Assembly: GCA_029555415.1 (NCBI GenBank)
Contig: JAKPSI010000042.1
Coordinates: 1-64,000, forward strand
DNA length: 64,000 nt
Direction: 5' to 3'
Source: Bacteroidota bacterium
Lineage (GTDB): Bacteria; Bacteroidota; Bacteroidia; Chitinophagales; Chitinophagaceae
Shown in pieces: positions 1 to 64,000 of this stretch. Numbering within the stretch: position 1 is the first letter of the stretch; each line of letters opens with the position of its first letter. The notes below the pieces were generated by a model. That model made no database searches and was not told where the DNA came from. It saw only the letters and a program-made list of their open reading frames with translations. The translations under genes and the position numbers were made by a program.

Positions 1-6
1 CAAGGA

Positions 7-480
7 TCAGAAGGAGCTGAGGTCAATGATCTGTTGGAGATATACCTGATCCGTTTCATCGAATGTACTGAGTTCGGTGCTGTCCACATCCAGTACGCCC
101 TTCACGATACCTTGATGGATCAGGGGGATAACGATCTCTGAGCGGGAGAGACTGGAACAGGCGATATGGCCCGGGAATTTTTCGACGTCGGGTACGATAA
201 GTGTTTTGGCTTCCGCCCAGCTGGCACCGCATACCCCACGTCCCTTACGGATACGTGTACAGGCAACAGGTCCCTGAAAAGGTCCGAGTACGAGTTCGTC
301 TTCCTTCACCAGATAAAAGCCTACCCAGAGCCAGCCGAACTGTTCTTTCAGTGCGCCGCAGATATTAGCCAAATTGGCGATCAGGTCCGTTTCGCCTTCC
401 AGGATCGCTTTGATCTGAGGGACCAAAGTTTCATACTGTTCTTGTTTGGTACCCTTGATGATATGTAGGTCTTCTGCCAT
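7..480 (-). CDS. msrC: Free methionine-R-sulfoxide reductase (GAF-domain fRMsr)
   Basis: Cytoplasmic enzyme that reduces free (not protein-bound) methionine-R-sulfoxide, part of oxidative damage repair. The 157 residues form a single GAF domain. Cys74, Cys84 and Cys108 (in VACT, GVCG and HIACSS) correspond, with a constant offset of ten, to Cys84/94/118 of the E. coli enzyme, so the redox cysteines are intact. The ATG is followed upstream by a -7 type box only 4 nt away, suggesting a very short or absent 5' UTR. The family assignment is strong; substrate specificity is inferred from family knowledge. Confidence 0.9.
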   Translation of the reverse strand: MAEDLHIIKGTKQEQYETLVPQIKAILEGETDLIANLANICGALKEQFGWLWVGFYLVKEDELVLGPFQGPVACTRIRKGRGVCGASWAEAKTLIVPDVEKFPGHIACSSLSRSEIVIPLIHQGIVKGVLDVDSTELSTFDETDQVYLQQIIDLSSF

Positions 481-484
481 CCTT

Positions 485-492
485 CAAAGATA
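485..492 (-). promoter_or_regulatory. Putative -7 box (TATCTTTG) of the msrC promoter
   Basis: Read on the minus strand the bases are TATCTTTG, an exact match to the Bacteroidota -7 consensus TAnnTTTG. The box ends 4 nt before the msrC ATG, so the transcript would be leaderless or nearly so. I found no convincing TTTG -33 element at the right distance, so this is a partial promoter match. Confidence 0.4.
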
Positions 493-523
493 ATTGATAG
501 CTGATAATTGAGAATTGATAATG
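490..523. repeat. Degenerate short-period repeat, family D (GATAATTG/GATAATGG type)
   Basis: Imperfect tandem units of the type GATAATTGA lie immediately upstream of msrC. Related arrays occur at 51199-51232 and, in the other orientation, at 40081-40120; units such as GATAATGGATAAATG are shared. No coding capacity is apparent. Confidence 0.6.
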
Positions 524-562
524 AAAAGGCCGCTCCGGGAACATATTCCTGAACGGCCTTTT
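524..562. terminator. Bidirectional hairpin terminator
   Basis: AAAAGGCCG at 524-532 pairs with CGGCCTTTT at 554-562, and the interior GGGAA/TTCC extends the stem. The flanking A and T runs make it usable in either direction. On the minus strand it would terminate transcripts entering msrC from the outer-membrane protein gene at 593-1321. Confidence 0.6.
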
Positions 563-566
563 AACT

Positions 567-600
567 ATTATCTTTTACCTCTAACCTTTTACCTAAAACC
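567..600. repeat. Degenerate short-period repeat, family C (GGTAAAA type)
   Basis: On the minus strand the sequence is built from GGTAAAAG / GGTTAGAG units. It overlaps the last two sense codons and the TAG stop of the beta-barrel gene (stop at 593-595). The second copy in the window is at 56775-56820. Confidence 0.6.
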
Positions 601-1321
601 TGATCCCTAAACAAAGTCCCGTCCTTATGCCTGCCCAGGGCCCTTTAAGTGTCATGGTGGCACCGGATGAATTCACGGTGATGGTTTTGTCAGTCAGTGG
701 GATGTCGATATTGTCGAGCTGATCTCGGATATCATTCTGCTCATTGGTACTGAGCGGGATCGAACTGGTACCCGCGATGCTGCCATTGCCATTGCCATAA
801 TGCGGTCCAATGAACCAGAAATCCAGGCAAACCACTTTCGCAATGCGCCATTGTGCGCCGAAAAGGAGTCCGCCGGTATTGCTGGTGAGACTGCCGCCGA
901 GACCGATCGTGCGTTCATTGCCGGGTGAGTCCTCGATGGTGAATTGCATGTTCTTCACCGTGTATTTGGAGTAACGATAGAACGGAGCTATATAGAAGCC
1001 GCGTCCGCGTCCTCTCTTACTCAGATAAAAACGGAATTCAGGCGTGATGGCGGTATTGGACATCTCCAGATTGTTCATTGTATTGATCACATCCGGATCA
1101 GTGATGTTGGCTTTATCGATGATCTTGTCCTTCAGCGGCAGTTTGCCGTTGGGCATGGTCCGGTATGCTAACGCGAATGAGAATTTCCGGGTCAGCACTC
1201 TTTCGTACTGGATCGAATACGTATTGATGGCTACACCGGGAAGGTTCAGCTTGATCATGTTCTGTGCTGATGCCTGCAGCGTAATAAGCAACAGGGGAAG
1301 AACGAGGTGGCGTGCTTTCAT
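593..1321 (-). CDS. Secreted outer-membrane beta-barrel protein (DUF3575-like)
   Basis: 242 residues. A signal peptide ends around residue 19 (LQASAQ). The remainder has alternating hydrophobic/polar strands, with aromatic strand ends such as QYERVLTRKFSFALAYR, EFRFYLSK and GFYIAPFYRYSKY, and the chain ends in phenylalanine (GIRF) as outer-membrane barrels do. It resembles the Bacteroidota DUF3575 barrels; this is a judgement by eye and no function is known. The TAG stop lies inside a family C repeat. It is followed on the minus strand by msrC beyond a hairpin. Confidence 0.7.
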   Translation of the reverse strand: MKARHLVLPLLLITLQASAQNMIKLNLPGVAINTYSIQYERVLTRKFSFALAYRTMPNGKLPLKDKIIDKANITDPDVINTMNNLEMSNTAITPEFRFYLSKRGRGRGFYIAPFYRYSKYTVKNMQFTIEDSPGNERTIGLGGSLTSNTGGLLFGAQWRIAKVVCLDFWFIGPHYGNGNGSIAGTSSIPLSTNEQNDIRDQLDNIDIPLTDKTITVNSSGATMTLKGPWAGIRTGLCLGIRF

Positions 1322-1449
1322 GTCTGATGAGTTGAAGTGAATTGAAAAAGATCTGCTGTAAAGCTAATGTAAACATTATTGGTTCGCCAGTTTAAGATAT
1401 AGGGGTTTCAGCTTAATTGGCCTTAATCCGTACATTTCCTGGATGAATG

Positions 1450-2355
1450 TTAGCGCTTTGCCGGCCAAATAGGAACTGTTGGGGCGGGGCGATCAGCGCA
1501 TTTTATCAGGAAACCAAACGCGTTCCCGGTCTGCATGCCTGATATATTGTTTGCATGGAACCCCCGTTTGTATTTCAATTCGATCTGGTTGAACATCACT
1601 GTCGGGTCATAATAAGTGATGTCGCAGTAAGGTTCTTTTTTTTCATCTGCCCAGCGGTTGCGGAAGAATAAACGGATGGGACTTACATGGTGGCCGGGAT
1701 GGTGTGGTCCGCCGATCAGTTTTTCCGGTGCATGTACATGAATGATCCAATCGTCAACAGGGAACAGGTCTTTCAATCCGCCCACTTCCAGAAAGCTAAC
1801 GCCAAATGCCGAACAACCGGCGCCGCCACCATTAAGCGGTTGATTGCTGCCATTGTAAAGTTTATCATACCCTTTTTCCTGATACTCCTGCAGGTATTGC
1901 CAAAGCCTTGCGAACACTTCCTGACTCAATTCATATTTTACGAATGCGATATCACCGGTTTTGCAGCGTTGCAGCATGGCCGGCATATTCTCTTCCGATC
2001 CCTGCATCTTTCCGGGGATCGTATCCAGGAAGATGCCTAGACCATAGCCTTTGGATACCACAAGTTTCGTCATGTATTTTTTCGATGCGGCGATCGTTCC
2101 GACCAGCGCATAATGTGTGCTGTCCTTTAATTCCACCAGTACATGCCCGATGCTGTGTTTTTGTTTCCCATAACGATCATGGATCAGTGAATTCCGGAGA
2201 TAACTCATCACCAGTTTTCGGGGAGAACTCCAGTTGATGGCCCTGGGTGGCGGGATCGTATAGATCGTCAGTGACTGTGCTGTGCCTTCTTGCCGGAAGA
2301 ACAACATGCACATCGGGAATAGAGCTGGCAGTATACAGTTAGTGGTTCTGGACAT
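1450..2355 (-). CDS. Secreted protein of unknown function, possible papain-fold hydrolase
   Basis: Unrecognised. I chose the ATG giving MSRTTNC, because a hydrophobic signal-like segment follows and the only longer alternative uses GTG with an implausible N-terminus. About 300 residues. A histidine lies in SIGHVLVEL and a cysteine in GGAGCSAFG. A well-spaced His and a Cys after a glycine-rich turn are reminiscent of permuted papain-like (YiiX/NlpC type) hydrolases, but this is a weak impression. Aromatic, charged C-terminal half. Divergent from the DUF4239 gene at 2521. Confidence 0.6.
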   Translation of the reverse strand: MSRTTNCILPALFPMCMLFFRQEGTAQSLTIYTIPPPRAINWSSPRKLVMSYLRNSLIHDRYGKQKHSIGHVLVELKDSTHYALVGTIAASKKYMTKLVVSKGYGLGIFLDTIPGKMQGSEENMPAMLQRCKTGDIAFVKYELSQEVFARLWQYLQEYQEKGYDKLYNGSNQPLNGGGAGCSAFGVSFLEVGGLKDLFPVDDWIIHVHAPEKLIGGPHHPGHHVSPIRLFFRNRWADEKKEPYCDITYYDPTVMFNQIELKYKRGFHANNISGMQTGNAFGFLIKCADRPAPTVPIWPAKR

Positions 2356-2520
2356 CTGATCGACTAAGTTATCCGGATTCCCCCTTTCATATGAATGATT
2401 ATGGTCATATAAAAAGCTTAGCCAGATCACAGGAAAGTGAAACTATTCCCGGTCCCTTCTTGTCCTGGCGGTTCTATTCCTCCCGAATTCATTATTTTAG
2501 ACTGACCAATCACTGCCTGT

Positions 2521-3318
2521 ATGATACAAATGCCTTCTTTATTATCGATCCTGCACGAACTGCCGGATTATGGTATCTCCATATTTCTTTTCGCCCTGAT
2601 CCTGCTGTTTTATATCATTGGATCCAGAGTAGGCAAATGGCAAAAGAAGGTGAACCCCGAAGGGAAATCTGAAGGGGTAGGCCCTTTGGAAGGAGCATTG
2701 CTGGGTTTACTGTCGCTGATGCTTTCGTTTACATTCAGCTCAGCGAACTCAAGATATGAATCCAGGAATGCACTCATCGCGGATGAAGCGAATGAGATCA
2801 GTACGGCCGTTTCGCGGTCCGATCTGTATCCCGACAGCATCAGGATATTGTACCAGAAGGACCTGAAGAATTATGTAGATGCCCGGATCAGGTATTATGA
2901 AGCGGCCAATGATGAAAAGAAGGTTCAAGGGGCGCTGAAAGAATCAAAAAAGATCATACACGATGTTTGGCAAAGGACTGCAGATCTCTCACGCCCCACC
3001 ACTTCATCCATGCCTCATTCACTCATGATCGCAACGGTCAATAAATTATCCGATCTCATTTCAGCCAGAGAGGTCGCCAGGATCAAACGCGTACCTGATC
3101 TCATCATCTGGTTGCTCATCTCCCTGAGTCTTTTGGGCAGTTTCATCATCGGCTATGCGCGCAAGGAAAGAAAGAAGGACTGGATCATCATCGGGATCTA
3201 TACGATCATGAATGTGGCGACCATCTTCACGATCCTCGATCTTGACCGGCCATTCAGTGGCGTCATCAAGACGGATTCGATCCATGCAAAGATGATCACT
3301 TTGCGTGAGCTCTTCTGA
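2521..3318 (+). CDS. Inner-membrane protein, DUF4239/bestrophin-like domain
   Basis: 265 residues with two hydrophobic segments at the N-terminus (about 13-33 and 60-75), a soluble helical middle (about 80-195), and two C-terminal membrane segments (about 197-217 and 226-243). The motif LLSLMLSFTFSSANSRYESR followed by LIADEANEIST is the hallmark of DUF4239, a bestrophin-like family of unknown substrate. It is convergent with the Ig-repeat gene across about 55 nt. A second ATG three codons later is an alternative start. Confidence 0.75.
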   Translation: MIQMPSLLSILHELPDYGISIFLFALILLFYIIGSRVGKWQKKVNPEGKSEGVGPLEGALLGLLSLMLSFTFSSANSRYESRNALIADEANEISTAVSRSDLYPDSIRILYQKDLKNYVDARIRYYEAANDEKKVQGALKESKKIIHDVWQRTADLSRPTTSSMPHSLMIATVNKLSDLISAREVARIKRVPDLIIWLLISLSLLGSFIIGYARKERKKDWIIIGIYTIMNVATIFTILDLDRPFSGVIKTDSIHAKMITLRELF

Positions 3319-3373
3319 ATGTAAACCCTGTCATATCTGCACTTGTGGCTTTTAGCAGAAGCTTGCATCCTCC

Positions 3374-6300
3374 CTATTGCTTCAGGAACTTGAAATCAGC
3401 ATCAGTCTGGCTTCCATTGAAGCGGATGATATACAATCCCGCAGGGAGTCTGGAAATATCAATGACCTTCTCTGATCTCAGTGCATTTGCCGGATAGCTT
3501 CCCTGATACATCTGATGCCCCGTGATGTCCGTAATGATAACCTGCAGGGCCGGATGGTTCTGTCCCAGTTTCAGGTGCAGGACATTATTTGCCGGTACCG
3601 GGTATAATGTTAAATAGGAAAGATGCCTGTCCGCGTTACCACCCGGGTTACCCGGTAATCCTGTCGCCACCTGTCCGCTGATGGTGATCAGCAGCGAATC
3701 CATGATCGTGGACACATCCAGAGAGACCGCTTTCGCATATACGGTCCCGTTGGTCAATGCCGTGACCAGTCCGCCTGCATTGACCGATGCGGTGCCGGTG
3801 CCCGGTACAATGCTCCATGCTACTGCAGGGTTGCTGGCATTACCAGGCGTAACGGTGGCGATCATTTGTAACGTTCCACCATTGGTGGTGATCGTGGAGG
3901 CAACACTGCCTTGTGTCGTAACGGTCATGCCCGTCACATGGATCACCTGATTGGTGATCGTGATGAGCAATGAATCTTTTACTGCTGTATTGGCAACGGA
4001 AACGGCTTTCGCATATACGGTACCGTTGGTTTGTGCGGTAACGAGTCCGCCTGCGGTGATCGTGGCAGTGCCGGTTACCGGAACGATGCTCCAGGTAACA
4101 GCTGTATTGCTGGCATTGGCAGGAGTGATCGTGGCGACCATTTGCAAAGTGCCATGATCCGTGCCGATCTGCGCCGGTACACCGCCTTGTGTGGCAACGG
4201 TGAGTCCGGTTACAGCCACTACCTGTCCGCTGATCGTGATCAGTAATGAATCTTTTTTGGTTGGATTGGAAACTGAAACCGCTTTCGCATATACGGTACC
4301 ATTTGTTTGAGCGGTCACGAGTCCTGCGCCGGAGATCGTTGCAGTGCCGGTGACCGGTACGATACTCCAGGTTACTGAAGTATTGCTGGCATTGGCAGGC
4401 GTAATGGTCGCCACCATTTGCAGCGTACCGCCGTTGGTCGTGATCGTGGCAGGAGCGCCACCCTGTACGGTAACGGTTACACCGGTCACAGGTACTGGCT
4501 GGTTGGATATCGTAATGGTGATGGAATCATAGAGGAGCGGATTCTCCACGGAAAATGCTCTGGCTTCTACGGTACCATTGCTGACCGCCGTTACAAGTCC
4601 GCTGTTGCTGATCGTAGCATTTCCGGTCACAGGGGTTATATTCCATGTCACATTCTGGTTGGAATTGGCAGGGCTAACAGTGGCAACCAGCTGAAGCGTT
4701 CCGCCAACTGTAGTAATGGTTGCCGGCACATTCCCTTGTGTAGTGACAACGACCGCATGGACCGGCACTGTGGATTGACCGCTGATCGTGATCTGCAGGG
4801 TGTCCTTCACAGTGGGATCCGCCTGTGCCACAGCGATCGCGGAAACCGTACCATTTGAAACAGCGGTGACCAATCCGGCATTGCTGATCGTTGCGGAACC
4901 GGTGCCGGGTAATACGCTCCAGGTCACGGCCTGACTGGCTGTGGCGGGATTGACCGTGGCAATGAGTTGCAATGTACCGCCCGCAGTTGTGATCGTAGCG
5001 GGGACTCCGCCTTGTGTCGTGATGTCCACATTGAACAAGCCACCCGGAGTAATGTTTTGCGCGTAGCCTTTATAAACACCGTTCCTGCTTTCATACCATG
5101 CGGCAACGGCCTGACGATCCGCCAGTGCCGTGAAACAGAATCTTCCTTTGGGTGTACTGCCACCCGCTGTTGTGGAACTGAGTTCGATCCGGGTGGGTGT
5201 CCACACGAATGCGCCATTACCGTCCAAACGCGTTGCATATAATTTATTGGCTGCGTCCTCGGTCATGAAGACCGGCGCGTCCTGAATGAGATTGAGTTCA
5301 CCTACCTGATTGTCGAAATTCGCGGAGATGGGGTAGATGTTCATCGCGTTGTTGCCGAAATTGCGGGTGCCATCTGATTTGCTGAATTTCTGTACATAAA
5401 CGCCGTATTGATTCTGGTTGGTATTGCTGAATGAACAAACAGACCATACATATGCGGAGCCCGGCTTGATGGCGATACTGGTATTCTGCTGATACGGATC
5501 ATTGGTCGAAGTGGCCGTACTGAAATTGGAACCGTTATTTCCATAAGGCAGCGTGCCATCCGGGTTGATCCTTTGCAGGTAAGAATTAAAACGGAATCCA
5601 ACACTGCTGAAATAACCGCAGTAGCTGGTGTCGTTCTCGGATGTAACGGAATAATAACGGGCGGCGGAAGTGGTCTCTGTGCCGATCTGTACCGGTGCTG
5701 CCCAGGACGAAGTGCCGTCATTATTGAATCGTTGCGAGTACATGGTAGAAGAAATGCCGGTGCCTCTCTTCTGAAAGATCAGATTGAAAGCGCCATTCAG
5801 GTTCGGAACGATCTGTCCGCGTGTTGTCAGTGTAGTGCCGACCTTCACAACAACCGGGCTGGCCCATGCCTTTACACCCAGTAAATTGATCTTTTGGAGA
5901 TTCAGGGTATTGGTTGTGGATTCATTCCATGAAACCGCAACTTCTCCGTTGCTGAGAGCCGCAGGCCAGGGTGCCAGGCCTTCTCCCAGCACAACACCAT
6001 CAGGTCCCCATAAGAAGGCGCCGGCGGTGGAGATCTTATACACGACCGCACTGTAAGAAGAGGATCCGTTGCGCTGGTCCTGAAACCCGATGATGAGATT
6101 ATCGTTCGCATCCTTACATACACTGAAAACGAAAGTGGCAGTTCCCGAAGGTTTATTACTCACCAGCATGCCATCAGGCCCCAGCATTTTAATGCCATCC
6201 GGTGAAATGAGCTGCGCACGCATATCATAGTTCCCCGCATTCTGATGGTAAAAAGCGATCCAGGTATAACCTGAACTGGTGGTGACCGCCTGCATGTCGG

Positions 6301-6409
6301 CCATGGGTACGGTCGCGACTTCCAGATTCACGGATGTGTTGGGATTCCATTGGGCGCTGGCTGCAAAGAATAGTAAAATACCAGCAAAGAGTGATCCGGT
6401 CTTTCTCAT
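3374..6409 (-). CDS. Large secreted protein with Ig-like (BIG2) repeats and T9SS sorting domain
   Basis: 1011 residues. The signal peptide ends around FAASAQ (residue 19). Residues 20-450 are a beta-rich domain with repeated N/S/G-rich, WDG-like turns. Residues about 455-925 hold five tandem Ig-like units of about 92 residues, each with GGTLQ(M/L)ATV.P, VTWSI.P, GLVTA.(T/S)NGTV and D(S/T)LLITIS. The C-terminal roughly 85 residues (YPVPANNVLHL to ISRLPAGLYIIRF) are a type A type IX secretion sorting domain, so the protein is probably exported through the outer membrane and attached to the cell surface. The repeat DNA (about 3660-5035) is strongly homogenised, especially units 3 to 5. Function unknown; adhesin-like or matrix role is inference. 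Confidence 0.85.
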   Translation of the reverse strand: MRKTGSLFAGILLFFAASAQWNPNTSVNLEVATVPMADMQAVTTSSGYTWIAFYHQNAGNYDMRAQLISPDGIKMLGPDGMLVSNKPSGTATFVFSVCKDANDNLIIGFQDQRNGSSSYSAVVYKISTAGAFLWGPDGVVLGEGLAPWPAALSNGEVAVSWNESTTNTLNLQKINLLGVKAWASPVVVKVGTTLTTRGQIVPNLNGAFNLIFQKRGTGISSTMYSQRFNNDGTSSWAAPVQIGTETTSAARYYSVTSENDTSYCGYFSSVGFRFNSYLQRINPDGTLPYGNNGSNFSTATSTNDPYQQNTSIAIKPGSAYVWSVCSFSNTNQNQYGVYVQKFSKSDGTRNFGNNAMNIYPISANFDNQVGELNLIQDAPVFMTEDAANKLYATRLDGNGAFVWTPTRIELSSTTAGGSTPKGRFCFTALADRQAVAAWYESRNGVYKGYAQNITPGGLFNVDITTQGGVPATITTAGGTLQLIATVNPATASQAVTWSVLPGTGSATISNAGLVTAVSNGTVSAIAVAQADPTVKDTLQITISGQSTVPVHAVVVTTQGNVPATITTVGGTLQLVATVSPANSNQNVTWNITPVTGNATISNSGLVTAVSNGTVEARAFSVENPLLYDSITITISNQPVPVTGVTVTVQGGAPATITTNGGTLQMVATITPANASNTSVTWSIVPVTGTATISGAGLVTAQTNGTVYAKAVSVSNPTKKDSLLITISGQVVAVTGLTVATQGGVPAQIGTDHGTLQMVATITPANASNTAVTWSIVPVTGTATITAGGLVTAQTNGTVYAKAVSVANTAVKDSLLITITNQVIHVTGMTVTTQGSVASTITTNGGTLQMIATVTPGNASNPAVAWSIVPGTGTASVNAGGLVTALTNGTVYAKAVSLDVSTIMDSLLITISGQVATGLPGNPGGNADRHLSYLTLYPVPANNVLHLKLGQNHPALQVIITDITGHQMYQGSYPANALRSEKVIDISRLPAGLYIIRFNGSQTDADFKFLKQ

Positions 6410-6484
6410 GCGTTGATGTTTTGGGGGAGTGCTAAAGATAATGTTTTAACACTGGATTTCAGACCAGATGAAAACCGGGGCCTG

Positions 6485-7081
6485 TCATTTCCTGTAGCCT
6501 GCGAACCTTGTTACAAAGGCGGGACCTTGATGGAACGGGCCTTCATCCAGAACGACCTCTGTTTCAAGCGAGATCATTTTTTCAAGGGAAGCGAACGAAC
6601 GTTCTGTGTCCGCGGCAGAGATCAGCATGCTGATGTCCTTCGGACCGCCGGAATTAAAGCGAAGTTGTGAAGGGTGAAATGCTTCGAGAATAAGGATGCC
6701 TCCGGAATTCAGCGCCGAAGCTAATTTCGGATAAATGGCCTCACGAAGCGGGGCCGGTAAATGAAAGTAGATGAGTGCAATGGCATCGAAACGTGGGGTC
6801 TTCAGATCGAATGATCCGATATCCAGGACCTCGTATCGTATGCTGCAATCCTTTTCAGCGGCTAGTTGCATGGCTTTTGTCCTGCCTTCACTGCTCAGGT
6901 CCAGCGCGGTCACATCCCAACCCAAACTGGCGGCATAGACCGCATCACGGCCTTCGCCGGCGCCGGGGACGAAGAGTTTTCCCGGCTTCAATTTTCCGAT
7001 CTGTTCTTTGAAGAAAGCGTTCGGCTCTTTCCCGTATGCATATGCTTCATTTCGGTAGCGGTCATTCCAGAACTGTGACAT
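6485..7081 (-). CDS. Class I SAM-dependent methyltransferase (TehB/UbiE-like)
   Basis: 198 residues. The opening MSQFWNDRY and the SAM-binding motif LFVPGAGEGRDAVYAASLG are followed by ALDLSSEG (acidic loop binding the SAM ribose) and the post-I region. The arrangement is like small TehB/thiopurine-type methyltransferases; the substrate cannot be told from the sequence. It starts 6 nt from the divergent DUF1643 open frame and about 63 nt before the true DUF1643 start. Confidence 0.8.
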   Translation of the reverse strand: MSQFWNDRYRNEAYAYGKEPNAFFKEQIGKLKPGKLFVPGAGEGRDAVYAASLGWDVTALDLSSEGRTKAMQLAAEKDCSIRYEVLDIGSFDLKTPRFDAIALIYFHLPAPLREAIYPKLASALNSGGILILEAFHPSQLRFNSGGPKDISMLISAADTERSFASLEKMISLETEVVLDEGPFHQGPAFVTRFAGYRK

Positions 7082-7144
7082 GGCAACGTGTTTGGTACAA
7101 AACTACAGGATGGGTATTTTGCAGGGCATATTTATTTCTTTCTT

Positions 7145-7627
7145 ATGCTGGTAACTGATTTGGTCATCAAGCGGAACGCGGAGCTCAGCGTTTGCGGTAA
7201 ATACCGTTACCGGTTGTCACGCATCTGGGATGATAAAAAACCGCTTGTCCTGTTCATCATGCTGAATCCATCCACGGCTGATGCGGAACAGGATGATCCT
7301 ACCATCAGGCGCTGTATTGCATTCGCGAAAAACTGGGGTTATGGTGGTTTCATGACCGGTAATCTTTTTGCATTCCGGTCGGCTTCACCGGAAAAGTTAT
7401 ACCGTAAGAAAGATCCGGCAGGGGAGTTGAACGACAGGAGTCTGCTGGAAATGGCTGCGCAATGTGAGCGGGTCGTTTTTGCCTGGGGAGAACATGGTTC
7501 GTTGCATCAAGCCCATCAACGGGTCCGTGCATTGTTTCCTGATGCATGGTGTCTCGGGAAAAATAAAAGTGGCCAGCCTAAGCATCCGTTGTATATCAGG
7601 GCAGATGCAGAATTGATACAATTTTGA
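7145..7627 (+). CDS. DUF1643 family protein
   Basis: About 160 residues starting at the ATG of MLVTDLVIK; an upstream in-frame extension of 19 residues is unlikely. Recognisable DUF1643 features are YRYRLSRIWD, FIMLNPSTADAEQDDPTIRRC, GNLFAFRSASP and the terminal GKNKSGQPKHPLYI. DUF1643 proteins are widespread small proteins of unknown biochemical role. Convergent with the low-complexity gene at 7630, 2 nt apart. Confidence 0.85.
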   Translation: MLVTDLVIKRNAELSVCGKYRYRLSRIWDDKKPLVLFIMLNPSTADAEQDDPTIRRCIAFAKNWGYGGFMTGNLFAFRSASPEKLYRKKDPAGELNDRSLLEMAAQCERVVFAWGEHGSLHQAHQRVRALFPDAWCLGKNKSGQPKHPLYIRADAELIQF

Positions 7628-7629
7628 TC

Positions 7630-7989
7630 TTATTCCCCGCCGCCGCCATCTCCGCCGCCGCCATCACTTCCGCCACTGTCACCAGCGCTACTGTCAGCGC
7701 CGGAATCCCAGCTGCTGTCGCTGTTGTCAAATGACTGATCGTGATGTGTGGATGTGGAATCAGATGTGTCTGAATGCTGATGCAAGGGGTCTGAATGACC
7801 ATGTGACTGCTGATGGCCATCTTGCTGATCCTGATGAATGAGGTTGTTGTGATGGATCTGGTTATCCGTCCAGTACATGCCGGTTGAATCAATATACCCG
7901 GTACCCGTTTCGTTGTTCGAGGTCCGCTTGTTGTTACGGTTTCTCGGTGGCAGCCCAAATAAACTCCGGAGTGAATCCAGTATTGACAT
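7630..7989 (-). CDS. Small low-complexity His/Ser/Asp-rich protein
   Basis: 119 residues. A short basic N-terminus (LRSLFGLPPRNRNNKR) is followed by a run rich in H, Q, D and S, and a glycine-rich acidic tail (DGGGGDGGGGE). No fold is recognisable. The same DNA is also open in another frame, but this frame has the cleaner start and a tail typical of small Bacteroidota proteins. Metal binding through the histidines is possible but speculative. Confidence 0.55.
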   Translation of the reverse strand: MSILDSLRSLFGLPPRNRNNKRTSNNETGTGYIDSTGMYWTDNQIHHNNLIHQDQQDGHQQSHGHSDPLHQHSDTSDSTSTHHDQSFDNSDSSWDSGADSSAGDSGGSDGGGGDGGGGE

Positions 7990-8018
7990 ATCACTTTTTT
8001 TAATGTTCGTGTTCCGTA

Positions 8019-8402
8019 TCAGAAATGGCTTTTCTCTTCAGGGAGGATCGCTCTCGCTGCTGTCTGCACAGAACTGAGGTCGCCTTTGCGGGGTTCTTCA
8101 AATATAAACACGGAATCCGAAGCAGGGTAGTAGAGACGGATGCCGCGGCATTTGTTTGCGGTCTTGTATTCGTAAATGACCGATGGGCGGCCCTTGCAGG
8201 CCAGCAAGGTTGTGAGCGCTGAATTCTTATGGAACCCTTTGTTATACTTCAATCGCTTGTCGCCGAAATTATCCTTATCGCCGGTCAGTCGCAGATAAAC
8301 GTTCTGCGCTTTCTTTTCCGTCAGGCCATGCATGAATGCATTGCAGGATACGAGCAGCAACAAAATCGGGATGATCAGGTAGTATATATTCTTCGTTTTC
8401 AT
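8019..8402 (-). CDS. Small lipoprotein of unknown function
   Basis: Start taken at the ATG of MKTKNIYY, giving a lipoprotein signal peptide with lipobox LLVSC (Cys at about residue 20). The mature roughly 107 residues contain two more Cys (ACKG and KCRGI) and end KSHF. No family recognised. The open frame extends three codons upstream only with a TTG. A family A repeat lies directly upstream. Confidence 0.65.
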   Translation of the reverse strand: MKTKNIYYLIIPILLLLVSCNAFMHGLTEKKAQNVYLRLTGDKDNFGDKRLKYNKGFHKNSALTTLLACKGRPSVIYEYKTANKCRGIRLYYPASDSVFIFEEPRKGDLSSVQTAARAILPEEKSHF

Positions 8403-8404
8403 GC

Positions 8405-8441
8405 AATTCAAATTTCAGAATTTAAAATTCAAAATTCTCAG
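8405..8441. repeat. AT-rich dispersed repeat, family A (AATTTTGAATTTTGA type)
   Basis: Units of AATTCAAA / AAAATTC in tandem, immediately 5' of the lipoprotein start. The same units form the arms of elements at 20153-20241, 20601-20690, 47686-47862, 48497-48729 and 63002-63560. This copy has no obvious inverted partner. Confidence 0.6.
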
Positions 8442-8481
8442 ATTTTTCTATAGGCACTGGTGATCATCTGCATTTCAGAGG

Positions 8482-9744
8482 TCACTTGAACATAAAATAG
8501 ATCATCACTCCAGCTGCCGCCGTCATCAGAACCAGTGCAGCACCACCCAGGATATTGGGCCATTTGCTGTTCGTGTACTTGCCCATCACTTTTTTGTTGT
8601 TCGAAATATGAAGAATGATGGCGATGAGTACCGGTGCGGTCAGTCCGTATAATATGGCGGAGTAGATCAGTCCCTGTACCGGTGTGATGCCGATATAGTT
8701 CAATGATAAACCCAGGATCAGTGAAGCGGCTATGACCAGATAGAACGGGCGTGCTTCGTGGAATTTCTTGTCCAACCCCTGCGTCCAGCCAAATGTCTCG
8801 GATATGATGTAGGATAAGGATCCGCTCAGCACCGGTATGGCCAGCAGGCCGGTGCCGATCACACCCACAGTAAAAAGCAAATAAGCTTCTTTGCCTGCAA
8901 GCGGCTTCAGCGCACTTGCTGCTTCATCCACCGTATTGATCTGATGAATCCCATCATTGAACAATACCGTTCCGGCGGTCAGAATGATGAAGAACATCAC
9001 CAGATTGGAGAACAGCATCCCGAAATCCACATCTTCCCGCATGTTATGGATGACCCTTTTATTCACCACGAGTTGAGTTTTCCGGTGACTCATTTCTTCC
9101 ACTTCCATGCTCGCCTGCCAGAAGAACAGATAGGGTGAGATGGTGGTACCGAGTATCGCGACCAGAATACTGATGAAGGCCATATTGAAATGGATCGTGG
9201 GGATGAATGTTGCTTTCAGTACCGCCAGCCAGTCCGTATGATACAGAAATGGCACCACCAGATAAACCAGCAGCGCCATACACAGGTATTTCAGCACTGC
9301 CGCGATCTTCTGATAAGGAAGATAGATGATCATCAGTAACAGGAGTATGGTGAAGACCACACTGAACCAGCTGGCTTCAATAGAGGGGACCAGTAAATGG
9401 CCCACCGCACCCATGCCCGCGATATCAGCACCGATATTCATCACGATCGCGGGAAAACTGAAAAGCAGCATCAGGTACAATACCCAGCGGGGATAGTTCT
9501 TCTTGAGTGTACCGGTCAGTCCCTGTTTGGTGACCAGCCCGATCCTTGCACACATCTCCTGCACTGCCGCCATCAGCGGGAAGGTGATCAATGCGGTCCA
9601 TAAAGTGGACAAGCCATATGCTGCTCCTGCCTGGGAATAAGTGGCGATGCCTGACGGATCATCATCACTGGCGCCGGTGATGAGGCCCGGGCCCAGCACC
9701 TTCCAGAAACGTTTGATCTTTGCTGAAAGGATGTTCTTTTTCAT
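8482..9744 (-). CDS. Nramp-related divalent metal transporter with altered metal-site motifs
   Basis: 420 residues, about eleven membrane helices. It has the Nramp fold signature GPGLITGASDDDPSGIATYSQAGA in the first helix, but the classical DPGN reads DPSG. In the sixth helix the classical MPH reads SPY (GTTISPYLFFWQ). Loss of the metal-binding methionine is seen in Nramp branches that do not select Mn/Fe, including Nramp-related magnesium transporters, so Mn2+/Fe2+ specificity should not be assumed. It is the last gene in the local minus-strand run after the GH5 gene (16 nt gap). Confidence 0.85.
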   Translation of the reverse strand: MKKNILSAKIKRFWKVLGPGLITGASDDDPSGIATYSQAGAAYGLSTLWTALITFPLMAAVQEMCARIGLVTKQGLTGTLKKNYPRWVLYLMLLFSFPAIVMNIGADIAGMGAVGHLLVPSIEASWFSVVFTILLLLMIIYLPYQKIAAVLKYLCMALLVYLVVPFLYHTDWLAVLKATFIPTIHFNMAFISILVAILGTTISPYLFFWQASMEVEEMSHRKTQLVVNKRVIHNMREDVDFGMLFSNLVMFFIILTAGTVLFNDGIHQINTVDEAASALKPLAGKEAYLLFTVGVIGTGLLAIPVLSGSLSYIISETFGWTQGLDKKFHEARPFYLVIAASLILGLSLNYIGITPVQGLIYSAILYGLTAPVLIAIILHISNNKKVMGKYTNSKWPNILGGAALVLMTAAAGVMIYFMFK

Positions 9745-9760
9745 GATGAATTAATTGGCG

Positions 9761-10912
9761 TTATAAGCCCAATGCCTGCAACAAGACCTGATCTTTATTA
9801 AATACGGACCGGTCCGATCCCGGATATTCGATGAATCCGAATCCTTCATCCGCCTCCCACATCGCCCAGCCGATACCGTTCTTTTCCAGGATACTCCTTA
9901 CATCATGTACCAGTCTTAAGCGGGCATCACGCGGTGCATAGGTCTTATAAGATCCGAATTCATTGCAGATAAGCGGCATGTGGTTGAACTTCGCCCAATT
10001 GGCTACCGGTGTGATCATGGAAGCAAGTTTCGCGGAATCATAATTCTGTCCGCCATACCAGGTCAGCAGGTCCTTCGCGTTATTATCGGCGGTTGACGCT
10101 ATAACAGGCGTGATCAGTGCAGGTGAAACTGGGTAGGGTACGTTCCTTAACAGATCCATCGGGCTGCCGACCCAGGTAGCACCCTGATGTGTAAAGACGA
10201 ATGGTTCATAGAAATGGAAATTGTAAACGATCTTACTGACATTGTAGGGTAACAACAGTTGTAAGCCATCCAGACTGTTCCATCCTTCACCACCCGCGAT
10301 GATGTAATGGGAGGGAGCAGCAGCGCGCACGGCCTGTATGAGTTTCAATTGAACCGGATCCCACCAGGAACGGCTCAGGCCCGGAACCATGTTGGCGGTT
10401 GCGACATGTGGTTCATTATATACTTCAAAGAATAATTTCGTGGTATCATAACTCCTGAAATGATCCGCCAGCGCATACCAGTAATCCGCCAGCTTTCGCT
10501 GCAGCACGGTATCCGTGCTCATCAGCTTTTCATAATCCTCTGAGGCCGGATGATAGTTGATCGTTACCGCAAGACCCGCATTCAGCGCACGGTTCACGGC
10601 CGCTTCCACGAAAGGCAGATTGACTGGGTTAAGAATGGAAGGCGTCGCTGGTTGGAACAGGATCGAGGAACCGATCGGGATCCTGACATAGGTGAAACCC
10701 GCCTGTTTGAATGCAGTGAAATGATTCACCGTAAAGCGGTTCCCGAATTGTGCATGATCACTGTAATCATTGAACCAGTTGGACAGATTGATGCCTTTTG
10801 CCAAAGCGGCGGGAGCTGTGAGGATCGATTTGGGATCATTACCGGTGCTACCCTTTTTATGACAGGAAAAGAGTGCGACAGACAACAGGATGAAGAGGAA
10901 TAGTTGTTTCAT
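9761..10912 (-). CDS. Glycoside hydrolase family 5 lipoprotein (endoglucanase/mannanase-like)
   Basis: About 383 residues from the ATG of MKQLFLF. Lipobox ALFSC, followed by HKKGSTGND, indicates an exported lipoprotein. The GH5 barrel shows GINLSNWF near its start, YVRIPIGSS, the acid/base glutamate in VYNEP (Glu167 by this start), HFYEPF, and the nucleophile in CNEFG (Glu318), then WAMWEADEGFG. Both catalytic glutamates are present. The substrate is probably a beta-glucan or beta-mannan; the subfamily is not assignable here. A nine-codon longer start (MYPHQ) is less likely. Confidence 0.88.
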   Translation of the reverse strand: MKQLFLFILLSVALFSCHKKGSTGNDPKSILTAPAALAKGINLSNWFNDYSDHAQFGNRFTVNHFTAFKQAGFTYVRIPIGSSILFQPATPSILNPVNLPFVEAAVNRALNAGLAVTINYHPASEDYEKLMSTDTVLQRKLADYWYALADHFRSYDTTKLFFEVYNEPHVATANMVPGLSRSWWDPVQLKLIQAVRAAAPSHYIIAGGEGWNSLDGLQLLLPYNVSKIVYNFHFYEPFVFTHQGATWVGSPMDLLRNVPYPVSPALITPVIASTADNNAKDLLTWYGGQNYDSAKLASMITPVANWAKFNHMPLICNEFGSYKTYAPRDARLRLVHDVRSILEKNGIGWAMWEADEGFGFIEYPGSDRSVFNKDQVLLQALGL

Positions 10913-11015
10913 GCTCGGTACCGGCTGATGAGGATACAATTTACACTATAAAAAACAAACCCTTTCTTAACAGGATGTTGTTCTTGCCGCTCATGAGGGG
11001 ATCCGATCCTGATGA

Positions 11016-12419
11016 TCAGGGCGTCTGCAAAAGCTTTGTGCGTATGAATTCCAGTACAGGATCCCTTCCGCTGATGATGTCGGCGGCTGTTGTCGGAACG
11101 AAATGATCCGGGGTTACTCCACGCCCATCGAAGGTTGCCGGGTCGCCGAAACTGATGCGATAATTGGTTTTGTCGCACACCAGTCCTGTATTCGGTAAAA
11201 TGACTGCGCCACCGGCACCAAAATCACCAGTGATATAGTGACTGTTCCCGCCTGTTTCTGTTCCGATGATCAGTGCACGCTGTTTGGCTTTCATCAAAGA
11301 ACAAAAGATGCCGCTGTTCGAAAAACTGCCGCCATTGGTCAGTATGAATAGCTTGCCGCTGAATATTTTTTCCGCCGGTGATTTGATGCCCGTCATCGCA
11401 TCTCTGCGACCATCGAGTACCTGCCCGGTATCTGCATGTTCTTTCACGGCATCCACGGAACGCACATAGGTGAAAGGTTCTGAAAGTAACTGCGCGGCCA
11501 GATAGATCCCATTTTCCGCATCACCGCCCTGATTGTCCCGCAGATCGATGACGAGATGCGTAATGCCCGTTTCATTGAATTTCCTGAAAGCGGCATCGGT
11601 CTCCTGTTTGAACCGCTGATGATACTGTGTACGGAGCAACGAAGCATCCCAGCTTTTAATACGGAGCAGTCCCCACTGCTTATTGAAAATCGTATCGGCA
11701 CTGATGCCAGCAGCCTGGTTAATGACCGGATATCTTTCTTCGTTATTCTTTTTTATCTCTGCACGGGTCAATGCACGCACATCAGTTTCACCTGTATTGC
11801 CATCGGGTAAACGGTACCGGATACGGAACTGTTCAGGGTTTCCGAAAAAGAAGCTATAGTAAGATCTGAAATAACTGTTGAGGATCCATACCGGATATGA
11901 CAGATTAGGGCCGTCCCTCACTAAACGGTCAAGCATATAACCGATCAGCTCATTAACAGGTCTGCCATTGAAAGAAATGAATTCGGTCCCGGCAGGTAAT
12001 GCCTTTTCGGCAGACTGATCACGGATCATGATCAGTTTGCTGCCGTCCCAGTTGACCTGAAAAGGGAAGAAGCCGGCTTGCGCGTCCCGCTCATTCCTGC
12101 TTTTTTCAGAAGGGTAGATGTTGGAGTGACCATCTTTGACGAAAGACTGTACATAAGTGATGTGACAAAAGAACTCCTGCTCCGTCATCGGTTTCAGCGA
12201 CCGGTATAAACTGTCGAAGATCTGATCCAGCTTTGTTTTTGGTGTATAGAGATAAAGATTCGAAAGAGAACGTTCCAGTTTATTCCTGAGTACAGTAAAG
12301 TCTTCCTGTAATTGCGCTATGGTATAAACGACTGGTGCAGGCTGTTGCTGCGCCTGCACGGTCATAATGCATGAGAACAGGTTCAATGTGAAAAGGAGCC
12401 TGATCAGGGATATGCGCAT
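11016..12419 (-). CDS. Secreted S41-family peptidase
   Basis: 467 residues. Signal peptide to about VQAQ (residue 24). The N-terminal helical region is followed by a PDZ-like segment (ALPAGTEFISFNGRPVNELI, about 140-160). The peptidase core has HLVIDLRDNQGGD and the serine motif TNGGSFSNSG (Ser365/Ser367), then IIGTETGG. It belongs to the tail-specific/C-terminal-processing protease superfamily and acts in the periplasm or outside. The end DGRGVTPDHFVP is typical of the family. Unlinked in function to its neighbours as far as can be seen. Confidence 0.87.
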   Translation of the reverse strand: MRISLIRLLFTLNLFSCIMTVQAQQQPAPVVYTIAQLQEDFTVLRNKLERSLSNLYLYTPKTKLDQIFDSLYRSLKPMTEQEFFCHITYVQSFVKDGHSNIYPSEKSRNERDAQAGFFPFQVNWDGSKLIMIRDQSAEKALPAGTEFISFNGRPVNELIGYMLDRLVRDGPNLSYPVWILNSYFRSYYSFFFGNPEQFRIRYRLPDGNTGETDVRALTRAEIKKNNEERYPVINQAAGISADTIFNKQWGLLRIKSWDASLLRTQYHQRFKQETDAAFRKFNETGITHLVIDLRDNQGGDAENGIYLAAQLLSEPFTYVRSVDAVKEHADTGQVLDGRRDAMTGIKSPAEKIFSGKLFILTNGGSFSNSGIFCSLMKAKQRALIIGTETGGNSHYITGDFGAGGAVILPNTGLVCDKTNYRISFGDPATFDGRGVTPDHFVPTTAADIISGRDPVLEFIRTKLLQTP

Positions 12420-12625
12420 GTGTTTTTTATTTAACCTGCGGAGGACTTTGCCGGAAAGCCCCCGGTTCGTTCGTCAGGTAAGTTACATAAAGGGACTTAT
12501 TATCGGAACCCGTCTGTGTGCAGGGTCTGGTGATTTTTTGAAATGATCAAAATGGATCTGGATCACCGGGTTTTCAGATCCCGGATCTCTGAATATTTAA
12601 ATGGCAGACCTGATTACTGGTCGCC

Positions 12626-13198
12626 TCAGCCGATCCGAAGATCATATTTTATCAGCAGGCCGGGGAGGCCGTCCAGCGCGACTTTCGCTTTCCTGATCTG
12701 ATTCCGTTCCGGGTCGATCGAATAACCGGTAGCAGTCCTCAGATCCGCTTTTTCCAGATGGGTCTGGTCGAATACCGTTCCGGTCAGATCACATGTATCG
12801 AACACGGCTTCTGTCAGATCGGCTTCCGTCATATCCGCTTCCTGTAACTGACAGGAACGGAAGACCGTTTTCTTCATCTTCAATTTGTAAAAAGAGGCGA
12901 GGTCGAGCCTGCAGTCCGTGAAACCGGCATCAAAGATGACCTTGTTACAATCACTGAAATGAACACCGGTCATTTTACACTGACTGAATTTCGCTCCGTT
13001 GAAAGTGGTATTGAGCAGTTTCGCGTTACTGAGATTGCATTCATTAAAACGGCAATCGGTGAAGTTGATGCCCGATAAGTCCATGCCCGACAGGTCACAT
13101 TGTACGAAATCGCAATCCTCGTAATCGCCTGTTGGCGGATTACTGACCGTGAAGTCGGTCTTGCTGAATTGTTTGCTTTCAGTATATGTACGGGACAT
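12626..13198 (-). CDS. Pentapeptide-repeat protein (Qnr-like helix)
   Basis: 190 residues built of A(D/N)LXX-type pentapeptides, for example DLSGMDLSGINF, NLSNAKLLN, AKFSQ, ADMTEADLTEAVF and KADLRT. It should form a right-handed quadrilateral beta-helix. Length and a central break around HFSDCNKV are like the Qnr/McbG group, which mimic DNA and protect gyrase. A role in quinolone protection cannot be claimed from sequence alone. About 200 nt upstream of the S41 gene there is no clear terminator. Confidence 0.8.
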   Translation of the reverse strand: MSRTYTESKQFSKTDFTVSNPPTGDYEDCDFVQCDLSGMDLSGINFTDCRFNECNLSNAKLLNTTFNGAKFSQCKMTGVHFSDCNKVIFDAGFTDCRLDLASFYKLKMKKTVFRSCQLQEADMTEADLTEAVFDTCDLTGTVFDQTHLEKADLRTATGYSIDPERNQIRKAKVALDGLPGLLIKYDLRIG

Positions 13199-13280
13199 GG
13201 AAGATGATTGTTTGATGGCAGGATGGTTTGATTGTTAGTGTGTGTTATGAGCAGGGCGTTGTCCGAGAACGGGATTTGCT

Positions 13281-13312
13281 TTCAGCTCTCAGCTCAAGGC
13301 TCGTAGCTTCGC
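13281..13312. repeat. Degenerate repeat, family E (AGCTTGCAGC type)
   Basis: CAGCTCTCAGCTCAAGGCTCGTAGCTT-type units. Related copies are at 51260-51289 and 55545-55576 (CTTGCAGC/CTTGTGGC units). This copy is the most degenerate. Confidence 0.4.
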
Positions 13313-13362
13313 AATATTCCTATCAAACCAGATCTTGACTTGTTACAGCTGTAATTTATTTC

Positions 13363-13397
13363 GGACTAAAAAATACAGGCTAAAGACTACTGACTGT
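13363..13397. repeat. Degenerate repeat, family G (GACTACCGACTA type)
   Basis: GGACTAAA, GGCTAAAGACTACTGACTG units. They overlap the TAG stop of the gene at 13387. Related to 55451-55486 and, in the opposite orientation, to the in-frame insert in trpG at 48230-48267. Confidence 0.5.
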
Positions 13398-13818
13398 TCT
13401 TTACTTCGTCAACATCCAACTCCAGCCCACCCTTGTCATCCGGATCGGAACCGAAGTAGATCGTGGTCTTGCCATTCTTACTGTTCAGTCGGATCACAGA
13501 AGGTTCTTTCTTGCCATCACCTTTGTCTGTGGTCACTTTATAAGCAGACTTTCCGTTGACCAGGAATTCTTTCCAGTCGCAGGCCGTAACCTTGTCGATC
13601 GTATTGGTGATCGTGGAGGTTTCACCTGCGATAGTGAGCAGCAGTACGAATTTATCTTTTGATACCCTGATCGTGGCTTCAATGTTTTTATCCGAATCTT
13701 TTTTATCGCCATCTACAAAACGACCGGTGGTGGATTGCAGGATCACTTCATGATCGCATTGCGCGGAAGCGGCGATCGTCATTACGGAAAGGAAAGCGGT
13801 CAGGATGAAAAGCTTCAT
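13387..13818 (-). CDS. Small secreted protein of unknown function
   Basis: 143 residues. Signal peptide cleaved near AASAQ (residue 19). The mature chain is beta-rich and charged (GDKKDSDKNIE, TDKGDGKKEP) with two Cys (QCDHE, ACDWKE). No family recognised. The C-terminus (DEVKNSQ) and stop lie within a family G repeat, so the extreme C-terminus may be repeat-derived. Confidence 0.65.
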   Translation of the reverse strand: MKLFILTAFLSVMTIAASAQCDHEVILQSTTGRFVDGDKKDSDKNIEATIRVSKDKFVLLLTIAGETSTITNTIDKVTACDWKEFLVNGKSAYKVTTDKGDGKKEPSVIRLNSKNGKTTIYFGSDPDDKGGLELDVDEVKNSQ

Positions 13819-13834
13819 GTTGATGATTTAAGGT

Positions 13835-14365
13835 CTAAAGTTCAAGTTTTTTTATGAATTCAAAACATTGGGGCCAGGGTCCATGTCCGGAATCCCCGTT
13901 GATATGTCCGGCAGGGCCGATATCAAAGAGTTCACTGCCCCAGTTCTTTGCGAAATATTTCGCCCTTTCGGGAGATACCCAAGGGTCGTCAGAACTGGCT
14001 ACCACAATGGTCTTGAAGTGGATCGGAGCGATCGGGAACGGATCGAAACCGGTATTGGGAAAAGTATAAACCGGTGCTTCCAGATCGCTGGGTGCAACCA
14101 GCAAGGCTCCCTTGATCTTTCGCCTGTATCGGGCAGCCCAATGCGCAATGGTGGCACAACCCAGACTATGTCCAAGCAGGATGATCTCAGCCGGATCGTG
14201 TTGGGAAAGGGTCTTATCGATCTGTTCGATCCAGGTGGCGCAGTCCGGCGCCTCCCATTCTTTTTGCTGTATACGTGTAAATCCTTTGTGATCTTTTTCA
14301 AGCCAGGTCTGCCAATGTGCAGGACCTGAATTCCCGAGGCCGGGAACTAAGAAATAGTTACTCAT
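13835..14365 (-). CDS. RBBP9/YdeN-family alpha/beta hydrolase
   Basis: 176 residues. Begins NYFLVPGLGNSGPAHWQTWLE, the family hallmark. Nucleophile in GHSLGC, acid in SSDDPWVS, histidine in GHINGDSGHGPWP; all three triad members are present. Cytosolic serine hydrolase of unknown substrate. Overlaps the 3' end of the upstream gene by 4 nt (ATGA), so the two are probably translationally coupled. Confidence 0.88.
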   Translation of the reverse strand: MSNYFLVPGLGNSGPAHWQTWLEKDHKGFTRIQQKEWEAPDCATWIEQIDKTLSQHDPAEIILLGHSLGCATIAHWAARYRRKIKGALLVAPSDLEAPVYTFPNTGFDPFPIAPIHFKTIVVASSDDPWVSPERAKYFAKNWGSELFDIGPAGHINGDSGHGPWPQCFEFIKKLEL

Positions 14366-14970
14366 GGTGCAGAATGTTCAGAGGATGGTTTAGTCATCCG
14401 AAGATACTCAATATGGTACTTTTTATCAACGGGGAGATAAAATTTCCATTTCCGGTGCATGAGCACACCGGCCAGGAATAGTCCCGCGGGTATCACCGCT
14501 TGCGCGGCATTGAAGGACAGGTCATGATCGATCAGTCCATTCGCGGTTCTCAAGCCCACATAACCCAATGCCCCTGTGCGGAACAGCCAGCCGCTCTTCA
14601 CCCAGTACCAGTGCACATGTCCGGCACCCCGGTTCACTTCAAGATCATTGTTCACGTAATGGAAACGGATGCCCGGTTTGGGAAATGCTTTGATGTCGTT
14701 AATGGAGAAATGCATGCCACCCAGATGCACCGTATCCGTACCCATCAAATAGTAATAAATGATCTCTTGCCGGAAAACAAATGAGTCATTGGCGATGGAA
14801 GTGATATCTCCTGTGAACCAGTCGCCATTCTTGTGCTGAAAGATGATCGGGCCCTTTTCATGAAAACGACGGATGGTCCGTTGTCCTTTTTTCAATACGA
14901 AGAAATCGGACTGTGCATGCAGGAGACAAACCGGCAACAGGAACAGCAGAATGCAAATGGCTTTGGTCAT
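14362..14970 (-). CDS. Secreted protein of unknown function
   Basis: 202 residues. Signal peptide to about LHAQ (residue 20). The mature part has a beta-rich N-terminal domain (ITSIANDSFVFRQEIIYYY, LGGMHFSINDIKAFPKPG). A C-terminal hydrophobic helix (AAQAVIPAGLFLAGVLMH) is followed by a conserved-looking KFYLPVDKKYHIEYL. Similar architecture occurs in uncharacterised Bacteroidota proteins; no function known. Forms a 4-nt overlap with the RBBP9-like hydrolase. Confidence 0.65.
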   Translation of the reverse strand: MTKAICILLFLLPVCLLHAQSDFFVLKKGQRTIRRFHEKGPIIFQHKNGDWFTGDITSIANDSFVFRQEIIYYYLMGTDTVHLGGMHFSINDIKAFPKPGIRFHYVNNDLEVNRGAGHVHWYWVKSGWLFRTGALGYVGLRTANGLIDHDLSFNAAQAVIPAGLFLAGVLMHRKWKFYLPVDKKYHIEYLRMTKPSSEHSAP

Positions 14971-15035
14971 CAGTACCGAAAAGTACTCGTCTTTCTTTTC
15001 ATTTTCTGCAAAGCAATGTTAAAACAACGGAGAAG

Positions 15036-15908
15036 TTAGTAATGGAACTGCAGGATAGCGGTTTTGCCCTTGGTTATCACATGCAGGTTGGGGCTGACCG
15101 TTATATCCCGCTCTGCAGTTGCCTTCAGCAGCGCGATCTCCACCTGTTGCACCCGGAATGCCGGTGCCCGTTCGCTGATGGAATAGTGGATGCTGAAAGG
15201 GCCGCCGGTAAGTTCAGTGTCTGTAAGTGTAAAACCATACATGTCCGTAAAGTCGCGCAGCAACTGCCTTTCAGCCGGACTCACCACGATCGTGACCGAA
15301 GTGATGGAGGAAAAAAGCCGGGGGAATTTCTTCCCTTTTGATAATCGGGTATTGAATGCGAGGGGCGACATTGAAGTCTTTGTTTCCGCCGCACTGAAAC
15401 CCAGCAGGCGCATGTATTCAGGCTGGTATTCCAGCATGATGAGGGAGAGCGGATCAGGTCTTTGTTCGCAGATCAGACTGCAATACCATTTCAGCATACC
15501 CTTCTTCCCGGGTATCGTTGTGGTATCCTTATTGAAAGGGATCTGTTGCTTCTTTGCATTGGCAGCATATTCGCTGAGCGATCCGTAACGACGGGTCTTG
15601 AATTCAAGACCGGCGTCGCCGAAATGGTCACCATGCTGGTCGGTCAGGGCCGGACTGAAGAATTCCAGTGTCGCGGTTTGTCCGATCGCATACTTGCCGC
15701 TGTAATCCTCTTCCCCGGTATGTGTGCTGGCTTCCTTGCAGAAGAAGAGACTGTCACGGATATACTTATCTGTGAACAGGTTCCGGTAAGTAATGGAATC
15801 CAGGCAAACGTAAAAGGTGTTGAAATCGAATTTTATTTCCGGCGCTTTGGTTTGTGCGGAAAGACGGAAGCAGGAAAAGAAAAATAAACTGAACAGGACC
15901 GGTCTCAT
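15036..15908 (-). CDS. Secreted DUF5829-like (glyoxalase-fold-like) protein
   Basis: About 290 residues from the ATG of MRPVLFSLF; the longer start would overlap the upstream gene. Signal peptide to about RLSAQ. The mature region begins FDFNTFYVCLDSITYRNLFTD and continues SGKYAIGQTATLEFFSP with RPDPLSLIMLEYQPEYM, a pattern like DUF5829/VOC-type lyase-fold proteins (tentative). No metal ligands are evident by eye. Lies 16 nt behind the Ivy-like lipoprotein gene. Confidence 0.6.
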   Translation of the reverse strand: MRPVLFSLFFFSCFRLSAQTKAPEIKFDFNTFYVCLDSITYRNLFTDKYIRDSLFFCKEASTHTGEEDYSGKYAIGQTATLEFFSPALTDQHGDHFGDAGLEFKTRRYGSLSEYAANAKKQQIPFNKDTTTIPGKKGMLKWYCSLICEQRPDPLSLIMLEYQPEYMRLLGFSAAETKTSMSPLAFNTRLSKGKKFPRLFSSITSVTIVVSPAERQLLRDFTDMYGFTLTDTELTGGPFSIHYSISERAPAFRVQQVEIALLKATAERDITVSPNLHVITKGKTAILQFHY

Positions 15909-15924
15909 GAATGTTTTTTGATTA

Positions 15925-16425
15925 TTAATCTGACTCAAAGGAACGCCATTTCAGGATCTGTAACATGGGTACGCTGTCTTCTCCCCATGTCTTTATTTTG
16001 CCTTCTTCACAAATGCCGGCATAGATCTTATCCCTGATGATATCCACCACGATGATGAAATTGGTCGCGCCACAATTGTGCTGCATACAGCCTTCCGCAC
16101 TCAGGGTGTCGTTGTTTACGACCATACCGCTTTCCACTGCCCAGGTGTCGCGCATGAAACCGAAACGTTCTTCACCCATCAGTTTCCGCAAACGGGTCGC
16201 GATCACTTCATGGCTGAAAAGATGTTCACTTTGGAATGACTTACCGTCCATGGACCTCAGGAAACCCAGTGGCAGGGTCGTGGCCAGTGCGGTTGTTTCA
16301 CGTTTGTGGGCTGTGTCGGAATGGGCAGGAACGGGTATTGGCGATTCTTTTGGCGCTGGTGACTGACAACTGAATGTTACAAGCGTCACGAAGGCGATAA
16401 GGGAACGTACATAAATGGAGTACAT
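15925..16425 (-). CDS. Lipoprotein with Ivy-like (lysozyme inhibitor) C-terminal motif
   Basis: 166 residues. Lipobox TFSC at about residue 20, then a proline/threonine linker. The C-terminal domain has GCMQHNCGATNFIIVVD followed by AGICEE and WGED. A C-x2-H-x-C loop leading into beta strands is the signature of the inhibitor of vertebrate lysozyme (Ivy) family, where the loop plugs the lysozyme active site. The similarity is short, so the assignment is tentative. It would act in the periplasm. Confidence 0.55.
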   Translation of the reverse strand: MYSIYVRSLIAFVTLVTFSCQSPAPKESPIPVPAHSDTAHKRETTALATTLPLGFLRSMDGKSFQSEHLFSHEVIATRLRKLMGEERFGFMRDTWAVESGMVVNNDTLSAEGCMQHNCGATNFIIVVDIIRDKIYAGICEEGKIKTWGEDSVPMLQILKWRSFESD

Positions 16426-16462
16426 GTTGTATGATCCGTATGATAAGGTTTACAAGCTTTTG

Positions 16463-16717
16463 TTATTGACCGGTTTGATTCGTTTTTTCCCATTCTGCAA
16501 CGATTGAACGTGCTTCGGCCTCGTCCTTATCGGCCACCAGTACTTTCACCGGAGCGGAGCCGCCGGGCGAAACCCACCAGGGGACCAATGTACCGGAATA
16601 CTCATCTTTCAGATAAGCATTGATCGAAGAACCTTCCAGTAAACTCTGTACGAGCTGCGCGTCGAATATCGTGCCGGCGTATACCACTACCGAATGTATC
16701 TGTGTTTTGGGGTCCAT
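16463..16717 (-). CDS. DUF2007-family small protein
   Basis: 84 residues from the ATG of MDPKTQIH; an upstream frame extension of 20 residues is unlikely. VYAGTIFDAQLVQSLLEGSSINAYLKDE and PVKVLVADKDEAEARSIVAEW match the DUF2007 pattern (putative signal-transducing, ferredoxin-like fold). Cytosolic. Function unknown. Confidence 0.75.
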   Translation of the reverse strand: MDPKTQIHSVVVYAGTIFDAQLVQSLLEGSSINAYLKDEYSGTLVPWWVSPGGSAPVKVLVADKDEAEARSIVAEWEKTNQTGQ

Positions 16718-16809
16718 ATGATTGATTGAGAGATGAACGGAATGAAGTCCGCTCTGTAAGTTACGGCACAGGGACACAGGAACCGTTTACAATATTTCCG
16801 GAAAAATGA

Positions 16810-17211
16810 TCAGGCTTTCTTTTTGACGGGCTTCTTTTTCGCTTTCAGCGCGGCTTTCGCGTCATTTTCCTTTACCCGGAAAGCGATCATTTTCTTCACC
16901 AGATCCACCGGAATGCCGGTCTCGAAGGGGAACTGAACCGAGCCCTTCGCGTTTTTATATCCCGCTATCTCTTTTTTGAATTTGGCGATACCGGAAGCCA
17001 TGGGGTAAAAGCCCACATGTGCGGTATGCGATGCGAAGTAACAAAGCATGCCTTTGTATTTATAAGCCGGCATGCCATAGCTGATCACTTCATCCGCATC
17101 GGGTGCAGCGGCCCGGATCGCGGCACGCAATTGTTTCAGTAAGGTCTGCACTTTAGGGGGATGCACCTTGATATAAGCATTCACATCCGCGGGTTTGGGT
17201 ATGTCTTTCAT
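16810..17211 (-). CDS. DUF1801/YdhG-like protein
   Basis: 133 residues from the ATG of MKDIPKPADV. DVNAYIKVHPPKVQTLLKQLRAAIRAAAPDADEVISYGMPAYKYKG, then HVGFYPM and a GSVQFPFETGIPVDLVKKMI stretch, is the DUF1801 (frataxin-like fold) signature. The tail is lysine/alanine-rich (KAALKAKKKPVKKKA), which may bind nucleic acid or acidic partners. Cytosolic; function unknown. Confidence 0.82.
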   Translation of the reverse strand: MKDIPKPADVNAYIKVHPPKVQTLLKQLRAAIRAAAPDADEVISYGMPAYKYKGMLCYFASHTAHVGFYPMASGIAKFKKEIAGYKNAKGSVQFPFETGIPVDLVKKMIAFRVKENDAKAALKAKKKPVKKKA

Positions 17212-17309
17212 GGTGTTTTGTTTTTTGGTTGAATTGGGCGACAAGACTTAAATTTAATCCGTGCACACGGCTTGTCGCGCCCGCTTGTCAAATTCAAGAA
17301 TAATTTACT

Positions 17310-19688
17310 ATGATTTCCGCCATTTGCAGAAAATTCCTGCCGCTTTTATTTTTAATATCCGCCCTTGACTCCATCGCACAGGTAAATCTCCATGCCGGTG
17401 AACTGGAGCTGTCGGTCACCGGTTCGGGGATGATCCATTCCATTCGTAACACCCGCACCGGAAAAGATTATTTGTATGCGGATACCCTGCATCCCTTGCT
17501 GACACTAGTCAGTGGTAACCAACGACTACTTCCGCAATCGGTGAAAGCCAGGTCCGGCGGATCCTTGCTCACTTTGGGTTTCATGGAAAGCGCGGTGAAT
17601 ATCGATATCGCGGTCACGGCAAAGCACGACTATCTTAAACTGACCATCCGACGAGCCGAGCCCGCAGCGAAGATCGATGCGGTGATCTGGGGACCTTTCC
17701 CCACAACAATAAAAGATACGGTCGGTGAAGTGATCGGTGTCGTGCGCGATCAGCAGGCTGCGATCGGTATGTTCGTACTGAATGTAAAGACCATGGGTGG
17801 CGACCTGCCCAATAGTGAGGGCAGCAGCTGGTCGCGTGGCATCGCGGCCAGAACACAAAGCTGGGGCAGCAGCCTGCAGGCTTATGCCATCAACCGCAGC
17901 AAACCCAGGAATGTAGATGCCTGGGGCGGCGTATTCAAAAATATGCCGGTGCCGGTCATGAAAGGCGAAACGGTCGTGGGTTCCTCCATCGCACTGTTCT
18001 CCTGTTCCAATGCGGAAGTACTGGACCGGCTCGATGCGATCTCAGTCGCGGAGAAACTGCCACATCCCACTTATAAAAAGACATGGCTCAAAAGATCCGA
18101 ACTCTTCGGGAAGTCTTATCTCATTTCCTCCTTCGGCGAAAAAGAGATCGATGAAATGATCGGGTACACCAAAAGGGCCGGGCTCTTTTCGTTGTATCAT
18201 GAAGGGCCCTTTCAGAGCTGGGGACATTATATCCTCGATTCTACTGCATTTCCAAACGGTCCGGCTGGCCTGAAAGCCTGTGCTGACAAGGCACACGCGG
18301 CAGGGATCCTGTTCGGCGTGCATACGCTGACCAATTTCATCAATACCAACGACCCGTATATCACACCTATACCGGATGAACGACTGAGTCTGACCGGTTC
18401 GTCCGTTTTAGTGAATGGCATCGATGCGTCCGTTAAGGAGATCGAAGTGGCGTCGCCTGAGTATTTCAAACAGGAAGAGAATAATAATCTGCATACGGTG
18501 AAGATCGGGAAGGAACTGGTGCGGTACCGGGCAGTGACAGACGTTGCGCCTTTTAAATTGATCGATTGTCAGCGCGGTGCATTCGGCACTGTTGCAACAG
18601 CTCATGCAAAAGGGGAGCAGGCGGGCAAACTGATGGACCATGCCTATCAGGTGTTCTTCCCTGATCTGGATCTGCAGCGGGAGATCGCGGGCAATATCGC
18701 GAAACTGTTCAATGCCACCGGTGTGGATCATTTCGATCTGGACGGGCATGAAGGTTGTCTGTCGTCCGGACAAGGTGATTACGCGCTGGAATTATTCGCG
18801 CAGGATGTATATCAGCAGATGGATCATGAGTTCATCTGCGGAACCAGCAACAGCAAGACATTCTTCTGGAACATCGGTGCCTATTATAACTGGGGCGAGC
18901 CCTGGTACGGCGGATTCAATGAAAGCATGCAGCAATACCGTATCGATAATCAGGGATTGTTCGACCGGAACTATATGCCGCATATGCTCGGCTGGTATTT
19001 GTTAGCCGAGAAAACGACCTTGCCTGAAATGGAGTGGATGCTTGCCCGCGCGGCAGGCTATAACGCGGGATTCGCCATGGTGGCGCGTCCCCAGGCTTTG
19101 CGCGCCAATCCCATCTCCGGCCCATTGCTGGATGCCATCCGCGAATGGGAAGCCGCACGGAATGGCCACGCATTCAGCGCTGCGCAGCAGGCATTGCTGA
19201 AAGACCCGAAGCAGGAATTCCATCTGGAAAAATTATCCGAAGGCAGCTGGAAACTCTGGCATTACAATACTTCCGCTGTTTTCACCCGGGAGAAAAAAGT
19301 AAGACAACCGGGTGAGCCGGTTTTCAGTACGTTCAGTTATGATCAACCTTTTGCGGAGCAACCGTTGCAATTCCGTATGCAGGTGATTGGAACATCAGGC
19401 AGCATCAGCAAGATCCGTATCCAGGCCGATCATTATAATGACATCCTCATTCCGATAGAGCTGAAAGCAGGGCAGAGCATCATTTGCGACGGTACAGCCG
19501 ACATCCGCATCTTTGATGAGAAAGGTAAAGCGGCCGGTGTCTATCATTTACCAGCGGCTCCTGTTACCTTACCTGCCGGTAAACATTCGCTTCAGTTCGA
19601 TTGCAGTTTCAATGAAGGAGATGCACCGGTGGCAACACTGCAGGTGAAATACCTCGACAGTAAAGAAGCAGTGTCATTGAAAAAATGA
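17310..19688 (+). CDS. Secreted glycosidase-like TIM-barrel protein of unassigned family
   Basis: 792 residues. Signal peptide to about SIAQ (residue 24). An N-terminal beta-sandwich (about 25-260) precedes a (beta/alpha)8-like region: GYTKRAGLFSLYHEGPF, GLKACADKAHAAGILFGVHTLTNF, and VDHFDLDGHEGC, which carries the most likely catalytic Asp. GEPWYGGFNESM and LARAAGYNAGFAM follow, and a C-terminal beta domain starts at about 660. The layout is that of a retaining or alpha-type glycosidase, but I cannot place it in a numbered GH family. Stop codon abuts the stop of the convergent GNAT gene. Confidence 0.7.
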   Translation: MISAICRKFLPLLFLISALDSIAQVNLHAGELELSVTGSGMIHSIRNTRTGKDYLYADTLHPLLTLVSGNQRLLPQSVKARSGGSLLTLGFMESAVNIDIAVTAKHDYLKLTIRRAEPAAKIDAVIWGPFPTTIKDTVGEVIGVVRDQQAAIGMFVLNVKTMGGDLPNSEGSSWSRGIAARTQSWGSSLQAYAINRSKPRNVDAWGGVFKNMPVPVMKGETVVGSSIALFSCSNAEVLDRLDAISVAEKLPHPTYKKTWLKRSELFGKSYLISSFGEKEIDEMIGYTKRAGLFSLYHEGPFQSWGHYILDSTAFPNGPAGLKACADKAHAAGILFGVHTLTNFINTNDPYITPIPDERLSLTGSSVLVNGIDASVKEIEVASPEYFKQEENNNLHTVKIGKELVRYRAVTDVAPFKLIDCQRGAFGTVATAHAKGEQAGKLMDHAYQVFFPDLDLQREIAGNIAKLFNATGVDHFDLDGHEGCLSSGQGDYALELFAQDVYQQMDHEFICGTSNSKTFFWNIGAYYNWGEPWYGGFNESMQQYRIDNQGLFDRNYMPHMLGWYLLAEKTTLPEMEWMLARAAGYNAGFAMVARPQALRANPISGPLLDAIREWEAARNGHAFSAAQQALLKDPKQEFHLEKLSEGSWKLWHYNTSAVFTREKKVRQPGEPVFSTFSYDQPFAEQPLQFRMQVIGTSGSISKIRIQADHYNDILIPIELKAGQSIICDGTADIRIFDEKGKAAGVYHLPAAPVTLPAGKHSLQFDCSFNEGDAPVATLQVKYLDSKEAVSLKK

Positions 19689-20141
19689 TCAGGGGAGTTG
19701 TTTTTGCATGCAGACGCTGTTCTCCACACCTGCATATTTGCCATAGTTGGGGATACGGGCATAACCGGAACTTTCGTACAGACTGATAGCAGCGGGTTGT
19801 TTCAGACCTGTCTCCAGGATGGTATGGGTATGACCGGTCTCTTTCGCCCATTTTTCCAGTTCGTTCAAAACCTGTCTGGACAGGCCTTTTCCGCGATGAC
19901 CCGGTAACACGAACATCCGCTTCACTTCCACCGTTCCTTCTTCATAGGCACGAAAAGCACCGCAGGCAACGGGTATCCCGTTCTCATACGCCAGTACCAC
20001 ATGCCGGATCATATCGGTTTTGTTCAGTTGGGCATAGAATGCATGCTCATCGCCGTCGAGGAATGCAAGCTCCGCGTCGAGGAGTTTGACGAGTTCCTGA
20101 AAATCAGGGTCGGTTGATTCGGTGCGTTTCAAATGAATCAT
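19689..20141 (-). CDS. GNAT-family N-acetyltransferase
   Basis: 150 residues. The acetyl-CoA loop is VKRMFVLPGHRGKGLSRQVLNELEKWA (Q/RxxGxG/A type) with the following ILETGLKQPAAISLYESSGY. Small-molecule or protein amine acetylation is the family activity; the substrate is unknown. Convergent with the glycosidase-like gene with no bases between stops. Confidence 0.85.
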   Translation of the reverse strand: MIHLKRTESTDPDFQELVKLLDAELAFLDGDEHAFYAQLNKTDMIRHVVLAYENGIPVACGAFRAYEEGTVEVKRMFVLPGHRGKGLSRQVLNELEKWAKETGHTHTILETGLKQPAAISLYESSGYARIPNYGKYAGVENSVCMQKQLP

Positions 20142-20152
20142 AAAGGACTTAG

Positions 20153-20241
20153 GAATTTTGAATTTTGAATGTTGAGATTTGAATTTAGGACACTGTCAAA
20201 TAGAACGGAATTCAGCATTCAAAATTCAACATTTAAAATTT
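20153..20241. repeat. AT-rich hairpin element, 22-nt loop (copy 1)
   Basis: Left arm 20153-20186 (GAATTTTGAATTTTGAATG type) and right arm 20209-20241 are inverted copies matching at roughly three quarters of positions. The 22-nt loop contains ACACTGT-NNN-ATAGAACG. The element at 20601-20690 has the same loop words in the same orientation and the same AATTCAGC-TTCAAAATTCAA continuation, so the two are homologous. Confidence 0.7.
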
Positions 20242-20249
20242 CTTCAACT

Positions 20250-20591
20250 TCAGGACATTAACATCTTTATCGCTTCCTCCGGATCTTCCACCTCAATAAT
20301 AAGTCTCTTATAATGCTCATCCCTCAGATCGATCGCGATGGCTTTATCCGTGTGTACCACATCGCAGAAGATGGTACCCTCATCTGCCCAGTAGGTACCG
20401 GCCGTGATGAGGCCTGGAACATGCGTACCGGGCATGCGCAACCCGATCATGCCTTTCAGGTTCTTATCATTCGGATACGCTTTCACGATATGCTCTGTGG
20501 GTATCGTTAAACTGCTTTTCAGCGCCCAGAGTTTGTGTAATCCGTTGATCGTGAAAATGAAGTTGGAAGAGTCTTTTGTAATACTAACCAT
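20250..20591 (-). CDS. Small PH-like-fold protein of unknown function
   Basis: 113 residues from the ATG of MVSITKDSSN; the longer frame starts inside repeat DNA. The chain FIFTINGLHKLWALKSSLTIPTEHIVKAYPN, then MPGTHVPGLITAGTYWADEGTIFCDV and IAIDLRDEHYKRLIIEVEDPEEAI, looks like a bacterial PH-type beta-sandwich with a C-terminal helix. No catalytic motif. The gene sits between two direct copies of a roughly 90-bp hairpin element. Confidence 0.7.
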   Translation of the reverse strand: MVSITKDSSNFIFTINGLHKLWALKSSLTIPTEHIVKAYPNDKNLKGMIGLRMPGTHVPGLITAGTYWADEGTIFCDVVHTDKAIAIDLRDEHYKRLIIEVEDPEEAIKMLMS

Positions 20592-20600
20592 AAAGGGATG

Positions 20601-20690
20601 AAATTTTGAATTTTGAGATTTGAATTTTGAATTGATGAACACTGTTGCATAGAACGTAATTCAGCTTTCAAAATTCAAAATTCAACATTT
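20601..20690. repeat. AT-rich hairpin element, 24-nt loop (copy 2)
   Basis: Arms 20601-20633 and 20658-20690 are inverted copies. The loop carries ACACTGT-NNN-ATAGAACG as in the copy at 20153-20241. The right arm reaches the TAA stop (20689-20691) of the esterase gene. Being in direct orientation on both sides of the PH-like gene, the two elements could recombine and delete it. Confidence 0.7.
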
Positions 20691-21450
20691 ACTTCTTTTG
20701 CCGAAACATCCATTCTAAGATCATCTCGTCACTATACGCAGCGATCCAGCTGAAATGTCCTGTTTCGGGATATTGCGTGAAACCCGGTTTGGCACCGGCT
20801 TTGGTGAGGGCATTGAGCATATCGAGTGACATTTGCGGGGGTACGGCCGGGTCCTCTGAACCGGTCACGATCCAGGTGGGCACATGTGCGAAAGTGGCCG
20901 CTTTGGTGGGATCTCCGCCACCGCAAACCGGTACGGCTGCCGCGAAGAGTTTCGGATAACGGGCCAGCGCATCGAAGGTACCGAAGCCGCCCATGGAGAG
21001 GCCGGTGATATAAATACGGTTGGTATCGACCGGCATCGTCTTGATCATTTGCTGGATGAGTCCGTACAACAGGTCCATGGAAGTGGTAGGATTGGCTTCC
21101 ATGCTGATCTTACTCTTGCCGCGGAAGGTTGACCAGTCCTGGTTCTCCGGACATTGTGGAGCCACTACCAGCGCAGGGTGCATCTTCATATTGTGATCGG
21201 TCGCGAAGTTCATCACACCCCATTTCAGTTGTGCTTCATTGTCATTCCCGCGTTCACCTGAACCGTGCAGGAAGATCACGAGCGGGTATTTGCGGCTGAG
21301 ATCGTAGTCGGGGTACAGCAGACGGTAACGAAGGGTATCGCCCTTGCCGTTCGTGAAATTTTCTTTGCTGAAGAGGGAGGGCTGGGCGTAAAGTGCACCG
21401 GAACCGGCAATGAAAAAGAGAACGAGGGTGATGAGTTTGCGTAATGTCAT
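20689..21450 (-). CDS. Secreted esterase/prolyl-oligopeptidase-like alpha/beta hydrolase
   Basis: 253 residues. Signal peptide to about LYAQ (residue 23). LVIFLHGSGERG supplies the oxyanion region, GLSMGGFG the serine nucleophile, GSEDPAVPP the acid and PETGHFSW the histidine. It belongs to the secreted dienelactone-hydrolase/feruloyl-esterase-like group often annotated as phospholipase or prolyl oligopeptidase. Substrate likely a small ester or polysaccharide-linked ester (inference). Its stop lies at a repeat arm. Confidence 0.85.
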   Translation of the reverse strand: MTLRKLITLVLFFIAGSGALYAQPSLFSKENFTNGKGDTLRYRLLYPDYDLSRKYPLVIFLHGSGERGNDNEAQLKWGVMNFATDHNMKMHPALVVAPQCPENQDWSTFRGKSKISMEANPTTSMDLLYGLIQQMIKTMPVDTNRIYITGLSMGGFGTFDALARYPKLFAAAVPVCGGGDPTKAATFAHVPTWIVTGSEDPAVPPQMSLDMLNALTKAGAKPGFTQYPETGHFSWIAAYSDEMILEWMFRQKK

Positions 21451-21574
21451 GGTTGAGATGATTAGGTTATGAAGGTAGTGAAAAGTGAGACCTCATGAGG
21501 AATGATTCAACGGATCGCACGTTTTCTGTACCTTTTTATCTTATCTGAATGTGTTGAAATTCAGATGTGGTATT

Positions 21575-22246
21575 TTACCACTCACAGAAATCACCCGTCT
21601 CTACATTCCAGAATGTATCTGTTTCAAAATCACTGTTCACGAATTCATAAATACCCTGCGCCGACTGTTCAGGAGAAAGCCGTCCATGGATATTGGTCGG
21701 GGAGAGGGTGGTCCTCACCCAGCCGGGATGCAAGGCCGCAACAAGAAAAGTGCCCCTGTATTTTTCAGCGAGGATCCTTGTGTACATATTCAGTGCGGCT
21801 TTCGACATGCGGTAAGCCGGTGAATCGGTGCCGGTACACAAAGCCACCGATCCCATTTTGGAAGAGATGTTGATGATCTTACCGCCCTTTTTGATAAAGG
21901 GCAGCATGGCTTCCGTAAAGAATACGGTGCCTTCGGTATTTACCGCGAAAGTTTCGTGATAAGTCGTAGTGTCCGGTTTAACTGCATTCAGATCCGGACC
22001 CACACCTGCATTGTTGATCAGGATATCGAATTGTATACCCTTTTCTTTTATCTCCCCGACAGACCGTTTGATACTGCTAGGATCCGATAGATCAAGGGCC
22101 AGTGAATGGAAGTCTGAATACTGTAAATCTGCATACTGAATTCTTCTCGATGCGGCAGTAACGGCAAATCCTTTTTCCAGGAAAAGCTTTGTGAGTGCGA
22201 ACCCGATGCCTTTGCTCGCACCGGTGATGAGGACGTGTTGTTTCAT
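21575..22246 (-). CDS. Short-chain dehydrogenase/reductase
   Basis: 223 residues. NAD(P)-binding TGASKGIG, NNAG in ILINNAGVGPD, catalytic Ser in INISSKMG and the Tyr-x3-Lys pair in AYRMSKAAL. Followed by HPGWVRTTL. All catalytic residues are present; the substrate is unknown. Eight nt behind the CPBP-family gene on the same strand. Confidence 0.9.
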   Translation of the reverse strand: MKQHVLITGASKGIGFALTKLFLEKGFAVTAASRRIQYADLQYSDFHSLALDLSDPSSIKRSVGEIKEKGIQFDILINNAGVGPDLNAVKPDTTTYHETFAVNTEGTVFFTEAMLPFIKKGGKIINISSKMGSVALCTGTDSPAYRMSKAALNMYTRILAEKYRGTFLVAALHPGWVRTTLSPTNIHGRLSPEQSAQGIYEFVNSDFETDTFWNVETGDFCEW

Positions 22247-22254
22247 AAATAAGG

Positions 22255-22968
22255 TCAGATGAAATTATTGAAAACCGGCGGATCATCCTGCTTTCTTTTC
22301 TTCAGCAGCCAGAAACCCAGTCCCCAAATGAGCAGCATGGGTAGCAGCAGCATGGTGAAATATGCCGCATAGGAAACCGTAACTTCCACATCCGGCGCAG
22401 TTCTGATGAGAAGCTGTTTGCCGATCACCGTATTGGAGAAGATGACACTCTGCACCGCATTCCAGCCCATGTGAAGGGCGATGGGGATGTAGAGTGACCA
22501 GGACTTTGCATATCCATAAGCATAAACCGCACCCATGATGCCGGTGGTGACGAAGGTGATCAGCATCTGCATCGGATCACCCAGTACTTCATGTGAGAAC
22601 CAGTGATAGATGCCGAAAGCAGTAGCGGAAATGAGAATGGCTTTCAACATGCCGAGTTTCTTCAGCAGGATATAGAACAGGATGCCACGGAAGATGAGTT
22701 CTTCAAACAGTACGGACTTTAGATTCCACCAAAACCCTTCCGCCACTACATTCCATGATAAATCCGGATTGAGCTTCCATGATTGCTGCGCGATGAGGTG
22801 CTGCATCAGGAAAACAGATGTACTGCAGCCAGCAGCGAGTAAAAAGAAAAAGAAAAAGTCAGACAGCCGTCTTTTTGAGGGCATCAGTCCCAGTACGGAC
22901 AAATTTCCCTTTTCAAATAACCAGGCGAAGAGCCAGGTGAGCGCGAGTTGGATGATTATACCGGCCAT
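22255..22968 (-). CDS. CPBP-family intramembrane metalloprotease
   Basis: 237 residues with about six membrane helices. Motif 1 EELIFRG, motif 2 GIYHWFSHE and motif 3 HMGWNAVQS carry the Glu and His ligands of the CPBP (Abi/Rce1) glutamic-type intramembrane proteases. Substrates of bacterial members are mostly unknown. Starts 9 nt after the class C hydrolase gene, so probably cotranscribed. Confidence 0.9.
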   Translation of the reverse strand: MAGIIIQLALTWLFAWLFEKGNLSVLGLMPSKRRLSDFFFFFLLAAGCSTSVFLMQHLIAQQSWKLNPDLSWNVVAEGFWWNLKSVLFEELIFRGILFYILLKKLGMLKAILISATAFGIYHWFSHEVLGDPMQMLITFVTTGIMGAVYAYGYAKSWSLYIPIALHMGWNAVQSVIFSNTVIGKQLLIRTAPDVEVTVSYAAYFTMLLLPMLLIWGLGFWLLKKRKQDDPPVFNNFI

Positions 22969-22977
22969 GATGTAATA

Positions 22978-24141
22978 TCACTCTTTTTCATCATCCGCCC
23001 TGATCCAGCCTGCAGAAAAAGTATCGATGATCCTGAATGCTAGTTGATTCCAGATGATCTCTTTCGGATGGAGTGCATTAGCCAATATCACCAGACCGAA
23101 ATCATTGGCTGGTGAAACGATCAGCGTTGCGCAATAGCCGGGGTCATTGCCCACATGGAACATGTACTTTCCGTATTTTTTGGAATGGACGACCCACCAA
23201 CCCAGACCGATCGACGTTTCATGCGGGGGGATGAATTCATGGGTGGTCCACATGTCATCCAGTGTATTTTTTTTCAGGACACTCCCAGCTGTATTCCCTT
23301 TGTAAATGGAAAGATTATGAAGCATCCACAGGCAGAGATCATAACTATTGGAGTTCAGGTTGCCGCAGGGCTTGTCCTGCGGAATATCCGGGTAATAGCC
23401 TGAAGGGTGTACCTGATGTGTGATCCAGCTTCTGGCATGCGGCGTACTGCGCCGTTCAGTGGCGATGCTGTCGATAAAAAAACTACTGTGTATCATGCCA
23501 ACAGGCTGCAGTATATGCTCCTGTACATAGTTACTGTAGTTTTTACCGCTGACCCGTTCGATCACCAGGCCAAGGATGTCAAAGCCGGTATTACTGTATG
23601 TTTTCGAACTCAGTTGTACACCCGGAGGGAAGCTCAGTTTTTTCTTACTGAGTTTTTGCGCGAAAAGGGTTAATGCAAGGCTATCATGTGCGGGCCGGAT
23701 GAAATGTTTGTTGGCGATATTGGGAAGTCCTGAAGTATGGGTAAGGATCTGACGAATTGTGATGTCACGGTAGCGCGGATCCCTCATCCTGAATTCAGGT
23801 ACATAGTCGGTCAGATTTTTGCTGATGTCGATCATTCCGTCTTCCACCAGTTGCATGATTGCAGTGGTAGTGAATAATTTGGAGATGGAGCAAGTGAGGA
23901 AATTCGTGAGACTGTCGACCGGTTCTGCTTTTCCTTTTGTTCGGGTGCCATAACCTTGCATATAGAGGATCCTTCCATTCTTTACGATGCCGATGGAGAC
24001 TCCCGGTATCCGCTCCTCCTGCATGGTTTTGTTGACCAGCGAATCAATGGAGCCGAAAACGGTTTGCCCCATGGTCTGCATGCTGAACGTAGTGAACAGG
24101 AGCATGAGGAACAAAAATCGAATGGGGCTTAACATTTTCAT
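22978..24141 (-). CDS. Secreted serine hydrolase, class C beta-lactamase family
   Basis: 387 residues. Signal peptide to about TMGQ (residue 26). SxxK nucleophile motif CSISKLFT, YSN tyrosine in KTYSNTGFD, and a C-terminal HVGNDPGYCA corresponding to the third (KTG/HxG) motif. Such proteins are usually periplasmic D-amino-acid or ester hydrolases rather than true beta-lactamases. It has the typical phrase VPGVSIGIVKNGRILYMQGYG in variant form. Confidence 0.9.
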   Translation of the reverse strand: MKMLSPIRFLFLMLLFTTFSMQTMGQTVFGSIDSLVNKTMQEERIPGVSIGIVKNGRILYMQGYGTRTKGKAEPVDSLTNFLTCSISKLFTTTAIMQLVEDGMIDISKNLTDYVPEFRMRDPRYRDITIRQILTHTSGLPNIANKHFIRPAHDSLALTLFAQKLSKKKLSFPPGVQLSSKTYSNTGFDILGLVIERVSGKNYSNYVQEHILQPVGMIHSSFFIDSIATERRSTPHARSWITHQVHPSGYYPDIPQDKPCGNLNSNSYDLCLWMLHNLSIYKGNTAGSVLKKNTLDDMWTTHEFIPPHETSIGLGWWVVHSKKYGKYMFHVGNDPGYCATLIVSPANDFGLVILANALHPKEIIWNQLAFRIIDTFSAGWIRADDEKE

Positions 24142-24177
24142 TGAACGTTTGGAGCTTGGGAATATTGCAGGTTTAAA

Positions 24178-24936
24178 TTATTCCTTCAATGTCGCTTTGC
24201 ACAATAAAGTTCGTATTTCATTGGCTATGATCACCACCCCATATGTATCAGGGCCCTGGTCTTTAAATTTTCCGGTAAATCGAAGTGGTGTAAAATGTTT
24301 ATCCTCGTTCCCCGGTCCGGTGAAACCCATCAAAACAACCTTATCCCGGATCAATAAGTCGAGATCACTTGCTTTCCAGTCTGAACCTTGGATATTCGGG
24401 ATCCGATCAAGGTCTCGCCTGAATTCAATTTTGATCTTTTCGTCAACTTTATAATTGAATTGTATTCCGGGTTTCCATTTTTTAAGGAGTTGCAGCGCAA
24501 AATGTTCATATTCCTTTCCGGATATAGTTTGAATGGGAATAAATCTATCCGCCAGTCCGGTCTTTTTAATGGTCAAAGCAGGACCTTCTCCTTTAGCATA
24601 TTTCCTGAAACGATCTATCGAATGCACTGCCTGACCATATTCATTCAGTCCCATGGTCAGAATGACTTTTCCGGATTGTTGAATGGCGGCTTCTAACAAT
24701 GAATCCTGATCGCCATCTTTTGCTTGCTGGAACCATGCATCAAGTCCAATAACGGCAGGATGGCAGCTGTCTGCAATACGTATCATTCTCGCAATCGCAG
24801 CCCGGTCGCCTGTTCCGATATTGATGATCACGATATCCGGGTCGGCCTTATAGTCAAGTTTAACATCAGGGATGTCGCAACCAGCAAAGAGGGAAAAGAA
24901 GGACATCATGATCAAACCTCTGCTAATGGATCGCAT
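24178..24936 (-). CDS. Stand-alone CHASE2-like lipoprotein
   Basis: 252 residues. N-terminal lipobox LFAGC at about residue 20. PDIVIINIGTGDRAAIARMI and PAVIGLDAWF open the domain, and RDKVVLMGFTGPGNEDKHFTPL with GPDTYGVVIIANEIRTLL closes it, the pattern of CHASE2 sensory domains. CHASE2 is normally the extracytoplasmic part of adenylate cyclases or kinases; here no transmembrane anchor or output domain follows. So it would be a periplasmic, lipid-anchored sensor or binding module. Divergent from cytochrome c. Confidence 0.65.
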   Translation of the reverse strand: MRSISRGLIMMSFFSLFAGCDIPDVKLDYKADPDIVIINIGTGDRAAIARMIRIADSCHPAVIGLDAWFQQAKDGDQDSLLEAAIQQSGKVILTMGLNEYGQAVHSIDRFRKYAKGEGPALTIKKTGLADRFIPIQTISGKEYEHFALQLLKKWKPGIQFNYKVDEKIKIEFRRDLDRIPNIQGSDWKASDLDLLIRDKVVLMGFTGPGNEDKHFTPLRFTGKFKDQGPDTYGVVIIANEIRTLLCKATLKE

Positions 24937-25022
24937 GTTCCAGAAGTTTTTTTCATTAATGTCATCATCAAATGTAAATAAAAGATATATAACGCCGGTT
25001 TTGACAATTCAGTGACGTATAC

Positions 25023-25038
25023 TGTGATCTTCATCACG
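25023..25038. promoter_or_regulatory. Possible Crp/Fnr-family operator
   Basis: TGTGA-N6-TCACG, with the inner palindrome GTGAT-CTTC-ATCAC. It fits the TGTGA-N6-TCACA form bound by Crp/Fnr regulators. Lies in the intergenic space between the CHASE2-like lipoprotein and cytochrome c genes, about 115 nt upstream of the latter. Only one half-site base deviates, but a single match can be chance. Confidence 0.35.
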
Positions 25039-25153
25039 GCGTAGTGATGAGGCACATTGAAATTTGTGATGACCGTCAGTGTATTCGCGGTGTGAACGGG
25101 TCTAATTTTAGGTTCAGAAAGTTCTTTGTTTACTCACCCTTTAAAACAGGTTT

Positions 25154-25591
25154 ATGAAACAGTTCCTGATCCTATTCACCGTCGCGGCTTTCGCCGCTTT
25201 CTCCTTCGGTTTTATGACAGCCCAGGGCGACCCCTGGAATGTGCCCGATAATTTTAAAAGCCTGAAAAATCCTGTAACTCCCGATAAGGCATCGCTGGAT
25301 GCCGGTAAAGTGCTGTATAATTCGTACTGTGTGTCCTGCCATGGTCAGGATGGGAAAGGCAATGGCAAACGTGCCTTGAAACTGAATAATACTCCGGTCG
25401 ATTTTACATTGGCTTCGATGAAAACGCATGGTGACGGAGAGATCCTGTATGTGGTCTACTCAGGCCACCGCGAAATGCCCGGCTTCAAGAAGAAATTACT
25501 GCCTGGTAAAGAAGAAGTGACGACCGGTAGTTTTGGTAAGACCCGTAACCCGGGTGATCTCGTTAACTACGTAAGGAATTTCGCGAAGTGA
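25154..25591 (+). CDS. Secreted cytochrome c (monoheme)
   Basis: 145 residues. Signal peptide to about MTAQ (residue 24). Heme-attachment motif CVSCH with the surrounding LYNSYCVSCHGQDGKGNG, and the distal methionine in HREMPGFKKKL. Class I cytochrome c in the periplasm, electron carrier. Not linked to an oxidase or other respiratory gene in this window. A possible Crp/Fnr site lies upstream and a strong terminator hairpin downstream. Confidence 0.9.
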   Translation: MKQFLILFTVAAFAAFSFGFMTAQGDPWNVPDNFKSLKNPVTPDKASLDAGKVLYNSYCVSCHGQDGKGNGKRALKLNNTPVDFTLASMKTHGDGEILYVVYSGHREMPGFKKKLLPGKEEVTTGSFGKTRNPGDLVNYVRNFAK

Positions 25592-25657
25592 AATGAAACG
25601 GTGATGTGGCAAATACTCCCGATCCGTACTTAGTAAGTGAGGGAGTTCGTTTTGAAG

Positions 25658-25691
25658 AAAAGTCCTGGTGTTGATGCCGGGACTTTTTTTA
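25658..25691 (+). terminator. Rho-independent terminator after cytochrome c
   Basis: AAAAGTCCTGG at 25658-25668 pairs with CCGGGACTTTT starting at 25677 around an 8-nt loop, followed by a T run. The A run before it allows use from the minus strand too, for the membrane-protein gene ending at 25696. Confidence 0.75.
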
Positions 25692-25695
25692 TCCG

Positions 25696-26400
25696 TTAAA
25701 AGAACATTTGTGTGAATTTTCCGGCCAGTTCCTGCCAGAGCACACTCTGCGGCACAACATAAAATGCGATCTGTGAAATTCCAATGATGGCCAGCGACAC
25801 AGCATAAGGCCTCCAGTTGCGCTTGTGCTTCATGTCATACGCGATCAATGTCAACAGTACGAGATCCGTGATCAGGAAACCGGCGATGAATGCCTGCGGC
25901 ACCGTCGTGCCGATCAGTAAAGTGCAGATACGGCGAATACCCGCGCCACTGATCGCCAGAGATGTGGTGATCATGTAACGCATATGGGAGGGTGCGTGCT
26001 TTTTATGATAAATGGCCAGTGCATACAACCACACGAAATCCACGATCTGCAGGAAAGGGACAAAAGTGGATGCAACACTGGCGGCATGGTCACCGGCCTT
26101 CAGCTTGTGGAGATAAAGCTCCCTGGCGATAAAGAAGATCGATACCACGATCACCGGCACCAGCACATACGAGAATTTACCGATGGCGCGGTGAAGCGCG
26201 TATTTCCGGTTCCGGATGAGGATCGGTTGCACCAGCAGCATCACGAACCAGAGCAGGAACAGCAGCCCGTGCACATGCTGAATGGTCGTCACTTTTTCAA
26301 ATGAAGGGAAGAGTCCGAAATAGGTCTTGAAGAAACCCGCGAAGATCACCAGCAACACACCGGCGAAAAAGATCGAAATGTTCCTGTATGCTTTTTCCAT
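25696..26400 (-). CDS. Multi-pass membrane protein of unknown function
   Basis: 234 residues, about six or seven membrane helices. HVHGLLFLLWFVMLLVQPILIRNRKYALHRAIGKFSYVLVP has paired histidines and a QP-L-HR-IG motif. This recurs in the protein at 30098-30829 (HVHYWTGTVWYIYLIIQP, ERHRTNGI). The histidines may bind heme or metal (inference). No recognised function. Confidence 0.7.
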   Translation of the reverse strand: MEKAYRNISIFFAGVLLVIFAGFFKTYFGLFPSFEKVTTIQHVHGLLFLLWFVMLLVQPILIRNRKYALHRAIGKFSYVLVPVIVVSIFFIARELYLHKLKAGDHAASVASTFVPFLQIVDFVWLYALAIYHKKHAPSHMRYMITTSLAISGAGIRRICTLLIGTTVPQAFIAGFLITDLVLLTLIAYDMKHKRNWRPYAVSLAIIGISQIAFYVVPQSVLWQELAGKFTQMFF

Positions 26401-26512
26401 ATGCAGTTACAACAGTATCCTTGTCCAGCGCCCATTTCACACCGTTGGTTGGTTCAACTAAATGTAGAACAATTAAGTGAATGTGCGCGACTTGTTGTCA
26501 TTTGCTTTTCGG

Positions 26513-27040
26513 TCATATATTCAGTCTTTTCAGGAAATTATCTGCCAACAGGTCTATTTCCGTTTTCAGAAGGGCGTCTGTGATCAGTCCGTGGTCATTT
26601 ATTTTTCCCCGGATACCATGGACCAGCAGGTTCGTTTCATCCTGAAGACCCGCTTCAACGGTGCGCAGGATCATTTGAAGTTCTTCATGTCCCTTTACTC
26701 CACTTGCGGATGCGGTGATCACGGCCGTAGGTTTGCCGGAGAAAAGGGTAGTGGCCACGCACCATTCCAGGATGTTCTTCAGGCAGGAGGGGATACTGAA
26801 AACGTACTCAGGGGTGCAGATCAGTATGCCATCCGCATTGGCGATCCGCTCCCGCAAAGCGATGATGGATGCGGGCGGATCCTCAGCTGAAAGTGCTGGA
26901 TCGAATGGCGGAAAGACTTTCAGATCTTCTTCAATGATCGTATGGAGCCGATCCGATGTGCGTTCAGCAAAATAGAGGAGCAGCCTGAGGTTGGAGGAAT
27001 CCCGGCTGGCACTTCCGTTGATGGCGAGAATGGTCTTCAT
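26513..27040 (-). CDS. NAD(P)H-dependent FMN reductase
   Basis: 175 residues, flavodoxin-like. FMN phosphate loop NGSASRDSSNLRLL, then CTPEYVFSIPSCLKNILEW (the characteristic PEYxxSxP-LKN-DW motif) and TASASGVKGHEELQMILR. Reduces FMN or small quinone-like substrates; no partner encoded nearby. The ATG overlaps the stop of the upstream gene by 1 nt (TAATG). Confidence 0.9.
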   Translation of the reverse strand: MKTILAINGSASRDSSNLRLLLYFAERTSDRLHTIIEEDLKVFPPFDPALSAEDPPASIIALRERIANADGILICTPEYVFSIPSCLKNILEWCVATTLFSGKPTAVITASASGVKGHEELQMILRTVEAGLQDETNLLVHGIRGKINDHGLITDALLKTEIDLLADNFLKRLNI

Positions 27041-27519
27041 TATCGGTTAGTTCGCTCTTGTCCGGAATAGACCAGCACACCTGCGATGGTTTTTTTACTG
27101 AACCAGTAAGGTTCCTGCATGTTCAGCTCATAGAGCAATTGTCCGTTCCGGTAATATTCAATGTAATTAGTGACCAGTATAGAGTCGCTTGTAACGAGAT
27201 CGATCCGGCATTTCACGATTCGGACCTTCAGATGGTCAAAACTGTCGACTGATTCAAGATACTGCTGACTGAACCAGTTTTCAAAGCCGTTGTCTTTCCT
27301 GATCTCCCTGAATAAAACGGGTTTGGTGTAGATCGTGATCGTAACGGTATCCGTAACGTAACCGTACATGGACCAGTTGTAGAAATCGATATGCGCGAAC
27401 TTGCCTTTCAGCTTGCTGTCGACCCCTCCGGTTTTATAATAATAGATATCGGATCCGTCCTGTGCATGAAGGGGAATATAAGTAATGAAAACGAATGTTA
27501 TGATGAGGAGAGATCTCAT
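27040..27519 (-). CDS. Small secreted protein of unknown function
   Basis: 159 residues. Signal peptide to about LHAQ (residue 19). The rest is beta-rich with tyrosines (IYYYKTGG, YGYVTDTVTITIYTKP) and KVRIVKCRIDL. No family recognised. Overlaps the FMN reductase start by 1 nt and begins 5 nt after the DinB-like gene, so it lies in an operon-like chain. Confidence 0.65.
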   Translation of the reverse strand: MRSLLIITFVFITYIPLHAQDGSDIYYYKTGGVDSKLKGKFAHIDFYNWSMYGYVTDTVTITIYTKPVLFREIRKDNGFENWFSQQYLESVDSFDHLKVRIVKCRIDLVTSDSILVTNYIEYYRNGQLLYELNMQEPYWFSKKTIAGVLVYSGQERTNR

Positions 27520-27524
27520 ATTGT

Positions 27525-27971
27525 TTATTTATCCAGCAGTCTCCTGTGATAGTTGATCTGCCCCAGATGATAAGCCAGGTGCGTGGTCAGATGTACCAGA
27601 AAGTATTCTGTAGAGGTTTTTTCAGCAAAGACCAGCAGGGGGTATTCTTTTTGCAGATCAGCTTCCGTCAGCTGATCAAGTACATGGTTAACAACACCGA
27701 TCGTTGCCTCCACCATCAGGATCAGCTTGGCACGCGGCACATCTTTTCTGGAAAATTCCAGCGGCCGGTCGCGGATATATCCTGTTTTGCCGACCTCCGC
27801 ACCCAGATAGGTGTTCAGGTTACCGACCAGATGCAGACAAAGATTGCCGGCTGAATTACTGATCGTCCCGGAGCTAAGCCAGAGGCGGGATTCGTCCTGG
27901 TAGGCTTCGATCTCGGACTTCAGTTTGTTCAGGTCGCGGTTGAAAAGTGTTCTGATTACTTCTATCATCAT
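27525..27971 (-). CDS. DinB/DUF1572-like four-helix metal-binding protein
   Basis: 148 residues, all alpha. LCLHLVGNLNTYLGAEVG supplies a histidine in helix 2, and EYFLVHLTTHLAYHLGQINYHRRLL has the C-terminal histidines of the DinB superfamily (DUF1572 branch). Related proteins include metal-dependent thiol transferases; activity here is unknown. Fifteen nt behind the PhzF gene. Confidence 0.82.
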   Translation of the reverse strand: MMIEVIRTLFNRDLNKLKSEIEAYQDESRLWLSSGTISNSAGNLCLHLVGNLNTYLGAEVGKTGYIRDRPLEFSRKDVPRAKLILMVEATIGVVNHVLDQLTEADLQKEYPLLVFAEKTSTEYFLVHLTTHLAYHLGQINYHRRLLDK

Positions 27972-27986
27972 GGTAAGTTTATTTTA

Positions 27987-28793
27987 TCAGACAATGTTAT
28001 TCAATTCGCCTTTCAGCATGATCACCGCTTCACTGAACAATAAGACTTTATCATCTTTCAATTCTACCGACATGTAACCGGTCCTTTCAGAAGACTGGAA
28101 AGCCCGCATGCTTGATTTGTTGAGTAACCGCGACCAGTATTTGGCCAGAAAGGTCTGCACTCCACCTGTGACCGGATCTTCATCCGTTCCCGCCCAGGGC
28201 CAGAAATAACGGTAGTGGTAATCGTATCCTTTATCTGTTGTTGCAGCAGTGACCAATACGCCGTTGATACCGGAGTAGGATGCGACCAATGCCTTGAAAT
28301 CCGGACGCAGTCCGGCTAATGCAGATGGATCTTCAATTTGTAAAAGGATGATCTTGTTCTTCGGACTGTACTCGCAGTTGATGATCTTTTTCAGGCCAAG
28401 TGCATGCAGCAGTGTGTCTGGCACCGTTGCGGGTTCCGTTTCATACACCGGGAATTCCATGACGATCTCATTCCCGCGTTTGCTGATGAACAGATCCAGT
28501 TGTTCACCCGTGATGAAATGAATCGTATCAATATCCGAATCACTGAACAATACTTTCGCGGAAGCCAGAGTGGCGTGACCACAAAGCGGGATCTCTTTTT
28601 TGGGGGAGAAATAACGGATGGCATACACACCGGGTTTGTCAAGCGGCATCACGAATGCGGTCTCGGATAATCCGAATTCTTTCGCGATGTTCAGCTTGCT
28701 TTCATCACTCAATGCATGTTCCGGAAAGCATACCCCGGCCGGGTTTCCGGTAAATGGTTCATTCGTGAAAGAATCTACGGTATAACATTTCAT
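27987..28793 (-). CDS. PhzF-family isomerase
   Basis: 268 residues. Two-fold pseudo-symmetric diaminopimelate-epimerase-like fold with DSFTNEPFTGNPAGVC at the start, the catalytic Glu in SETAFV, CGHATLASAKV, and EDPVTGGVQTFL in the second half. All hallmark residues of PhzF/YddE-like isomerases are present. Phenazine synthesis is unlikely, as no other phz genes are near. First gene of a chain PhzF - DinB - secreted protein - FMN reductase. Confidence 0.9.
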   Translation of the reverse strand: MKCYTVDSFTNEPFTGNPAGVCFPEHALSDESKLNIAKEFGLSETAFVMPLDKPGVYAIRYFSPKKEIPLCGHATLASAKVLFSDSDIDTIHFITGEQLDLFISKRGNEIVMEFPVYETEPATVPDTLLHALGLKKIINCEYSPKNKIILLQIEDPSALAGLRPDFKALVASYSGINGVLVTAATTDKGYDYHYRYFWPWAGTDEDPVTGGVQTFLAKYWSRLLNKSSMRAFQSSERTGYMSVELKDDKVLLFSEAVIMLKGELNNIV

Positions 28794-28829
28794 AAAAAAA
28801 AGTAGGGTGGGGCTGCCACTCCTGCCTTA

Positions 28830-28837
28830 CAAACTTA
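28830..28837 (-). promoter_or_regulatory. Putative -7 box (TAAGTTTG) for the PhzF operon
   Basis: Minus-strand TAAGTTTG matches TAnnTTTG exactly and would place transcription about 30 nt before the PhzF ATG. No clear -33 TTTG element was found at the expected distance. Confidence 0.35.
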
Positions 28838-28969
28838 TATTTTCTTTTAATGATATGTCCGGATAATTGACGAATGGCCATTCATCTTATTCCGAAATGG
28901 GATCGTGCGTGGGACAGCATCTTTTTTCCATAAACTACATATTCGATCGGTACCCTGGTGACCGTGAAT

Positions 28970-29380
28970 TTAAGCTTTCCGGCAGAGTTGTAATTTTCCC
29001 AGAACTGCACTGAGTTTGATCTTCAGATCATCATCGTTCTTATAAATGACGGGATGATCACTGATGCCGGAAAGGGTAGTGGAATGTTCAGCACTTGCAT
29101 GCCGCAGGTAGATCACAGGCTTGCCTTTCCCTTTCGCATAACCTGCTTCAATGCCAATGCCGATCGCTTTTTCAGAAGTTTCGGCGATCAGCAGGTCGCA
29201 GGCATCGATATCTTTCATGGCTTGTTCCATCATTTCCTGTTCCTGTTCGGCCAGGAACGTATGCTGATCAATGAATACCAATGGTTCGATCCCGGAATGG
29301 GTAAGTGTTTCAGTGATCGCCATGATCACTTTGGCGAATAATTTACGTTTGCTGAAACTGACTGCGATATATGCTTTCAT
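28970..29380 (-). CDS. Nucleoside 2-deoxyribosyltransferase-like protein
   Basis: 136 residues from the ATG (a GTG one codon earlier is an alternative). MKAYIAVSFSKRKLF, ACDLLIAETSEKAIGIGIEAGYAKGKGKPVIYL are the Rossmann-like strand and the acidic GxExG-A motif of the NDT/DUF4406-like group. The Glu in GIEAGYA would be the nucleophile. Substrate undetermined; the protein is short but has the whole core. Confidence 0.7.
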   Translation of the reverse strand: MKAYIAVSFSKRKLFAKVIMAITETLTHSGIEPLVFIDQHTFLAEQEQEMMEQAMKDIDACDLLIAETSEKAIGIGIEAGYAKGKGKPVIYLRHASAEHSTTLSGISDHPVIYKNDDDLKIKLSAVLGKLQLCRKA

Positions 29381-29416
29381 CACTTATTTTATTCAAGATG
29401 ATATTCCTTCTCCAGT

Positions 29417-30028
29417 TTATTTTTTAGGGTCACTGAGTTTCAGAATGGTCAGTTCCTGTGTGACCCGGTCGTTAAAAGTTTTCAGCACCACATAATACCA
29501 GTTGTATTCCGGTATATCCACCGTGAACAGGTCGCCTTTTTTATGCTGTCTGACCGCGGCCTCGAATTCCGGCATCAGGGTCTTTTCCCGGAACCAGCCA
29601 TTATCACCGCTGGCATTAATGTCCATAGTGTGCCAGCGGGCCAAACTATAAAAAGGCTCGCCTTCTTTGTAGAACAACCGGATAGTATTCCGCAGGCTGT
29701 CGATGGTGCTCATACTCAGCACACTGCCATCCAGATAAATATAGCTGACCCTGAATTCAGGATAGGAGGCACTGCTGATGATCTTGAAAACATCCGTTCC
29801 GATCCGGAATGTATAGCCGGTTTTTTTACTGAACAAGGGAAGGGTGATCGCGGAAGTATCCTTGTCGGATGAGATCGTGAACAACTGCGGTTTCATCTCC
29901 GGATGTTTGTCGAAGATATTCTTATACTGTTCGGGACTCAGTACACCTGCCATCAATTGATCGGCGGATTGGCCATAGGCGCAAAAGAATAATGCGGGCA
30001 GCAAAAGGGAAAGCGTGATCCTTTTCAT
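29417..30028 (-). CDS. Secreted parvulin-like (PpiC) protein
   Basis: 203 residues. Signal peptide to about AYGQ (residue 20). The C-terminal half (about 105-195) has SGDNGWFREKTLMPEFEAAVRQHKKGD, then VDIPEYNWYYVVL, an eroded parvulin rotamase pattern (GGDLGWF...M-PEFE-A...GD). The preceding segment KEGEPFYSLARWHTMD corresponds to the F-x2-LA-x2-S start of that domain. It may have lost activity. A periplasmic folding role is inference. Confidence 0.6.
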   Translation of the reverse strand: MKRITLSLLLPALFFCAYGQSADQLMAGVLSPEQYKNIFDKHPEMKPQLFTISSDKDTSAITLPLFSKKTGYTFRIGTDVFKIISSASYPEFRVSYIYLDGSVLSMSTIDSLRNTIRLFYKEGEPFYSLARWHTMDINASGDNGWFREKTLMPEFEAAVRQHKKGDLFTVDIPEYNWYYVVLKTFNDRVTQELTILKLSDPKK

Positions 30029-30097
30029 TGAATTTCAAATTACCACGATCAATATAGTTTAATTTCTCTTTTCCGCAAGAATGTGTTCGTTACCGGA

Positions 30098-30829
30098 TCA
30101 GCCTTTGATCATGCTTGTCAGGAATTCCTGTATGGCCTTCGACCGGCCCAATGGTTCCAGCAGGAAGATGAATGCATTGATGCCAAAAGACAGGTAAGTG
30201 GCCGGATGCCGGAGCTTACCGAATTTCCACGCAGTGACTAATAGCATGGTGATGATCAGCACGACGGTGATATAAATGGGGATCATGATGTCAATGTCAG
30301 GCCAGTGTTTGCTGTTGATCCCGATATACACATTCTGGATGCCCCGTCCCAAAGCCGGCATCATGATGGTGAAGACGGTTGTGATCAGCCACCAGGAATG
30401 ATCCTCCATCTTTTTCCGGTGCAGGATACTCTGGATCACTGCGAATGCGAATGCGGCCATCATCACGATCTCGACAACTGCAACACCCATGAAGAACCAG
30501 GGTTGAAAAGGTCCGAATGCATCCGGCTTTTCCATGGCATGCTGCGCATTCACCAGGTCACGGTTCATCATGCTGAACGCGGTGAGGCATACACCACCGG
30601 CAAGGAACATTCCGATGATGCCATTGGTCCGGTGCCTTTCGATCTGGCCATGCGTTACAAAATAAGGTTGAATGATAAGATAGATGTACCAGACCGTGCC
30701 GGTCCAGTAGTGGACGTGAACGGACCACGCATTTTGGGAGAAATCGCCCCAGTAGTCCTGCATGATGCCCAATTGCATAAAGATCAGGGGAATGAACATC
30801 CACCTGTGAAGGTTTTTGTACTTGCTCAT
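30098..30829 (-). CDS. Multi-pass membrane protein related to the one at 25696-26400
   Basis: 243 residues, about seven helices. VHVHYWTGTVWYIYLIIQPYFVTHGQIERHRTNGI mirrors HVHGLLFLLW..QPILI..LHRAIG of the other protein. The central HRKKMEDHSWWLITTVFTIMMPALGR also resembles its HMRYMITTSLAISGAGIRR. So the two are diverged members of one family. Function unknown. Confidence 0.7.
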   Translation of the reverse strand: MSKYKNLHRWMFIPLIFMQLGIMQDYWGDFSQNAWSVHVHYWTGTVWYIYLIIQPYFVTHGQIERHRTNGIIGMFLAGGVCLTAFSMMNRDLVNAQHAMEKPDAFGPFQPWFFMGVAVVEIVMMAAFAFAVIQSILHRKKMEDHSWWLITTVFTIMMPALGRGIQNVYIGINSKHWPDIDIMIPIYITVVLIITMLLVTAWKFGKLRHPATYLSFGINAFIFLLEPLGRSKAIQEFLTSMIKG

Positions 30830-30921
30830 AGAAAGGGTTAAGGTTGGTTAGGTTTATTTCTGTTCTGTTCCGAAGTTAACAAGCTTCGGAAAAAACAGAG
30901 AAGGGGTCAGTGATTACTTTT

Positions 30922-31497
30922 TCACAATTCAAGGAACATATCCAGATTTTCCCCGTTCCAGCTGAATTCTCCAAGGGTCCTGAAACCGTTCTTCAGATAA
31001 AACCGGACCGCCTGCTCATTTCCTTTTTGCACACCACCCCATAAAAAGATGCGTTTCTTGCCCGCTTTGATCTGTTCAGCAACAATGTAATTTAATAACA
31101 TGTGCCCGGTGCCCTTGCCCTGCCAGGCATCAGCTACCGAAGGGGCGAACTGCAGATCGGTAGCTTGATCCGGGGTCAGTCCGTAAGAAAGTATTCGGGG
31201 CAGGTCGTGATCAAAATGACCTTTCCTGATCACCGCATAAGCGATGATCTTATTTGTGTGAATTTCCCTGACGATGTATCCGGAATTCAGATCGGAAAGG
31301 TATAAAGCGGTGAGGGCGTCCAGTTCAAAAGCATGCGGACTGAATCGTTGCCTGGTTTCCGGACTTAATGAGAACAAGTAATCCGATAATTCATTCAGCT
31401 CATCAGTATGAAGCCGTTTCACTGAGTATGTATCGTTGCCCGGAAGGATCAAGAGGCAAAAGGTTCCAGGATGTTTTTCGGTGGTACCGTGAACCAT
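30922..31497 (-). CDS. GNAT-family N-acetyltransferase
   Basis: Up to 191 residues. GNAT core: YIVREIHTNKIIAYAVIRKG, the pantetheine-binding loop SVADAWQGKGTGHMLLNYIV, and AVRFYLKNGFRTLGEFSWNG. The start is uncertain. The ATG used here overlaps the 3' end of the upstream M24 gene by 49 nt. A TTG at 31452 overlaps that gene's TGA (TTGA) and would give a 176-residue protein beginning just before TYSVKRLHTDEL, which fits the domain and coupling well. Confidence 0.75.
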   Translation of the reverse strand: MVHGTTEKHPGTFCLLILPGNDTYSVKRLHTDELNELSDYLFSLSPETRQRFSPHAFELDALTALYLSDLNSGYIVREIHTNKIIAYAVIRKGHFDHDLPRILSYGLTPDQATDLQFAPSVADAWQGKGTGHMLLNYIVAEQIKAGKKRIFLWGGVQKGNEQAVRFYLKNGFRTLGEFSWNGENLDMFLEL

Positions 31498-32732
31498 TTC
31501 GGTCCTGACTCGGTCATATGCACACAATCCTCGAATCGCACACCGAATTCACCCGGAATGGAGATCGTCGGTTCCACACTGAAACACATGCCGGGTTGTA
31601 AGATGAGTTTGTTGCCCTTTACCATATTGCCCCATTCATGTCCGTCCATGCCGATACCATGTCCTGTCCGGTGCGGTAAGCCCGGTGTTTTGTAGCCCGG
31701 CCCGAAACCCGCGTCCGTGATCACTTTGCGGGCGGCCGCATCCACATGCTCACAGGGATCGCCCAGCTTCGCAGCAGCGAATCCTGCCGCCTGTGCGTCA
31801 CGCTCCAGGTTCCAGATCTGTTCTTGCCGCTTGGTGGGTTCCGCACCGAATACGATGGTGCGTGTGATATCCGACTGATATCCACTGACCGAACATCCGC
31901 AATCCATCAGTACGATATCACCCTTCTGTAATTTTTGCGGTTGTTTTGAACCATGCGGGAAGGAGGATGAAGTGCCGAACAAACACAATCCACCACCGCC
32001 GGATCCGCCCAGGTCATCATGCGCGGTGGCAATGATGTTGGCAAGGTCGCCCTGCGACATGCCTGCTTGCAGTTTGGCCACACCCAGTTTGATCGCCGCG
32101 ATGGTGATGTCACTCGCTTTCTGCATCAGCGCGATCTCCGCAGGTGATTTGATCATACGACACGGAATGGTAACAGGATCGCCACTCACATATTCGAATT
32201 GAGGCGCTATTCTGCGGATGCCATCCATAATGAAGAAACGCAGGCGTTCTTCCAGACCGATCTTGCCACTGCTGATACCTGCATCTTTGAGCAGCATGAC
32301 GATCCGCTCATAAGGACTTTCATCTTCCTGCCATACGTATACGTCTTTCCCAATGGTGATCTGCTCGCGTAAGCGGGCTTCTTCAAAAGCAGGACAAACA
32401 TATTTCACATCACCTTCCGCGGTGATCACCGCCACCATGGTCCGCTCACTGGCCCACCAGCTGATGCCAGTGAAATAGAGCAGGGACGTACCACAGTCAA
32501 GTACCAGTGCTTTGATATTATTCTCCGCCATCAATTGCCTTGCTTTGGCGACGCGGGCCTCACGCTCTGTAACGCTGATGGGAACCACATCTCCGGTCAT
32601 GGAAGCCGGTTTACCGGAAGTATCCGCGGCTTTGTTTTTCGTATCGGAAGAACAGGCTTGTATGCCTCCGACCACAGCTGTGGTAGCGGCCAGTGCGGAA
32701 AGGCTGATGAAATCTCTGCGTTTGATGGACAT
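31449..32732 (-). CDS. Exported M24-family metallopeptidase (Xaa-Pro aminopeptidase-like)
   Basis: 427 residues. Twin-arginine type signal KRRDFISLSALAATTAVVGGIQAC, whose end is also a lipobox, so a Tat-exported lipoprotein is likely. Creatinase-like N-domain to about 200. The pita-bread catalytic domain has metal ligands in MDCGCSVSGYQSDITRT (two Asp), GLPHRTGHGIGMDGHEW (His), FSVEPTI (Glu) and VRFEDCV (Glu); all five are present. Releases N-terminal residues before proline in peptides (family knowledge). Confidence 0.88.
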   Translation of the reverse strand: MSIKRRDFISLSALAATTAVVGGIQACSSDTKNKAADTSGKPASMTGDVVPISVTEREARVAKARQLMAENNIKALVLDCGTSLLYFTGISWWASERTMVAVITAEGDVKYVCPAFEEARLREQITIGKDVYVWQEDESPYERIVMLLKDAGISSGKIGLEERLRFFIMDGIRRIAPQFEYVSGDPVTIPCRMIKSPAEIALMQKASDITIAAIKLGVAKLQAGMSQGDLANIIATAHDDLGGSGGGGLCLFGTSSSFPHGSKQPQKLQKGDIVLMDCGCSVSGYQSDITRTIVFGAEPTKRQEQIWNLERDAQAAGFAAAKLGDPCEHVDAAARKVITDAGFGPGYKTPGLPHRTGHGIGMDGHEWGNMVKGNKLILQPGMCFSVEPTISIPGEFGVRFEDCVHMTESGPKWFTVPPKNILEPFAS

Positions 32733-33031
32733 ATGAATCGGTTGTGGATGAAAGGAGAACAGACCTGAAAATAGGCAATTTTAATGACTGGATTCCTCTC
32801 CTTGATTTTTCACGGAATTCCGGAGGTCCCTCAACCAGGGCAGTTTTTTTTAAAAAAAACGCATCGGGTTTGTTTAAGATTCCGGCTCCAAAAAGCGGGT
32901 TGTTGAATCATTCGTATGGCAGTACAGCGGATGTTTCAACAGGTATTTTTATTTGTCTGAATTTTTACAAAAAAAACTGAACAATAATCCAGTCATCAGG
33001 TTATTAAAGCCATTAACAAAAACCTTTACAT
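32733..33031. other. Intergenic region between M24 peptidase and fasciclin genes
   Basis: About 300 nt between divergently oriented genes, AT-rich with T and A runs. I saw no gene, clear terminator or full TTTG/TAnnTTTG promoter pair, although both promoters must lie here. Confidence 0.5.
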
Positions 33032-33991
33032 ATGAAACGCAAAAACATCAACAACCTGTCCTTATTCCTGCTTTTTTTCGGGATCACAGCTTTTTTATTC
33101 AGCTGCAAAAAAGATAAAGATGCGACCTCCTCCAACACGATCACCGATGTAGTGGTGAATGGCGCCAATTTCAGTACGCTGGAATCAGCAGTAGTGAAAG
33201 CCAGTCTCCAGACTACTTTGAGCGGCGCGGGTCCTTTCACGGTTTTCGCGCCGGATGATGCGGCATTCACTGCTTCCGGCATTACCAGTTCTGTATTGAA
33301 TTCACTCACGCCATCTCAGGTGCAGTCCATTTTATTGTATCACACACTTAATTCAAAGATCCTGGCGGCCAATGTTCCTGCTGGTCCGAATGCCAAAGTG
33401 ACGACAGCAAGCGGAGATTCTGTGTTCGTTACAAAGAACGCAAGTGGTGTTTTCATCAATGGTATCCAGGTGTCCACCGCGGATGTGAGTGCGGATAATG
33501 GTGTGATCCATGTGATCGGCAGGGTACTGAATCCACCTGTTGGAAATATCGTTGAGACCGCTGTTGCGAGCAAATTGGATTCGCTGGTGAAGGCTGTTAC
33601 ACGTGCTACCACAGCCCCCGGCGGCGATCCTACGCTGGCCAGTACACTGAGCACCGCGACGCTGACCGTTTTCGCGCCAACCAATGCTGCATTCACACAA
33701 TTACTCAGCGCATTATCACTCACGGATATCAATCAGATCCCTGTTGCCACATTAGTGGCTGTGCTGAAATACCATGTGGTGAGTGGACGGGCATTTTCTT
33801 CCGATCTGGCGAACGGTGCACTGCCGATGATCGCGGGTGGTAACAGTACGATCAATCTGACGAATGGCACTGGCGGCGGGCCGACCATCCTTGGGAACGG
33901 CAACGGCGGTGTGAAATCCAATATCACCGGTACGAATATCGTGTGCAGGAATGGTGTGGTTCACCTGATCGACCGGGTCATCCTGCCCTGA
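33032..33991 (+). CDS. Lipoprotein with two fasciclin (FAS1) domains
   Basis: 319 residues. Lipobox FLFSC at about residue 26 followed by KKDKD. FAS1 domain 1 (about 38-170) has FSTLESAVVKASL, GPFTVFAPDDAAF and DNGVIHVIGRVL. Domain 2 (about 175-319) has DSLVKAV, LTVFAPTNAAF, LKYHVVSGR and NGVVHLIDRVI. Both have the conserved H-box and terminal VIHVID-type strand. Typically a surface or periplasmic adhesion protein. A perfect terminator hairpin lies about 30 nt downstream. Confidence 0.92.
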   Translation: MKRKNINNLSLFLLFFGITAFLFSCKKDKDATSSNTITDVVVNGANFSTLESAVVKASLQTTLSGAGPFTVFAPDDAAFTASGITSSVLNSLTPSQVQSILLYHTLNSKILAANVPAGPNAKVTTASGDSVFVTKNASGVFINGIQVSTADVSADNGVIHVIGRVLNPPVGNIVETAVASKLDSLVKAVTRATTAPGGDPTLASTLSTATLTVFAPTNAAFTQLLSALSLTDINQIPVATLVAVLKYHVVSGRAFSSDLANGALPMIAGGNSTINLTNGTGGGPTILGNGNGGVKSNITGTNIVCRNGVVHLIDRVILP

Positions 33992-34018
33992 TCTTTGCGT
34001 TTGTTCAGTTGAATAGAT

Positions 34019-34056
34019 GGTCAGTCCTGCTGTTATGGCAGGACTGATCTCTTTCC
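34019..34056 (+). terminator. Terminator after the fasciclin gene
   Basis: TCAGTCCTGC at 34021-34030 pairs perfectly with GCAGGACTGA at 34038-34047 around a 7-nt loop, followed by a T/C-rich tract. Confidence 0.75.
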
Positions 34057-34107
34057 TGATCCTTTTCACAGAATATTGTTCTGCTGACATTAAGCGGAGG
34101 TGATCGG

Positions 34108-34791
34108 TCAGTTGAATTGCAGCATCTGCTCAAAAAAGGCCCCGATCTTTTTTTCAGTGTCCACGAAATGGAGTTCGAGCATCCAGTGCCGTTCCCTGCC
34201 ATGTTTATCCCTCAGGAAAATATCGGCAGAGTTGTCAGGATGCACATCCAGGCAAAGGTCATTCGGGTCATCCGGCTGTTCGTGCGGATAAGGACCAACG
34301 ATGTGTCCGGCAATGGCATTACCGAATGTATATCCGTAACTTTTCGTGAGTTGGTCAACGTAGTTGAAGAACTGAGCACCGGTCAGCGTCGGTTGTTTGA
34401 AATACCAGTCGTTGGCGATATGCCAGGCTTCTTCCACATCTTTTTTGATCCTGAGTTTGGCAGGATCATTCCCCAGCACATAGGTGCGTCCCAGATCGGC
34501 TTCCCATCCTTCAAAGACGGGATGCATGTCAAAGAAAAGGATATCGTTTTCCTGAATAACAAGGTCCGGCGGATCTGCGATGAAAGGTTGTAGCGTGTTG
34601 ATGCCCGTGCGGACGATCTTTTTATGCCAGTGTTCCGTGATCCCCAGTTCTTCCTGCGCGATCCGGACCATCTCATTACAAAGTTCCTGTTCTGTTTTAC
34701 CGGGTACGATGAGACCTTTGTCCTCAACGATCCGGAACCATTCTTTCGCCTTTTGTTCAGCCTGCTCCAGCTTTCGTTTCGCTACATTCAT
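34108..34791 (-). CDS. Cytosolic M24-family peptidase-like protein, catalytic domain only
   Basis: 227 residues without signal. FFDMHPVFEGWEADLGRTYV contains the two metal Asp positions, AIAGHIVGPYPHEQP the His and MLELHFVD a Glu. It lacks the N-terminal creatinase domain of the exported M24 protein at 31449. The second terminal Glu motif is less clear, so the catalytic status is uncertain. Function may be a dipeptidase or a non-peptidase homologue. Confidence 0.8.
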   Translation of the reverse strand: MNVAKRKLEQAEQKAKEWFRIVEDKGLIVPGKTEQELCNEMVRIAQEELGITEHWHKKIVRTGINTLQPFIADPPDLVIQENDILFFDMHPVFEGWEADLGRTYVLGNDPAKLRIKKDVEEAWHIANDWYFKQPTLTGAQFFNYVDQLTKSYGYTFGNAIAGHIVGPYPHEQPDDPNDLCLDVHPDNSADIFLRDKHGRERHWMLELHFVDTEKKIGAFFEQMLQFN

Positions 34792-34899
34792 GGCATAAAG
34801 TTTAAGTCATTAAAATTAGTCCATGGACTGCAAGGGTCTTTGTTTGCAGTGTTGAATAGGATGAACGGGTCATTAGCCTGACCGTTCAGGGTATTGTAT

Positions 34900-35301
34900 T
34901 CAGCGAACGGGGATCTTTTTCTGAATTTGCCAGTAATGTCCGAACGGATCACGAATGGTCCCCTGACGGTATCCGTAATCATAGTCTTTCGCCGGATCTA
35001 TTTCAACTGCACCGGAAAGGATCGCCTGCTGCATCACCACATCCACATCCGGTACGAATAAGCCGATGCAACAGGTGCAGCCATTGTGTTGAGCAGGATC
35101 GAAAAAACGTTTTGAGGTGATCTCATGTACATGGAAAATGGCACCGTCAATGGAGAATTCGGCCACATGGATGCTGCCATCCTCATTTTTGAAACAAAGT
35201 TTCTCTTCTGCATGAAAAGCGCTGATGTAAAAACTCAGATCGGTGACCCCGTTGCGGATGTATAGCTCCGGAGCAAAGCTGGTGGATGGAGAGGTTGACA
35301 T
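34900..35301 (-). CDS. VOC/PhnB-like glyoxalase-fold protein
   Basis: 133 residues. APELYIRNGVTDLSFYISAFHAEEKL, HVAEFSIDGAIFHVHE, then CIGLFVPDVDVVMQQAILSGA and TIRDPFGHYWQIQKK follow the beta-alpha-beta-beta-beta pattern of the PhnB/VOC superfamily. Metal-ligand positions are partly present (HVHE, FGHYW). Function not assignable. Confidence 0.82.
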   Translation of the reverse strand: MSTSPSTSFAPELYIRNGVTDLSFYISAFHAEEKLCFKNEDGSIHVAEFSIDGAIFHVHEITSKRFFDPAQHNGCTCCIGLFVPDVDVVMQQAILSGAVEIDPAKDYDYGYRQGTIRDPFGHYWQIQKKIPVR

Positions 35302-35339
35302 CAGTTTTAATTTATGTTAGTAGTTGTTTCAAATTACAC

Positions 35340-36209
35340 TTATTCCTTTTTGAACCGCATCCGGATATCTGAGATCCATGTCTCCACATTACTGCTGTAC
35401 GAGTTCGACTGAAAGATGATCACATAATGCATGTCCATCCTCCATGGAATGAAACTGTCCGTCCGGTAAACAATGACACCGTTTTCAGAGCCTGAACAAT
35501 ACTTCGGGCCAAATTGGGTGTACCGGTTCGCGGGATCACGGTAAAAGGAAGGGCCTGTGACTTCTACACAAATGCTGTCCTTACTTACGGACTGCGTGGT
35601 ATAGGACCGGTCAGCATACCGGGGTTGCAGGGCACTGACCGCTTCTTTTGCCTGCATCCATTTTGCATTGACCGCCAGATGTGACTTGTAATTCGTACGC
35701 AGGAATGAATGGAAGAGCCCCGTAAAATAATCATTGCTGAAATAGGTCTTTACACCTTCGACCAGCCCGATGGCCATACTGGTGTTCGATTTCACGATAC
35801 TGTCTGCATTCAGGACTGTAACAGAATCATGCACCGGGTCGAATGTGATCATTATTTCCTTATTGAGAAAAACACCATGCGTGGCATCCAGGTTTTCGTA
35901 TGCCATTTGCTTGTTGGGGTCCCGTTTTTTCATTTTGGGATCATAGTAAAGATCCATGTACTGTCGGCCATCGACCTGCGAGATCATCCGGTAAGCATAA
36001 CTGATCATAGTGAGCCTGAAGTTCATGAGGCCATTTGTGCTTGTATCGGAAAGTGTTAGCCGGTATACCGTCGTGTCATGGATGGTGGTGACTGAATTGC
36101 TGTAATTCTGACGGGTTTCACCGGTCTGTTGTATCGTATAATGAGTGGATTGCCCGCTTGTACGTGAACAAAATAATAAGGAAAGAAAAAATACCGGAAT
36201 ATACTTCAT
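35340..36209 (-). CDS. Secreted protein of unknown function
   Basis: 289 residues from the ATG of MKYIPVFFL. Signal peptide to about TSGQ. All-beta chain with repeated short strands (VYRLTLSDTSTNGLMNFRLTMISY, YMDLYYDP, VTVLNADSIVKSN) and a paired Cys late in the chain (ICVEVTG, KYCSGSENG). It has some look of the DUF6263-type secreted proteins but I do not press this. Nineteen nt behind the NTF2-like gene. Confidence 0.6.
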   Translation of the reverse strand: MKYIPVFFLSLLFCSRTSGQSTHYTIQQTGETRQNYSNSVTTIHDTTVYRLTLSDTSTNGLMNFRLTMISYAYRMISQVDGRQYMDLYYDPKMKKRDPNKQMAYENLDATHGVFLNKEIMITFDPVHDSVTVLNADSIVKSNTSMAIGLVEGVKTYFSNDYFTGLFHSFLRTNYKSHLAVNAKWMQAKEAVSALQPRYADRSYTTQSVSKDSICVEVTGPSFYRDPANRYTQFGPKYCSGSENGVIVYRTDSFIPWRMDMHYVIIFQSNSYSSNVETWISDIRMRFKKE

Positions 36210-36228
36210 GTAGGTTGAGGTTATGGAT

Positions 36229-36630
36229 TCACACATCGTCTTCCCACAGCACCGAACTGATCTTCCAGCCGGCTGCGGTTCGGATCAGCTGAAAAAGTTT
36301 GGTCCCTTCCGCTGTAAAATACGCACCGTTAAGATAACCGCTTTTCCGGTAACGGGTATACCGCTGGGCCAGATTTCCGGTGATGAAGGTTTCTTCGCTG
36401 GTTTCCTGCTCTTCAAATCCGGTCAGCGTTCCGTCCGTCAGGATGATCCTGCGGGGAGCGATGAAATCATCCAGCCCATAAACATTTTCATCAGTTCCTG
36501 ATTTTTTTATGATCATCGTTCGCGGGATGCAGATACGGTACAGCATGTCCCAATCCTGCGCAGAACTGACTTTATTATTGAACACTGAAAAGAAATGGGT
36601 GATGACCTGATCGATCTCCTTTTTATCCAT
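36229..36630 (-). CDS. NTF2/SnoaL-like protein
   Basis: 133 residues. IDQVITHFFSVFNNKVSSAQDWDMLYRICIPRTMIIK, ETSEETFITGNLAQRYTRYRKSG and TKLFQLIRTAAGWKISSVLWED fit the cone-shaped NTF2-like fold (DUF4440/SnoaL type). Such proteins are either small-molecule enzymes or binding modules; which one is unknown here. Confidence 0.78.
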   Translation of the reverse strand: MDKKEIDQVITHFFSVFNNKVSSAQDWDMLYRICIPRTMIIKKSGTDENVYGLDDFIAPRRIILTDGTLTGFEEQETSEETFITGNLAQRYTRYRKSGYLNGAYFTAEGTKLFQLIRTAAGWKISSVLWEDDV

Positions 36631-36659
36631 CTGATTACCTGTTAGCGATGGTACTTTGA

Positions 36660-37316
36660 TTATTTGACACCGAAGAAAATGAGCCCGTTGAAGTAGTATA
36701 TCAGCGAACCATTTTCATCTTTATAGTAGGCTTCCGGGTACGATGCATTCCCGGGTGTTAGATGCCAGGCCTTGGTCAGGTGTTCGGTCGTGTCGTTGCC
36801 GCCGGCCGTCAGATTGTAATATCCGAATTCTGCTTTGACGCAGCTGTCGTTGAACATATAATTGTCTCCATGTTTCCGGATCTCCTGCAAAAAGAGACCA
36901 CGCAGCTGCGGAAGTGTCAAATGGGTTTGGGTATCCGGGTTCGTTCCGCTGGTCCTGCTGCCTGCTACATAATGCAGCTGATCATCAAAGAAGATATAAT
37001 TGATCTGCCTGTTGAAGATGTGCAATCCGTTCGTATACTGATCCACTTTGATCAGTTTCTGGTCATAAGCCGTAAAAGGAGGGAAGAGGGTCTGGAAGGT
37101 ATCGTGAACATATTGATAGAAACGGTAGTCGCGGTGATCGATATTATTAGAGTTGAAGAGCGTATTGACGGTATTCAGGTCCGCGGCGGACAAAGCATGT
37201 GCATCTGCCGGAATATAGATCCGGTCGATACAGCCGGGATCTGCCGGTAAGCTGTCGGACGACTTCTTACAGGCGGCGATCAGTAAAAGCGAAGCGAAAA
37301 GGAGATAATACTTCAT
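36660..37316 (-). CDS. Lipoprotein of unknown function
   Basis: 218 residues from the ATG of MKYYLLFAS. Lipobox LIAAC at residue 16 followed by KKSSDS. The mature chain contains SAADLNTVNTLFNSNNIDHRDYRFYQY, a regular secondary-structure-rich core, and PGNASYPEAYYKDENGSLIYYFNGLIFFG. No family recognised. A promoter-like TACCTTTG lies just upstream. Confidence 0.65.
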   Translation of the reverse strand: MKYYLLFASLLLIAACKKSSDSLPADPGCIDRIYIPADAHALSAADLNTVNTLFNSNNIDHRDYRFYQYVHDTFQTLFPPFTAYDQKLIKVDQYTNGLHIFNRQINYIFFDDQLHYVAGSRTSGTNPDTQTHLTLPQLRGLFLQEIRKHGDNYMFNDSCVKAEFGYYNLTAGGNDTTEHLTKAWHLTPGNASYPEAYYKDENGSLIYYFNGLIFFGVK

Positions 37317-37336
37317 GTCCGGAAAGTATAATGATG

Positions 37337-37365
37337 CAAAGGTAGACATTATTACGCGGGACAAC
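37337..37365 (-). promoter_or_regulatory. Putative promoter of the lipoprotein gene
   Basis: Minus-strand -7 box TACCTTTG at 37337-37344 (exact TAnnTTTG) and a GTTG -33 candidate at 37362-37365, 17 nt apart. Transcription would begin roughly 17 nt before the ATG at 37316. Confidence 0.45.
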
Positions 37366-37399
37366 GCTGCATTCCCTGTTGTGACTGCCTTTCAGGGAA

Positions 37400-37831
37400 T
37401 TAAGGAGATGCAGTATCCGGTTTTTGAACAGGGAGGCCGCTTTCATCAGGCGGGATGATGTTTGACCGGATCGGCAACAACAGACCTGTGATCAATGCAG
37501 TAGCTGAATACGCCCAATTCACATCATCCATAAGCGTACCGCCTGTCAGTTTTGTGGTCGTCAGGATACCGGCCACGGTAACAGAGATCAGAATGAACTT
37601 TGCATTTTTGCCGCTGATCATGAAATACTCGAGCAAAAGAAAACAAATGAAATAAGCCACGAATGCGGGCAATGAAAGATAAAAGCTGATCAGAAGGGTG
37701 ATGGGATAATATTCTAGCAATGTAGCCATCTGGTGCGGATTGCTGCCGAACAACGAGGTCAGCCCCTGTGAAATGAACGGCGCGATGACCAGTGTCAGCA
37801 ACCAGTGCAGGAAAGGGAAAGCTTTGTTCAT
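37400..37831 (-). CDS. Four-helix membrane protein of unknown function
   Basis: 143 residues with about four membrane helices (about 8-28, 44-62, 73-95, 105-120) and a polar C-terminal tail (PPDESGLPVQKPDTASP). No family recognised. The -7 box immediately upstream suggests a leaderless transcript. Confidence 0.6.
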   Translation of the reverse strand: MNKAFPFLHWLLTLVIAPFISQGLTSLFGSNPHQMATLLEYYPITLLISFYLSLPAFVAYFICFLLLEYFMISGKNAKFILISVTVAGILTTTKLTGGTLMDDVNWAYSATALITGLLLPIRSNIIPPDESGLPVQKPDTASP

Positions 37832-37836
37832 CGTTT

Positions 37837-37866
37837 CAAAGGTAATTATTAAAAAAAGTTCCGAAA
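37837..37866 (-). promoter_or_regulatory. Putative promoter (TTTC, 18 nt, TACCTTTG), nearly leaderless
   Basis: Minus strand: TTTC at 37863-37866, 18 nt spacer, TACCTTTG at 37837-37844, then ATG at 37831. The box-to-ATG distance of 5 nt implies a 5' UTR of only a few bases or none. Confidence 0.45.
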
Positions 37867-37982
37867 CAGTGTTACAACATCATTCCCTGCGGTTACTATT
37901 ATTTGTTAACGGTGAAGGCTCTGATGTCCTATGTACAGATCAGCGGTTTACACTAAAAAATAAAACTTAATATTTAAAGAAG

Positions 37983-38435
37983 ATGAAAAAATTGATCGCC
38001 GTATCCTTTCTGATCACAACAATCGTATCCTGTTCTAAAACTGTTGATGCTCCCGTAGCCGCCGCCGGCAAAACCATTGTAACTCCCGTTGAAGCTGGTA
38101 AAGCTGCCCCCGGAGGTACCTGCAGCAACATCGTGAACTTCGACCTTAAACAAGGCAAACGTGAAGCGATCCCGACCATCTGGAGTATCATCATGGATTA
38201 TTCCATCAAACCCTGCGACAGCAACGCGCCTGCAGGTGTACGTATCGATGTGTATGACCGTGCATCCGGTGCAAGTGTTTTTTCCGCATCCGGACTTCCC
38301 TTTGCCGGAAAACAAACATTCCTGGGTGTAGCATTTGGGATATATGACGCGAAACTCACTGTTTACAATACACAGACCAATGCCGTGATCGAAACCCGCG
38401 TGGTATCGATCAAAGTGGCCTGGCCTGGTGTGTAA
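37983..38435 (+). CDS. Lipoprotein of unknown function
   Basis: 150 residues. Lipobox IVSC at about residue 17, followed by an alanine/proline linker with two imperfect copies of APVAAAGKTIV/TPVEAGKAAPG. The C-terminal about 80 residues (DYSIKPCDSNAPAGVRIDVYDRASGA to YNTQTNAVIETRVVSIKVA) look like an Ig-like beta domain. Followed by a strong terminator. Confidence 0.65.
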   Translation: MKKLIAVSFLITTIVSCSKTVDAPVAAAGKTIVTPVEAGKAAPGGTCSNIVNFDLKQGKREAIPTIWSIIMDYSIKPCDSNAPAGVRIDVYDRASGASVFSASGLPFAGKQTFLGVAFGIYDAKLTVYNTQTNAVIETRVVSIKVAWPGV

Positions 38436-38448
38436 CCACGCCCTTCCA

Positions 38449-38490
38449 TAAAAAAAAGGCATCTTTTCCATGAAGGGATGCCTTTTTTAT
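38449..38490. terminator. Strong bidirectional terminator
   Basis: AAAAAAAGGCATC at 38451-38463 pairs with GATGCCTTTTTTA at 38477-38489 around a 13-nt loop, with T and A runs on either side. Separates the lipoprotein gene from the minus-strand gene at 38503. Confidence 0.85.
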
Positions 38491-38502
38491 AATGAGTAGC
38501 GA

Positions 38503-38865
38503 TCACTTTTTTCTTTCGATCCACAGGATCGTCGCCACTCCCAGTGTATAAGCAATGATATCCACCCACGAGAATCCGGTTCCTATGACCGTACTGGCGA
38601 TCTTATTCCCCGCCAATCCGACCCGGTCCACGAAATGGAAATACTGCATCGTCTCCACCGCATACGCGAACAGTAATACCCCCAGCCCGATCTTCCACCG
38701 CTTGGCCTCGATGAAAGTGCAAACTGCAAAATAGACCAGGAACACCACCAGGTAATCGCCCACGTAAGGTCTGATGAATTGATCATGCACATATACTGCG
38801 ATCAGTACTTCGGTGATGAAGAGGAGAAGGGCGAGGAGGAAATATTTGGTACTGAAACGAAACAT
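38503..38865 (-). CDS. DUF2809 membrane protein
   Basis: 120 residues, four membrane helices. FVDRVGLAGNKIASTVIGTGFSWVDIIAYTLGV and YVGDYLVVFLVYFAVCTF are DUF2809 hallmarks. Related proteins have unknown role, some near VanZ-like folds. Ten nt behind the DUF3667 gene. Confidence 0.82.
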   Translation of the reverse strand: MFRFSTKYFLLALLLFITEVLIAVYVHDQFIRPYVGDYLVVFLVYFAVCTFIEAKRWKIGLGVLLFAYAVETMQYFHFVDRVGLAGNKIASTVIGTGFSWVDIIAYTLGVATILWIERKK

Positions 38866-38874
38866 GTTGGCATT

Positions 38875-39894
38875 TTACCTCCCCGAATTGTAAGAGATCG
38901 TATAATGGATCAGCTGATAGCTTGCAAAAGAAACCAGGCAGACCAGCAGCATCCTCAGGATCGTCTCTATCCATGAACGGGCGAATACTTTTTTCAGTGA
39001 TAGTAAAAGATAGGTAGTCAGGATCAGCAGATCGGTCACACCCAGTATCATCGCGACCGTATCACTCGCCTGTCTGAAAGTTAGTAACTGCAGAATGACA
39101 AAGGAGTAGAAGATCAGGAAAAAACAGGCAAAGTGTATGGAATACAGCATCGTATCATAGTATAATAACGACCTGCGGTAAAAGAACAGGAACAAAATGA
39201 ACGCGTTCACCGGGATCATGATCAGGAACAGCCACTTGAATATGCCGGAGATCATCAGGCTCACTTCATGGAAGGTCATCTGACGGCTGATCCTCAGTTT
39301 TTTGTTCAGTGCATAGAATCGTGTCAGCGGATCATTACTGTAGCCATATCGGCTCAGCCAAACACCCACACTGTCTTTCGGCATTTTCTTCAGCTCACGT
39401 AATTGCGCATTGGTCACATCCGGGTTCGGCATCACCCAGGAGAAAGGAGGGACAAGGATCTGGTCTTTTGCAGTGTCGGCCGAACGGTCGAACATCTCCC
39501 CAATGGTCAGATCCTTTTCGATCGCTTCTTTGGAATCCGTACCAAAATATCCCGAACTGGCTACTTTCTTTTCAAACAGTCCCATGATGAGCAGTGCGAA
39601 AATGGAAATGAAGATGAAGAGCCGGAACGGCGGTGTATAGCGGCCCCTGATATTATTGATATAATCAGCCGTCATTTGCCCCGGCCTGGTCAGCAAGACC
39701 TTGAATGAGTAGAGGAACTTGGTGTCGAAATGCAGGAAGGATTCCAGCAATTCATATCCGTAATGGACCAGCGGAAAACGAGGGTTGTGGTTCTCCTGCC
39801 CGCAATGCGGACAGAAATTCGTGTGCGCGCTCTCCGCACTGAATTCAAACCCGCAGTTGGCGCAGGCATGATCTTTAAGTTGTTTCCGGGCCAT
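38875..39894 (-). CDS. DUF3667 zinc-ribbon membrane protein
   Basis: 339 residues from the ATG of MARKQLKDHAC. N-terminal zinc ribbon CANCGFEF...NFCPHCGQENH (four Cys), then an amphipathic FHFDTKFLYSFKVLLTRPGQMTADYINNIRGRYTPPFRLF, the DUF3667 signature. At least five membrane helices follow. Frequent in Bacteroidota; role unknown. Confidence 0.88.
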   Translation of the reverse strand: MARKQLKDHACANCGFEFSAESAHTNFCPHCGQENHNPRFPLVHYGYELLESFLHFDTKFLYSFKVLLTRPGQMTADYINNIRGRYTPPFRLFIFISIFALLIMGLFEKKVASSGYFGTDSKEAIEKDLTIGEMFDRSADTAKDQILVPPFSWVMPNPDVTNAQLRELKKMPKDSVGVWLSRYGYSNDPLTRFYALNKKLRISRQMTFHEVSLMISGIFKWLFLIMIPVNAFILFLFFYRRSLLYYDTMLYSIHFACFFLIFYSFVILQLLTFRQASDTVAMILGVTDLLILTTYLLLSLKKVFARSWIETILRMLLVCLVSFASYQLIHYTISYNSGR

Positions 39895-39969
39895 ATACAC
39901 TTTCAATTGAATGAATGAGTGGATACGGAATTGCTATAAGGTCTATTACAGGATGTGAGGATATATCTT

Positions 39970-40083
39970 TCACTTTTTTTCAGCAAAAAACAATTTCCAG
40001 ATAGCCAGGATGATGATCGCAAAGGTGATCGTCCCAAGCAGTATCGCCACCTTTTTCATTCTTTTTTTGTTCTCTGTTTTCAT
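39970..40083 (-). CDS. 37-residue single-pass membrane peptide
   Basis: Short open frame with a basic start (KTENKKRMKK), one hydrophobic helix (VAILLGTITFAIIILAIWKLFF) and a charged tail AEKK. Reasonable coding features, but too short for homology judgement by eye. Two adjacent ATGs (40083 and 40086) lie inside a family D repeat, so the start region may be repeat-derived. Located between the S9 peptidase and DUF3667 genes, all on the minus strand. Confidence 0.4.
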   Translation of the reverse strand: MKTENKKRMKKVAILLGTITFAIIILAIWKLFFAEKK

Positions 40084-40120
40084 CATTATCATTTATCCAT
40101 TATCAACTATTCATTCATCA
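40081..40120. repeat. Degenerate repeat, family D (reverse orientation)
   Basis: On the minus strand GTTGATAATGGATAAATGATAATG, matching the trpF-trpB copy (51199-51232) closely. It contains the start codon of the 37-residue peptide. Confidence 0.55.
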
Positions 40121-40162
40121 AAATTCCGTTGCGCCGCCGCGTCTCCGCGTCGTTGCGTGAAA

Positions 40163-42598
40163 TCAAAAGCCTTTTTTCAATTCAGATTTGGGTTCCGCAT
40201 GCTTCACATACTTCTCCAGCCACTGATACTGCTCATTCAGCATATGCAGGATATTCTCCTTTCCCCGATACCCATGCGCTTCATATGGCAGGCTCAGGAA
40301 TTTCACCGTGCCGCCATTACCCTTGATCGCGTTGAACATGCGCTCGCTCTGGATCGGGAAGGTGCCGGTATTGTCATCCATTTCGCCATGCACCAGCAGG
40401 ATCGGGGTTTTGATGCTGTCGGCATACATGAACGGACTCATCTTATTGTATAATTCAGGGTCCTGCCAGTACGTGCGGTCCTCATTCTGGAAACCGAACG
40501 GGGTCAGCGTTCTGTTGTAAGCGCCACTGCGCGCGATGCCTGCACGGAACAATTTCGTATGCGCCAGCAGGTTAGCCGTCATGAACGCACCGTAACTATG
40601 TCCGCCCACCGACATCCGGTTCGGATCGCCCACACCTATTGAATCCAGTACATGCACAGCCGCTTCCGCATTCATGGTCAGCTGATCGATGAAATTATCA
40701 TTCGGTTTCTTGTCCTTGCCCGTTGCCACGATCGGCATCTCGGCGTTATTCAGCACCGCATAGCCCTGGGTGACATAATAGATAGTAGAGCCCCAGTTGA
40801 TCATCGTGAAACGGTGTTCACTGCCGCGCACTTGTGCCGCATCGGCTGCGGAATTGTATTCTGCGGGATAGGCCCAGATGAACACCGGTAACTTGCCATC
40901 ACGGTTCTTGTCATATCCTTTAGGCAAATAGAGGTCACCGGTCAGATCCACGCCATCTGCTCTTTTGTATTTGATCTTTTCTTTGCTCACACCTTCCATC
41001 TGCGGATAAGGATTGTCGAATTTCGTCAGCATCCGGTCAGCGATACGCGCCTTCAGGTCCTTCAGCCAGAAATTCGGCACTTCCTTCTCACTTTCTTTCC
41101 GGGTGATCAGCGTCAGCCGGTCCGCATCCAGCACTTTCACCACGTACTCGAAATAATTCTCATTGCTGCGCCAGAGGATCTCACTCTTTTTAGTATTCAG
41201 ATCGAATGAGGCCAGGAAGGGAAGATCACCTTTCGGGGAACTGCCCGTGGTATTGTTGAACAGCAGTTTGCTGCCATTGTCGATCGTCTTCAGAACATCA
41301 CGTCCCCAGGCATTGTTTTCACCTACCGGGAAACCCATACTGGTATAAGCATCAGTGGTATTGCGCTCCTGCAGTTTTTCGATGTCACCGGTGGTCGGGT
41401 TCCAGCGGCTCATGGTGGTGGTCTGTTTACCGGTCAGCCCTTCATTGATCAGTGCCAGTTGAGCGTTACCCCAGTTCACCGAACGGTAACGCAGTTTTGT
41501 TTTGAAAAGCAATTGTGCTTCGCCAGTGAACGGCGCATTCAATGCATACACCGCATCATGGTAATCCATTTTGTTTTTGATGAGACCACTATCGAGCGGA
41601 CTCGCCCAATACACCGTTGCGGCCATATCATCGCGCCAGTCGAATCCTCGGGGAACATTCTGCACATTGTCATTGCCACTCGGAGCCGTTTCTGCTGAAG
41701 GCAGGTTGGCCAGCTCCTTCACGATCTTTCCGTTCAGATCACGGATCGTGACCAGGGTGGGGAAGCCGCCGGCAGGAACGGAATAAGAGAAGGGCTTTTG
41801 CAGTTGTCGTACGAGCAGGTATTTTTTATCGGGCGAAACGGATACGCTGTTGTAAATGCCCGGCTCCCCGATCTTCGTTTCCACACCGCCTTTATTGCGG
41901 ATGAGTTGTGAAGTGCCGAAGAAGGCGAAGAGTTCTTCATCATACGGACTCTTGATCAGGTCCTGGAACGTGGGCCGCGGAATGGCCTTTCCGAAATTCT
42001 CCTGCATGGTCGGTCCCTTCGGCATCAGCGGCTTGGGAGGAGCGGCAGATGCGGGTTTCAGCGTACTGCGATAAATAAGAGTCTGCCCGTCCACCCACTG
42101 ATACGCGGCACCACCGATCAGGTTCAGCGGGGTCTTGTTCAGCTTGCGGGCTTTCTGTGTGGCAATGTCCACCACATACAGGTCCACTTTGTCCTTTAAG
42201 GTTTGTGTGAACGCGAATTGTTTGTAATCCGGACTCCAGCTCACACTTCCGGCAAATAATGGGGAAGGCAGTCCGCTGATCTTGTATTCTTTTCCGGCCG
42301 CGAGGTCCTTCAGATAAATATTATTGATGAAATTCTGCCGGCTGGGGGCATAATTAGCAGGATTGATCCGCATTCCCGCGATCTTCAGTTCGGGCTGTGC
42401 CAGTTCTTCCACGGAAGGATAGCTGTTGCTCTCGCTCAGCACCATCCACTTGCCTTTATCATCTACACTCACCGCCGGCGGGGCCTTGGCCAGCAGCATA
42501 TCGGCAATGGCTTTCGGAGGCTGGGTGTAAGAGCCGTCGGATGTTTGTGCATTTGCAAATGAAGAGGCCAACAGGAAAAGGAAGAACAGCTTTTTCAT
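40163..42598 (-). CDS. Secreted S9-family prolyl oligopeptidase-like protease
   Basis: 811 residues. Signal peptide to about SFANAQ (residue 18). Residues about 30-560 form a beta-propeller with repeats such as DYKQFAFTQTL, KKYLLVRQL and DGSKLLFNNT. The C-terminal alpha/beta hydrolase has the nucleophile in GGHSYGAFM, the acid in VHGEMDDNTGTFP and the histidine in YEAHGYRG. It resembles the glutamyl-endopeptidase/DPP-like S9 group. Periplasmic oligopeptide degradation is the likely role. Confidence 0.92.
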   Translation of the reverse strand: MKKLFFLFLLASSFANAQTSDGSYTQPPKAIADMLLAKAPPAVSVDDKGKWMVLSESNSYPSVEELAQPELKIAGMRINPANYAPSRQNFINNIYLKDLAAGKEYKISGLPSPLFAGSVSWSPDYKQFAFTQTLKDKVDLYVVDIATQKARKLNKTPLNLIGGAAYQWVDGQTLIYRSTLKPASAAPPKPLMPKGPTMQENFGKAIPRPTFQDLIKSPYDEELFAFFGTSQLIRNKGGVETKIGEPGIYNSVSVSPDKKYLLVRQLQKPFSYSVPAGGFPTLVTIRDLNGKIVKELANLPSAETAPSGNDNVQNVPRGFDWRDDMAATVYWASPLDSGLIKNKMDYHDAVYALNAPFTGEAQLLFKTKLRYRSVNWGNAQLALINEGLTGKQTTTMSRWNPTTGDIEKLQERNTTDAYTSMGFPVGENNAWGRDVLKTIDNGSKLLFNNTTGSSPKGDLPFLASFDLNTKKSEILWRSNENYFEYVVKVLDADRLTLITRKESEKEVPNFWLKDLKARIADRMLTKFDNPYPQMEGVSKEKIKYKRADGVDLTGDLYLPKGYDKNRDGKLPVFIWAYPAEYNSAADAAQVRGSEHRFTMINWGSTIYYVTQGYAVLNNAEMPIVATGKDKKPNDNFIDQLTMNAEAAVHVLDSIGVGDPNRMSVGGHSYGAFMTANLLAHTKLFRAGIARSGAYNRTLTPFGFQNEDRTYWQDPELYNKMSPFMYADSIKTPILLVHGEMDDNTGTFPIQSERMFNAIKGNGGTVKFLSLPYEAHGYRGKENILHMLNEQYQWLEKYVKHAEPKSELKKGF

Positions 42599-42600
42599 TG

Positions 42601-42635
42601 TTTGAATTTTGAATGCTGAATTTTGAGATTTGAAT
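42601..42635. repeat. AT-rich dispersed repeat, family A
   Basis: TTTGAATTTTGAATGCTGAATTTTGAG-type array directly 5' of the S9 peptidase ATG. No inverted partner arm is visible nearby. Confidence 0.6.
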
Positions 42636-42690
42636 GGGGGAACTGTAATGGAAATTAGGCATTTTTGGAATAGCAGGCACAGGGTGAACT

Positions 42691-42733
42691 AATCCGAGTG
42701 ATCTGCGTTATATCTGCGTAATCTGCGAAATAC
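42691..42733. repeat. Degenerate repeat, family F (ATCTGCGTAATCTGCG type)
   Basis: Three to four imperfect units of ATCTGCG(T/A)A upstream of the sugar-dehydrogenase gene. A related copy with ATCTGTGCCAATCTGTG is at 57019-57050. Confidence 0.5.
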
Positions 42734-42759
42734 TTAACTTCAGCCTACAAAGATCAACC

Positions 42760-44031
42760 ATGAAATTCATAGCCTATATCGCTTTTCTACTTTCGGGAAT
42801 CAACCCGCAACCCGCAACCCGCAACCCGCAACTTTCCATCAGCAACCCCCAACCCGCAAGTATCACCCTTCCCGCCGGTTTCAAATCTTCCACCATCATC
42901 GAATCCCTCGGTACCAACCGCCACATCTGGGTCAATAACAACGGTGATATTTTCGTCAAACTGGAAAAACTGAAAGACGGTAAGGGCATCATCGTTCTGC
43001 GTGATGTGAAGAAAGATGGCGTGTATTCCGTCGTTCAGTCTTTTTGCAATTATACCGGTACAGGTATCGTCGTTAAGAATGGTTATCTGTATGCAACTTC
43101 TGATTTCGCAGTATATCGTTATAAACTCAACGCAGGCGGACTTGTTGAGAATCCTGATAAACCCGAAACGATCGTCAAAGATCTGGTCAGTCTGAACCAG
43201 CACGCTTCCAAATCCATCGCGCTGGATGACGCGGGTAATCTCTATGTCACGATCGGTGCGCCTTCCAATGCCTGCCAGGTCAAGGACCGAACAGCAGGTT
43301 CACCCGGTCAGGATCCCTGCCCCATTCTGGAAAAAGCAGGTGGTGTTTGGCAATTCAAGGCCAATGTGAAGGGGCAGTCCTATAATAATGGTGTGCGCTA
43401 TATCACCGGTATCCGCAATGTCGTGGGCGTTTTCTGGAACAAACAACAGGGGCAATTATATGGGGTACAGCATGGTCGCGATCAGCTGGCCGGCTTATTT
43501 CCGAAATTGTATACGAATGAACAAAGCGCAGAATTGCCCGCTGAAGAATTCTTCCTGATGAAGAAAGGCTCCGATTTCGGCTGGCCCTATTGTTATTACG
43601 ATCAGATGCAGAAAAAGAAAGTGCTCGGACCTGAATACGGCGGCGATGGTACAACACAGGGCCTTTGCGCAGACAAAGACCAGCCCATCATGGCCTTCCC
43701 CGGTCACTGGGCGCCGAATGATCTGCTATTCTATACCGGTGATCAGTTTCCCGCGAAATATAAGAACGGTGCCTTCATCGCTTTCCATGGTTCCTGGAAC
43801 CGCGGACCACTGCCACAACAGGGATACAATGTGGTATTCGTTCCATTCAAGAATGGTAAACCTTCCGGCCCATATGAGGTTTTTGCATCAGGCTTTACAG
43901 GTAAGGATGTGATCATGGGACCCGGACAATCTGCTTATCGTCCATGCGGACTCGCGCAAGGTCCTGATGGCTCCTTGTATGTGTCTGACGACAGAGTTGG
44001 GAAGATATGGAAGATCACATACAGCAAATGA
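42760..44031 (+). CDS. Secreted sugar/sorbosone dehydrogenase-like beta-propeller protein
   Basis: 423 residues. Short signal peptide (MKFIAYIAFLLSG), then a proline/asparagine/glutamine-rich stretch (residues about 15-34) encoded by a family B repeat. The propeller follows: GFKSSTIIESLGTNRHIWVNNNGDIF, SKSIALDDAGNLYVTIGAPSNACQ, GIRNVVGVFWNKQQGQLYGVQHGRDQL, GSDFGWPYCYYD, FIAFHGSWNR, GPDGSLYVSDD. This is the glucose/sorbosone dehydrogenase fold, usually PQQ-linked; the catalytic His in VQHGRD-type motif is recognisable. Stop abuts the stop of the convergent amidohydrolase. Confidence 0.82.
   Translation: MKFIAYIAFLLSGINPQPATRNPQLSISNPQPASITLPAGFKSSTIIESLGTNRHIWVNNNGDIFVKLEKLKDGKGIIVLRDVKKDGVYSVVQSFCNYTGTGIVVKNGYLYATSDFAVYRYKLNAGGLVENPDKPETIVKDLVSLNQHASKSIALDDAGNLYVTIGAPSNACQVKDRTAGSPGQDPCPILEKAGGVWQFKANVKGQSYNNGVRYITGIRNVVGVFWNKQQGQLYGVQHGRDQLAGLFPKLYTNEQSAELPAEEFFLMKKGSDFGWPYCYYDQMQKKKVLGPEYGGDGTTQGLCADKDQPIMAFPGHWAPNDLLFYTGDQFPAKYKNGAFIAFHGSWNRGPLPQQGYNVVFVPFKNGKPSGPYEVFASGFTGKDVIMGPGQSAYRPCGLAQGPDGSLYVSDDRVGKIWKITYSK
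42801..42860. repeat. Repeat family B inside coding sequence
   Basis: Four tandem AACCCGC units, then ACTTTCCATCAGCAACCCCC. The intergenic copy at 57164-57230 has the same tandem units followed by ACTTTCTTCAGCATCCCCC, so the match extends beyond the tandem part. Here it codes for the NPQPATRNPQ-like segment after the signal peptide. Confidence 0.75.
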
Positions 44032-45294
44032 TCATTGCACCAGTAATACATTGCCGGCCTTCATGACCAGTTCCACGTGACGGATGGATCGTATGTCCGT
44101 TGAAGGGTCTCCATGTACAGCCACCAGATCCGCCTGCAGTCCGGGTTTCACGCGACCGATCTTTTTACCATAACCGAATGTATCCGCATTCACGGAAGTA
44201 GCGGAACGCAGTACATCGATGGGTTTCATACCGTAATCCACCATCATTTCCATTTCGCGGGCATTATCACCATGCGCGTACACGCCCACATCACCGCCCA
44301 TACAAATAGTGACGCCGGATTGTAAGGCCAGTTGAAAGGACTTTCTTTTCGCAGTGATGCGTGCCGGTTCAGGATCCGTTCCTTTTTTCCAGCCACGGTA
44401 TTGGGATACTGCGTCACCTGCCGCCAGAGTTGGACAGAGTGCGATGCCTTTAGCTTTCATGAGTTGAAATATTTCCAGGGTACCGTCATCACCATGTTCA
44501 ATGGTGGATACACCAGCATTGATCGCGCTACGCATCCCTTCAACGGTGGATGCATGTGCCACGACAGGACGATGTCCCATGGAAGCGATACGTACCGCTG
44601 CCGCGATCTCCTCGACAGTCAATGCAGGCGCGCTTTCACCATTCAGTCCCCAACGGTAATCCGCATATACTTTGATGAGGTCCGCACCTTTGCTGATCTG
44701 TAGTCTGCATTCTTTTTCCATTTCATCGGTACCACTCACTTCCGCCGCACCCTGCGGAAAGTCGATATCCGCCGAAGCTGGCTTTGGACCGTAAGCACCT
44801 TTCGCAACGATCGCTTTGGTGGCGATGATCATCCGCGGTCCGGGGATCACCCCTTTACTGATCGCGTTCTTCAGTCCTGCGTCATCATACTGCGCACCTT
44901 CTGTGCCCAGATCGCGTACCGTTGTGAAACCCGCCATCAGTGTGGCTTTTGCATGGTTCACCGCACGAGCCGTTCTTTCAGCCCTGGATTCTTTCAGCAC
45001 CTGATCATCCCAGGCTACTTCATTATAAGGATGCAGGAACAAATGCGAATGGCCTTCGATCAGTCCGGGCATCAAAGTACAATCCGGCAGATCAATGGTT
45101 ACAGCATGTGTGATATCATTTTTCAATGGCAGCGCTCCGGCCTCAACGATCGTGTCATGATCGGTCAGCACCACCCAGTTGGTATGCATCGTTTCGCCAT
45201 CGAATACACGTGCCGGTTTCAATAATTTATATTGAAGTTGCGCGAAAACCTGCTGGGTCAGCAGGAGTGCTATAACTGTTAAGATCCTTTTCAT
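44032..45294 (-). CDS. Secreted metal-dependent amidohydrolase (imidazolonepropionase-like)
   Basis: 420 residues. Signal peptide to about VFAQ (residue 19). Metal-ligand HxH in EGHSHLF, a following LIKVYADYRW (the carbamylated Lys region), AHAS and IEHGDDG for the other histidines, and GGDVGVYAHGDN for the catalytic Asp. It is the exported amidohydrolase group that includes Xaa-Arg dipeptidases and related enzymes; the natural substrate is unknown. Its ATG overlaps the stop of the upstream gene by 4 nt. Confidence 0.88.
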   Translation of the reverse strand: MKRILTVIALLLTQQVFAQLQYKLLKPARVFDGETMHTNWVVLTDHDTIVEAGALPLKNDITHAVTIDLPDCTLMPGLIEGHSHLFLHPYNEVAWDDQVLKESRAERTARAVNHAKATLMAGFTTVRDLGTEGAQYDDAGLKNAISKGVIPGPRMIIATKAIVAKGAYGPKPASADIDFPQGAAEVSGTDEMEKECRLQISKGADLIKVYADYRWGLNGESAPALTVEEIAAAVRIASMGHRPVVAHASTVEGMRSAINAGVSTIEHGDDGTLEIFQLMKAKGIALCPTLAAGDAVSQYRGWKKGTDPEPARITAKRKSFQLALQSGVTICMGGDVGVYAHGDNAREMEMMVDYGMKPIDVLRSATSVNADTFGYGKKIGRVKPGLQADLVAVHGDPSTDIRSIRHVELVMKAGNVLLVQ

Positions 45295-46061
45295 GATTTG
45301 GTTGCGAATTTTCGGAAGTATGCTTCAGTGAATTGCGGGTCGTATTGATGATAGAAGCTGATGAGCAGTTTGGTTTTGATACGAATGCGCGGATACTTTT
45401 TGACATACCTCCAGAACCTGGGATCGGGACGGAACAGATTCTGTGCGATGGTGTTGATGTCGTTTTCGATCCCACTGCCAGCATACTGTGTGAGCAGTCC
45501 TTTCATACAAAGCAGACTGTCGGGGTCCTGAGAAGATTGCCCGTTGCGGATCGCACCCACGCCGGCTTCCGGATCATTATAAATGAACCCCGGCGCATTG
45601 GCTTTTTGCCAGGCTGTTGTATCCAGGTATTTCGGGAAATTCCGGAACAGTATACTCGAGAATTCATGGTGAAAGGTCTGTTCCAGGTAAGTATCAGTGT
45701 AGCCATACTCTTCGCCGTCATTCGTGAGGTATAGTATGTCGGTGGAATTGGTGCCGCCGTATCCTACATTATAAAAGCTCATGGACTTGAAAAAATAGAC
45801 AGCCTTCAGGTTAGCTTTCAGCATCGTGGCCGGGTATTTATTCATGGCCGTGACCAATACGGCAGCCGTCCGGCGGGCTTCCGCGCTGCTCATGGGTGCA
45901 GCTTTGGCGCTGATGGGGGCCTCTTGCCAGTCGGGCGGGAACGGGGAGGAGGTATAGGTGAAATTGACCGGGATCCCGTTGATCAGGGTGTCATTCGGAC
46001 TGGCCGAAACACTCAGAGCGGCGGCCAGACACCCATATATAAGGAACGTGATTTTTTTCAT
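45291..46061 (-). CDS. Secreted zincin-like protein with a degenerate active site
   Basis: 256 residues. Signal peptide to about SVSAS (residue 21). QTFHHEFSSILFRNFP is the position of HEFxHIL in Bacteroidota putative zinc-binding metallopeptidases (Peptidase_Mx1-like), but the second histidine of HExxH is Ser. The C-terminus (VKKYPRIRIKTKLLISFYHQ) also fits that family. Probably inactive or a non-catalytic member. Overlaps the amidohydrolase start by 4 nt. Confidence 0.65.
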   Translation of the reverse strand: MKKITFLIYGCLAAALSVSASPNDTLINGIPVNFTYTSSPFPPDWQEAPISAKAAPMSSAEARRTAAVLVTAMNKYPATMLKANLKAVYFFKSMSFYNVGYGGTNSTDILYLTNDGEEYGYTDTYLEQTFHHEFSSILFRNFPKYLDTTAWQKANAPGFIYNDPEAGVGAIRNGQSSQDPDSLLCMKGLLTQYAGSGIENDINTIAQNLFRPDPRFWRYVKKYPRIRIKTKLLISFYHQYDPQFTEAYFRKFATKS

Positions 46062-46079
46062 CCCTAAATCTAAAAAGAA

Positions 46080-46109
46080 TTTGTCAATCCTGATTTTGCT
46101 TTATATTTG
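46080..46109 (+). promoter_or_regulatory. trp operon promoter (TTTG, 18 nt, TATATTTG)
   Basis: -33 element TTTG at 46080-46083, 18 nt spacer, and TATATTTG (exact TAnnTTTG) at 46102-46109. Transcription should start near 46113-46116, which coincides with the leader-peptide ATG at 46115. Both boxes and spacing match the Bacteroidota sigma consensus. Confidence 0.75.
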
Positions 46110-46114
46110 CTTCA

Positions 46115-46177
46115 ATGAAACAGGTAATTACTAATCAACAGTGGTGGTGGCATACAAACTCTTCCGGGGTGCTGTAA
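46115..46177 (+). CDS. trpL: trp operon leader peptide with three consecutive Trp codons
   Basis: A 20-residue peptide, MKQVITNQQ then WWW, then HTNSSGVL and TAA. Three adjacent TGG codons (46142-46150) are the tryptophan sensor. No Shine-Dalgarno is possible, because the transcript probably starts at or within a few bases of the ATG. Ribosome stalling at the Trp codons when charged tRNA-Trp is scarce would cover 46138-46150 and favour antitermination of the downstream hairpin. Too short for homology; the context is the evidence. Confidence 0.85.
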   Translation: MKQVITNQQWWWHTNSSGVL

Positions 46178-46240
46178 TGTCATACTGCTGTACTTATTAA
46201 TTATACACAGGGCCCCGACAGATCAGTCGGGATTTTTTTT
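46166..46240 (+). terminator. trp attenuator: antiterminator and terminator hairpins
   Basis: Terminator: CCCGAC at 46214-46219 pairs with GTCGGG at 46226-46231, followed by eight T (46233-46240). Antiterminator: GGGG-TG-CTGT at 46166-46175 pairs with ACAG-GG-CCCC at 46207-46216, sequestering the terminator 5' arm. Region 1 ACAG at 46138-46141 competes for the same CTGT. The pieces form a classical 1:2, 2:3, 3:4 attenuation layout around the Trp-codon leader. Confidence 0.8.
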
Positions 46241-46259
46241 GCCCCTGCATGAACAAGAA

Positions 46260-47681
46260 ATGAAAAAAATGAAAAAGATCAATCTGCATACGACCTGTAA
46301 GAAGATGCTGGCCGACGTATACACGCCGGTGGGGATCTACCTCAGGTTGCGTGACAAGTTCCGGGATACGATCCTCCTGGAGAGTACCGACCATCATGTG
46401 GCGGAGAACAGTTATTCGTTCATCGGTATCAATGCCATCGGCGGTATCGAGATCAGTGACCTGAAACAGTATGAACTGAAATATCCGGCACGCAAGCCGG
46501 AACGCACGGCCATTGGCAAGGATACTTCCGTACCCGGGGCCTTATGGGAGTACATGCAGAATTTTGAAGTGAGCTCAACCGGTGAAAAAGAATGCGCATT
46601 TGCCCAGGGCTTGTACGGCTATACCGGATTCGATGCCGTACAGTTCTTTGAAAGCATCCGCTTCAATGAAAAGAAACCGGCCTCCGGGATCCCTTTGATG
46701 CGTTACCGATTGTATCAGTACGTCATCGCCATCAATCATTTCAAGGATGAGCTCTTCCTCCTCGAGAATGAGGTGGAAGGTTTGCCGGGTGAAGGTGCAG
46801 TGGTTGAATCGCTCATCCGCAGTAAGGATGTACCGGTGTATCCGTTCCGTGTGAAAGGGGAGGAGACTTCCAACATGGAAAATGAAGCCTATATGGAAAT
46901 GGTGAAGAAGGGGATCGCCTCCTGTCACCGCGGTGATGTATTCCAGATCGTTCTCAGCCGCCGCTTCCAGCAGGCATTCACAGGTGATGAATTCAATGTG
47001 TACCGTTCATTGCGCAGCATCAATCCTTCTCCTTATTTATTCTTCTTTGATTACGGCGATTATAAACTGATGGGCTCTTCACCCGAATCACAGTTGCTGA
47101 TCCGTAATGGAAAAGCACTGGTGCATCCGATCGCGGGTACCTATAAAAGGAGCGGGGATGATGAAGTGGACAAGCTCGCTACCGAAAAATTATTACTGGA
47201 TGCCAAGGAGAATGCCGAGCACGTGATGCTGGTGGATCTGGCACGGAACGATCTCAGCCGCCTTTGTGATGAGGTACAGGTGGAACATTACCGCGAAGTC
47301 CAGTACTTCTCGCATGTCATCCATCTGGTGAGTGAAGTGGCGGGTAAAGTGCGTCCCGGTTCGAATCCCTTCGATCTGGTCGCTCGTACCTTCCCCGCAG
47401 GCACATTGAGCGGTGCACCGAAATTCCGTGCCATGGAGATCATCGACGCGCTGGAACCCACGGCCCGTAGCTATTACGGCGGGGCTATCGGTTTCATGGG
47501 CTTTAACGGCAGTTGCAATCACGCGATCATGATCCGCACTTTCCTGAGTAAGAACAACACCCTGACCTATCAGGCCGGTGCCGGAGTAGTTGCAGCAAGT
47601 GATCCTGCCAGTGAGTTGCAGGAAGTGAATAATAAACTGAACGCGCTGACGAAAGCCATTACGATGGCGGAAAGCCTATGA
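46260..47681 (+). CDS. trpE: Anthranilate synthase component I
   Basis: 473 residues from the ATG of MKKMKKINL (a TTG seven codons earlier lies in the terminator region). Converts chorismate to anthranilate with TrpG as the glutaminase. The feedback-site motif LLES lies near the N-terminus (ILLESTDHH). Catalytic segment: PIAGTYKR, DLARNDLSRLC, GTLSGAPKFRAMEIIDALEP and YYGGAIG, all as in TrpE/PabB. The tryptophan-binding LLES favours TrpE over PabB. First enzyme of the operon, under attenuator control. Confidence 0.95.
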   Translation: MKKMKKINLHTTCKKMLADVYTPVGIYLRLRDKFRDTILLESTDHHVAENSYSFIGINAIGGIEISDLKQYELKYPARKPERTAIGKDTSVPGALWEYMQNFEVSSTGEKECAFAQGLYGYTGFDAVQFFESIRFNEKKPASGIPLMRYRLYQYVIAINHFKDELFLLENEVEGLPGEGAVVESLIRSKDVPVYPFRVKGEETSNMENEAYMEMVKKGIASCHRGDVFQIVLSRRFQQAFTGDEFNVYRSLRSINPSPYLFFFDYGDYKLMGSSPESQLLIRNGKALVHPIAGTYKRSGDDEVDKLATEKLLLDAKENAEHVMLVDLARNDLSRLCDEVQVEHYREVQYFSHVIHLVSEVAGKVRPGSNPFDLVARTFPAGTLSGAPKFRAMEIIDALEPTARSYYGGAIGFMGFNGSCNHAIMIRTFLSKNNTLTYQAGAGVVAASDPASELQEVNNKLNALTKAITMAESL

Positions 47682-47685
47682 AAAC

Positions 47686-47862
47686 GGAATTAGAAATTAA
47701 GAATTAATAATTAATAGAAGTGTCAATATGCAGGGGTCATTACTAAAGTAAAGGTAGGCGTGATGGTGATTTCTAAATAGTAGTTTACGCAATGCCAGAG
47801 ATAAGGAGTGGAACTAACATTTAGAGTCCTGTATGAATTTTTAATTTTAAATTTTGAATTCG
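47686..47862. repeat. Inverted-repeat element with 123-nt loop (copy 1, trpE-trpG gap)
   Basis: Arms 47686-47712 (GGAATTAGAAATTAAG type) and 47836-47862 are inverted copies over 27 nt with four true mismatches and wobble-compatible differences. The loop (47713-47835) is exactly 123 nt. Inside it GCGTGA at 47758-47763 can pair with TTACGC at 47785-47790 (one G-T wobble). The copy at 48555-48729 has an identical loop length and the same inner hairpin. It fills almost all of the trpE-trpG gap. Confidence 0.75.
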
Positions 47863-47867
47863 ATAAA

Positions 47868-47909
47868 ATGAAAACAACAACCCGAAACGCTTTAAAAACA
47901 TTCTTTTGA
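47868..47909 (+). CDS. 13-codon open frame overlapping the trpG start
   Basis: ATG to TGA encoding a 13-residue basic peptide (starts MKTTTRN). Its TGA overlaps the TTG start of trpG in a TTGA arrangement. It may serve only to deliver ribosomes to the poor TTG start; there is no independent evidence for expression. Confidence 0.3.
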   Translation: MKTTTRNALKTFF

Positions 47910-48499
47910 AAATACTCGTTTTCGACAACTACGACTCCTTCACTTACAACCTCGTTCACCTGGTCGAGAAGATCCTCCATCAGAAGACCGAAGTGTTCCG
48001 CAACGACCAGATACCGCTGGAGAAAGTGAAGGAATATGATAAGATCATCCTGTCGCCCGGCCCAGGCATCCCTGAAGAAGCCGGCATGCTGCTGCCGCTG
48101 ATCAAAGAATATGCGGCCACCAAATGCATACTGGGTGTATGTCTGGGCCATCAGGCCATCGGTCAGGCATTTGGAGGGACGCTGACGAATCTGAGTACGG
48201 TGTATCATGGAGTTGCAACTCCGATCAAAGTAGTCGGTAGTCATCAGTCTGTAGCCGGTAGTCAATACAACAACGATATTTTTAAAGATCTGGGGGAAAA
48301 GATCGAAGTGGGCCGTTATCATTCCTGGATCGTGGATGAAAAAGGATTCCCGGATGAGCTCGAGATCACCGCCCGCGATGAGAACGGATTCATCATGGGC
48401 CTTCGGCATAAAACTTATGATGTGCAGGGCGTGCAGTTCCATCCGGAGAGTGTGCTGACGAAGGAGGGGGAGAAGATGATGAGGAACTGGCTGTTGTGA
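47906..48499 (+). CDS. trpG: Anthranilate synthase component II (glutamine amidotransferase)
   Basis: 197 residues, starting at TTG; no ATG is in frame nearby. KILVFDNYDSFTYNLVH is the exact family N-terminus, so the TTG start is credible. Supplies ammonia from glutamine. Triad: Cys in GVCLGHQAIG, His and Glu in QFHPESVL. An insertion of about 11 residues (about 111-121, GSHQSVAGSQY) between YHGVATPIKV and IFKDLG is encoded by a family G repeat and lies in a loop away from the active site. The TGA stop begins a family A array. Confidence 0.95.
   Translation: MKILVFDNYDSFTYNLVHLVEKILHQKTEVFRNDQIPLEKVKEYDKIILSPGPGIPEEAGMLLPLIKEYAATKCILGVCLGHQAIGQAFGGTLTNLSTVYHGVATPIKVVGSHQSVAGSQYNNDIFKDLGEKIEVGRYHSWIVDEKGFPDELEITARDENGFIMGLRHKTYDVQGVQFHPESVLTKEGEKMMRNWLL
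48230..48267. repeat. Repeat family G inside trpG
   Basis: GTAGTCGGTAGTCATCAG and GTAGCCGGTAGTC units, the reverse complement of the GACTACCGACTA units at 55451-55486. Length divisible by three and no stop, so it is read through as part of TrpG. Confidence 0.7.
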
Positions 48500-48580
48500 A
48501 TGTTGAATGCTGAATGCTGAAATTTGAATTCAGGGCTCAGTGGCAAGTAATGAAGAATTAAAAATTCAAAATTCAGAATT
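48497..48580. repeat. AT-rich hairpin element, 24-nt loop (copy 3)
   Basis: Left arm 48497-48530 starts at the trpG TGA stop (TGAATGTTGAATGCTGAATG). Loop 48531-48554 is 24 nt, like the element at 20601-20690. The right arm 48555-48580 also serves as the left arm of the 123-nt-loop element. Confidence 0.6.
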
Positions 48581-48729
48581 AATACAAAAGTCATGTTGCC
48601 AGATATATCACGAGCGAAAAGCGGGGCGTAAATCTGAATAAAGGAGTTGTGTTACGCTGTCCCTAAGTAAAAGTAGAGATACTGATAGGACGACTCTTCT
48701 TTTAATTTTAAATTTTGAATTTTTAATTC
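48555..48729. repeat. Inverted-repeat element with 123-nt loop (copy 2, trpG-trpD gap)
   Basis: Arms 48555-48580 and 48704-48729 (GAATTAAAAATTCAAAATT type) pair with two mismatches over 26 nt. The loop 48581-48703 is 123 nt. GCGTAA at 48626-48631 and TTACGC at 48652-48657 form a perfect inner stem. Several short words occur at the same offsets as in copy 1 (for example GTCA at 10-13, TGC at 17-19, GGCGT at 45-49). Confidence 0.75.
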
Positions 48730-48771
48730 TAAGTCTAAGAAATAAAGTGATTAAAACAGAAGATTGAGGCT

Positions 48772-49764
48772 ATGAAAAAAATATTACAATATTTATTCGA
48801 ACACAAAACCCTCACCCGTGCCGAAGCCCGCGCTGCGCTCGTCGACATAGGCAATGGCAAATACAACGAACATGAAGTAACGGCTTTCATGACCGTTTAC
48901 CTTATGCGCAGCATCACCATAGAGGAATTGCAGGGTTTCCGCGACGCGTTGCTGGAATTATGCGTGCCGGTGCAACTTGGCGATCATGAAACGATCGATA
49001 TCGTGGGTACCGGTGGTGATGGCAAGAATACCTTCAACATTTCTACGCTCAGTTGTTTCATCGTGGCAGGGGCAGGACAAAAAGTGACCAAGCACGGGAA
49101 TTATGGAGCGTCTTCGGTCAGTGGCGCATCGAATGTGATGGAGCAACTGGGGTATAAATTCTCAGCCGACAGCACGAAGCTCAAAAAGGAACTGGATGAA
49201 GTTGGGATATGCTTCCTTCATGCACCGTTATTCCACCCTGCTCTGAAGATCGTAGGCCCTATCCGCCGTAACCTGGCCATGCGTACCTTCTTCAATATGC
49301 TGGGTCCGACGGTGAATCCCGCCAGTCCTGCCTTTCAGCTGATCGGTGTATACAATCTTGAAATGGCGCGCATCTATAATTATCTGTTGCAACAGGACGG
49401 GAAGAATTTCACCATCATCCACGGACTGGACGGTTATGATGAGATCTCGCTGACCAATGATACTAAGGTCATCACCAATGAAGGGGAGCGGATGTACACT
49501 CCGGAGCAGCTCGGTAAGCGGATGGTCGATCCGCATGATATCACCGGTGGCAACACCGTAGAAGAAGCGGCCGCCATCTTTAAGAAGATCATTTACGGGG
49601 AAGGTACCTGGGCTCAGAATGCAGTAGTACTGGCCAATGCCGCTACTGCATTGCATTGTACCGGTAAATATCCTGATTATGAAACCGCTTGGAAAGCGGC
49701 GGTGGACAGCCTCGACAGTGGCAGCGCCCGCCGTGTTCTTGAAAAATTAATCGCATTACAATGA
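48772..49764 (+). CDS. trpD: Anthranilate phosphoribosyltransferase
   Basis: 330 residues. Joins anthranilate and PRPP. DIVGTGGDGKNTFNIST is the PRPP-binding loop, KHGNYGASSVSGASNVMEQLG the anthranilate region, and IRRNLAMRTFFNMLGPTVNPA the third family signature. Overlaps trpC by 4 nt (ATGA), so the two are coupled. The ATG is preceded by an A-rich stretch rather than a Shine-Dalgarno. Confidence 0.96.
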   Translation: MKKILQYLFEHKTLTRAEARAALVDIGNGKYNEHEVTAFMTVYLMRSITIEELQGFRDALLELCVPVQLGDHETIDIVGTGGDGKNTFNISTLSCFIVAGAGQKVTKHGNYGASSVSGASNVMEQLGYKFSADSTKLKKELDEVGICFLHAPLFHPALKIVGPIRRNLAMRTFFNMLGPTVNPASPAFQLIGVYNLEMARIYNYLLQQDGKNFTIIHGLDGYDEISLTNDTKVITNEGERMYTPEQLGKRMVDPHDITGGNTVEEAAAIFKKIIYGEGTWAQNAVVLANAATALHCTGKYPDYETAWKAAVDSLDSGSARRVLEKLIALQ

Positions 49765-50564
49765 GTACGATACTCGATACCATCGTTGCCAATAAGCGCA
49801 AAGAAATTGAGAAGCTGAAACCGCTCAGCAGTGTGGAACGTTTTGAACAGAAGGGTTTCTTCTGGAATTTCACGACCCGTTCATTGAAGCAACGCTTACT
49901 GACGGAAGGCAGTACCGGCATCATTGCCGAATTCAAACGCAAGAGTCCGAGTAAAGGCTGGTTCAAAACAACGGATCTGGAGGTGGAACCTGTGGTGGTG
50001 GCTTATAACCATCTGGGTGCTGCCGGCATCTCGGTGCTGACGGATACAGTATTCTTTGGCGGCGACCTGGATGACCTGATCCAGACCAAGATCATCACCG
50101 AAGTGCCGGTCCTCCGCAAGGATTTCATGGTCGATCCCTGGCAGATCGCTGAAGCCAAGGCTTTCGGTGCCGATGTGATCCTGCTGATCGCCGCATGTCT
50201 GAGTCCTGCGGAAGTGAAGTCCATGGCGGCTTACGCCAAAAGCATCGGTCTCGAAGTACTGCTGGAGATCCACAATGAGGAAGAACTGGAACATATCTGC
50301 GATGAAGTGGATATGGTGGGCGTCAACAACCGCGATCTCAAAACCTTTACGGTCTCGATCGACCGTTCCCTCGAACTGATCTCTAAAATACCTGCGGATA
50401 AACCTGCTGTAGCTGAAAGCGGCATCAGCAATGCGGGAACTATCGTAACTTTAAGGCAGGCAGGATTTAAAGGTTTCCTCATCGGGGAAACTTTTATGAA
50501 GGAACCTGACCCGGCGATTGCTTTTGCTTCATTTGTTCATCAACTAAAAAGCGAAAGCACATGA
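49761..50564 (+). CDS. trpC: Indole-3-glycerol phosphate synthase
   Basis: 267 residues, monofunctional. EFKRKSPSKGWF with the catalytic Lys, VLRKDFMVDPWQI, LEVLLEIHNEEEL (catalytic Glu), GVNNRDLKTF and AESGIS, plus GFLIGETFM at the phosphate site. All key residues are present. ATGA overlaps with trpD before and trpF after, so the three form a coupled block. Confidence 0.96.
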   Translation: MSTILDTIVANKRKEIEKLKPLSSVERFEQKGFFWNFTTRSLKQRLLTEGSTGIIAEFKRKSPSKGWFKTTDLEVEPVVVAYNHLGAAGISVLTDTVFFGGDLDDLIQTKIITEVPVLRKDFMVDPWQIAEAKAFGADVILLIAACLSPAEVKSMAAYAKSIGLEVLLEIHNEEELEHICDEVDMVGVNNRDLKTFTVSIDRSLELISKIPADKPAVAESGISNAGTIVTLRQAGFKGFLIGETFMKEPDPAIAFASFVHQLKSEST

Positions 50565-51196
50565 AGATCAAGGTATGCGGAATGACCTTACCTGAGCAGG
50601 TGAATGCCCTCGATGAAATGGGTGTCGACCTTGCTGGTTTTATCTTTTACCCCAAATCACCCCGTTATGTTGGCAACAAGATCTCGCCGGAAAAAATGCG
50701 GCAGATCAAGGGACGTATCGCCAAAGTGGGGGTGTTCGTGAACATGCCCTATGATGAGCTGATGAAGACCGTAGAGGATTACCGCCTCGATATGGTACAG
50801 CTGCATGGTGATGAAACGCCTTTCTATTGCGATAAAGTGGCGAACTATATCACGGTGATCAAAGCGTTCCGGTTAACGGATAATGATCCGGTCGACTGGC
50901 TCACCCGTCCGTTCCACGACAGTACCGACATGTTCCTGTTCGACACACTGGGCGCGGGTTATGGCGGAACGGGCAAGAAATTCGACTGGAACGTGCTGAA
51001 CAGCGCGAACCTCGACAAGCTCTTCCTCCTCAGCGGTGGTATTGAACCCGATGATGTGGAAGCGCTGAAAAAATTCGCGGCCGAACCCATTGCCAAAAAA
51101 TTTTTCGCGGCCGATCTCAACAGCAAATTCGAGATCACAGCAGGGGTGAAGAATATGGCGGCGGTGGAGGAGTTCGTGAAAGCAGTGAAAGGATGA
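50561..51196 (+). CDS. trpF: Phosphoribosylanthranilate isomerase
   Basis: 211 residues, monofunctional. KVCGMT holds the catalytic Cys, and FLFDTLGAGYGGTGKKFDW the catalytic Asp with the phosphate-binding GGTG. The C-terminal DLNSKFEITAGVKN has Ala where the usual DxNS-FE-PGxKD has Pro, a minor deviation. Starts within the trpC stop (ATGA). Confidence 0.95.
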   Translation: MKIKVCGMTLPEQVNALDEMGVDLAGFIFYPKSPRYVGNKISPEKMRQIKGRIAKVGVFVNMPYDELMKTVEDYRLDMVQLHGDETPFYCDKVANYITVIKAFRLTDNDPVDWLTRPFHDSTDMFLFDTLGAGYGGTGKKFDWNVLNSANLDKLFLLSGGIEPDDVEALKKFAAEPIAKKFFAADLNSKFEITAGVKNMAAVEEFVKAVKG

Positions 51197-51198
51197 GA

Positions 51199-51232
51199 TT
51201 AATGGATAAATGATAATGGAGAATTGATAATG
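51199..51232. repeat. Degenerate repeat, family D, trpF-trpB gap
   Basis: GGATAAATGATAATGGAGAATTGATAATG-type units (29 of 34 nt) begin 2 nt after the trpF stop. The 40081-40120 array carries the same units on the other strand. Confidence 0.6.
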
Positions 51233-51259
51233 CATTCTAAGCAGCTTCTTAGTAAAGTC

Positions 51260-51289
51260 TTGCAGCTTGTGGCTTGCAGCTTGCAGCAG
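51260..51289. repeat. Degenerate repeat, family E, trpF-trpB gap
   Basis: TTGCAGCTTGTGGCTTGCAG units, a second repeat family in the same short gap. Close to the copy at 55545-55576. Confidence 0.6.
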
Positions 51290-51329
51290 TTACTTAAATG
51301 AAGTGTGCTACAAATAATTAGTCAGAAAA

Positions 51330-52523
51330 ATGGACAACGAACCTTTATACAGTCAACCAGATGTGAATGGCTACTACGGTCAGTTCGGCGGCGCCTACAT
51401 CCCCGAGATGCTCCATAGAAACGTGGAAGAACTCCGCACCCGCTACCTTGACATCATCTACGAACCCGCATTCCAATCCGAATTTCAGGAACTGCTGCGC
51501 GATTATGTAGGACGTCCTACACCCTTATTCCTGGCAGAACGCCTCAGCAAACAATTTAACACCACTATTTACCTGAAGCGTGAAGACCTCTGCCATACCG
51601 GCGCACACAAGATCAATAATACTATAGGCCAGATCCTGCTGGCGGAGCGGCTCGGAAAGAAACGCATCATCGCGGAAACAGGCGCAGGGCAACATGGTGT
51701 GGCCACCGCAACAGTTTGCGCACTGAAAGGTGTGGAGTGCATCGTTTACATGGGAGAGAAGGATATCGAACGTCAGGCACCCAATGTGGCCCGTATGAAA
51801 ATGCTTGGTGCCAAAGTGGTTCCTGCTTTGTCAGGCAGCAAGACCCTGAAAGATGCTACCAATGAGGCTATCCGCGACTGGATCAATAACCCCAACGATA
51901 CACATTATATCATCGGCAGTGTGGTGGGCCCGCATCCTTACCCGGATATGGTCGCCCGTTTTCAGAGTGTGATCAGTGAAGAAACCAGAAAACAGCTGAA
52001 AGAAAAGACCGGCAATGAATTACCCACACACGTGATCGCCTGCGTGGGTGGTGGCAGTAACGCGGCCGGGGCCTTCTATCATTTTCTTGAAGAAACTTCC
52101 GTGCAGCTCGTAGCGGTTGAAGCCGCGGGACATGGCGTTAACAGCGGACTCAGTGCTGCCACCACGCAACTCGGTAAGCCGGGTATCCTGCATGGCAGTA
52201 AAAGTCTGCTCATGCAAACCGAAGATGGACAAGTGGTGGAACCACACAGCATTTCTGCCGGACTGGATTATCCCGGTATCGGTCCCCTGCATGCGAACTT
52301 ATTCGCAAGTGGACGTGGTACTTTCTTAAGCGCAACGGATGAGGAAGCACTGACCGCCGCTTTTGAGCTGGCCCGCATGGAAGGTATTATCCCCGCACTG
52401 GAATCCGCGCACGCATTGGCGGCATTGAAACAAATGACATTCACCGGTAAGGAAAGGATCGTACTCTGCCTCAGTGGCCGGGGCGATAAGGACCTTGCCA
52501 CTTATATGGAACACATTAAATAA
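51330..52523 (+). CDS. trpB: Tryptophan synthase beta subunit
   Basis: 397 residues. PLP-enzyme that joins indole and serine. [32 protein letters not shown] with the PLP Lys, [24 protein letters not shown] (phosphate) and EAAGHG are intact. The N-terminal [19 protein letters not shown] is the subunit-contact region. Separated from trpA by a lipoprotein gene rather than adjoining it. Confidence 0.97.
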
Positions 52524-52528
52524 TAACC

Positions 52529-52894
52529 ATGAAAAAAGGGATATACATTCTGCTCCTGGCAACGATAGTCTTCTCCTGCAAGACCAAGCCGCATCTCAGT
52601 TTCAAACTGAAGTCCGAGAAGATCGCGGATGGTTGCAGTAGTGTCTCCACTGCATTCCATATGGAATCCAATTTCGCGGGAGAACGTTTTCAATGGGAGG
52701 CTTGTTTACCCTCTGGACAAGGGCATGAAGGCGTTACACTCGAACAGAAAGGGGATACCGTACTGGTTCACTTGCCCGCACCAGGCGCCACTCCCGCACA
52801 TTTCAGCCTTACACTGGATGTGGATGCCTATCCCGCTTATCATTTCATCACAGTAGGGAATGAGACCTATCTCATCGGTACCGCAAAAAATTAA
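52529..52894 (+). CDS. Lipoprotein encoded between trpB and trpA
   Basis: 121 residues. Lipobox IVFSC at about residue 16, followed by KTKPHLSFKLK. The mature chain is beta-rich with two Cys (DGCSSVS, EACLPSG) and ends YLIGTAKN. No family recognised. It begins 5 nt after trpB and ends 1 nt before trpA, so it is surely in the operon transcript and separates two genes that are nearly always adjacent. Function unknown; a tryptophan-related envelope role is only a guess. Confidence 0.75.
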   Translation: MKKGIYILLLATIVFSCKTKPHLSFKLKSEKIADGCSSVSTAFHMESNFAGERFQWEACLPSGQGHEGVTLEQKGDTVLVHLPAPGATPAHFSLTLDVDAYPAYHFITVGNETYLIGTAKN

Positions 52895-52895
52895 T

Positions 52896-53666
52896 ATGAG
52901 CCGCATCTCCGCATTATTCGTTTCAAAGCCTGAACCCATCCTGAATGTGTATTGCACCGCCGGTTTTCCCAAACGGGATGATACATTGTCTGTCATGGAA
53001 GCATTGCAGACTTCCGGTGCCGACCTCATCGAACTTGGCATGCCATACAGCGATCCGCTGGCTGATGGTCCGGTGATCCAGGCCAGCAGCATGGTGGCTT
53101 TGCAACATGGAATGACCATCCCACTACTGTTCAGTCAGATCGGCAATATGCGGAAGACCATCACTGTTCCGGTTATCCTGATGGGTTATATGAATCCCGT
53201 ACTTCAATATGGGTTTGAAAAATTCTGTGCGGATGCGGCAGCAGCGGGAGTGGACGGCCTCATCCTGCCCGATCTTCCGGTCGTGGAATTTGAAACGGAG
53301 TATGGTGCTATCATTAAAAAATACGGATTGGATTTCATCTTCCTCGTTACACCGGAAACCAGCCCCGAACGTATTCAAAAACTCGATAGCCTGAGCAGTG
53401 GCTTCTTATACGCGGTGTCTTCTTCTTCCACAACGGGCAGCGACCGCAGCAATACCGGCATGCCGGCCTATCTGCAGCAGTTGCAGCAACTGAAACTTAA
53501 GAACCCGGTATTAGTGGGTTTCGGGATCAAAGACAAAGCCAGTTTTGAAGCGGCCAGTCAGTTCACCCGCGGCGCCATCATCGGAAGCGCCTATATCAAG
53601 GCATTACAGGAGAACCCCGATGTTAAAAACACCACAAAAACCTTCCTGGCCGGCATTAAAGGCTGA
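52896..53666 (+). CDS. trpA: Tryptophan synthase alpha subunit
   Basis: 256 residues from the ATG of MSRISALF; the longer frame would run back into the lipoprotein gene. Splits indole-glycerol phosphate. IELGMPYSDPLADGPVIQASS has the catalytic Glu and Asp, and GLILPDLPVVE, FLVTPETSPERI and GFGIKDKASFEA complete the signature. The flexible loop YAVSSSSTTGSD has the family pattern. Last gene of the operon. Confidence 0.96.
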   Translation: MSRISALFVSKPEPILNVYCTAGFPKRDDTLSVMEALQTSGADLIELGMPYSDPLADGPVIQASSMVALQHGMTIPLLFSQIGNMRKTITVPVILMGYMNPVLQYGFEKFCADAAAAGVDGLILPDLPVVEFETEYGAIIKKYGLDFIFLVTPETSPERIQKLDSLSSGFLYAVSSSSTTGSDRSNTGMPAYLQQLQQLKLKNPVLVGFGIKDKASFEAASQFTRGAIIGSAYIKALQENPDVKNTTKTFLAGIKG

Positions 53667-53681
53667 GTGGTTTCGGCCTTT
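53658..53681 (+). terminator. Weak hairpin at the end of trpA
   Basis: AAAGGC at 53658-53663 can pair with GCCTTT at 53676-53681 around a 12-nt loop overlapping the trpA stop. There is no proper T run after it, so efficiency is doubtful. It overlaps the -33 area of the next promoter. Confidence 0.3.
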
Positions 53682-53702
53682 CCCGGGGCTTTTATACATT
53701 TG
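53671..53702 (+). promoter_or_regulatory. Promoter of the TlpA-like gene
   Basis: TTTC at 53671-53674, 20 nt spacer, TACATTTG (exact TAnnTTTG) at 53695-53702. Expected start about 16 nt before the ATG at 53722. Confidence 0.6.
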
Positions 53703-53721
53703 CAGCTACTTTTAATAGCGT

Positions 53722-54873
53722 ATGAAAAAAATAGCCTTCCTGTTATTGTTTTGCCCGATGTTCATTTTTGCCCAGACCGGCAAGACAAAGACCGTTGTGA
53801 AAAATAAAGCCGTTGCAAAAGTGCAAGCTGCTGCAAAAGGGTTTACGCTGACCGGAAAGCTGGATGGCTTTAAAGATGGTACTGAAATAAGTCTGATGGC
53901 CAATGGAGAGAATCAGGCACTGGCGAAGACCAAATTCAGCAAAGGGTCTTTTGTTTTAAAAGGTACACTGACAGAGCCCACGCTTTGTTACCTTGTTACT
54001 TCCGAAACCACGAATAATCCTGTCCAGGTATACGTTGAGAACAGTAAGATCACTCTCGCAAAGGATCCGAAAAAGCCTGGCGCTTACATCATCAAGGGTT
54101 CCAAAAGCCAGGATGAGTTCGATGCCTTCCTGAATAAATTCAATCCGACCGTTCAGACATTGAGCAGTCTTGCCGGCTCCATCAACGGACTGGAAGAAGG
54201 TCCGCAGCGTCAAAGCCTCATGACGATCTATAACAACACGATGGGCGTATTGCAGAACCAGATCGATTCGTTCGTGATACAAAGCCATGCTTCTCCGATC
54301 GCGCCGTTCATTCTCAATGCGACTTCACAGTTCTATGATGATGTGGTGTTGCTGAACACCCGCTATAACAAATTGGATGAATCATTGAAGACGACAGCTT
54401 CCGGTATTCAATTGAAAGCACTGATCGACAGTAAACTGGCAGGAGCTGTAGGTACGATGGCGATGGATTTCACACAGCCCGATACATTGGGTAATCCGGT
54501 TTCTCTCTCATCTTTCCGCGGTAAGTATGTCCTGGTCGATTTCTGGGCCAGTTGGTGCGGACCCTGCCGCAATGAGAACCCCAATGTGGTGGAGAACTTC
54601 AAAAAATTCAGTTCGAAGAATTTTACGATACTGGGTGTGTCACTCGACCGCCCCGGACAGAAGGAAAAATGGATGCAGGCCATTCATGATGACGGTCTCA
54701 CATGGAACCATGTAAGCGATCTGCAATTCTGGAACAATACCGCCGCGCAATTGTACAAAGTGCAGGGCATTCCATTTAACATTCTTGTCGATCCTACGGG
54801 AAAGATCGTTGCCCGAAATCTCCGCGGTGCCGAGCTGGGCGCGAAATTGTGTGAATACCTGGGCTGCAATTAA
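53722..54873 (+). CDS. TlpA/ResA-like thioredoxin with DUF4369-like N-terminus
   Basis: 383 residues. Signal peptide to about IFAQ (residue 14-18), then a Lys/Ala-rich linker. Residues about 33-120 (FTLTGKLDGFKDGTEISLMANGE) look like DUF4369, and 130-240 are helical. The thioredoxin domain at about 250-383 has WASWCGPCRNENP. Other marks are FTILGVSLD and GIPFNILVDPTGKIVARNLRG (cis-Pro in GIPF). Membrane- or periplasm-associated thiol-disulfide oxidoreductase; partner unknown. Confidence 0.9.
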   Translation: MKKIAFLLLFCPMFIFAQTGKTKTVVKNKAVAKVQAAAKGFTLTGKLDGFKDGTEISLMANGENQALAKTKFSKGSFVLKGTLTEPTLCYLVTSETTNNPVQVYVENSKITLAKDPKKPGAYIIKGSKSQDEFDAFLNKFNPTVQTLSSLAGSINGLEEGPQRQSLMTIYNNTMGVLQNQIDSFVIQSHASPIAPFILNATSQFYDDVVLLNTRYNKLDESLKTTASGIQLKALIDSKLAGAVGTMAMDFTQPDTLGNPVSLSSFRGKYVLVDFWASWCGPCRNENPNVVENFKKFSSKNFTILGVSLDRPGQKEKWMQAIHDDGLTWNHVSDLQFWNNTAAQLYKVQGIPFNILVDPTGKIVARNLRGAELGAKLCEYLGCN

Positions 54874-54876
54874 AGA

Positions 54877-55332
54877 TCAGTCGATCCCGAGTACCTTGCT
54901 GATACCTTTCCAGTTCTCCTTGCGCTGGTCATCGTACCTCGTCTTCCTTTCGTCATTCTTGTTGGCGATATAGTCCTCGTAGTACTGTGCCTGATTCTTC
55001 AGCCCGGTCACAATGCCGATCGTTGTTTTTATGAAATCCACATCCAGCTTGTCATTCAGCACTTTTTCATCGATCAGCTCATTCAGCATTTTAATGAGGT
55101 TGTTGCACATCTGCTTCTGGTTATCCAGAATATCCGTCGTTTCTTTTTCGGTATACACACCGCCACTGAATCCATCAGCTACGGATCCGATGGAAGAATA
55201 GGCGTTGTACAAATAGGCGGCAGACAGTCCGCCCACGGCCCGCAGCATTTTCTTTTCCTGTGTTGCGGTCATCTGTGCCTGTGCATTCGCTCCAACGGCG
55301 AAGACGAGGAACAGGAGGAGCATCTTTCTCAT
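54877..55332 (-). CDS. Small secreted helical protein of unknown function
   Basis: 151 residues. Signal peptide to about ANAQAQ (residue 20). Mostly helical (EKKMLRAVGGLSAAYLYNAY, NQKQMCNNLIKMLNELIDEKVLND) and charged at the end (NKNDERKTRYDDQRKENWKG). No family recognised. Three nt separate it from the convergent TlpA-like gene. Confidence 0.65.
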   Translation of the reverse strand: MRKMLLLFLVFAVGANAQAQMTATQEKKMLRAVGGLSAAYLYNAYSSIGSVADGFSGGVYTEKETTDILDNQKQMCNNLIKMLNELIDEKVLNDKLDVDFIKTTIGIVTGLKNQAQYYEDYIANKNDERKTRYDDQRKENWKGISKVLGID

Positions 55333-55370
55333 GAAGAGTAATTTGGTTGTAATTTACTACAAGGGCGAAT

Positions 55371-55402
55371 GAATTTTGAATTTTGAGTTTTGAATTTTGA
55401 AT
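55371..55402. repeat. AT-rich dispersed repeat, family A
   Basis: GAATTTTGAATTTTGAGTTTTGAATTTTGAAT-type array upstream of the gene at 54877. A matching inverted arm is not visible. Confidence 0.6.
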
Positions 55403-55450
55403 GAGCACCTAATATGCCTGATGCTGAATTGAAAAATGGTGAACATTAGA

Positions 55451-55486
55451 ACAGACAATAGACTACCGACTAAGTACTATTGACTA
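55451..55486. repeat. Degenerate repeat, family G
   Basis: GACAATAGACTACCGACTAAGTACTATTGACTA-type units (GACTACCGACTA, ATTGACTA). The reverse complement of the trpG insert. Confidence 0.6.
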
Positions 55487-55520
55487 AAAAAAGCTGCCGA
55501 TGAAAACATCAGCAGCTTCT
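55486..55520 (-). terminator. Terminator of the DUF2911 gene
   Basis: AAGCTGCCGATG at 55491-55502 pairs with CATCAGCAGCTT at 55507-55518 with one mismatch and a 4-nt loop. On the minus strand a T run follows the hairpin. Confidence 0.75.
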
Positions 55521-55544
55521 GTACAGGTATAATGTTAGAACGAT

Positions 55545-55576
55545 CTTGTGGCTTGCGGCTTATAGCTTGTAGCTAG
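55545..55576. repeat. Degenerate repeat, family E
   Basis: CTTGTGGCTTGCGGCTTATAGCTTGTAGC units. They contain the TAG stop of the DUF2911 gene (55573-55575). Confidence 0.55.
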
Positions 55577-56682
55577 TTCACGTCTTTCCCCGCTTTCAGC
55601 TTCTCCACCATCCCCTCCACCGCCGCCTTATTCTGCTGATTCGGTGCCAGGGGTAATGCCAGCTGCGCGTTCTTCAATGCATTCTTGAAATCACCGAGTC
55701 CTGAGTAGCCACGGGCCAGACCCATATAAGTCGTGAACTGATTCGGATTCTTTTCCGCATTCAGTTTAAAAGCGTCAAATGCTTCCTTATACATTTTCAT
55801 TCCGAGTAACTGCCGGCCATACTGATGGATCTCGATCATGCTGCCTAATGGCAATGCCTTCTTCATGATGTCAGCCGCTTCTGTACCGCGGCCCAGCAAT
55901 TGCAGCACCTGTGCCTTCGTGCTCCAGTTCTGGAAACTCCGCTCTCCGCCAAAGGTGGTACTGGTAGCGGAATCCGCCCATAACAAGGCTTCTTCCAGGT
56001 TCACTTTATTCTGTACACACCATTGCGCGGCTTGCACCCAACCGTCAGGCGCGAATCCTTTATTGGTCCGCAGTTCTTCGCGGAATACTTTCAGCTGCGT
56101 ATTGATATAATCCACTTTCACGCTGAACGGGATCACCAGTTTCTCCCATTGCAGGGCGATGGTGGCGCTGTTCTCCGTTTCATTCATGAATTCATATTTC
56201 AGCCATTCCACGGATTTGTCGGCCGCCTGCGGTTTCACGGTCACGCGCAGGGCGTCCTCTTTATCATTGTAATAGAAATGGCCCCAGGAAGTGGAGTTTT
56301 TGGAGAAGATGAGCGTACATGCATTGGGATCATACGCCACAAAGAAACCATAACGGCCCGCGGGCAATGCTTTATCCCCGATCATCACATCCGTGCTGAA
56401 TTCGATCGTCGTATTCTCATTTGCACCGGCGCGCCAGGGTGCTGCATGACTGCTGCCGAATCCCGGATCCGTGAAACCCGCCGGTACCAACTCACCCCAG
56501 ATCTTGCCTTCACGGCCTTTCACCCCCGGCCGGTCATAATGGATCGTCACATCCGTCAACCCGATCCTTTCACTGACCGAAGCTTTCTTGTTACCGCCAC
56601 TGGGGAGTGTGGTCAGCACACCCTGTGCGAATGTCAATGCCGCTGAACTAATGGTCAGAAGCACGAGTAGTATCTTTTTCAT
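55573..56682 (-). CDS. Secreted DUF2911 protein with C-terminal TPR-like helices
   Basis: 369 residues. Signal peptide to about LTFAQ (residue 20). DUF2911 domain about 35-170: SVSERIGLTDVTIHYDRPGVKGREGKIWGELVP, APWRAGANENTTIEFS, IGDKALPAGRYGFFV, TLIFSKNSTSWGHFYYN. A beta/alpha linker and TPR-like helical repeats follow (about 240-360: KAQVLQLLGRGTEAADIMKKAL, GLARGYSGLGDFKNALKNAQLAL). Typical Bacteroidota arrangement; function unknown. Confidence 0.85.
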   Translation of the reverse strand: MKKILLVLLTISSAALTFAQGVLTTLPSGGNKKASVSERIGLTDVTIHYDRPGVKGREGKIWGELVPAGFTDPGFGSSHAAPWRAGANENTTIEFSTDVMIGDKALPAGRYGFFVAYDPNACTLIFSKNSTSWGHFYYNDKEDALRVTVKPQAADKSVEWLKYEFMNETENSATIALQWEKLVIPFSVKVDYINTQLKVFREELRTNKGFAPDGWVQAAQWCVQNKVNLEEALLWADSATSTTFGGERSFQNWSTKAQVLQLLGRGTEAADIMKKALPLGSMIEIHQYGRQLLGMKMYKEAFDAFKLNAEKNPNQFTTYMGLARGYSGLGDFKNALKNAQLALPLAPNQQNKAAVEGMVEKLKAGKDVN

Positions 56683-56774
56683 ATGCTGGTTTTTGAATAT
56701 ACAATCTAAGCTGTTTTTGCAGGGTTACGGGCTATTTTGTAAGGGTGTGCCTTTTTGTGGATGAACGGCAGGAA

Positions 56775-56820
56775 GGAGGTAAAAGGTAAAAGGTAAGAGG
56801 TAAGAGGAGAGAGGTAAAAG
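56775..56820. repeat. Degenerate repeat, family C
   Basis: GGAGGTAAAAGGTAAAAGGT / AAGAGGTAAGAGG units, the longer of the two copies in the window. Confidence 0.65.
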
Positions 56821-56827
56821 TAGCATT

Positions 56828-56865
56828 ATACGAATGAGCACGAAGGGTTACGAATGGACACAAAT
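56828..56865. repeat. Family H repeat, left copy of an inverted pair
   Basis: Contains CGAATGAGCACGAAGGGTTA and CGAATGGACAC. The reverse complement of 57122-57159 matches it at most positions, including CACGAAGGGTTACGAATG in full. Confidence 0.65.
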
Positions 56866-57018
56866 ACACTCTGAAAGCTGGAAAGTTCTCTCTGGTACAG
56901 GAACTTAAGATAGCCGGAATTCCTATCCGGTAGGTTCATGTTCATTCAGATCTAAACGACATAAGCCTGTCCATTTATGCCATCCTGGCATTTGTATTAT
57001 CAATTCTGAACGCCGTAC

Positions 57019-57050
57019 CGATCTTTGTTAATCTGTGCCAATCTGTGTTC
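57019..57050. repeat. Degenerate repeat, family F
   Basis: GATCTTTGTTAATCTGTGCC / AATCTGTG units, resembling ATCTGCG units at 42691-42733. Confidence 0.4.
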
Positions 57051-57121
57051 CCCATCCCAGCCAGGTTTTTCTAAAATAATAAGTTCCAAAAATTTTAGAA
57101 CATTACTAATTTAAACGACCT

Positions 57122-57159
57122 ATTCGCGTTCATTCGTAACCCTTCGTGTTCATTCGCGA
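57122..57159. repeat. Family H repeat, right copy of an inverted pair
   Basis: ATTCGCGTTCATTCGTAACCC / TTCGTGTTCATTCGCGA (in two pieces); inverted relative to 56828-56865. The 256 nt between have no recognised gene. Confidence 0.6.
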
Positions 57160-57163
57160 TTCC

Positions 57164-57230
57164 CAAAACCCAAAACCCATAACCCATAACCCGCAACCCG
57201 CAACCCGTAACTTTCTTCAGCATCCCCCAA
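57164..57230. repeat. Degenerate repeat, family B
   Basis: AAAACCC, AACCCAT and AACCCGC units, then ACTTTCTTCAGCATCCCCC. Homologous, including the tail, to the coding copy at 42801-42860. Confidence 0.7.
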
Positions 57231-57289
57231 AAGCAGGATTCCCCCAAACTCCCCAATTCAATATCTTTAACCCAACAACTACCTCATCC

Positions 57290-60139
57290 ATGCATCTGAA
57301 GATTCATTCCCTGATTTTCTTATTGCTGATCGCAATATATGGTGCTGCTCAGCCCCTGAAAAAACTGAAGGATCGTGTTCTCACCGAATCCAAAAACGCC
57401 GCGGCCCAAAAGAAGGAAGAAGCCAAATATGCCGTCCAGAACAGTATCCGGGGAGAAATGAATAAACTCCTATCCGAATTTGATTCCACTTCACTCGATT
57501 ATGCGGTGCTTGTTAGTGATAATGCCGGACTCCTCGCGCAGCACTCCGGTCGTGAACTGGGTGGTAAATTCATCCGTCTCGTAACCATCTCCAATGCATT
57601 ACTCAAACAACGTTCCGTATCCGATGAAGAAAATGCCGGTATCAATCTCGATATGGGGCAGGCCGGATATGCAACCGGGCGCTATGTTTTTGCTGAAAAG
57701 CGTCTCGCTGCCGCCCGCAATTTGTTTGAAAGGGCAGGGATCAAAGACGATCCGCGATATCTCAAGACCTTGTCTTCCCAGGGCCTCTTATTCACTACCA
57801 TGGGGCGTTTCACGCTGGCCGGGCAATTTACACAAGAGGCACTCGAGGCCCGTCGCCAGCGCTATGGCAATACGGATATGCATGTGGCCGCATCATTGAA
57901 TAACACTGCGGTGCTGCATTACAATACCGGCCATTATAATGAAGCGGAAAAGACATTCAATGAGGCGCTGAACCTGGTCGCACTGAATCATGAAGAAGAA
58001 AGTCTTGCCGCAGCCCTGATCCGGAACAATGAAGCGATCCTGTTCCAGTCCATCGGCCGCTATGATGCGGCTGTGAAATTATTGCAGCGTTCCATGGAGA
58101 TCATCCGTAAACTGGAATCATCCAAAGCCGCCGGATACCTGAAGATCTGGTCCAACCTCGCGCTCCTCTATCAGCAGATGGGAAAATATGAAGAAGCCGA
58201 TGCCGTGTACACGGAACTGGACGGTAAACTGGATGACAAGTCCGACAAAGCCGCCCTGCTCGATAACCGGGCCATCCTGATGATGCTGATGAAAAGGCCC
58301 GATCAGATCATGGATTATCTGCAGCAATCAAAAGCGCTATTCGCCTCGGCTACCGGTGAACAAAGTCTGGCCACCGCCAAAGTAAAAAGTGATATCGGAA
58401 ATTATTACCGGTATCAGGGGAAACTGGGTGATGCGGAACCCTTGCTGAAAGATGTCCTGGATGTCCGCAGCGCCACATTGGGTGCCGAACATCCCTTGTA
58501 TGTTCAATCGCAGGAAGACATGGCCATCCTCCGCTGGAAACAACTGAACCTGAAAGAAGCAGCAACATTATACAAAACGGTAATGGACCAGACCGTTGGT
58601 TTCATCAACCGCTATTTCGGTCCGATGAGTGATAATGAGAAGTCGCGCTACTGGGATATCCTCTCTCCGCGTTTCGAACGCTACTACAATTTTGTGGCGG
58701 ATGCCGGCGCAGCAAACCCTTCGCTGATCAGGGATCTGCTGGAATACCGTATGGCGGTAAAAGGATTGTTATTGAATTCCACCCGGGCCATCAGTCAGGC
58801 CATTGCGAACAGTGGAGACGTGCAACTGCAGGGCGATTACAGGACCTGGACCGATCTCAAACAAATGCTGTCACGACTTTACACCTACAGCAAAGAAGAA
58901 TTGCAGGAGCAACAGATCGATGCGGACTCCATTGAATCCGCAGCGAATACGCTTGAAAAAAGTTTGTCTGAAAGATCCAAAGCTTTCGCTCAATTCCTCT
59001 TCGCTTCCCATACCGGTACCGATGATTTCAAACAGGTCCTGCAACCCGGAGAAGCGCTGGTGGAATTGATCCGCTTCCGGAAATTCGGGGAAGTGCTCGG
59101 TCCGGAGGGACGTTATGCCGCATTGGTAATTGGTAACGGTGACGCGCAACCTAAAATGATCCTGCTGGATAAAGGTCCTGATATGGAAGACGCCTGGGCA
59201 CGATCGTACCGGATCTCCATGAAGAACCGCCTGAATGATGAACAATCCTGGCTCCGTTACTGGGCCCCGGTGGAGGCCGCGCTTGCCGGTCGTAAAAAAG
59301 TATATGTATCTCCCGATGGTGTGTACAGTCAGATCAATCTCAATACCCTGAAGAAACCGGGTGGCGGTCCGCTGATCGATCAGTATGAGTTCCGGCTCAT
59401 TGGCAATCCGCGCGATGTCCTGCATCAGGAAGCTGAAACCGCTGCGGATACCCGCAAAGCCACACTCGTAGGCGCTCCCGTTTTCAGCAGTGATAAGATC
59501 CCCGCTTTGCCCGCCACTAAAACGGAGGTGGATGATATCAGCGGCCAATTACAACGCGCCGGTTATGCGGTTACAACTTTCACTGGAAAGGATGCGAATG
59601 AGAATAACCTGCTTGCATCGTCACACACCACGATTTTGCATATTGCAACTCATGGTTATTTCCTGAAAGATGTGGATCATCCGAATTTTCCGCTGGGTGT
59701 CAGTGCGGATCATGCAAGGGATAATGTATTACTCCGTTCTGGTATCCTGCTCACAGGTGCCAGGGAATCATCTGAAAATAATGCCGAACTCGGGAATGAT
59801 AATAACGGGGTCGTCACTTCCTTTGAAGCCATGAACCTTGATCTGCAGGGTACCTCGCTCGTGGTGCTGAGCGCCTGCGAGACGGGACTTGGTGAGATCC
59901 GGGCAGGAGAGGGGGTGTATGGTTTGCAACGCGCCTTCCTGGCGGCCGGTGCGGATGCCGTCATCATGAGTCTCTGGAAAGTGGATGACGCGGCTACGCA
60001 GCAACTCATGATGAATTTCTACACCAACTGGACCAAAGGCACCGATAAACAGAAAGCATTCCGGCTGGCTCAACAACAGCTGATGACCAAATACAAGGAT
60101 CCTTATTTCTGGGGCGCTTTTGTCATGATGCAGGACTGA
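57290..60139 (+). CDS. Secreted TPR-CHAT caspase-like protease
   Basis: 949 residues from the ATG of MHLKIHSLIF; an upstream in-frame extension runs through repeat DNA and is not used. Signal peptide to about GAAQ (residue 19). TPR array about 100-460 (for example LDMGQAGYATGRYVFAEKRL, NTGHYNEAEKTFNEAL, QQMGKYEEADAVYTEL). CHAT domain from about 620, with catalytic His788 in HIATHGYFL and Cys863 in LSACETGLG. CHAT proteases cut partner proteins when triggered; here the enzyme is exported, so it acts in the periplasm or outside. Followed after 53 nt by an outer-membrane protein gene. Confidence 0.92.
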   Translation: MHLKIHSLIFLLLIAIYGAAQPLKKLKDRVLTESKNAAAQKKEEAKYAVQNSIRGEMNKLLSEFDSTSLDYAVLVSDNAGLLAQHSGRELGGKFIRLVTISNALLKQRSVSDEENAGINLDMGQAGYATGRYVFAEKRLAAARNLFERAGIKDDPRYLKTLSSQGLLFTTMGRFTLAGQFTQEALEARRQRYGNTDMHVAASLNNTAVLHYNTGHYNEAEKTFNEALNLVALNHEEESLAAALIRNNEAILFQSIGRYDAAVKLLQRSMEIIRKLESSKAAGYLKIWSNLALLYQQMGKYEEADAVYTELDGKLDDKSDKAALLDNRAILMMLMKRPDQIMDYLQQSKALFASATGEQSLATAKVKSDIGNYYRYQGKLGDAEPLLKDVLDVRSATLGAEHPLYVQSQEDMAILRWKQLNLKEAATLYKTVMDQTVGFINRYFGPMSDNEKSRYWDILSPRFERYYNFVADAGAANPSLIRDLLEYRMAVKGLLLNSTRAISQAIANSGDVQLQGDYRTWTDLKQMLSRLYTYSKEELQEQQIDADSIESAANTLEKSLSERSKAFAQFLFASHTGTDDFKQVLQPGEALVELIRFRKFGEVLGPEGRYAALVIGNGDAQPKMILLDKGPDMEDAWARSYRISMKNRLNDEQSWLRYWAPVEAALAGRKKVYVSPDGVYSQINLNTLKKPGGGPLIDQYEFRLIGNPRDVLHQEAETAADTRKATLVGAPVFSSDKIPALPATKTEVDDISGQLQRAGYAVTTFTGKDANENNLLASSHTTILHIATHGYFLKDVDHPNFPLGVSADHARDNVLLRSGILLTGARESSENNAELGNDNNGVVTSFEAMNLDLQGTSLVVLSACETGLGEIRAGEGVYGLQRAFLAAGADAVIMSLWKVDDAATQQLMMNFYTNWTKGTDKQKAFRLAQQQLMTKYKDPYFWGAFVMMQD

Positions 60140-60192
60140 CCACACACGATCCCATCTGCTTTTTCTGCCGTATCTTCCTGTAAATATCCCGT

Positions 60193-63003
60193 ATGAAGCA
60201 GTTGGTCGCGGCGGTCCTTTTCTTTTTTTGTGTAACATCTTCCCATGCACAGGTATTCGGTGGCAATCCGCCTTCCCTGCGCTGGAAACAGATCGATACG
60301 GATACCCTGCGGGTGATCTATCCGGAGGGGCTCGACAGTACCGCCAGCCGCATCGCTTCCATCATACATTATGAAGCGGCACATACGCCCGCGACTCTGG
60401 GTAACCAATTGAGGAAGGTCAATGTGGTACTGCAGAACCAGACCGTTATTCCCAATGCATACGTCGGACTCAGTCCTTTTCGCAGCGAATTCTTCATGAC
60501 CCCGCTCTTCAACAATTTCGATCTCGGCAGTACCGGCTGGGCCGAAGGACTGGCTCTGCATGAATACCGCCACGTGATGCAGTTCAATAATTTCAGGAAC
60601 GGCATCAGCAAAGCCATGTATTTCCTCTTCGGGGAAGATGGCCTCGCGCTCGGCATCAATGCGGCGGTGCCCGACTGGTTCTTTGAAGGGGACGCAGTAT
60701 ACCAGGAAACCATTCTCAGTAATCAGGGCAGGGGAAGACTACCTCTGTTCATGAACGCCTATCCCGCACTCTGGCAGGCCAGTAAAAAATACGGCTGGCA
60801 GAAACTGCGCAATGGTTCCCTGAAGGACTATGTACCGAATCATTATTATCTCGGCTACCTGCTCGTCAATTATGGCCGTATCAAATACGGCGAGGATTTC
60901 TGGACAAAGGTCACTCATGATGCCAGTGCTTTCAAAGGCCTGTTCTATCCCTTCCAGCATGCGGTCAAACAACATGCGGGCATCCCTTATAAACAATTCA
61001 GGGAGGAAGCTTTCATGTATTATAAACAAGAACGACCACTGGAGTTGGGGGCCGATGCGCCCGGTAAAGCGGTCCTGCCGGTGAATAAGAAATTCGTCAC
61101 CAGTTATTATTTCCCGTTCCGTATCGGTGGGGACAGCCTCTTGTATCTCAAAGCCAGTCGCCGCACTCTTCCTGCTTTTTATGTACATGACGCGAATGGA
61201 GAACACAAGATCCGGACGAAGGATATCGCCATTGATGATCACTACAGTTACCGGAATGGTACGATCGTATATTCGGCATATGAATCCGATCCCCGCTGGG
61301 GCTGGCGCGATCACAGTGTGATCCGATTGCTTGATGTTCATACCGGTCAGCAACGCAGCCTCACCAGTCGTTCAAAATATTTCACACCGGATATTTCTCC
61401 GGACGGTAATTCCGTGGCGGCTGTATTATCTGATGCTGACGGCAGTACCGCGATCCACTGGCTGGACGCGCAGACCGGCGAAAAGAAAAATGTGCTCCGT
61501 TCCGCCGAAATACAATTGTTCACCGATCTAAAATTCGTGGATGATCATTCACTCGTTACCGCGGTACGCCTCAATAACGGACAAATGGCACTGGCACTGG
61601 CGGACCTGAACAGTGGTGTGATCACGCGATTGACATCACCCTCATACAGTGTGGTAGGATATCCATCCGTGCAGGGAAGGAAGGTGTATTTCACGGCTTC
61701 TTACAGCGGGAATGATGAGATCTGTGTACTGGACCTGGATACAAAGGTTGTACAACGACTGACTTCCAGCGGTATGGGAAATTATTTCGTGAATGCATCG
61801 GGTAATAAGATCACCTGGTCCGTTTTTACAGCGGAAGGCTATCAGCTGAGACAGGATGATATCAATTCCTTCCACCCTTCATCGATCGATGTGTCATCAA
61901 AAGCGGTGGCGCCGGTCGGATATAAGGTGGCACTTGCAGACCGGTATCATGATATCCTGAACGACAGTGTTCCGAACAGAAAATTCGTTTCATCCAAATA
62001 CAGGAAAGGCACCCGGCTCATCAATATCCACAGTTGGCGCCCGAATTACTCCGATCCTGAATTCAGTTTCTCACTGTACGGACAGAATGTGCTGAACACA
62101 TTCCAGACGGAAACCTATTTTCTCTATAACGGCAATGAAAAGACCAGTGCAGTGGGGATGAACGCGATCTATGGTGCTGGCTATCCTTTCCTGAATTTCG
62201 GTACGCAGTATACGTTCGACAGGAATACGGTTGACGGGAACCGCATCCGGCACTGGGATCAGCTGGACCTTAGCGCAGGGCTGAGCATTCCGCTCAACTA
62301 CGCCAAAGGCCGTATGTTCCGCAGTTTCACGGCCGGAACGGATATCGTTCTGCGCAATGAGTACAATAAAGGGTTCTATTTTGATTCCGCGGGCAATACC
62401 AATTTCGCATACCTGCATCATTATGTATCCGCATCCTCTCAGAGTCAGGTAGCCGCTCAGCAGATCTATCCGAGGTCCGGTTACGCCGTTTCTCTGCATC
62501 ACCGTTACGCGATCTCCAGATACAACGGGTATCAGTTCATCGGCAATGCAGCACTCTTCCTGCCAGGCTTCGCTTCCACACACAGCATCATCCTTCGTGG
62601 CAGTTTCCAGCAACGGGATACTTTGAACGCGGGACTATTCTCTGATGCCTTCCCGTATTCAAGGGGATATGAGGGACGCTATTTCTCCCGCATGTGGCGG
62701 CTTTCCGGTAACTATCATTTTCCCATCTGGTGCCCCGACTTCGGCATTGGTAACATCGTCTATCTCCAGCGCCTGCGCGCCAATATCTTCTACGATTTCA
62801 CAAAGGTCTATTCCCGCGACAAACTTACGACCCGCGATCAGCGCAGCGTCGGCGCCGAATTCTTCTTCGACACCCGCTGGTGGAACGAATACCCGCTCAC
62901 ATTTGGCATCCGCATCACACGCCTCCACGATCCGGATCAGTTTGATGGGTTTAAGGGAACCGTGGTGCAGATCGTGCTACCAGTGTCAATTCTGCCACGA
63001 TGA
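60193..63003 (+). CDS. Outer-membrane protein fusing a zincin, a beta-propeller and a barrel
   Basis: 936 residues. Signal peptide to about SHAQ (residue 20). N-terminal metallopeptidase domain with ALHEYRHVMQ (His123, Glu124, His127) and a third ligand candidate Glu165 in WFFEGDAVY. TolB/WD40-like propeller about 290-560 (YFTPDISPDGNSVAAVLSD, YFTASYSGNDEICVLDL). The C-terminal about 330 residues are barrel-like strands with aromatic residues (GAGYPFLNFGTQYTF, GRYFSRMWRLSGNYHFP) and end FKGTVVQIVLPVSILPR. It probably sits in the outer membrane with a periplasmic or surface peptidase. Likely cotranscribed with the CHAT gene. Confidence 0.82.
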   Translation: MKQLVAAVLFFFCVTSSHAQVFGGNPPSLRWKQIDTDTLRVIYPEGLDSTASRIASIIHYEAAHTPATLGNQLRKVNVVLQNQTVIPNAYVGLSPFRSEFFMTPLFNNFDLGSTGWAEGLALHEYRHVMQFNNFRNGISKAMYFLFGEDGLALGINAAVPDWFFEGDAVYQETILSNQGRGRLPLFMNAYPALWQASKKYGWQKLRNGSLKDYVPNHYYLGYLLVNYGRIKYGEDFWTKVTHDASAFKGLFYPFQHAVKQHAGIPYKQFREEAFMYYKQERPLELGADAPGKAVLPVNKKFVTSYYFPFRIGGDSLLYLKASRRTLPAFYVHDANGEHKIRTKDIAIDDHYSYRNGTIVYSAYESDPRWGWRDHSVIRLLDVHTGQQRSLTSRSKYFTPDISPDGNSVAAVLSDADGSTAIHWLDAQTGEKKNVLRSAEIQLFTDLKFVDDHSLVTAVRLNNGQMALALADLNSGVITRLTSPSYSVVGYPSVQGRKVYFTASYSGNDEICVLDLDTKVVQRLTSSGMGNYFVNASGNKITWSVFTAEGYQLRQDDINSFHPSSIDVSSKAVAPVGYKVALADRYHDILNDSVPNRKFVSSKYRKGTRLINIHSWRPNYSDPEFSFSLYGQNVLNTFQTETYFLYNGNEKTSAVGMNAIYGAGYPFLNFGTQYTFDRNTVDGNRIRHWDQLDLSAGLSIPLNYAKGRMFRSFTAGTDIVLRNEYNKGFYFDSAGNTNFAYLHHYVSASSQSQVAAQQIYPRSGYAVSLHHRYAISRYNGYQFIGNAALFLPGFASTHSIILRGSFQQRDTLNAGLFSDAFPYSRGYEGRYFSRMWRLSGNYHFPIWCPDFGIGNIVYLQRLRANIFYDFTKVYSRDKLTTRDQRSVGAEFFFDTRWWNEYPLTFGIRITRLHDPDQFDGFKGTVVQIVLPVSILPR

Positions 63004-63035
63004 AATTTTGAATTTTGAATTTTGAGATTTGAATT
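63002..63035. repeat. 34-nt inverted repeat arm, left
   Basis: Begins within the TGA stop of the upstream gene (63001-63003). GAAATTTTGAATTTTGAATT and then TTGAGATTTGAATT. Its reverse complement occurs at 63527-63560 with one mismatch. Confidence 0.8.
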
Positions 63036-63044
63036 CGTGGGCAT

Positions 63045-63407
63045 CTAGTTTGCGTCAGATTCCATGTTCCTGGTGGTCGTCATGACTATCTTTGTAAGGA
63101 TATTGATCAGATCGTCTGCCTCCGGTAAGTATTCAGAAATGTCATCTTCAGTGTAATTGCTTTCATGCAAGAGCCTCAGCCAGTACTTCGTTTCACGAGA
63201 CTCTTTTGAGGCGATCGTCATTTTATAAAGAAAGTCCCTTTTTGAGGAGGCTGCCAATGCTTCTTCAACATTTGCGCCTATACTCGTGGCTGCGCGCAAT
63301 AATTGCCTTGATATCGTGAACTCTTTCTTTTGGATCAGTTTCTTATATAGACGGATGATCCTGATCGAAAACCGGAAACTCTTTTCAGCGATGATATTGT
63401 CTTTCAT
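63045..63407 (-). CDS. Four-helix bundle protein (23S rRNA intervening-sequence protein family)
   Basis: 120 residues. FRFSIRIIRLYKKL, FTISRQLLRAATSIGANVEEALAASSKRDFLYKMTIASKESRETKYWLRLL, and the last helix LINILTKIV follow the S23/IVS protein family closely. Family members are encoded within intervening sequences of 23S rRNA, and a related fold is the accessory protein Avd of diversity-generating retroelements; both bind nucleic acid. This copy is not in rRNA but lies between 34-nt inverted repeats and carries a 12-bp palindrome upstream. Confidence 0.92.
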   Translation of the reverse strand: MKDNIIAEKSFRFSIRIIRLYKKLIQKKEFTISRQLLRAATSIGANVEEALAASSKRDFLYKMTIASKESRETKYWLRLLHESNYTEDDISEYLPEADDLINILTKIVMTTTRNMESDAN

Positions 63408-63451
63408 GCGCTGAAGATAGTATCATACGGTTTTCGCAAAGTCCGTGGAAT

Positions 63452-63463
63452 AGCGAATTCGCT
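63452..63463. promoter_or_regulatory. 12-bp palindrome upstream of the four-helix bundle gene
   Basis: AGCGAATTCGCT, a perfect palindrome about 45 nt before the start codon, inside the inverted-repeat segment. It may be an operator or hairpin; its role is unknown. Confidence 0.3.
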
Positions 63464-63526
63464 GGGGATTATTCTCAGTAAATCTGGTTAAGAAACGACA
63501 AGTTCTGTCATGAGCAGGATGTTCTT

Positions 63527-63560
63527 AATTTAAATCTCAAAATTCAAAATTCAAAATTTC
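63527..63560. repeat. 34-nt inverted repeat arm, right
   Basis: Reverse complement of 63002-63035 with one mismatch. It contains the last codons and the TGA stop (63551-63553) of the PAP2 gene. Confidence 0.8.
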
Positions 63561-64000
63561 CTCAAAGACTTGTTCGCTTTCCATAGACCATAGGTCACTC
63601 CAGAGGAAACAATAGCCCCCGTTATCACATCACTCGGATAATGCACCCCCAGATAAACCCGGGAGTACCCCACCAGCGATGCCCATGCGTAAGTAGGTGC
63701 AATAACATACCATTTGGGATAGGCAAGCGACATGGAAGTGGCCATGGAGAAGCCTTCGGCGGTGTGGCCGGAGGGGAAGGATTCGTTCTTCGGGCAATAG
63801 ACCGCGTTGAAATGGATATCGAACTGACAGGGACGTTTGCGGTTGAAAAGTTTCTTGAGACCTACATTGACCAGTTGGGATAAAAAGACGGATTCGGTGA
63901 CATACAATGAGCTTTTCTTCATGTATGTATCATTCCTGATCGCGCCGGCAATGAAGAGGGAAGCGGGCATGGCCAGACAAACCGGATTATTCCATTTGCT
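63551..64000 (-). CDS. PAP2-family phosphatase, 5' end outside the window
   Basis: At least 149 codons; the frame is open to the window edge, and the first ATG inside the window at 63970 is probably not the start. Active-site motif 1 KKLFNRKRP, motif 2 FPSGHTAEG and motif 3 SRVYLGVHYPSD are intact, placing it among membrane phosphatidic-acid or undecaprenyl-pyrophosphate phosphatases. The last residues and stop lie in the right arm of the 63002-63560 inverted repeat. Confidence 0.88.
   Translation of the reverse strand, partial: SKWNNPVCLAMPASLFIAGAIRNDTYMKKSSLYVTESVFLSQLVNVGLKKLFNRKRPCQFDIHFNAVYCPKNESFPSGHTAEGFSMATSMSLAYPKWYVIAPTYAWASLVGYSRVYLGVHYPSDVITGAIVSSGVTYGLWKANKSLRKF

Follow-up and report, generated by a model that had tools for sequence, protein, structure and literature searches.

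Heptanucleotide arrays that follow S23 clades, and two inserts of a bacterial trp operon as their candidate ORF-less relatives

The trp operon and its inserts

The window, that is the whole stretch of 64,000 nucleotides that was analysed, belongs to a 3.97-Mb draft genome of 139 contigs (Bacteroidota bacterium, Chitinophagaceae; assembly GCA_029555415.1) and carries trpE, trpG and trpD as a co-directional operon. Both gaps between these genes hold an insert, called copy 1 and copy 2 below, and the operon also contains a weak short inverted pair and an in-frame array of heptanucleotides within trpG:

46239-47681: trpE (ORF list)
47687-47716, + strand: left arm of copy 1, period-7 array AATTAGA AATTAAG AATTAAT AATTAAT, directly 3' of the trpE stop codon
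47713-47835, + strand: inner stretch (123 nt) of copy 1, in which 47713-47771 corresponds to the 5' module of the repeat described below (model R2, with this copy among its inputs)
47836-47861, + strand: right arm of copy 1, array AATTTTT AATTTTA AATTTTG AATT
47906-48499: trpG (ORF list and homology)
48230-48264, + strand: in-frame period-7 array in trpG, TAGTCNN class
48497-48521, + strand: period-7 array TGAATGC, beginning at the trpG stop codon
48549-48580, + strand: left arm of copy 2, period-7 array with the core AATTAAA AATTCAA AATTCAG AATT
48581-48703, + strand: inner stretch (123 nt) of copy 2, in which 48581-48639 corresponds to the 5' module (model R2, with this copy among its inputs)
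48700-48730, + strand: right arm of copy 2, TTTTAATTTTAAATTTTGAATTTTTAATTCT array
48772-49764: trpD (ORF list)

As an earlier note on this DNA had described, AT-rich arms in inverted orientation enclose exactly 123 nt in both gaps (47713-47835 and 48581-48703). The arms of copy 1 (47687-47712 and 47836-47861) are complementary at 21 of 26 positions and those of copy 2 (48554-48580 and 48704-48730) at 25 of 27, and the two right arms have an exact word of 22 nt in common. Part of the complementarity is built in, because the arms are period-7 arrays (AATTNNG class, assigned by eye) with a self-complementary AATT core; the arms of copy 1 are moderately inverted, with an inverted score of 15 vs a direct score of 10, and those of copy 2 score 21 vs 10. 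The array at the trpG stop codon and the left arm of copy 2 form the weak short-loop pair (inverted 12, direct 6), which is absent from the earlier note. The TAGTCNN array of trpG sits in a loop of variable length that is longer here than in most relatives and shorter than in two of them.

Aligned without gaps in the 123-nt register, the two inner stretches are identical at 59 of 123 positions. None of the 4,722 overlapping 123-mers taken from intergenic DNA of the sampled genome (maximum 50) and none of 5,000 shuffles attains this value. The short words picked out in the earlier note align as well (GTCA at offset 10 in both copies, TGC at 17, GGCGT at 45). Since no control equals this identity, the homology first proposed from an alignment by eye holds, and other intergenic 123-mers or shuffled sequences are not equally similar. 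A register shifted by 4 nt understates the similarity (local p 0.06-0.09, ungapped p 0.79). When the loops of nine other inverted pairs were compared with the trp loops, 1 of 18 comparisons gave p < 0.05; one of these nine, L390, had been cut a few bases late and is itself a copy of the repeat.

A conserved inner stem had also been claimed, formed by GCGTGA (copy 1) or GCGTAA (copy 2) at offset 46 in both copies and TTACGC at offsets 73 and 72, respectively. As 6-bp stems with at most one G-T pair are present in 359 of 400 random genomic 123-mers, such a stem alone proves nothing; it is included in the minimum-energy fold of copy 1 but not in that of copy 2. Among the ten aligned copies of the repeat (see below), CGT is invariant and GCGT is found in nine, whereas the partner TTACGC occurs in four (read by eye from the printed stretches). 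It is thus the word rather than the stem that is conserved, and we grade the claimed stem as weak. With their arms, the trp inserts fold well (z -3.5 and -5.3), while the inner parts alone, cut at 119 nt, fold marginally better than shuffles (z -1.5 and -1.8): the folding strength derives mainly from the arms.

The trp gaps of relatives

The trp gaps were read in 29 relatives with loci, out of 53 other genomes with a match. The trpE-trpG gap measures at most 100 nt in 26 of the 28 relatives in which it is readable, and the trpG-trpD gap in 22 of 27. Longer gaps contain a GxxExxY gene in L079 and L084 (PF13366 coordinates), a broken DUF559 gene in L081 with CCCCCTTTAGGGGG words on its flanks (PF04480 coordinates), two heptad arrays of other units in L089, one heptad array in L080 and unrelated sequence in L103, and a CCCCCTTTAGGGGG-type word is found in the 111-nt gap of L088 and likewise in its 91-nt trpE-trpG gap. 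In L079, L086 and L090, short gaps too contain a single called heptad array. Model R2 found no match at any trp locus of the family genomes searched, three relatives from other families lying outside this search. Given such diverse fillings, the trp spacers are an entry place for different elements, with no conserved trp element visible.

These data bear on the suggestion of the earlier note that the elements control trpG and trpD. As trp-specific cis-regulators (attenuator-like or riboswitch-like RNAs) they would be suitably placed within a co-directional operon, and the good folds obtained with the arms would agree with such a role, but most of that folding strength comes from the arms, the module also turns up at other places in the genome, no match to Rfam at gathering score was found in the 64-kb window and R2 is silent at the family trp loci. 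In most relatives the trp gaps are short, an outcome that the earlier note had itself named as refuting; it tells against an operon role and leaves the homology of the two copies unaffected. Control specific to trp thus lacks support, and we consider the regulatory reading very improbable.

A dispersed repeat with about ten probable copies

A genome-wide search with the left-end pattern AATTNATACAAGNGTCATNA (up to 3 mismatches) returned 20 matches, vs 7 for the reversed control, and 12 of the 20 were examined. Over the 50 nt past the search motif, ten copies each have a partner with which they are identical at 25-29 positions, where about 13 would be expected randomly; L412 and L419 do not agree with the other copies past the motif (best 16 and 17 of 50). 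The ten copies align over 57-60 nt, nearly gapless, with the consensus AATACAAGAGTCATT...ACTAAAG...GCGTAA. Seven of them have arrays on both sides, enclosing 119-123 nt in the trp pair and 156-162 nt in the other five. The repeat starts with a heptad array and a conserved module of about 57 nt (AATACAAGNGTCAT, ACTAAAG, GCGTAA), followed by a middle part that varies and by a second heptad array of opposite orientation. Read in reverse, the right ends of four of the seven two-armed copies start with (C/T)ATACA like the left ends (by eye), and R2 matches two right ends weakly in inverted orientation, that of trp copy 1 with 13.9 bits and that of the C48 copy with 16.8 bits. A palindrome of two inverted modules was considered for the inner stretch and rejected, the same-element mean being 20.0 of 57 vs 19.0 after shuffling. 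No target-site duplication was seen by eye at the copies.

Model R2, built from the same ten copies that it recovers, finds all ten in the genome at E ≤ 8.7e-7 with stricter filters, and, among 97 other genomes of the family, gives one weak match in each of four (E 0.003-0.05). When each copy was left out in turn, three of the ten were recovered at E < 0.01, three at 0.2-1.3 and three at 2.3-27, and trp copy 1 was not recovered by the profile of the others. A covariance model of the two trp loops (R1), as the earlier note had proposed, returned the two loops and no third copy. The expectation of further copies is supported by R2 on its own inputs and by the agreement past the search motif and, in leave-one-out recovery, in part. 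Because this recovery is partial and the two-loop model yields no third copy, we regard the repeat family as real but with ragged edges. Judged by their sequence, the trp inserts are most likely two copies of one lineage-specific dispersed repeat with about ten copies.

Heptad arrays across the genome

An 857-kb sample of the same genome, consisting of the window and runs of contigs C22, C23, C33, C36 and C128 (picked after prior matches), contains 115 period-7 arrays, while no other period between 4 and 14 yields more than 10. The heptad nature of the arms, the abundance of such arrays in this genome and their occurrence with S23 genes (see below) go beyond the earlier note. The word AATTTTAAATTTTGAATT (up to 2 mismatches) occurs 214 times in the genome and its reversed form 13 times. 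In unit classes that we defined ourselves, 158 arrays comprise AATTNNG (67), ATAATGG (21), AGGTAA (19), TAGTC (16), TAGCT (12), AAGCT (9), CGGGTT (6) and others (8). The motif TAGAACG/CGTTCTAA was tried as a general mark of array ends and dropped, as it is present at several arrays only.

The arrays have a preferred orientation: among neighbouring arrays less than 200 nt apart, the order G-then-C was found 26 times and C-then-G never, beside 10 GG, 5 CC and 2 ambiguous pairs. Counted by eye, 17 of 17 opposite-strand pairs within 150 nt in Hymenobacter stand head to head with their G-strands, and arrays of differing classes also face each other in the same orientation (by eye). Such an arrangement, together with the fixed period and the many units, could be expected if the elements belonged to a system akin to retroelements or to the healing of DNA breaks, which would extend 3' ends by G-strand heptads in head-to-head fashion, as in telomere fusions, with S23 guiding a polymerase. 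Avd, a putative relative of S23, works in a comparable way with a reverse transcriptase. We give this reading the smallest chance of all those considered here.

By letter count, each of the five arrays in the trp gaps is G-type, with a C-type core in the left arm of copy 2, and the trp copies do not show the arrangement with the G-strand 5' and the C-strand 3'. As they break this rule, the trp inserts are atypical and are not filed as regular S23-associated elements. They may be either degenerate or a separate repeat between two array hairpins, and are at most ORF-less relatives of the S23-associated heptad elements. Two elements in the window are ORF-less and regular:

20144-20241, + strand: G-strand AATTTTG array, 34-nt loop and inverted array
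20602-20689, + strand: second regular element of the AATTTTG class, 33-nt loop

With crude gene calls, 8 of 154 arrays lie in divergent gaps, whereas 80 of the 337 gaps of 60 nt or more are divergent. This avoidance of promoter gaps would suit arrays and trp inserts that serve the host as 3'-end hairpins (REP-like mRNA stabilisers or bidirectional terminators kept for transcript processing), and a comparable bias is reported, in passages of PMC4692102, for the GGGAATC heptads of Xanthomonas, which lie between divergent genes in 7-8% of cases. However, harmful insertions would equally avoid promoters, the trp gaps of most relatives lack such hairpins, and neither the S23 gene in the loop nor the clade-specific unit (see below) would be explained. 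We hold a host function in 3'-end processing to be unlikely.

S23 genes between inverted arms

S23 genes are described in passages of PMC4990558 as lying inside stem-forming intervening sequences (IVSs) of 23S rRNA, which are removed by RNase III, and their proteins as having no known function. In the window, one such gene lies between two arms of the AATTTTG class:

63004-63032, + strand: left AATTTTG arm of the S23 element
63045-63407, - strand: S23 (four-helix-bundle) gene of 120 codons, between the arms; candidate partner of the AATTNNG arrays
63537-63558, + strand: right CAAAATT arm of the S23 element

Its product matches PF05635 with 87.1 bits (cut-off 33.8) and TIGR02436 with 98.6 bits (cut-off 24). 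All five S23 genes found in the genome with PF05635 are flanked by inverted arms (scores 16.5-32), and period-7 arrays were called on both sides of four, none being called at L052; one of the loci, L051, lies between genes read as atpD and atpC. The inner 123 nt of the trp inserts contain no S23 gene, and the idea that they are a decayed one was rejected, BLAST of the 119-nt loops against S23 elements giving no match.

The association extends beyond this genome. In the genome and its family (54 loci, less L113 with a short flank and L133 without BLAST match), inverted arms score at least 14 in 36 of 52 S23 loci, vs 3% for mispaired flanks, and a period-7 array is present in 31 of 52, vs 0 in shuffled sequence and 6 for the best other period that is not a multiple of 7. 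Windows 680-900 nt away from the loci gave 0 of 31 at score 12, and trpG, taken as a control gene, gave 0 of 29 at a score of at least 14. In a wider set, the best 80 of 274 relatives (77 after L314, L319 and L323 were dropped for a short flank), 61 of 77 loci have a period-7 array (shuffled 0.5) and 55 of 77 have inverted arms, with a null of 18% that is high because the loci share a unit. Thirty further S23 loci from 19 genomes of the wider set, four of which repeat wider-set loci, gave 20 with a period-7 array and 15 with inverted arms (null 2.5%). These loci are mostly the best-scoring matches per genome and no random draw, and the array thresholds were set while viewing the data. In hand-picked stretches, ten S23-bearing genomes contain 46 period-7 arrays in 400 kb, vs 2 in 387 kb of twelve S23-free genomes (p 0.0014); genomes G026 (14 S23 genes) and G021 (one) have no period-7 array in 40 kb each.

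Over 112 S23-adjacent arrays, the mean conservation of the seven positions, ranked within each array, is 1.00, 1.00, 1.00, 0.99, 0.92, 0.76 and 0.59, so that about five positions per heptad are fixed and two are variable. The median S23-adjacent array has 4.6 units.

The repeat unit tracks the S23 clade

Once four duplicate proteins (L370-L373) had been taken out, arrays could be scored in 32 of 52 own-plus-family loci, 66 of 77 wider-set loci and 17 of 26 further copies. With the window's clade defined as S23 proteins at least 40% identical to that of the window, AATTNNG-type arms are found in 53 of its 68 scorable loci, vs 5 of 47 elsewhere (3 of 30 in other clades of the own-plus-family set and 2 of 17 in other clades within the same 19 host genomes). 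When the unit label is mapped on a tree of 115 S23 proteins, it changes 19 times; 300 shuffles required 38.6 changes on average and never fewer than 30. Unit similarity is flat up to 40% protein identity and then climbs steadily; the observed correlation was equalled by 9 of 500 matrix permutations in the family set and by 0 of 500 in the wider set. The repeat unit thus tracks the S23 clade across phyla: eleven named phyla are represented in the wider set, and AATTNNG-type arms were found in ten of these, including Cyanobacteriota (7 of 8), Chloroflexota (3 of 3), Planctomycetota (4 of 5), Bacteroidota (25 of 31) and Thermodesulfobacteriota (1 of 4), with Cloacimonadota at 0 of 1.

In hosts with 60-67% GC the arms still have 10-39% GC, and over all loci there is a weak positive correlation between the GC contents of arm and host (rho 0.35, p 0.004). 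This rise would fit a proposal credited to Mrazek and colleagues, by which polymerase slippage generates bacterial heptamers. The heptad arrays would then be neutral microsatellites and their link with S23 one of hitch-hiking; passages of PMC4679880 and PMC4692102 likewise report that heptamers are a favoured long repeat in several bacteria and that unit number and sequence vary. Slippage, however, leaves unexplained the facing G-then-C pairs (26 to 0), the arms on both sides of S23 genes, the presence of one unit across phyla including GC-rich hosts, and the coupling of unit and clade within the same genomes. A purely neutral origin seems to us quite improbable, somewhat more so than a role as 3'-end hairpins.

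S23 proteins as possible readers of the arms

The reading that we prefer, to which we assign a probability of roughly 60%, is that the trp inserts are copies of a repeat made of ORF-less dependants, and thus relatives, of selfish S23 elements whose protein would read the arms. An S23 gene with its two arms would then constitute a small selfish element, on which arrays without such a gene, the trp inserts among them, would depend. On the simplest reading, a ring of S23 four-helix bundles might recognise the fixed letters of the heptads, in RNA or single-stranded DNA, over several units per arm. In a solved S23 homologue (2RLD) there are five chains, S23 of Xanthomonas is described as a homopentameric toroid in a passage of PMC4990558, and S23-flanking arms, for their part, hold four to five units. 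Once transcribed with the trp genes, each insert would fold into a long spacer hairpin, which RNase III could excise by analogy with the IVSs of 23S rRNA; an insert that can be cut out in this manner could be tolerated without rendering any regulatory service to trp. Recognition of the arms by S23, cutting and movement of the elements are all inferred.

Several observations count against the preferred reading. The trp copies violate the G-then-C rule, trp copy 1 is lost on leave-one-out and the two-loop covariance model finds no further copy, the nine other inverted-pair loops hardly resemble the trp loops, and neither target-site duplications (by eye) nor a recombinase nor movement of the elements was observed. 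Unit classes that have an S23 gene of their own in the genome cover only 95 of the 158 sampled arrays, G026 and G021 have S23 genes without arrays in the stretches sampled, and arm GC follows host GC weakly. In two Xanthomonas species, moreover, heptad arrays lie mostly between the same genes according to passages of PMC4692102.

The coupling of S23 with heptad arrays is wider than the trp inserts. It may be, although we hold this broader proposal tentatively and give it somewhat less than an even chance, that S23 proteins read a heptanucleotide code clade by clade, the unit of every clade having five fixed and two free letters and several units going to one five-membered ring, and that inverted arrays with or without an S23 gene form one world-wide class of minimal selfish elements.

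Comparison with known repeats

Some IVSs of 23S rRNA contain no ORF. The S23 elements resemble IVSs in that the latter, too, have an S23 gene in the loop of a stem with complementary ends and are deemed selfish and sporadic across bacteria in passages of PMC4990558. They differ in that the elements here lie in spacers of protein operons, the trp inserts in the trp operon, and not in rRNA helices, in that their arms are period-7 arrays with a clade-specific unit, and in that the arrays far outnumber the five S23 genes of the genome. Between a trp insert and an IVS, the resemblance would be only one of manner of working.

Heptamer repeats are known, as passages of PMC4679880 state, from Beggiatoaceae, Cyanobacteria and five Bacteroidetes; the heptads include GGGAATC and GGGGA(C/T)T of Xanthomonas and Nostoc and TAACTGA of Beggiatoaceae (in parts of PMC4692102 and PMC4679880). 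For the Xanthomonas heptads, sections of PMC4692102 give conserved positions 1-4 and 6, mostly four units per array, 70 and 75 convergent inverted pairs, and few arrays between divergent genes. As far as these sources describe them, the arrays of Xanthomonas, Nostoc and Beggiatoaceae are likewise dispersed intergenic tandem arrays of 7 nt, but the arrays here come in many units per genome that follow S23 clades. The term S23 does not occur in the main texts of PMC4679880 and PMC4692102, and searches of open-access literature found no paper linking S23 with heptad arrays.

MITE and REP repeats are short, ORF-less, intergenic and hairpin-forming, occur in diverged copies and are possibly moved by a protein encoded elsewhere. 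The trp-type repeat is similarly short, ORF-less, intergenic and hairpin-capable, with several diverged copies, but its ends are tandem arrays and not simple terminal inverted repeats.

Reports of heptanucleotide arrays come from scattered bacteria and do not agree on how these arrays arose. If the coupling of S23 and arrays is true, it would provide an origin for the heptamer repeats of cyanobacteria, Xanthomonas, Beggiatoaceae and Bacteroidetes and a function for S23, and both puzzles would be open to a simple binding experiment; the trp inserts would then pose no puzzle of tryptophan regulation, being an example of how frequently such elements get into operon spacers.

We also would like to mention the GxxExxY genes, which were considered as a second array class of period 9 and rejected as such, the period being weak, with period 9 found in only 5 of 47 loci (50 loci less L188, L192 and L241; null 0.3). 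Inverted arms flank 24 of these 47 genes (null 3.2%).

Inverted Arms and a Weak Period-9 Signal at GxxExxY Genes

Inverted repeats (arms) flank the GxxExxY (PF13366) genes of Chitinophagaceae in 24 of the 47 loci of our set (L175-L204 and L235-L254 minus L188, L192 and L241), against a null of 3.2%. Period-7 arrays were found at none of these 47 loci, and five of the 47 are weakly period-9. ACGCAAAGACGCAAGG and ACCACAGAGGCACAGAG are examples of the words found at GxxExxY loci. A 9-nt array also lies in the window:

42690-42731, 9-nt array TAATCTGCG

Among 60 genomes, GxxExxY genes co-occur with those of the S23 four-helix-bundle family (37/45 vs. 2/15; Fisher 3e-6). Stop codons or truncation are seen in a number of the tabulated S23 matches, which is what one would expect if the gene is selfish and undergoes turnover.

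Heptad Arrays Inside Genes and Without S23

Two heptad arrays (period-7 tandem repeats) of the window lie inside coding sequence:

42801-42859, array of AACCCGC within the 5′ coding part of ORF 42760-44031
48230-48264, in-frame TAGTC-class array within trpG

The trpG loop holding the latter differs in length between relatives. In the GC-rich genome of Hymenobacter (G099), which contains two S23 matches, AATTNNG pairs on opposite strands and no more than 150 nt apart run + then - in 17 of 17 cases by a count made by eye, at a spacing too small for an S23 gene to lie between them.

Trp Gaps and Trp-Type Repeats

In the relative L081, the trpE-trpG gap contains a broken DUF559 (PF04480) gene with CCCCCTTTAGGGGG words on its sides, and words of this type occur in both trp gaps of the relative L088. 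The tabulated DUF559 matches often fall within open reading frames longer than 1,000 codons, where they look like in-frame insertions.

By eye, several copies of the dispersed trp-type repeat (L401 and L407, on contigs C73 and C133, and L403, L404 and L415) hold 9-nt-like words (AATCTGCG, CTATGTGTG and others) deeper inside, a picture that resembles the insertion of one class of repeat into a second.
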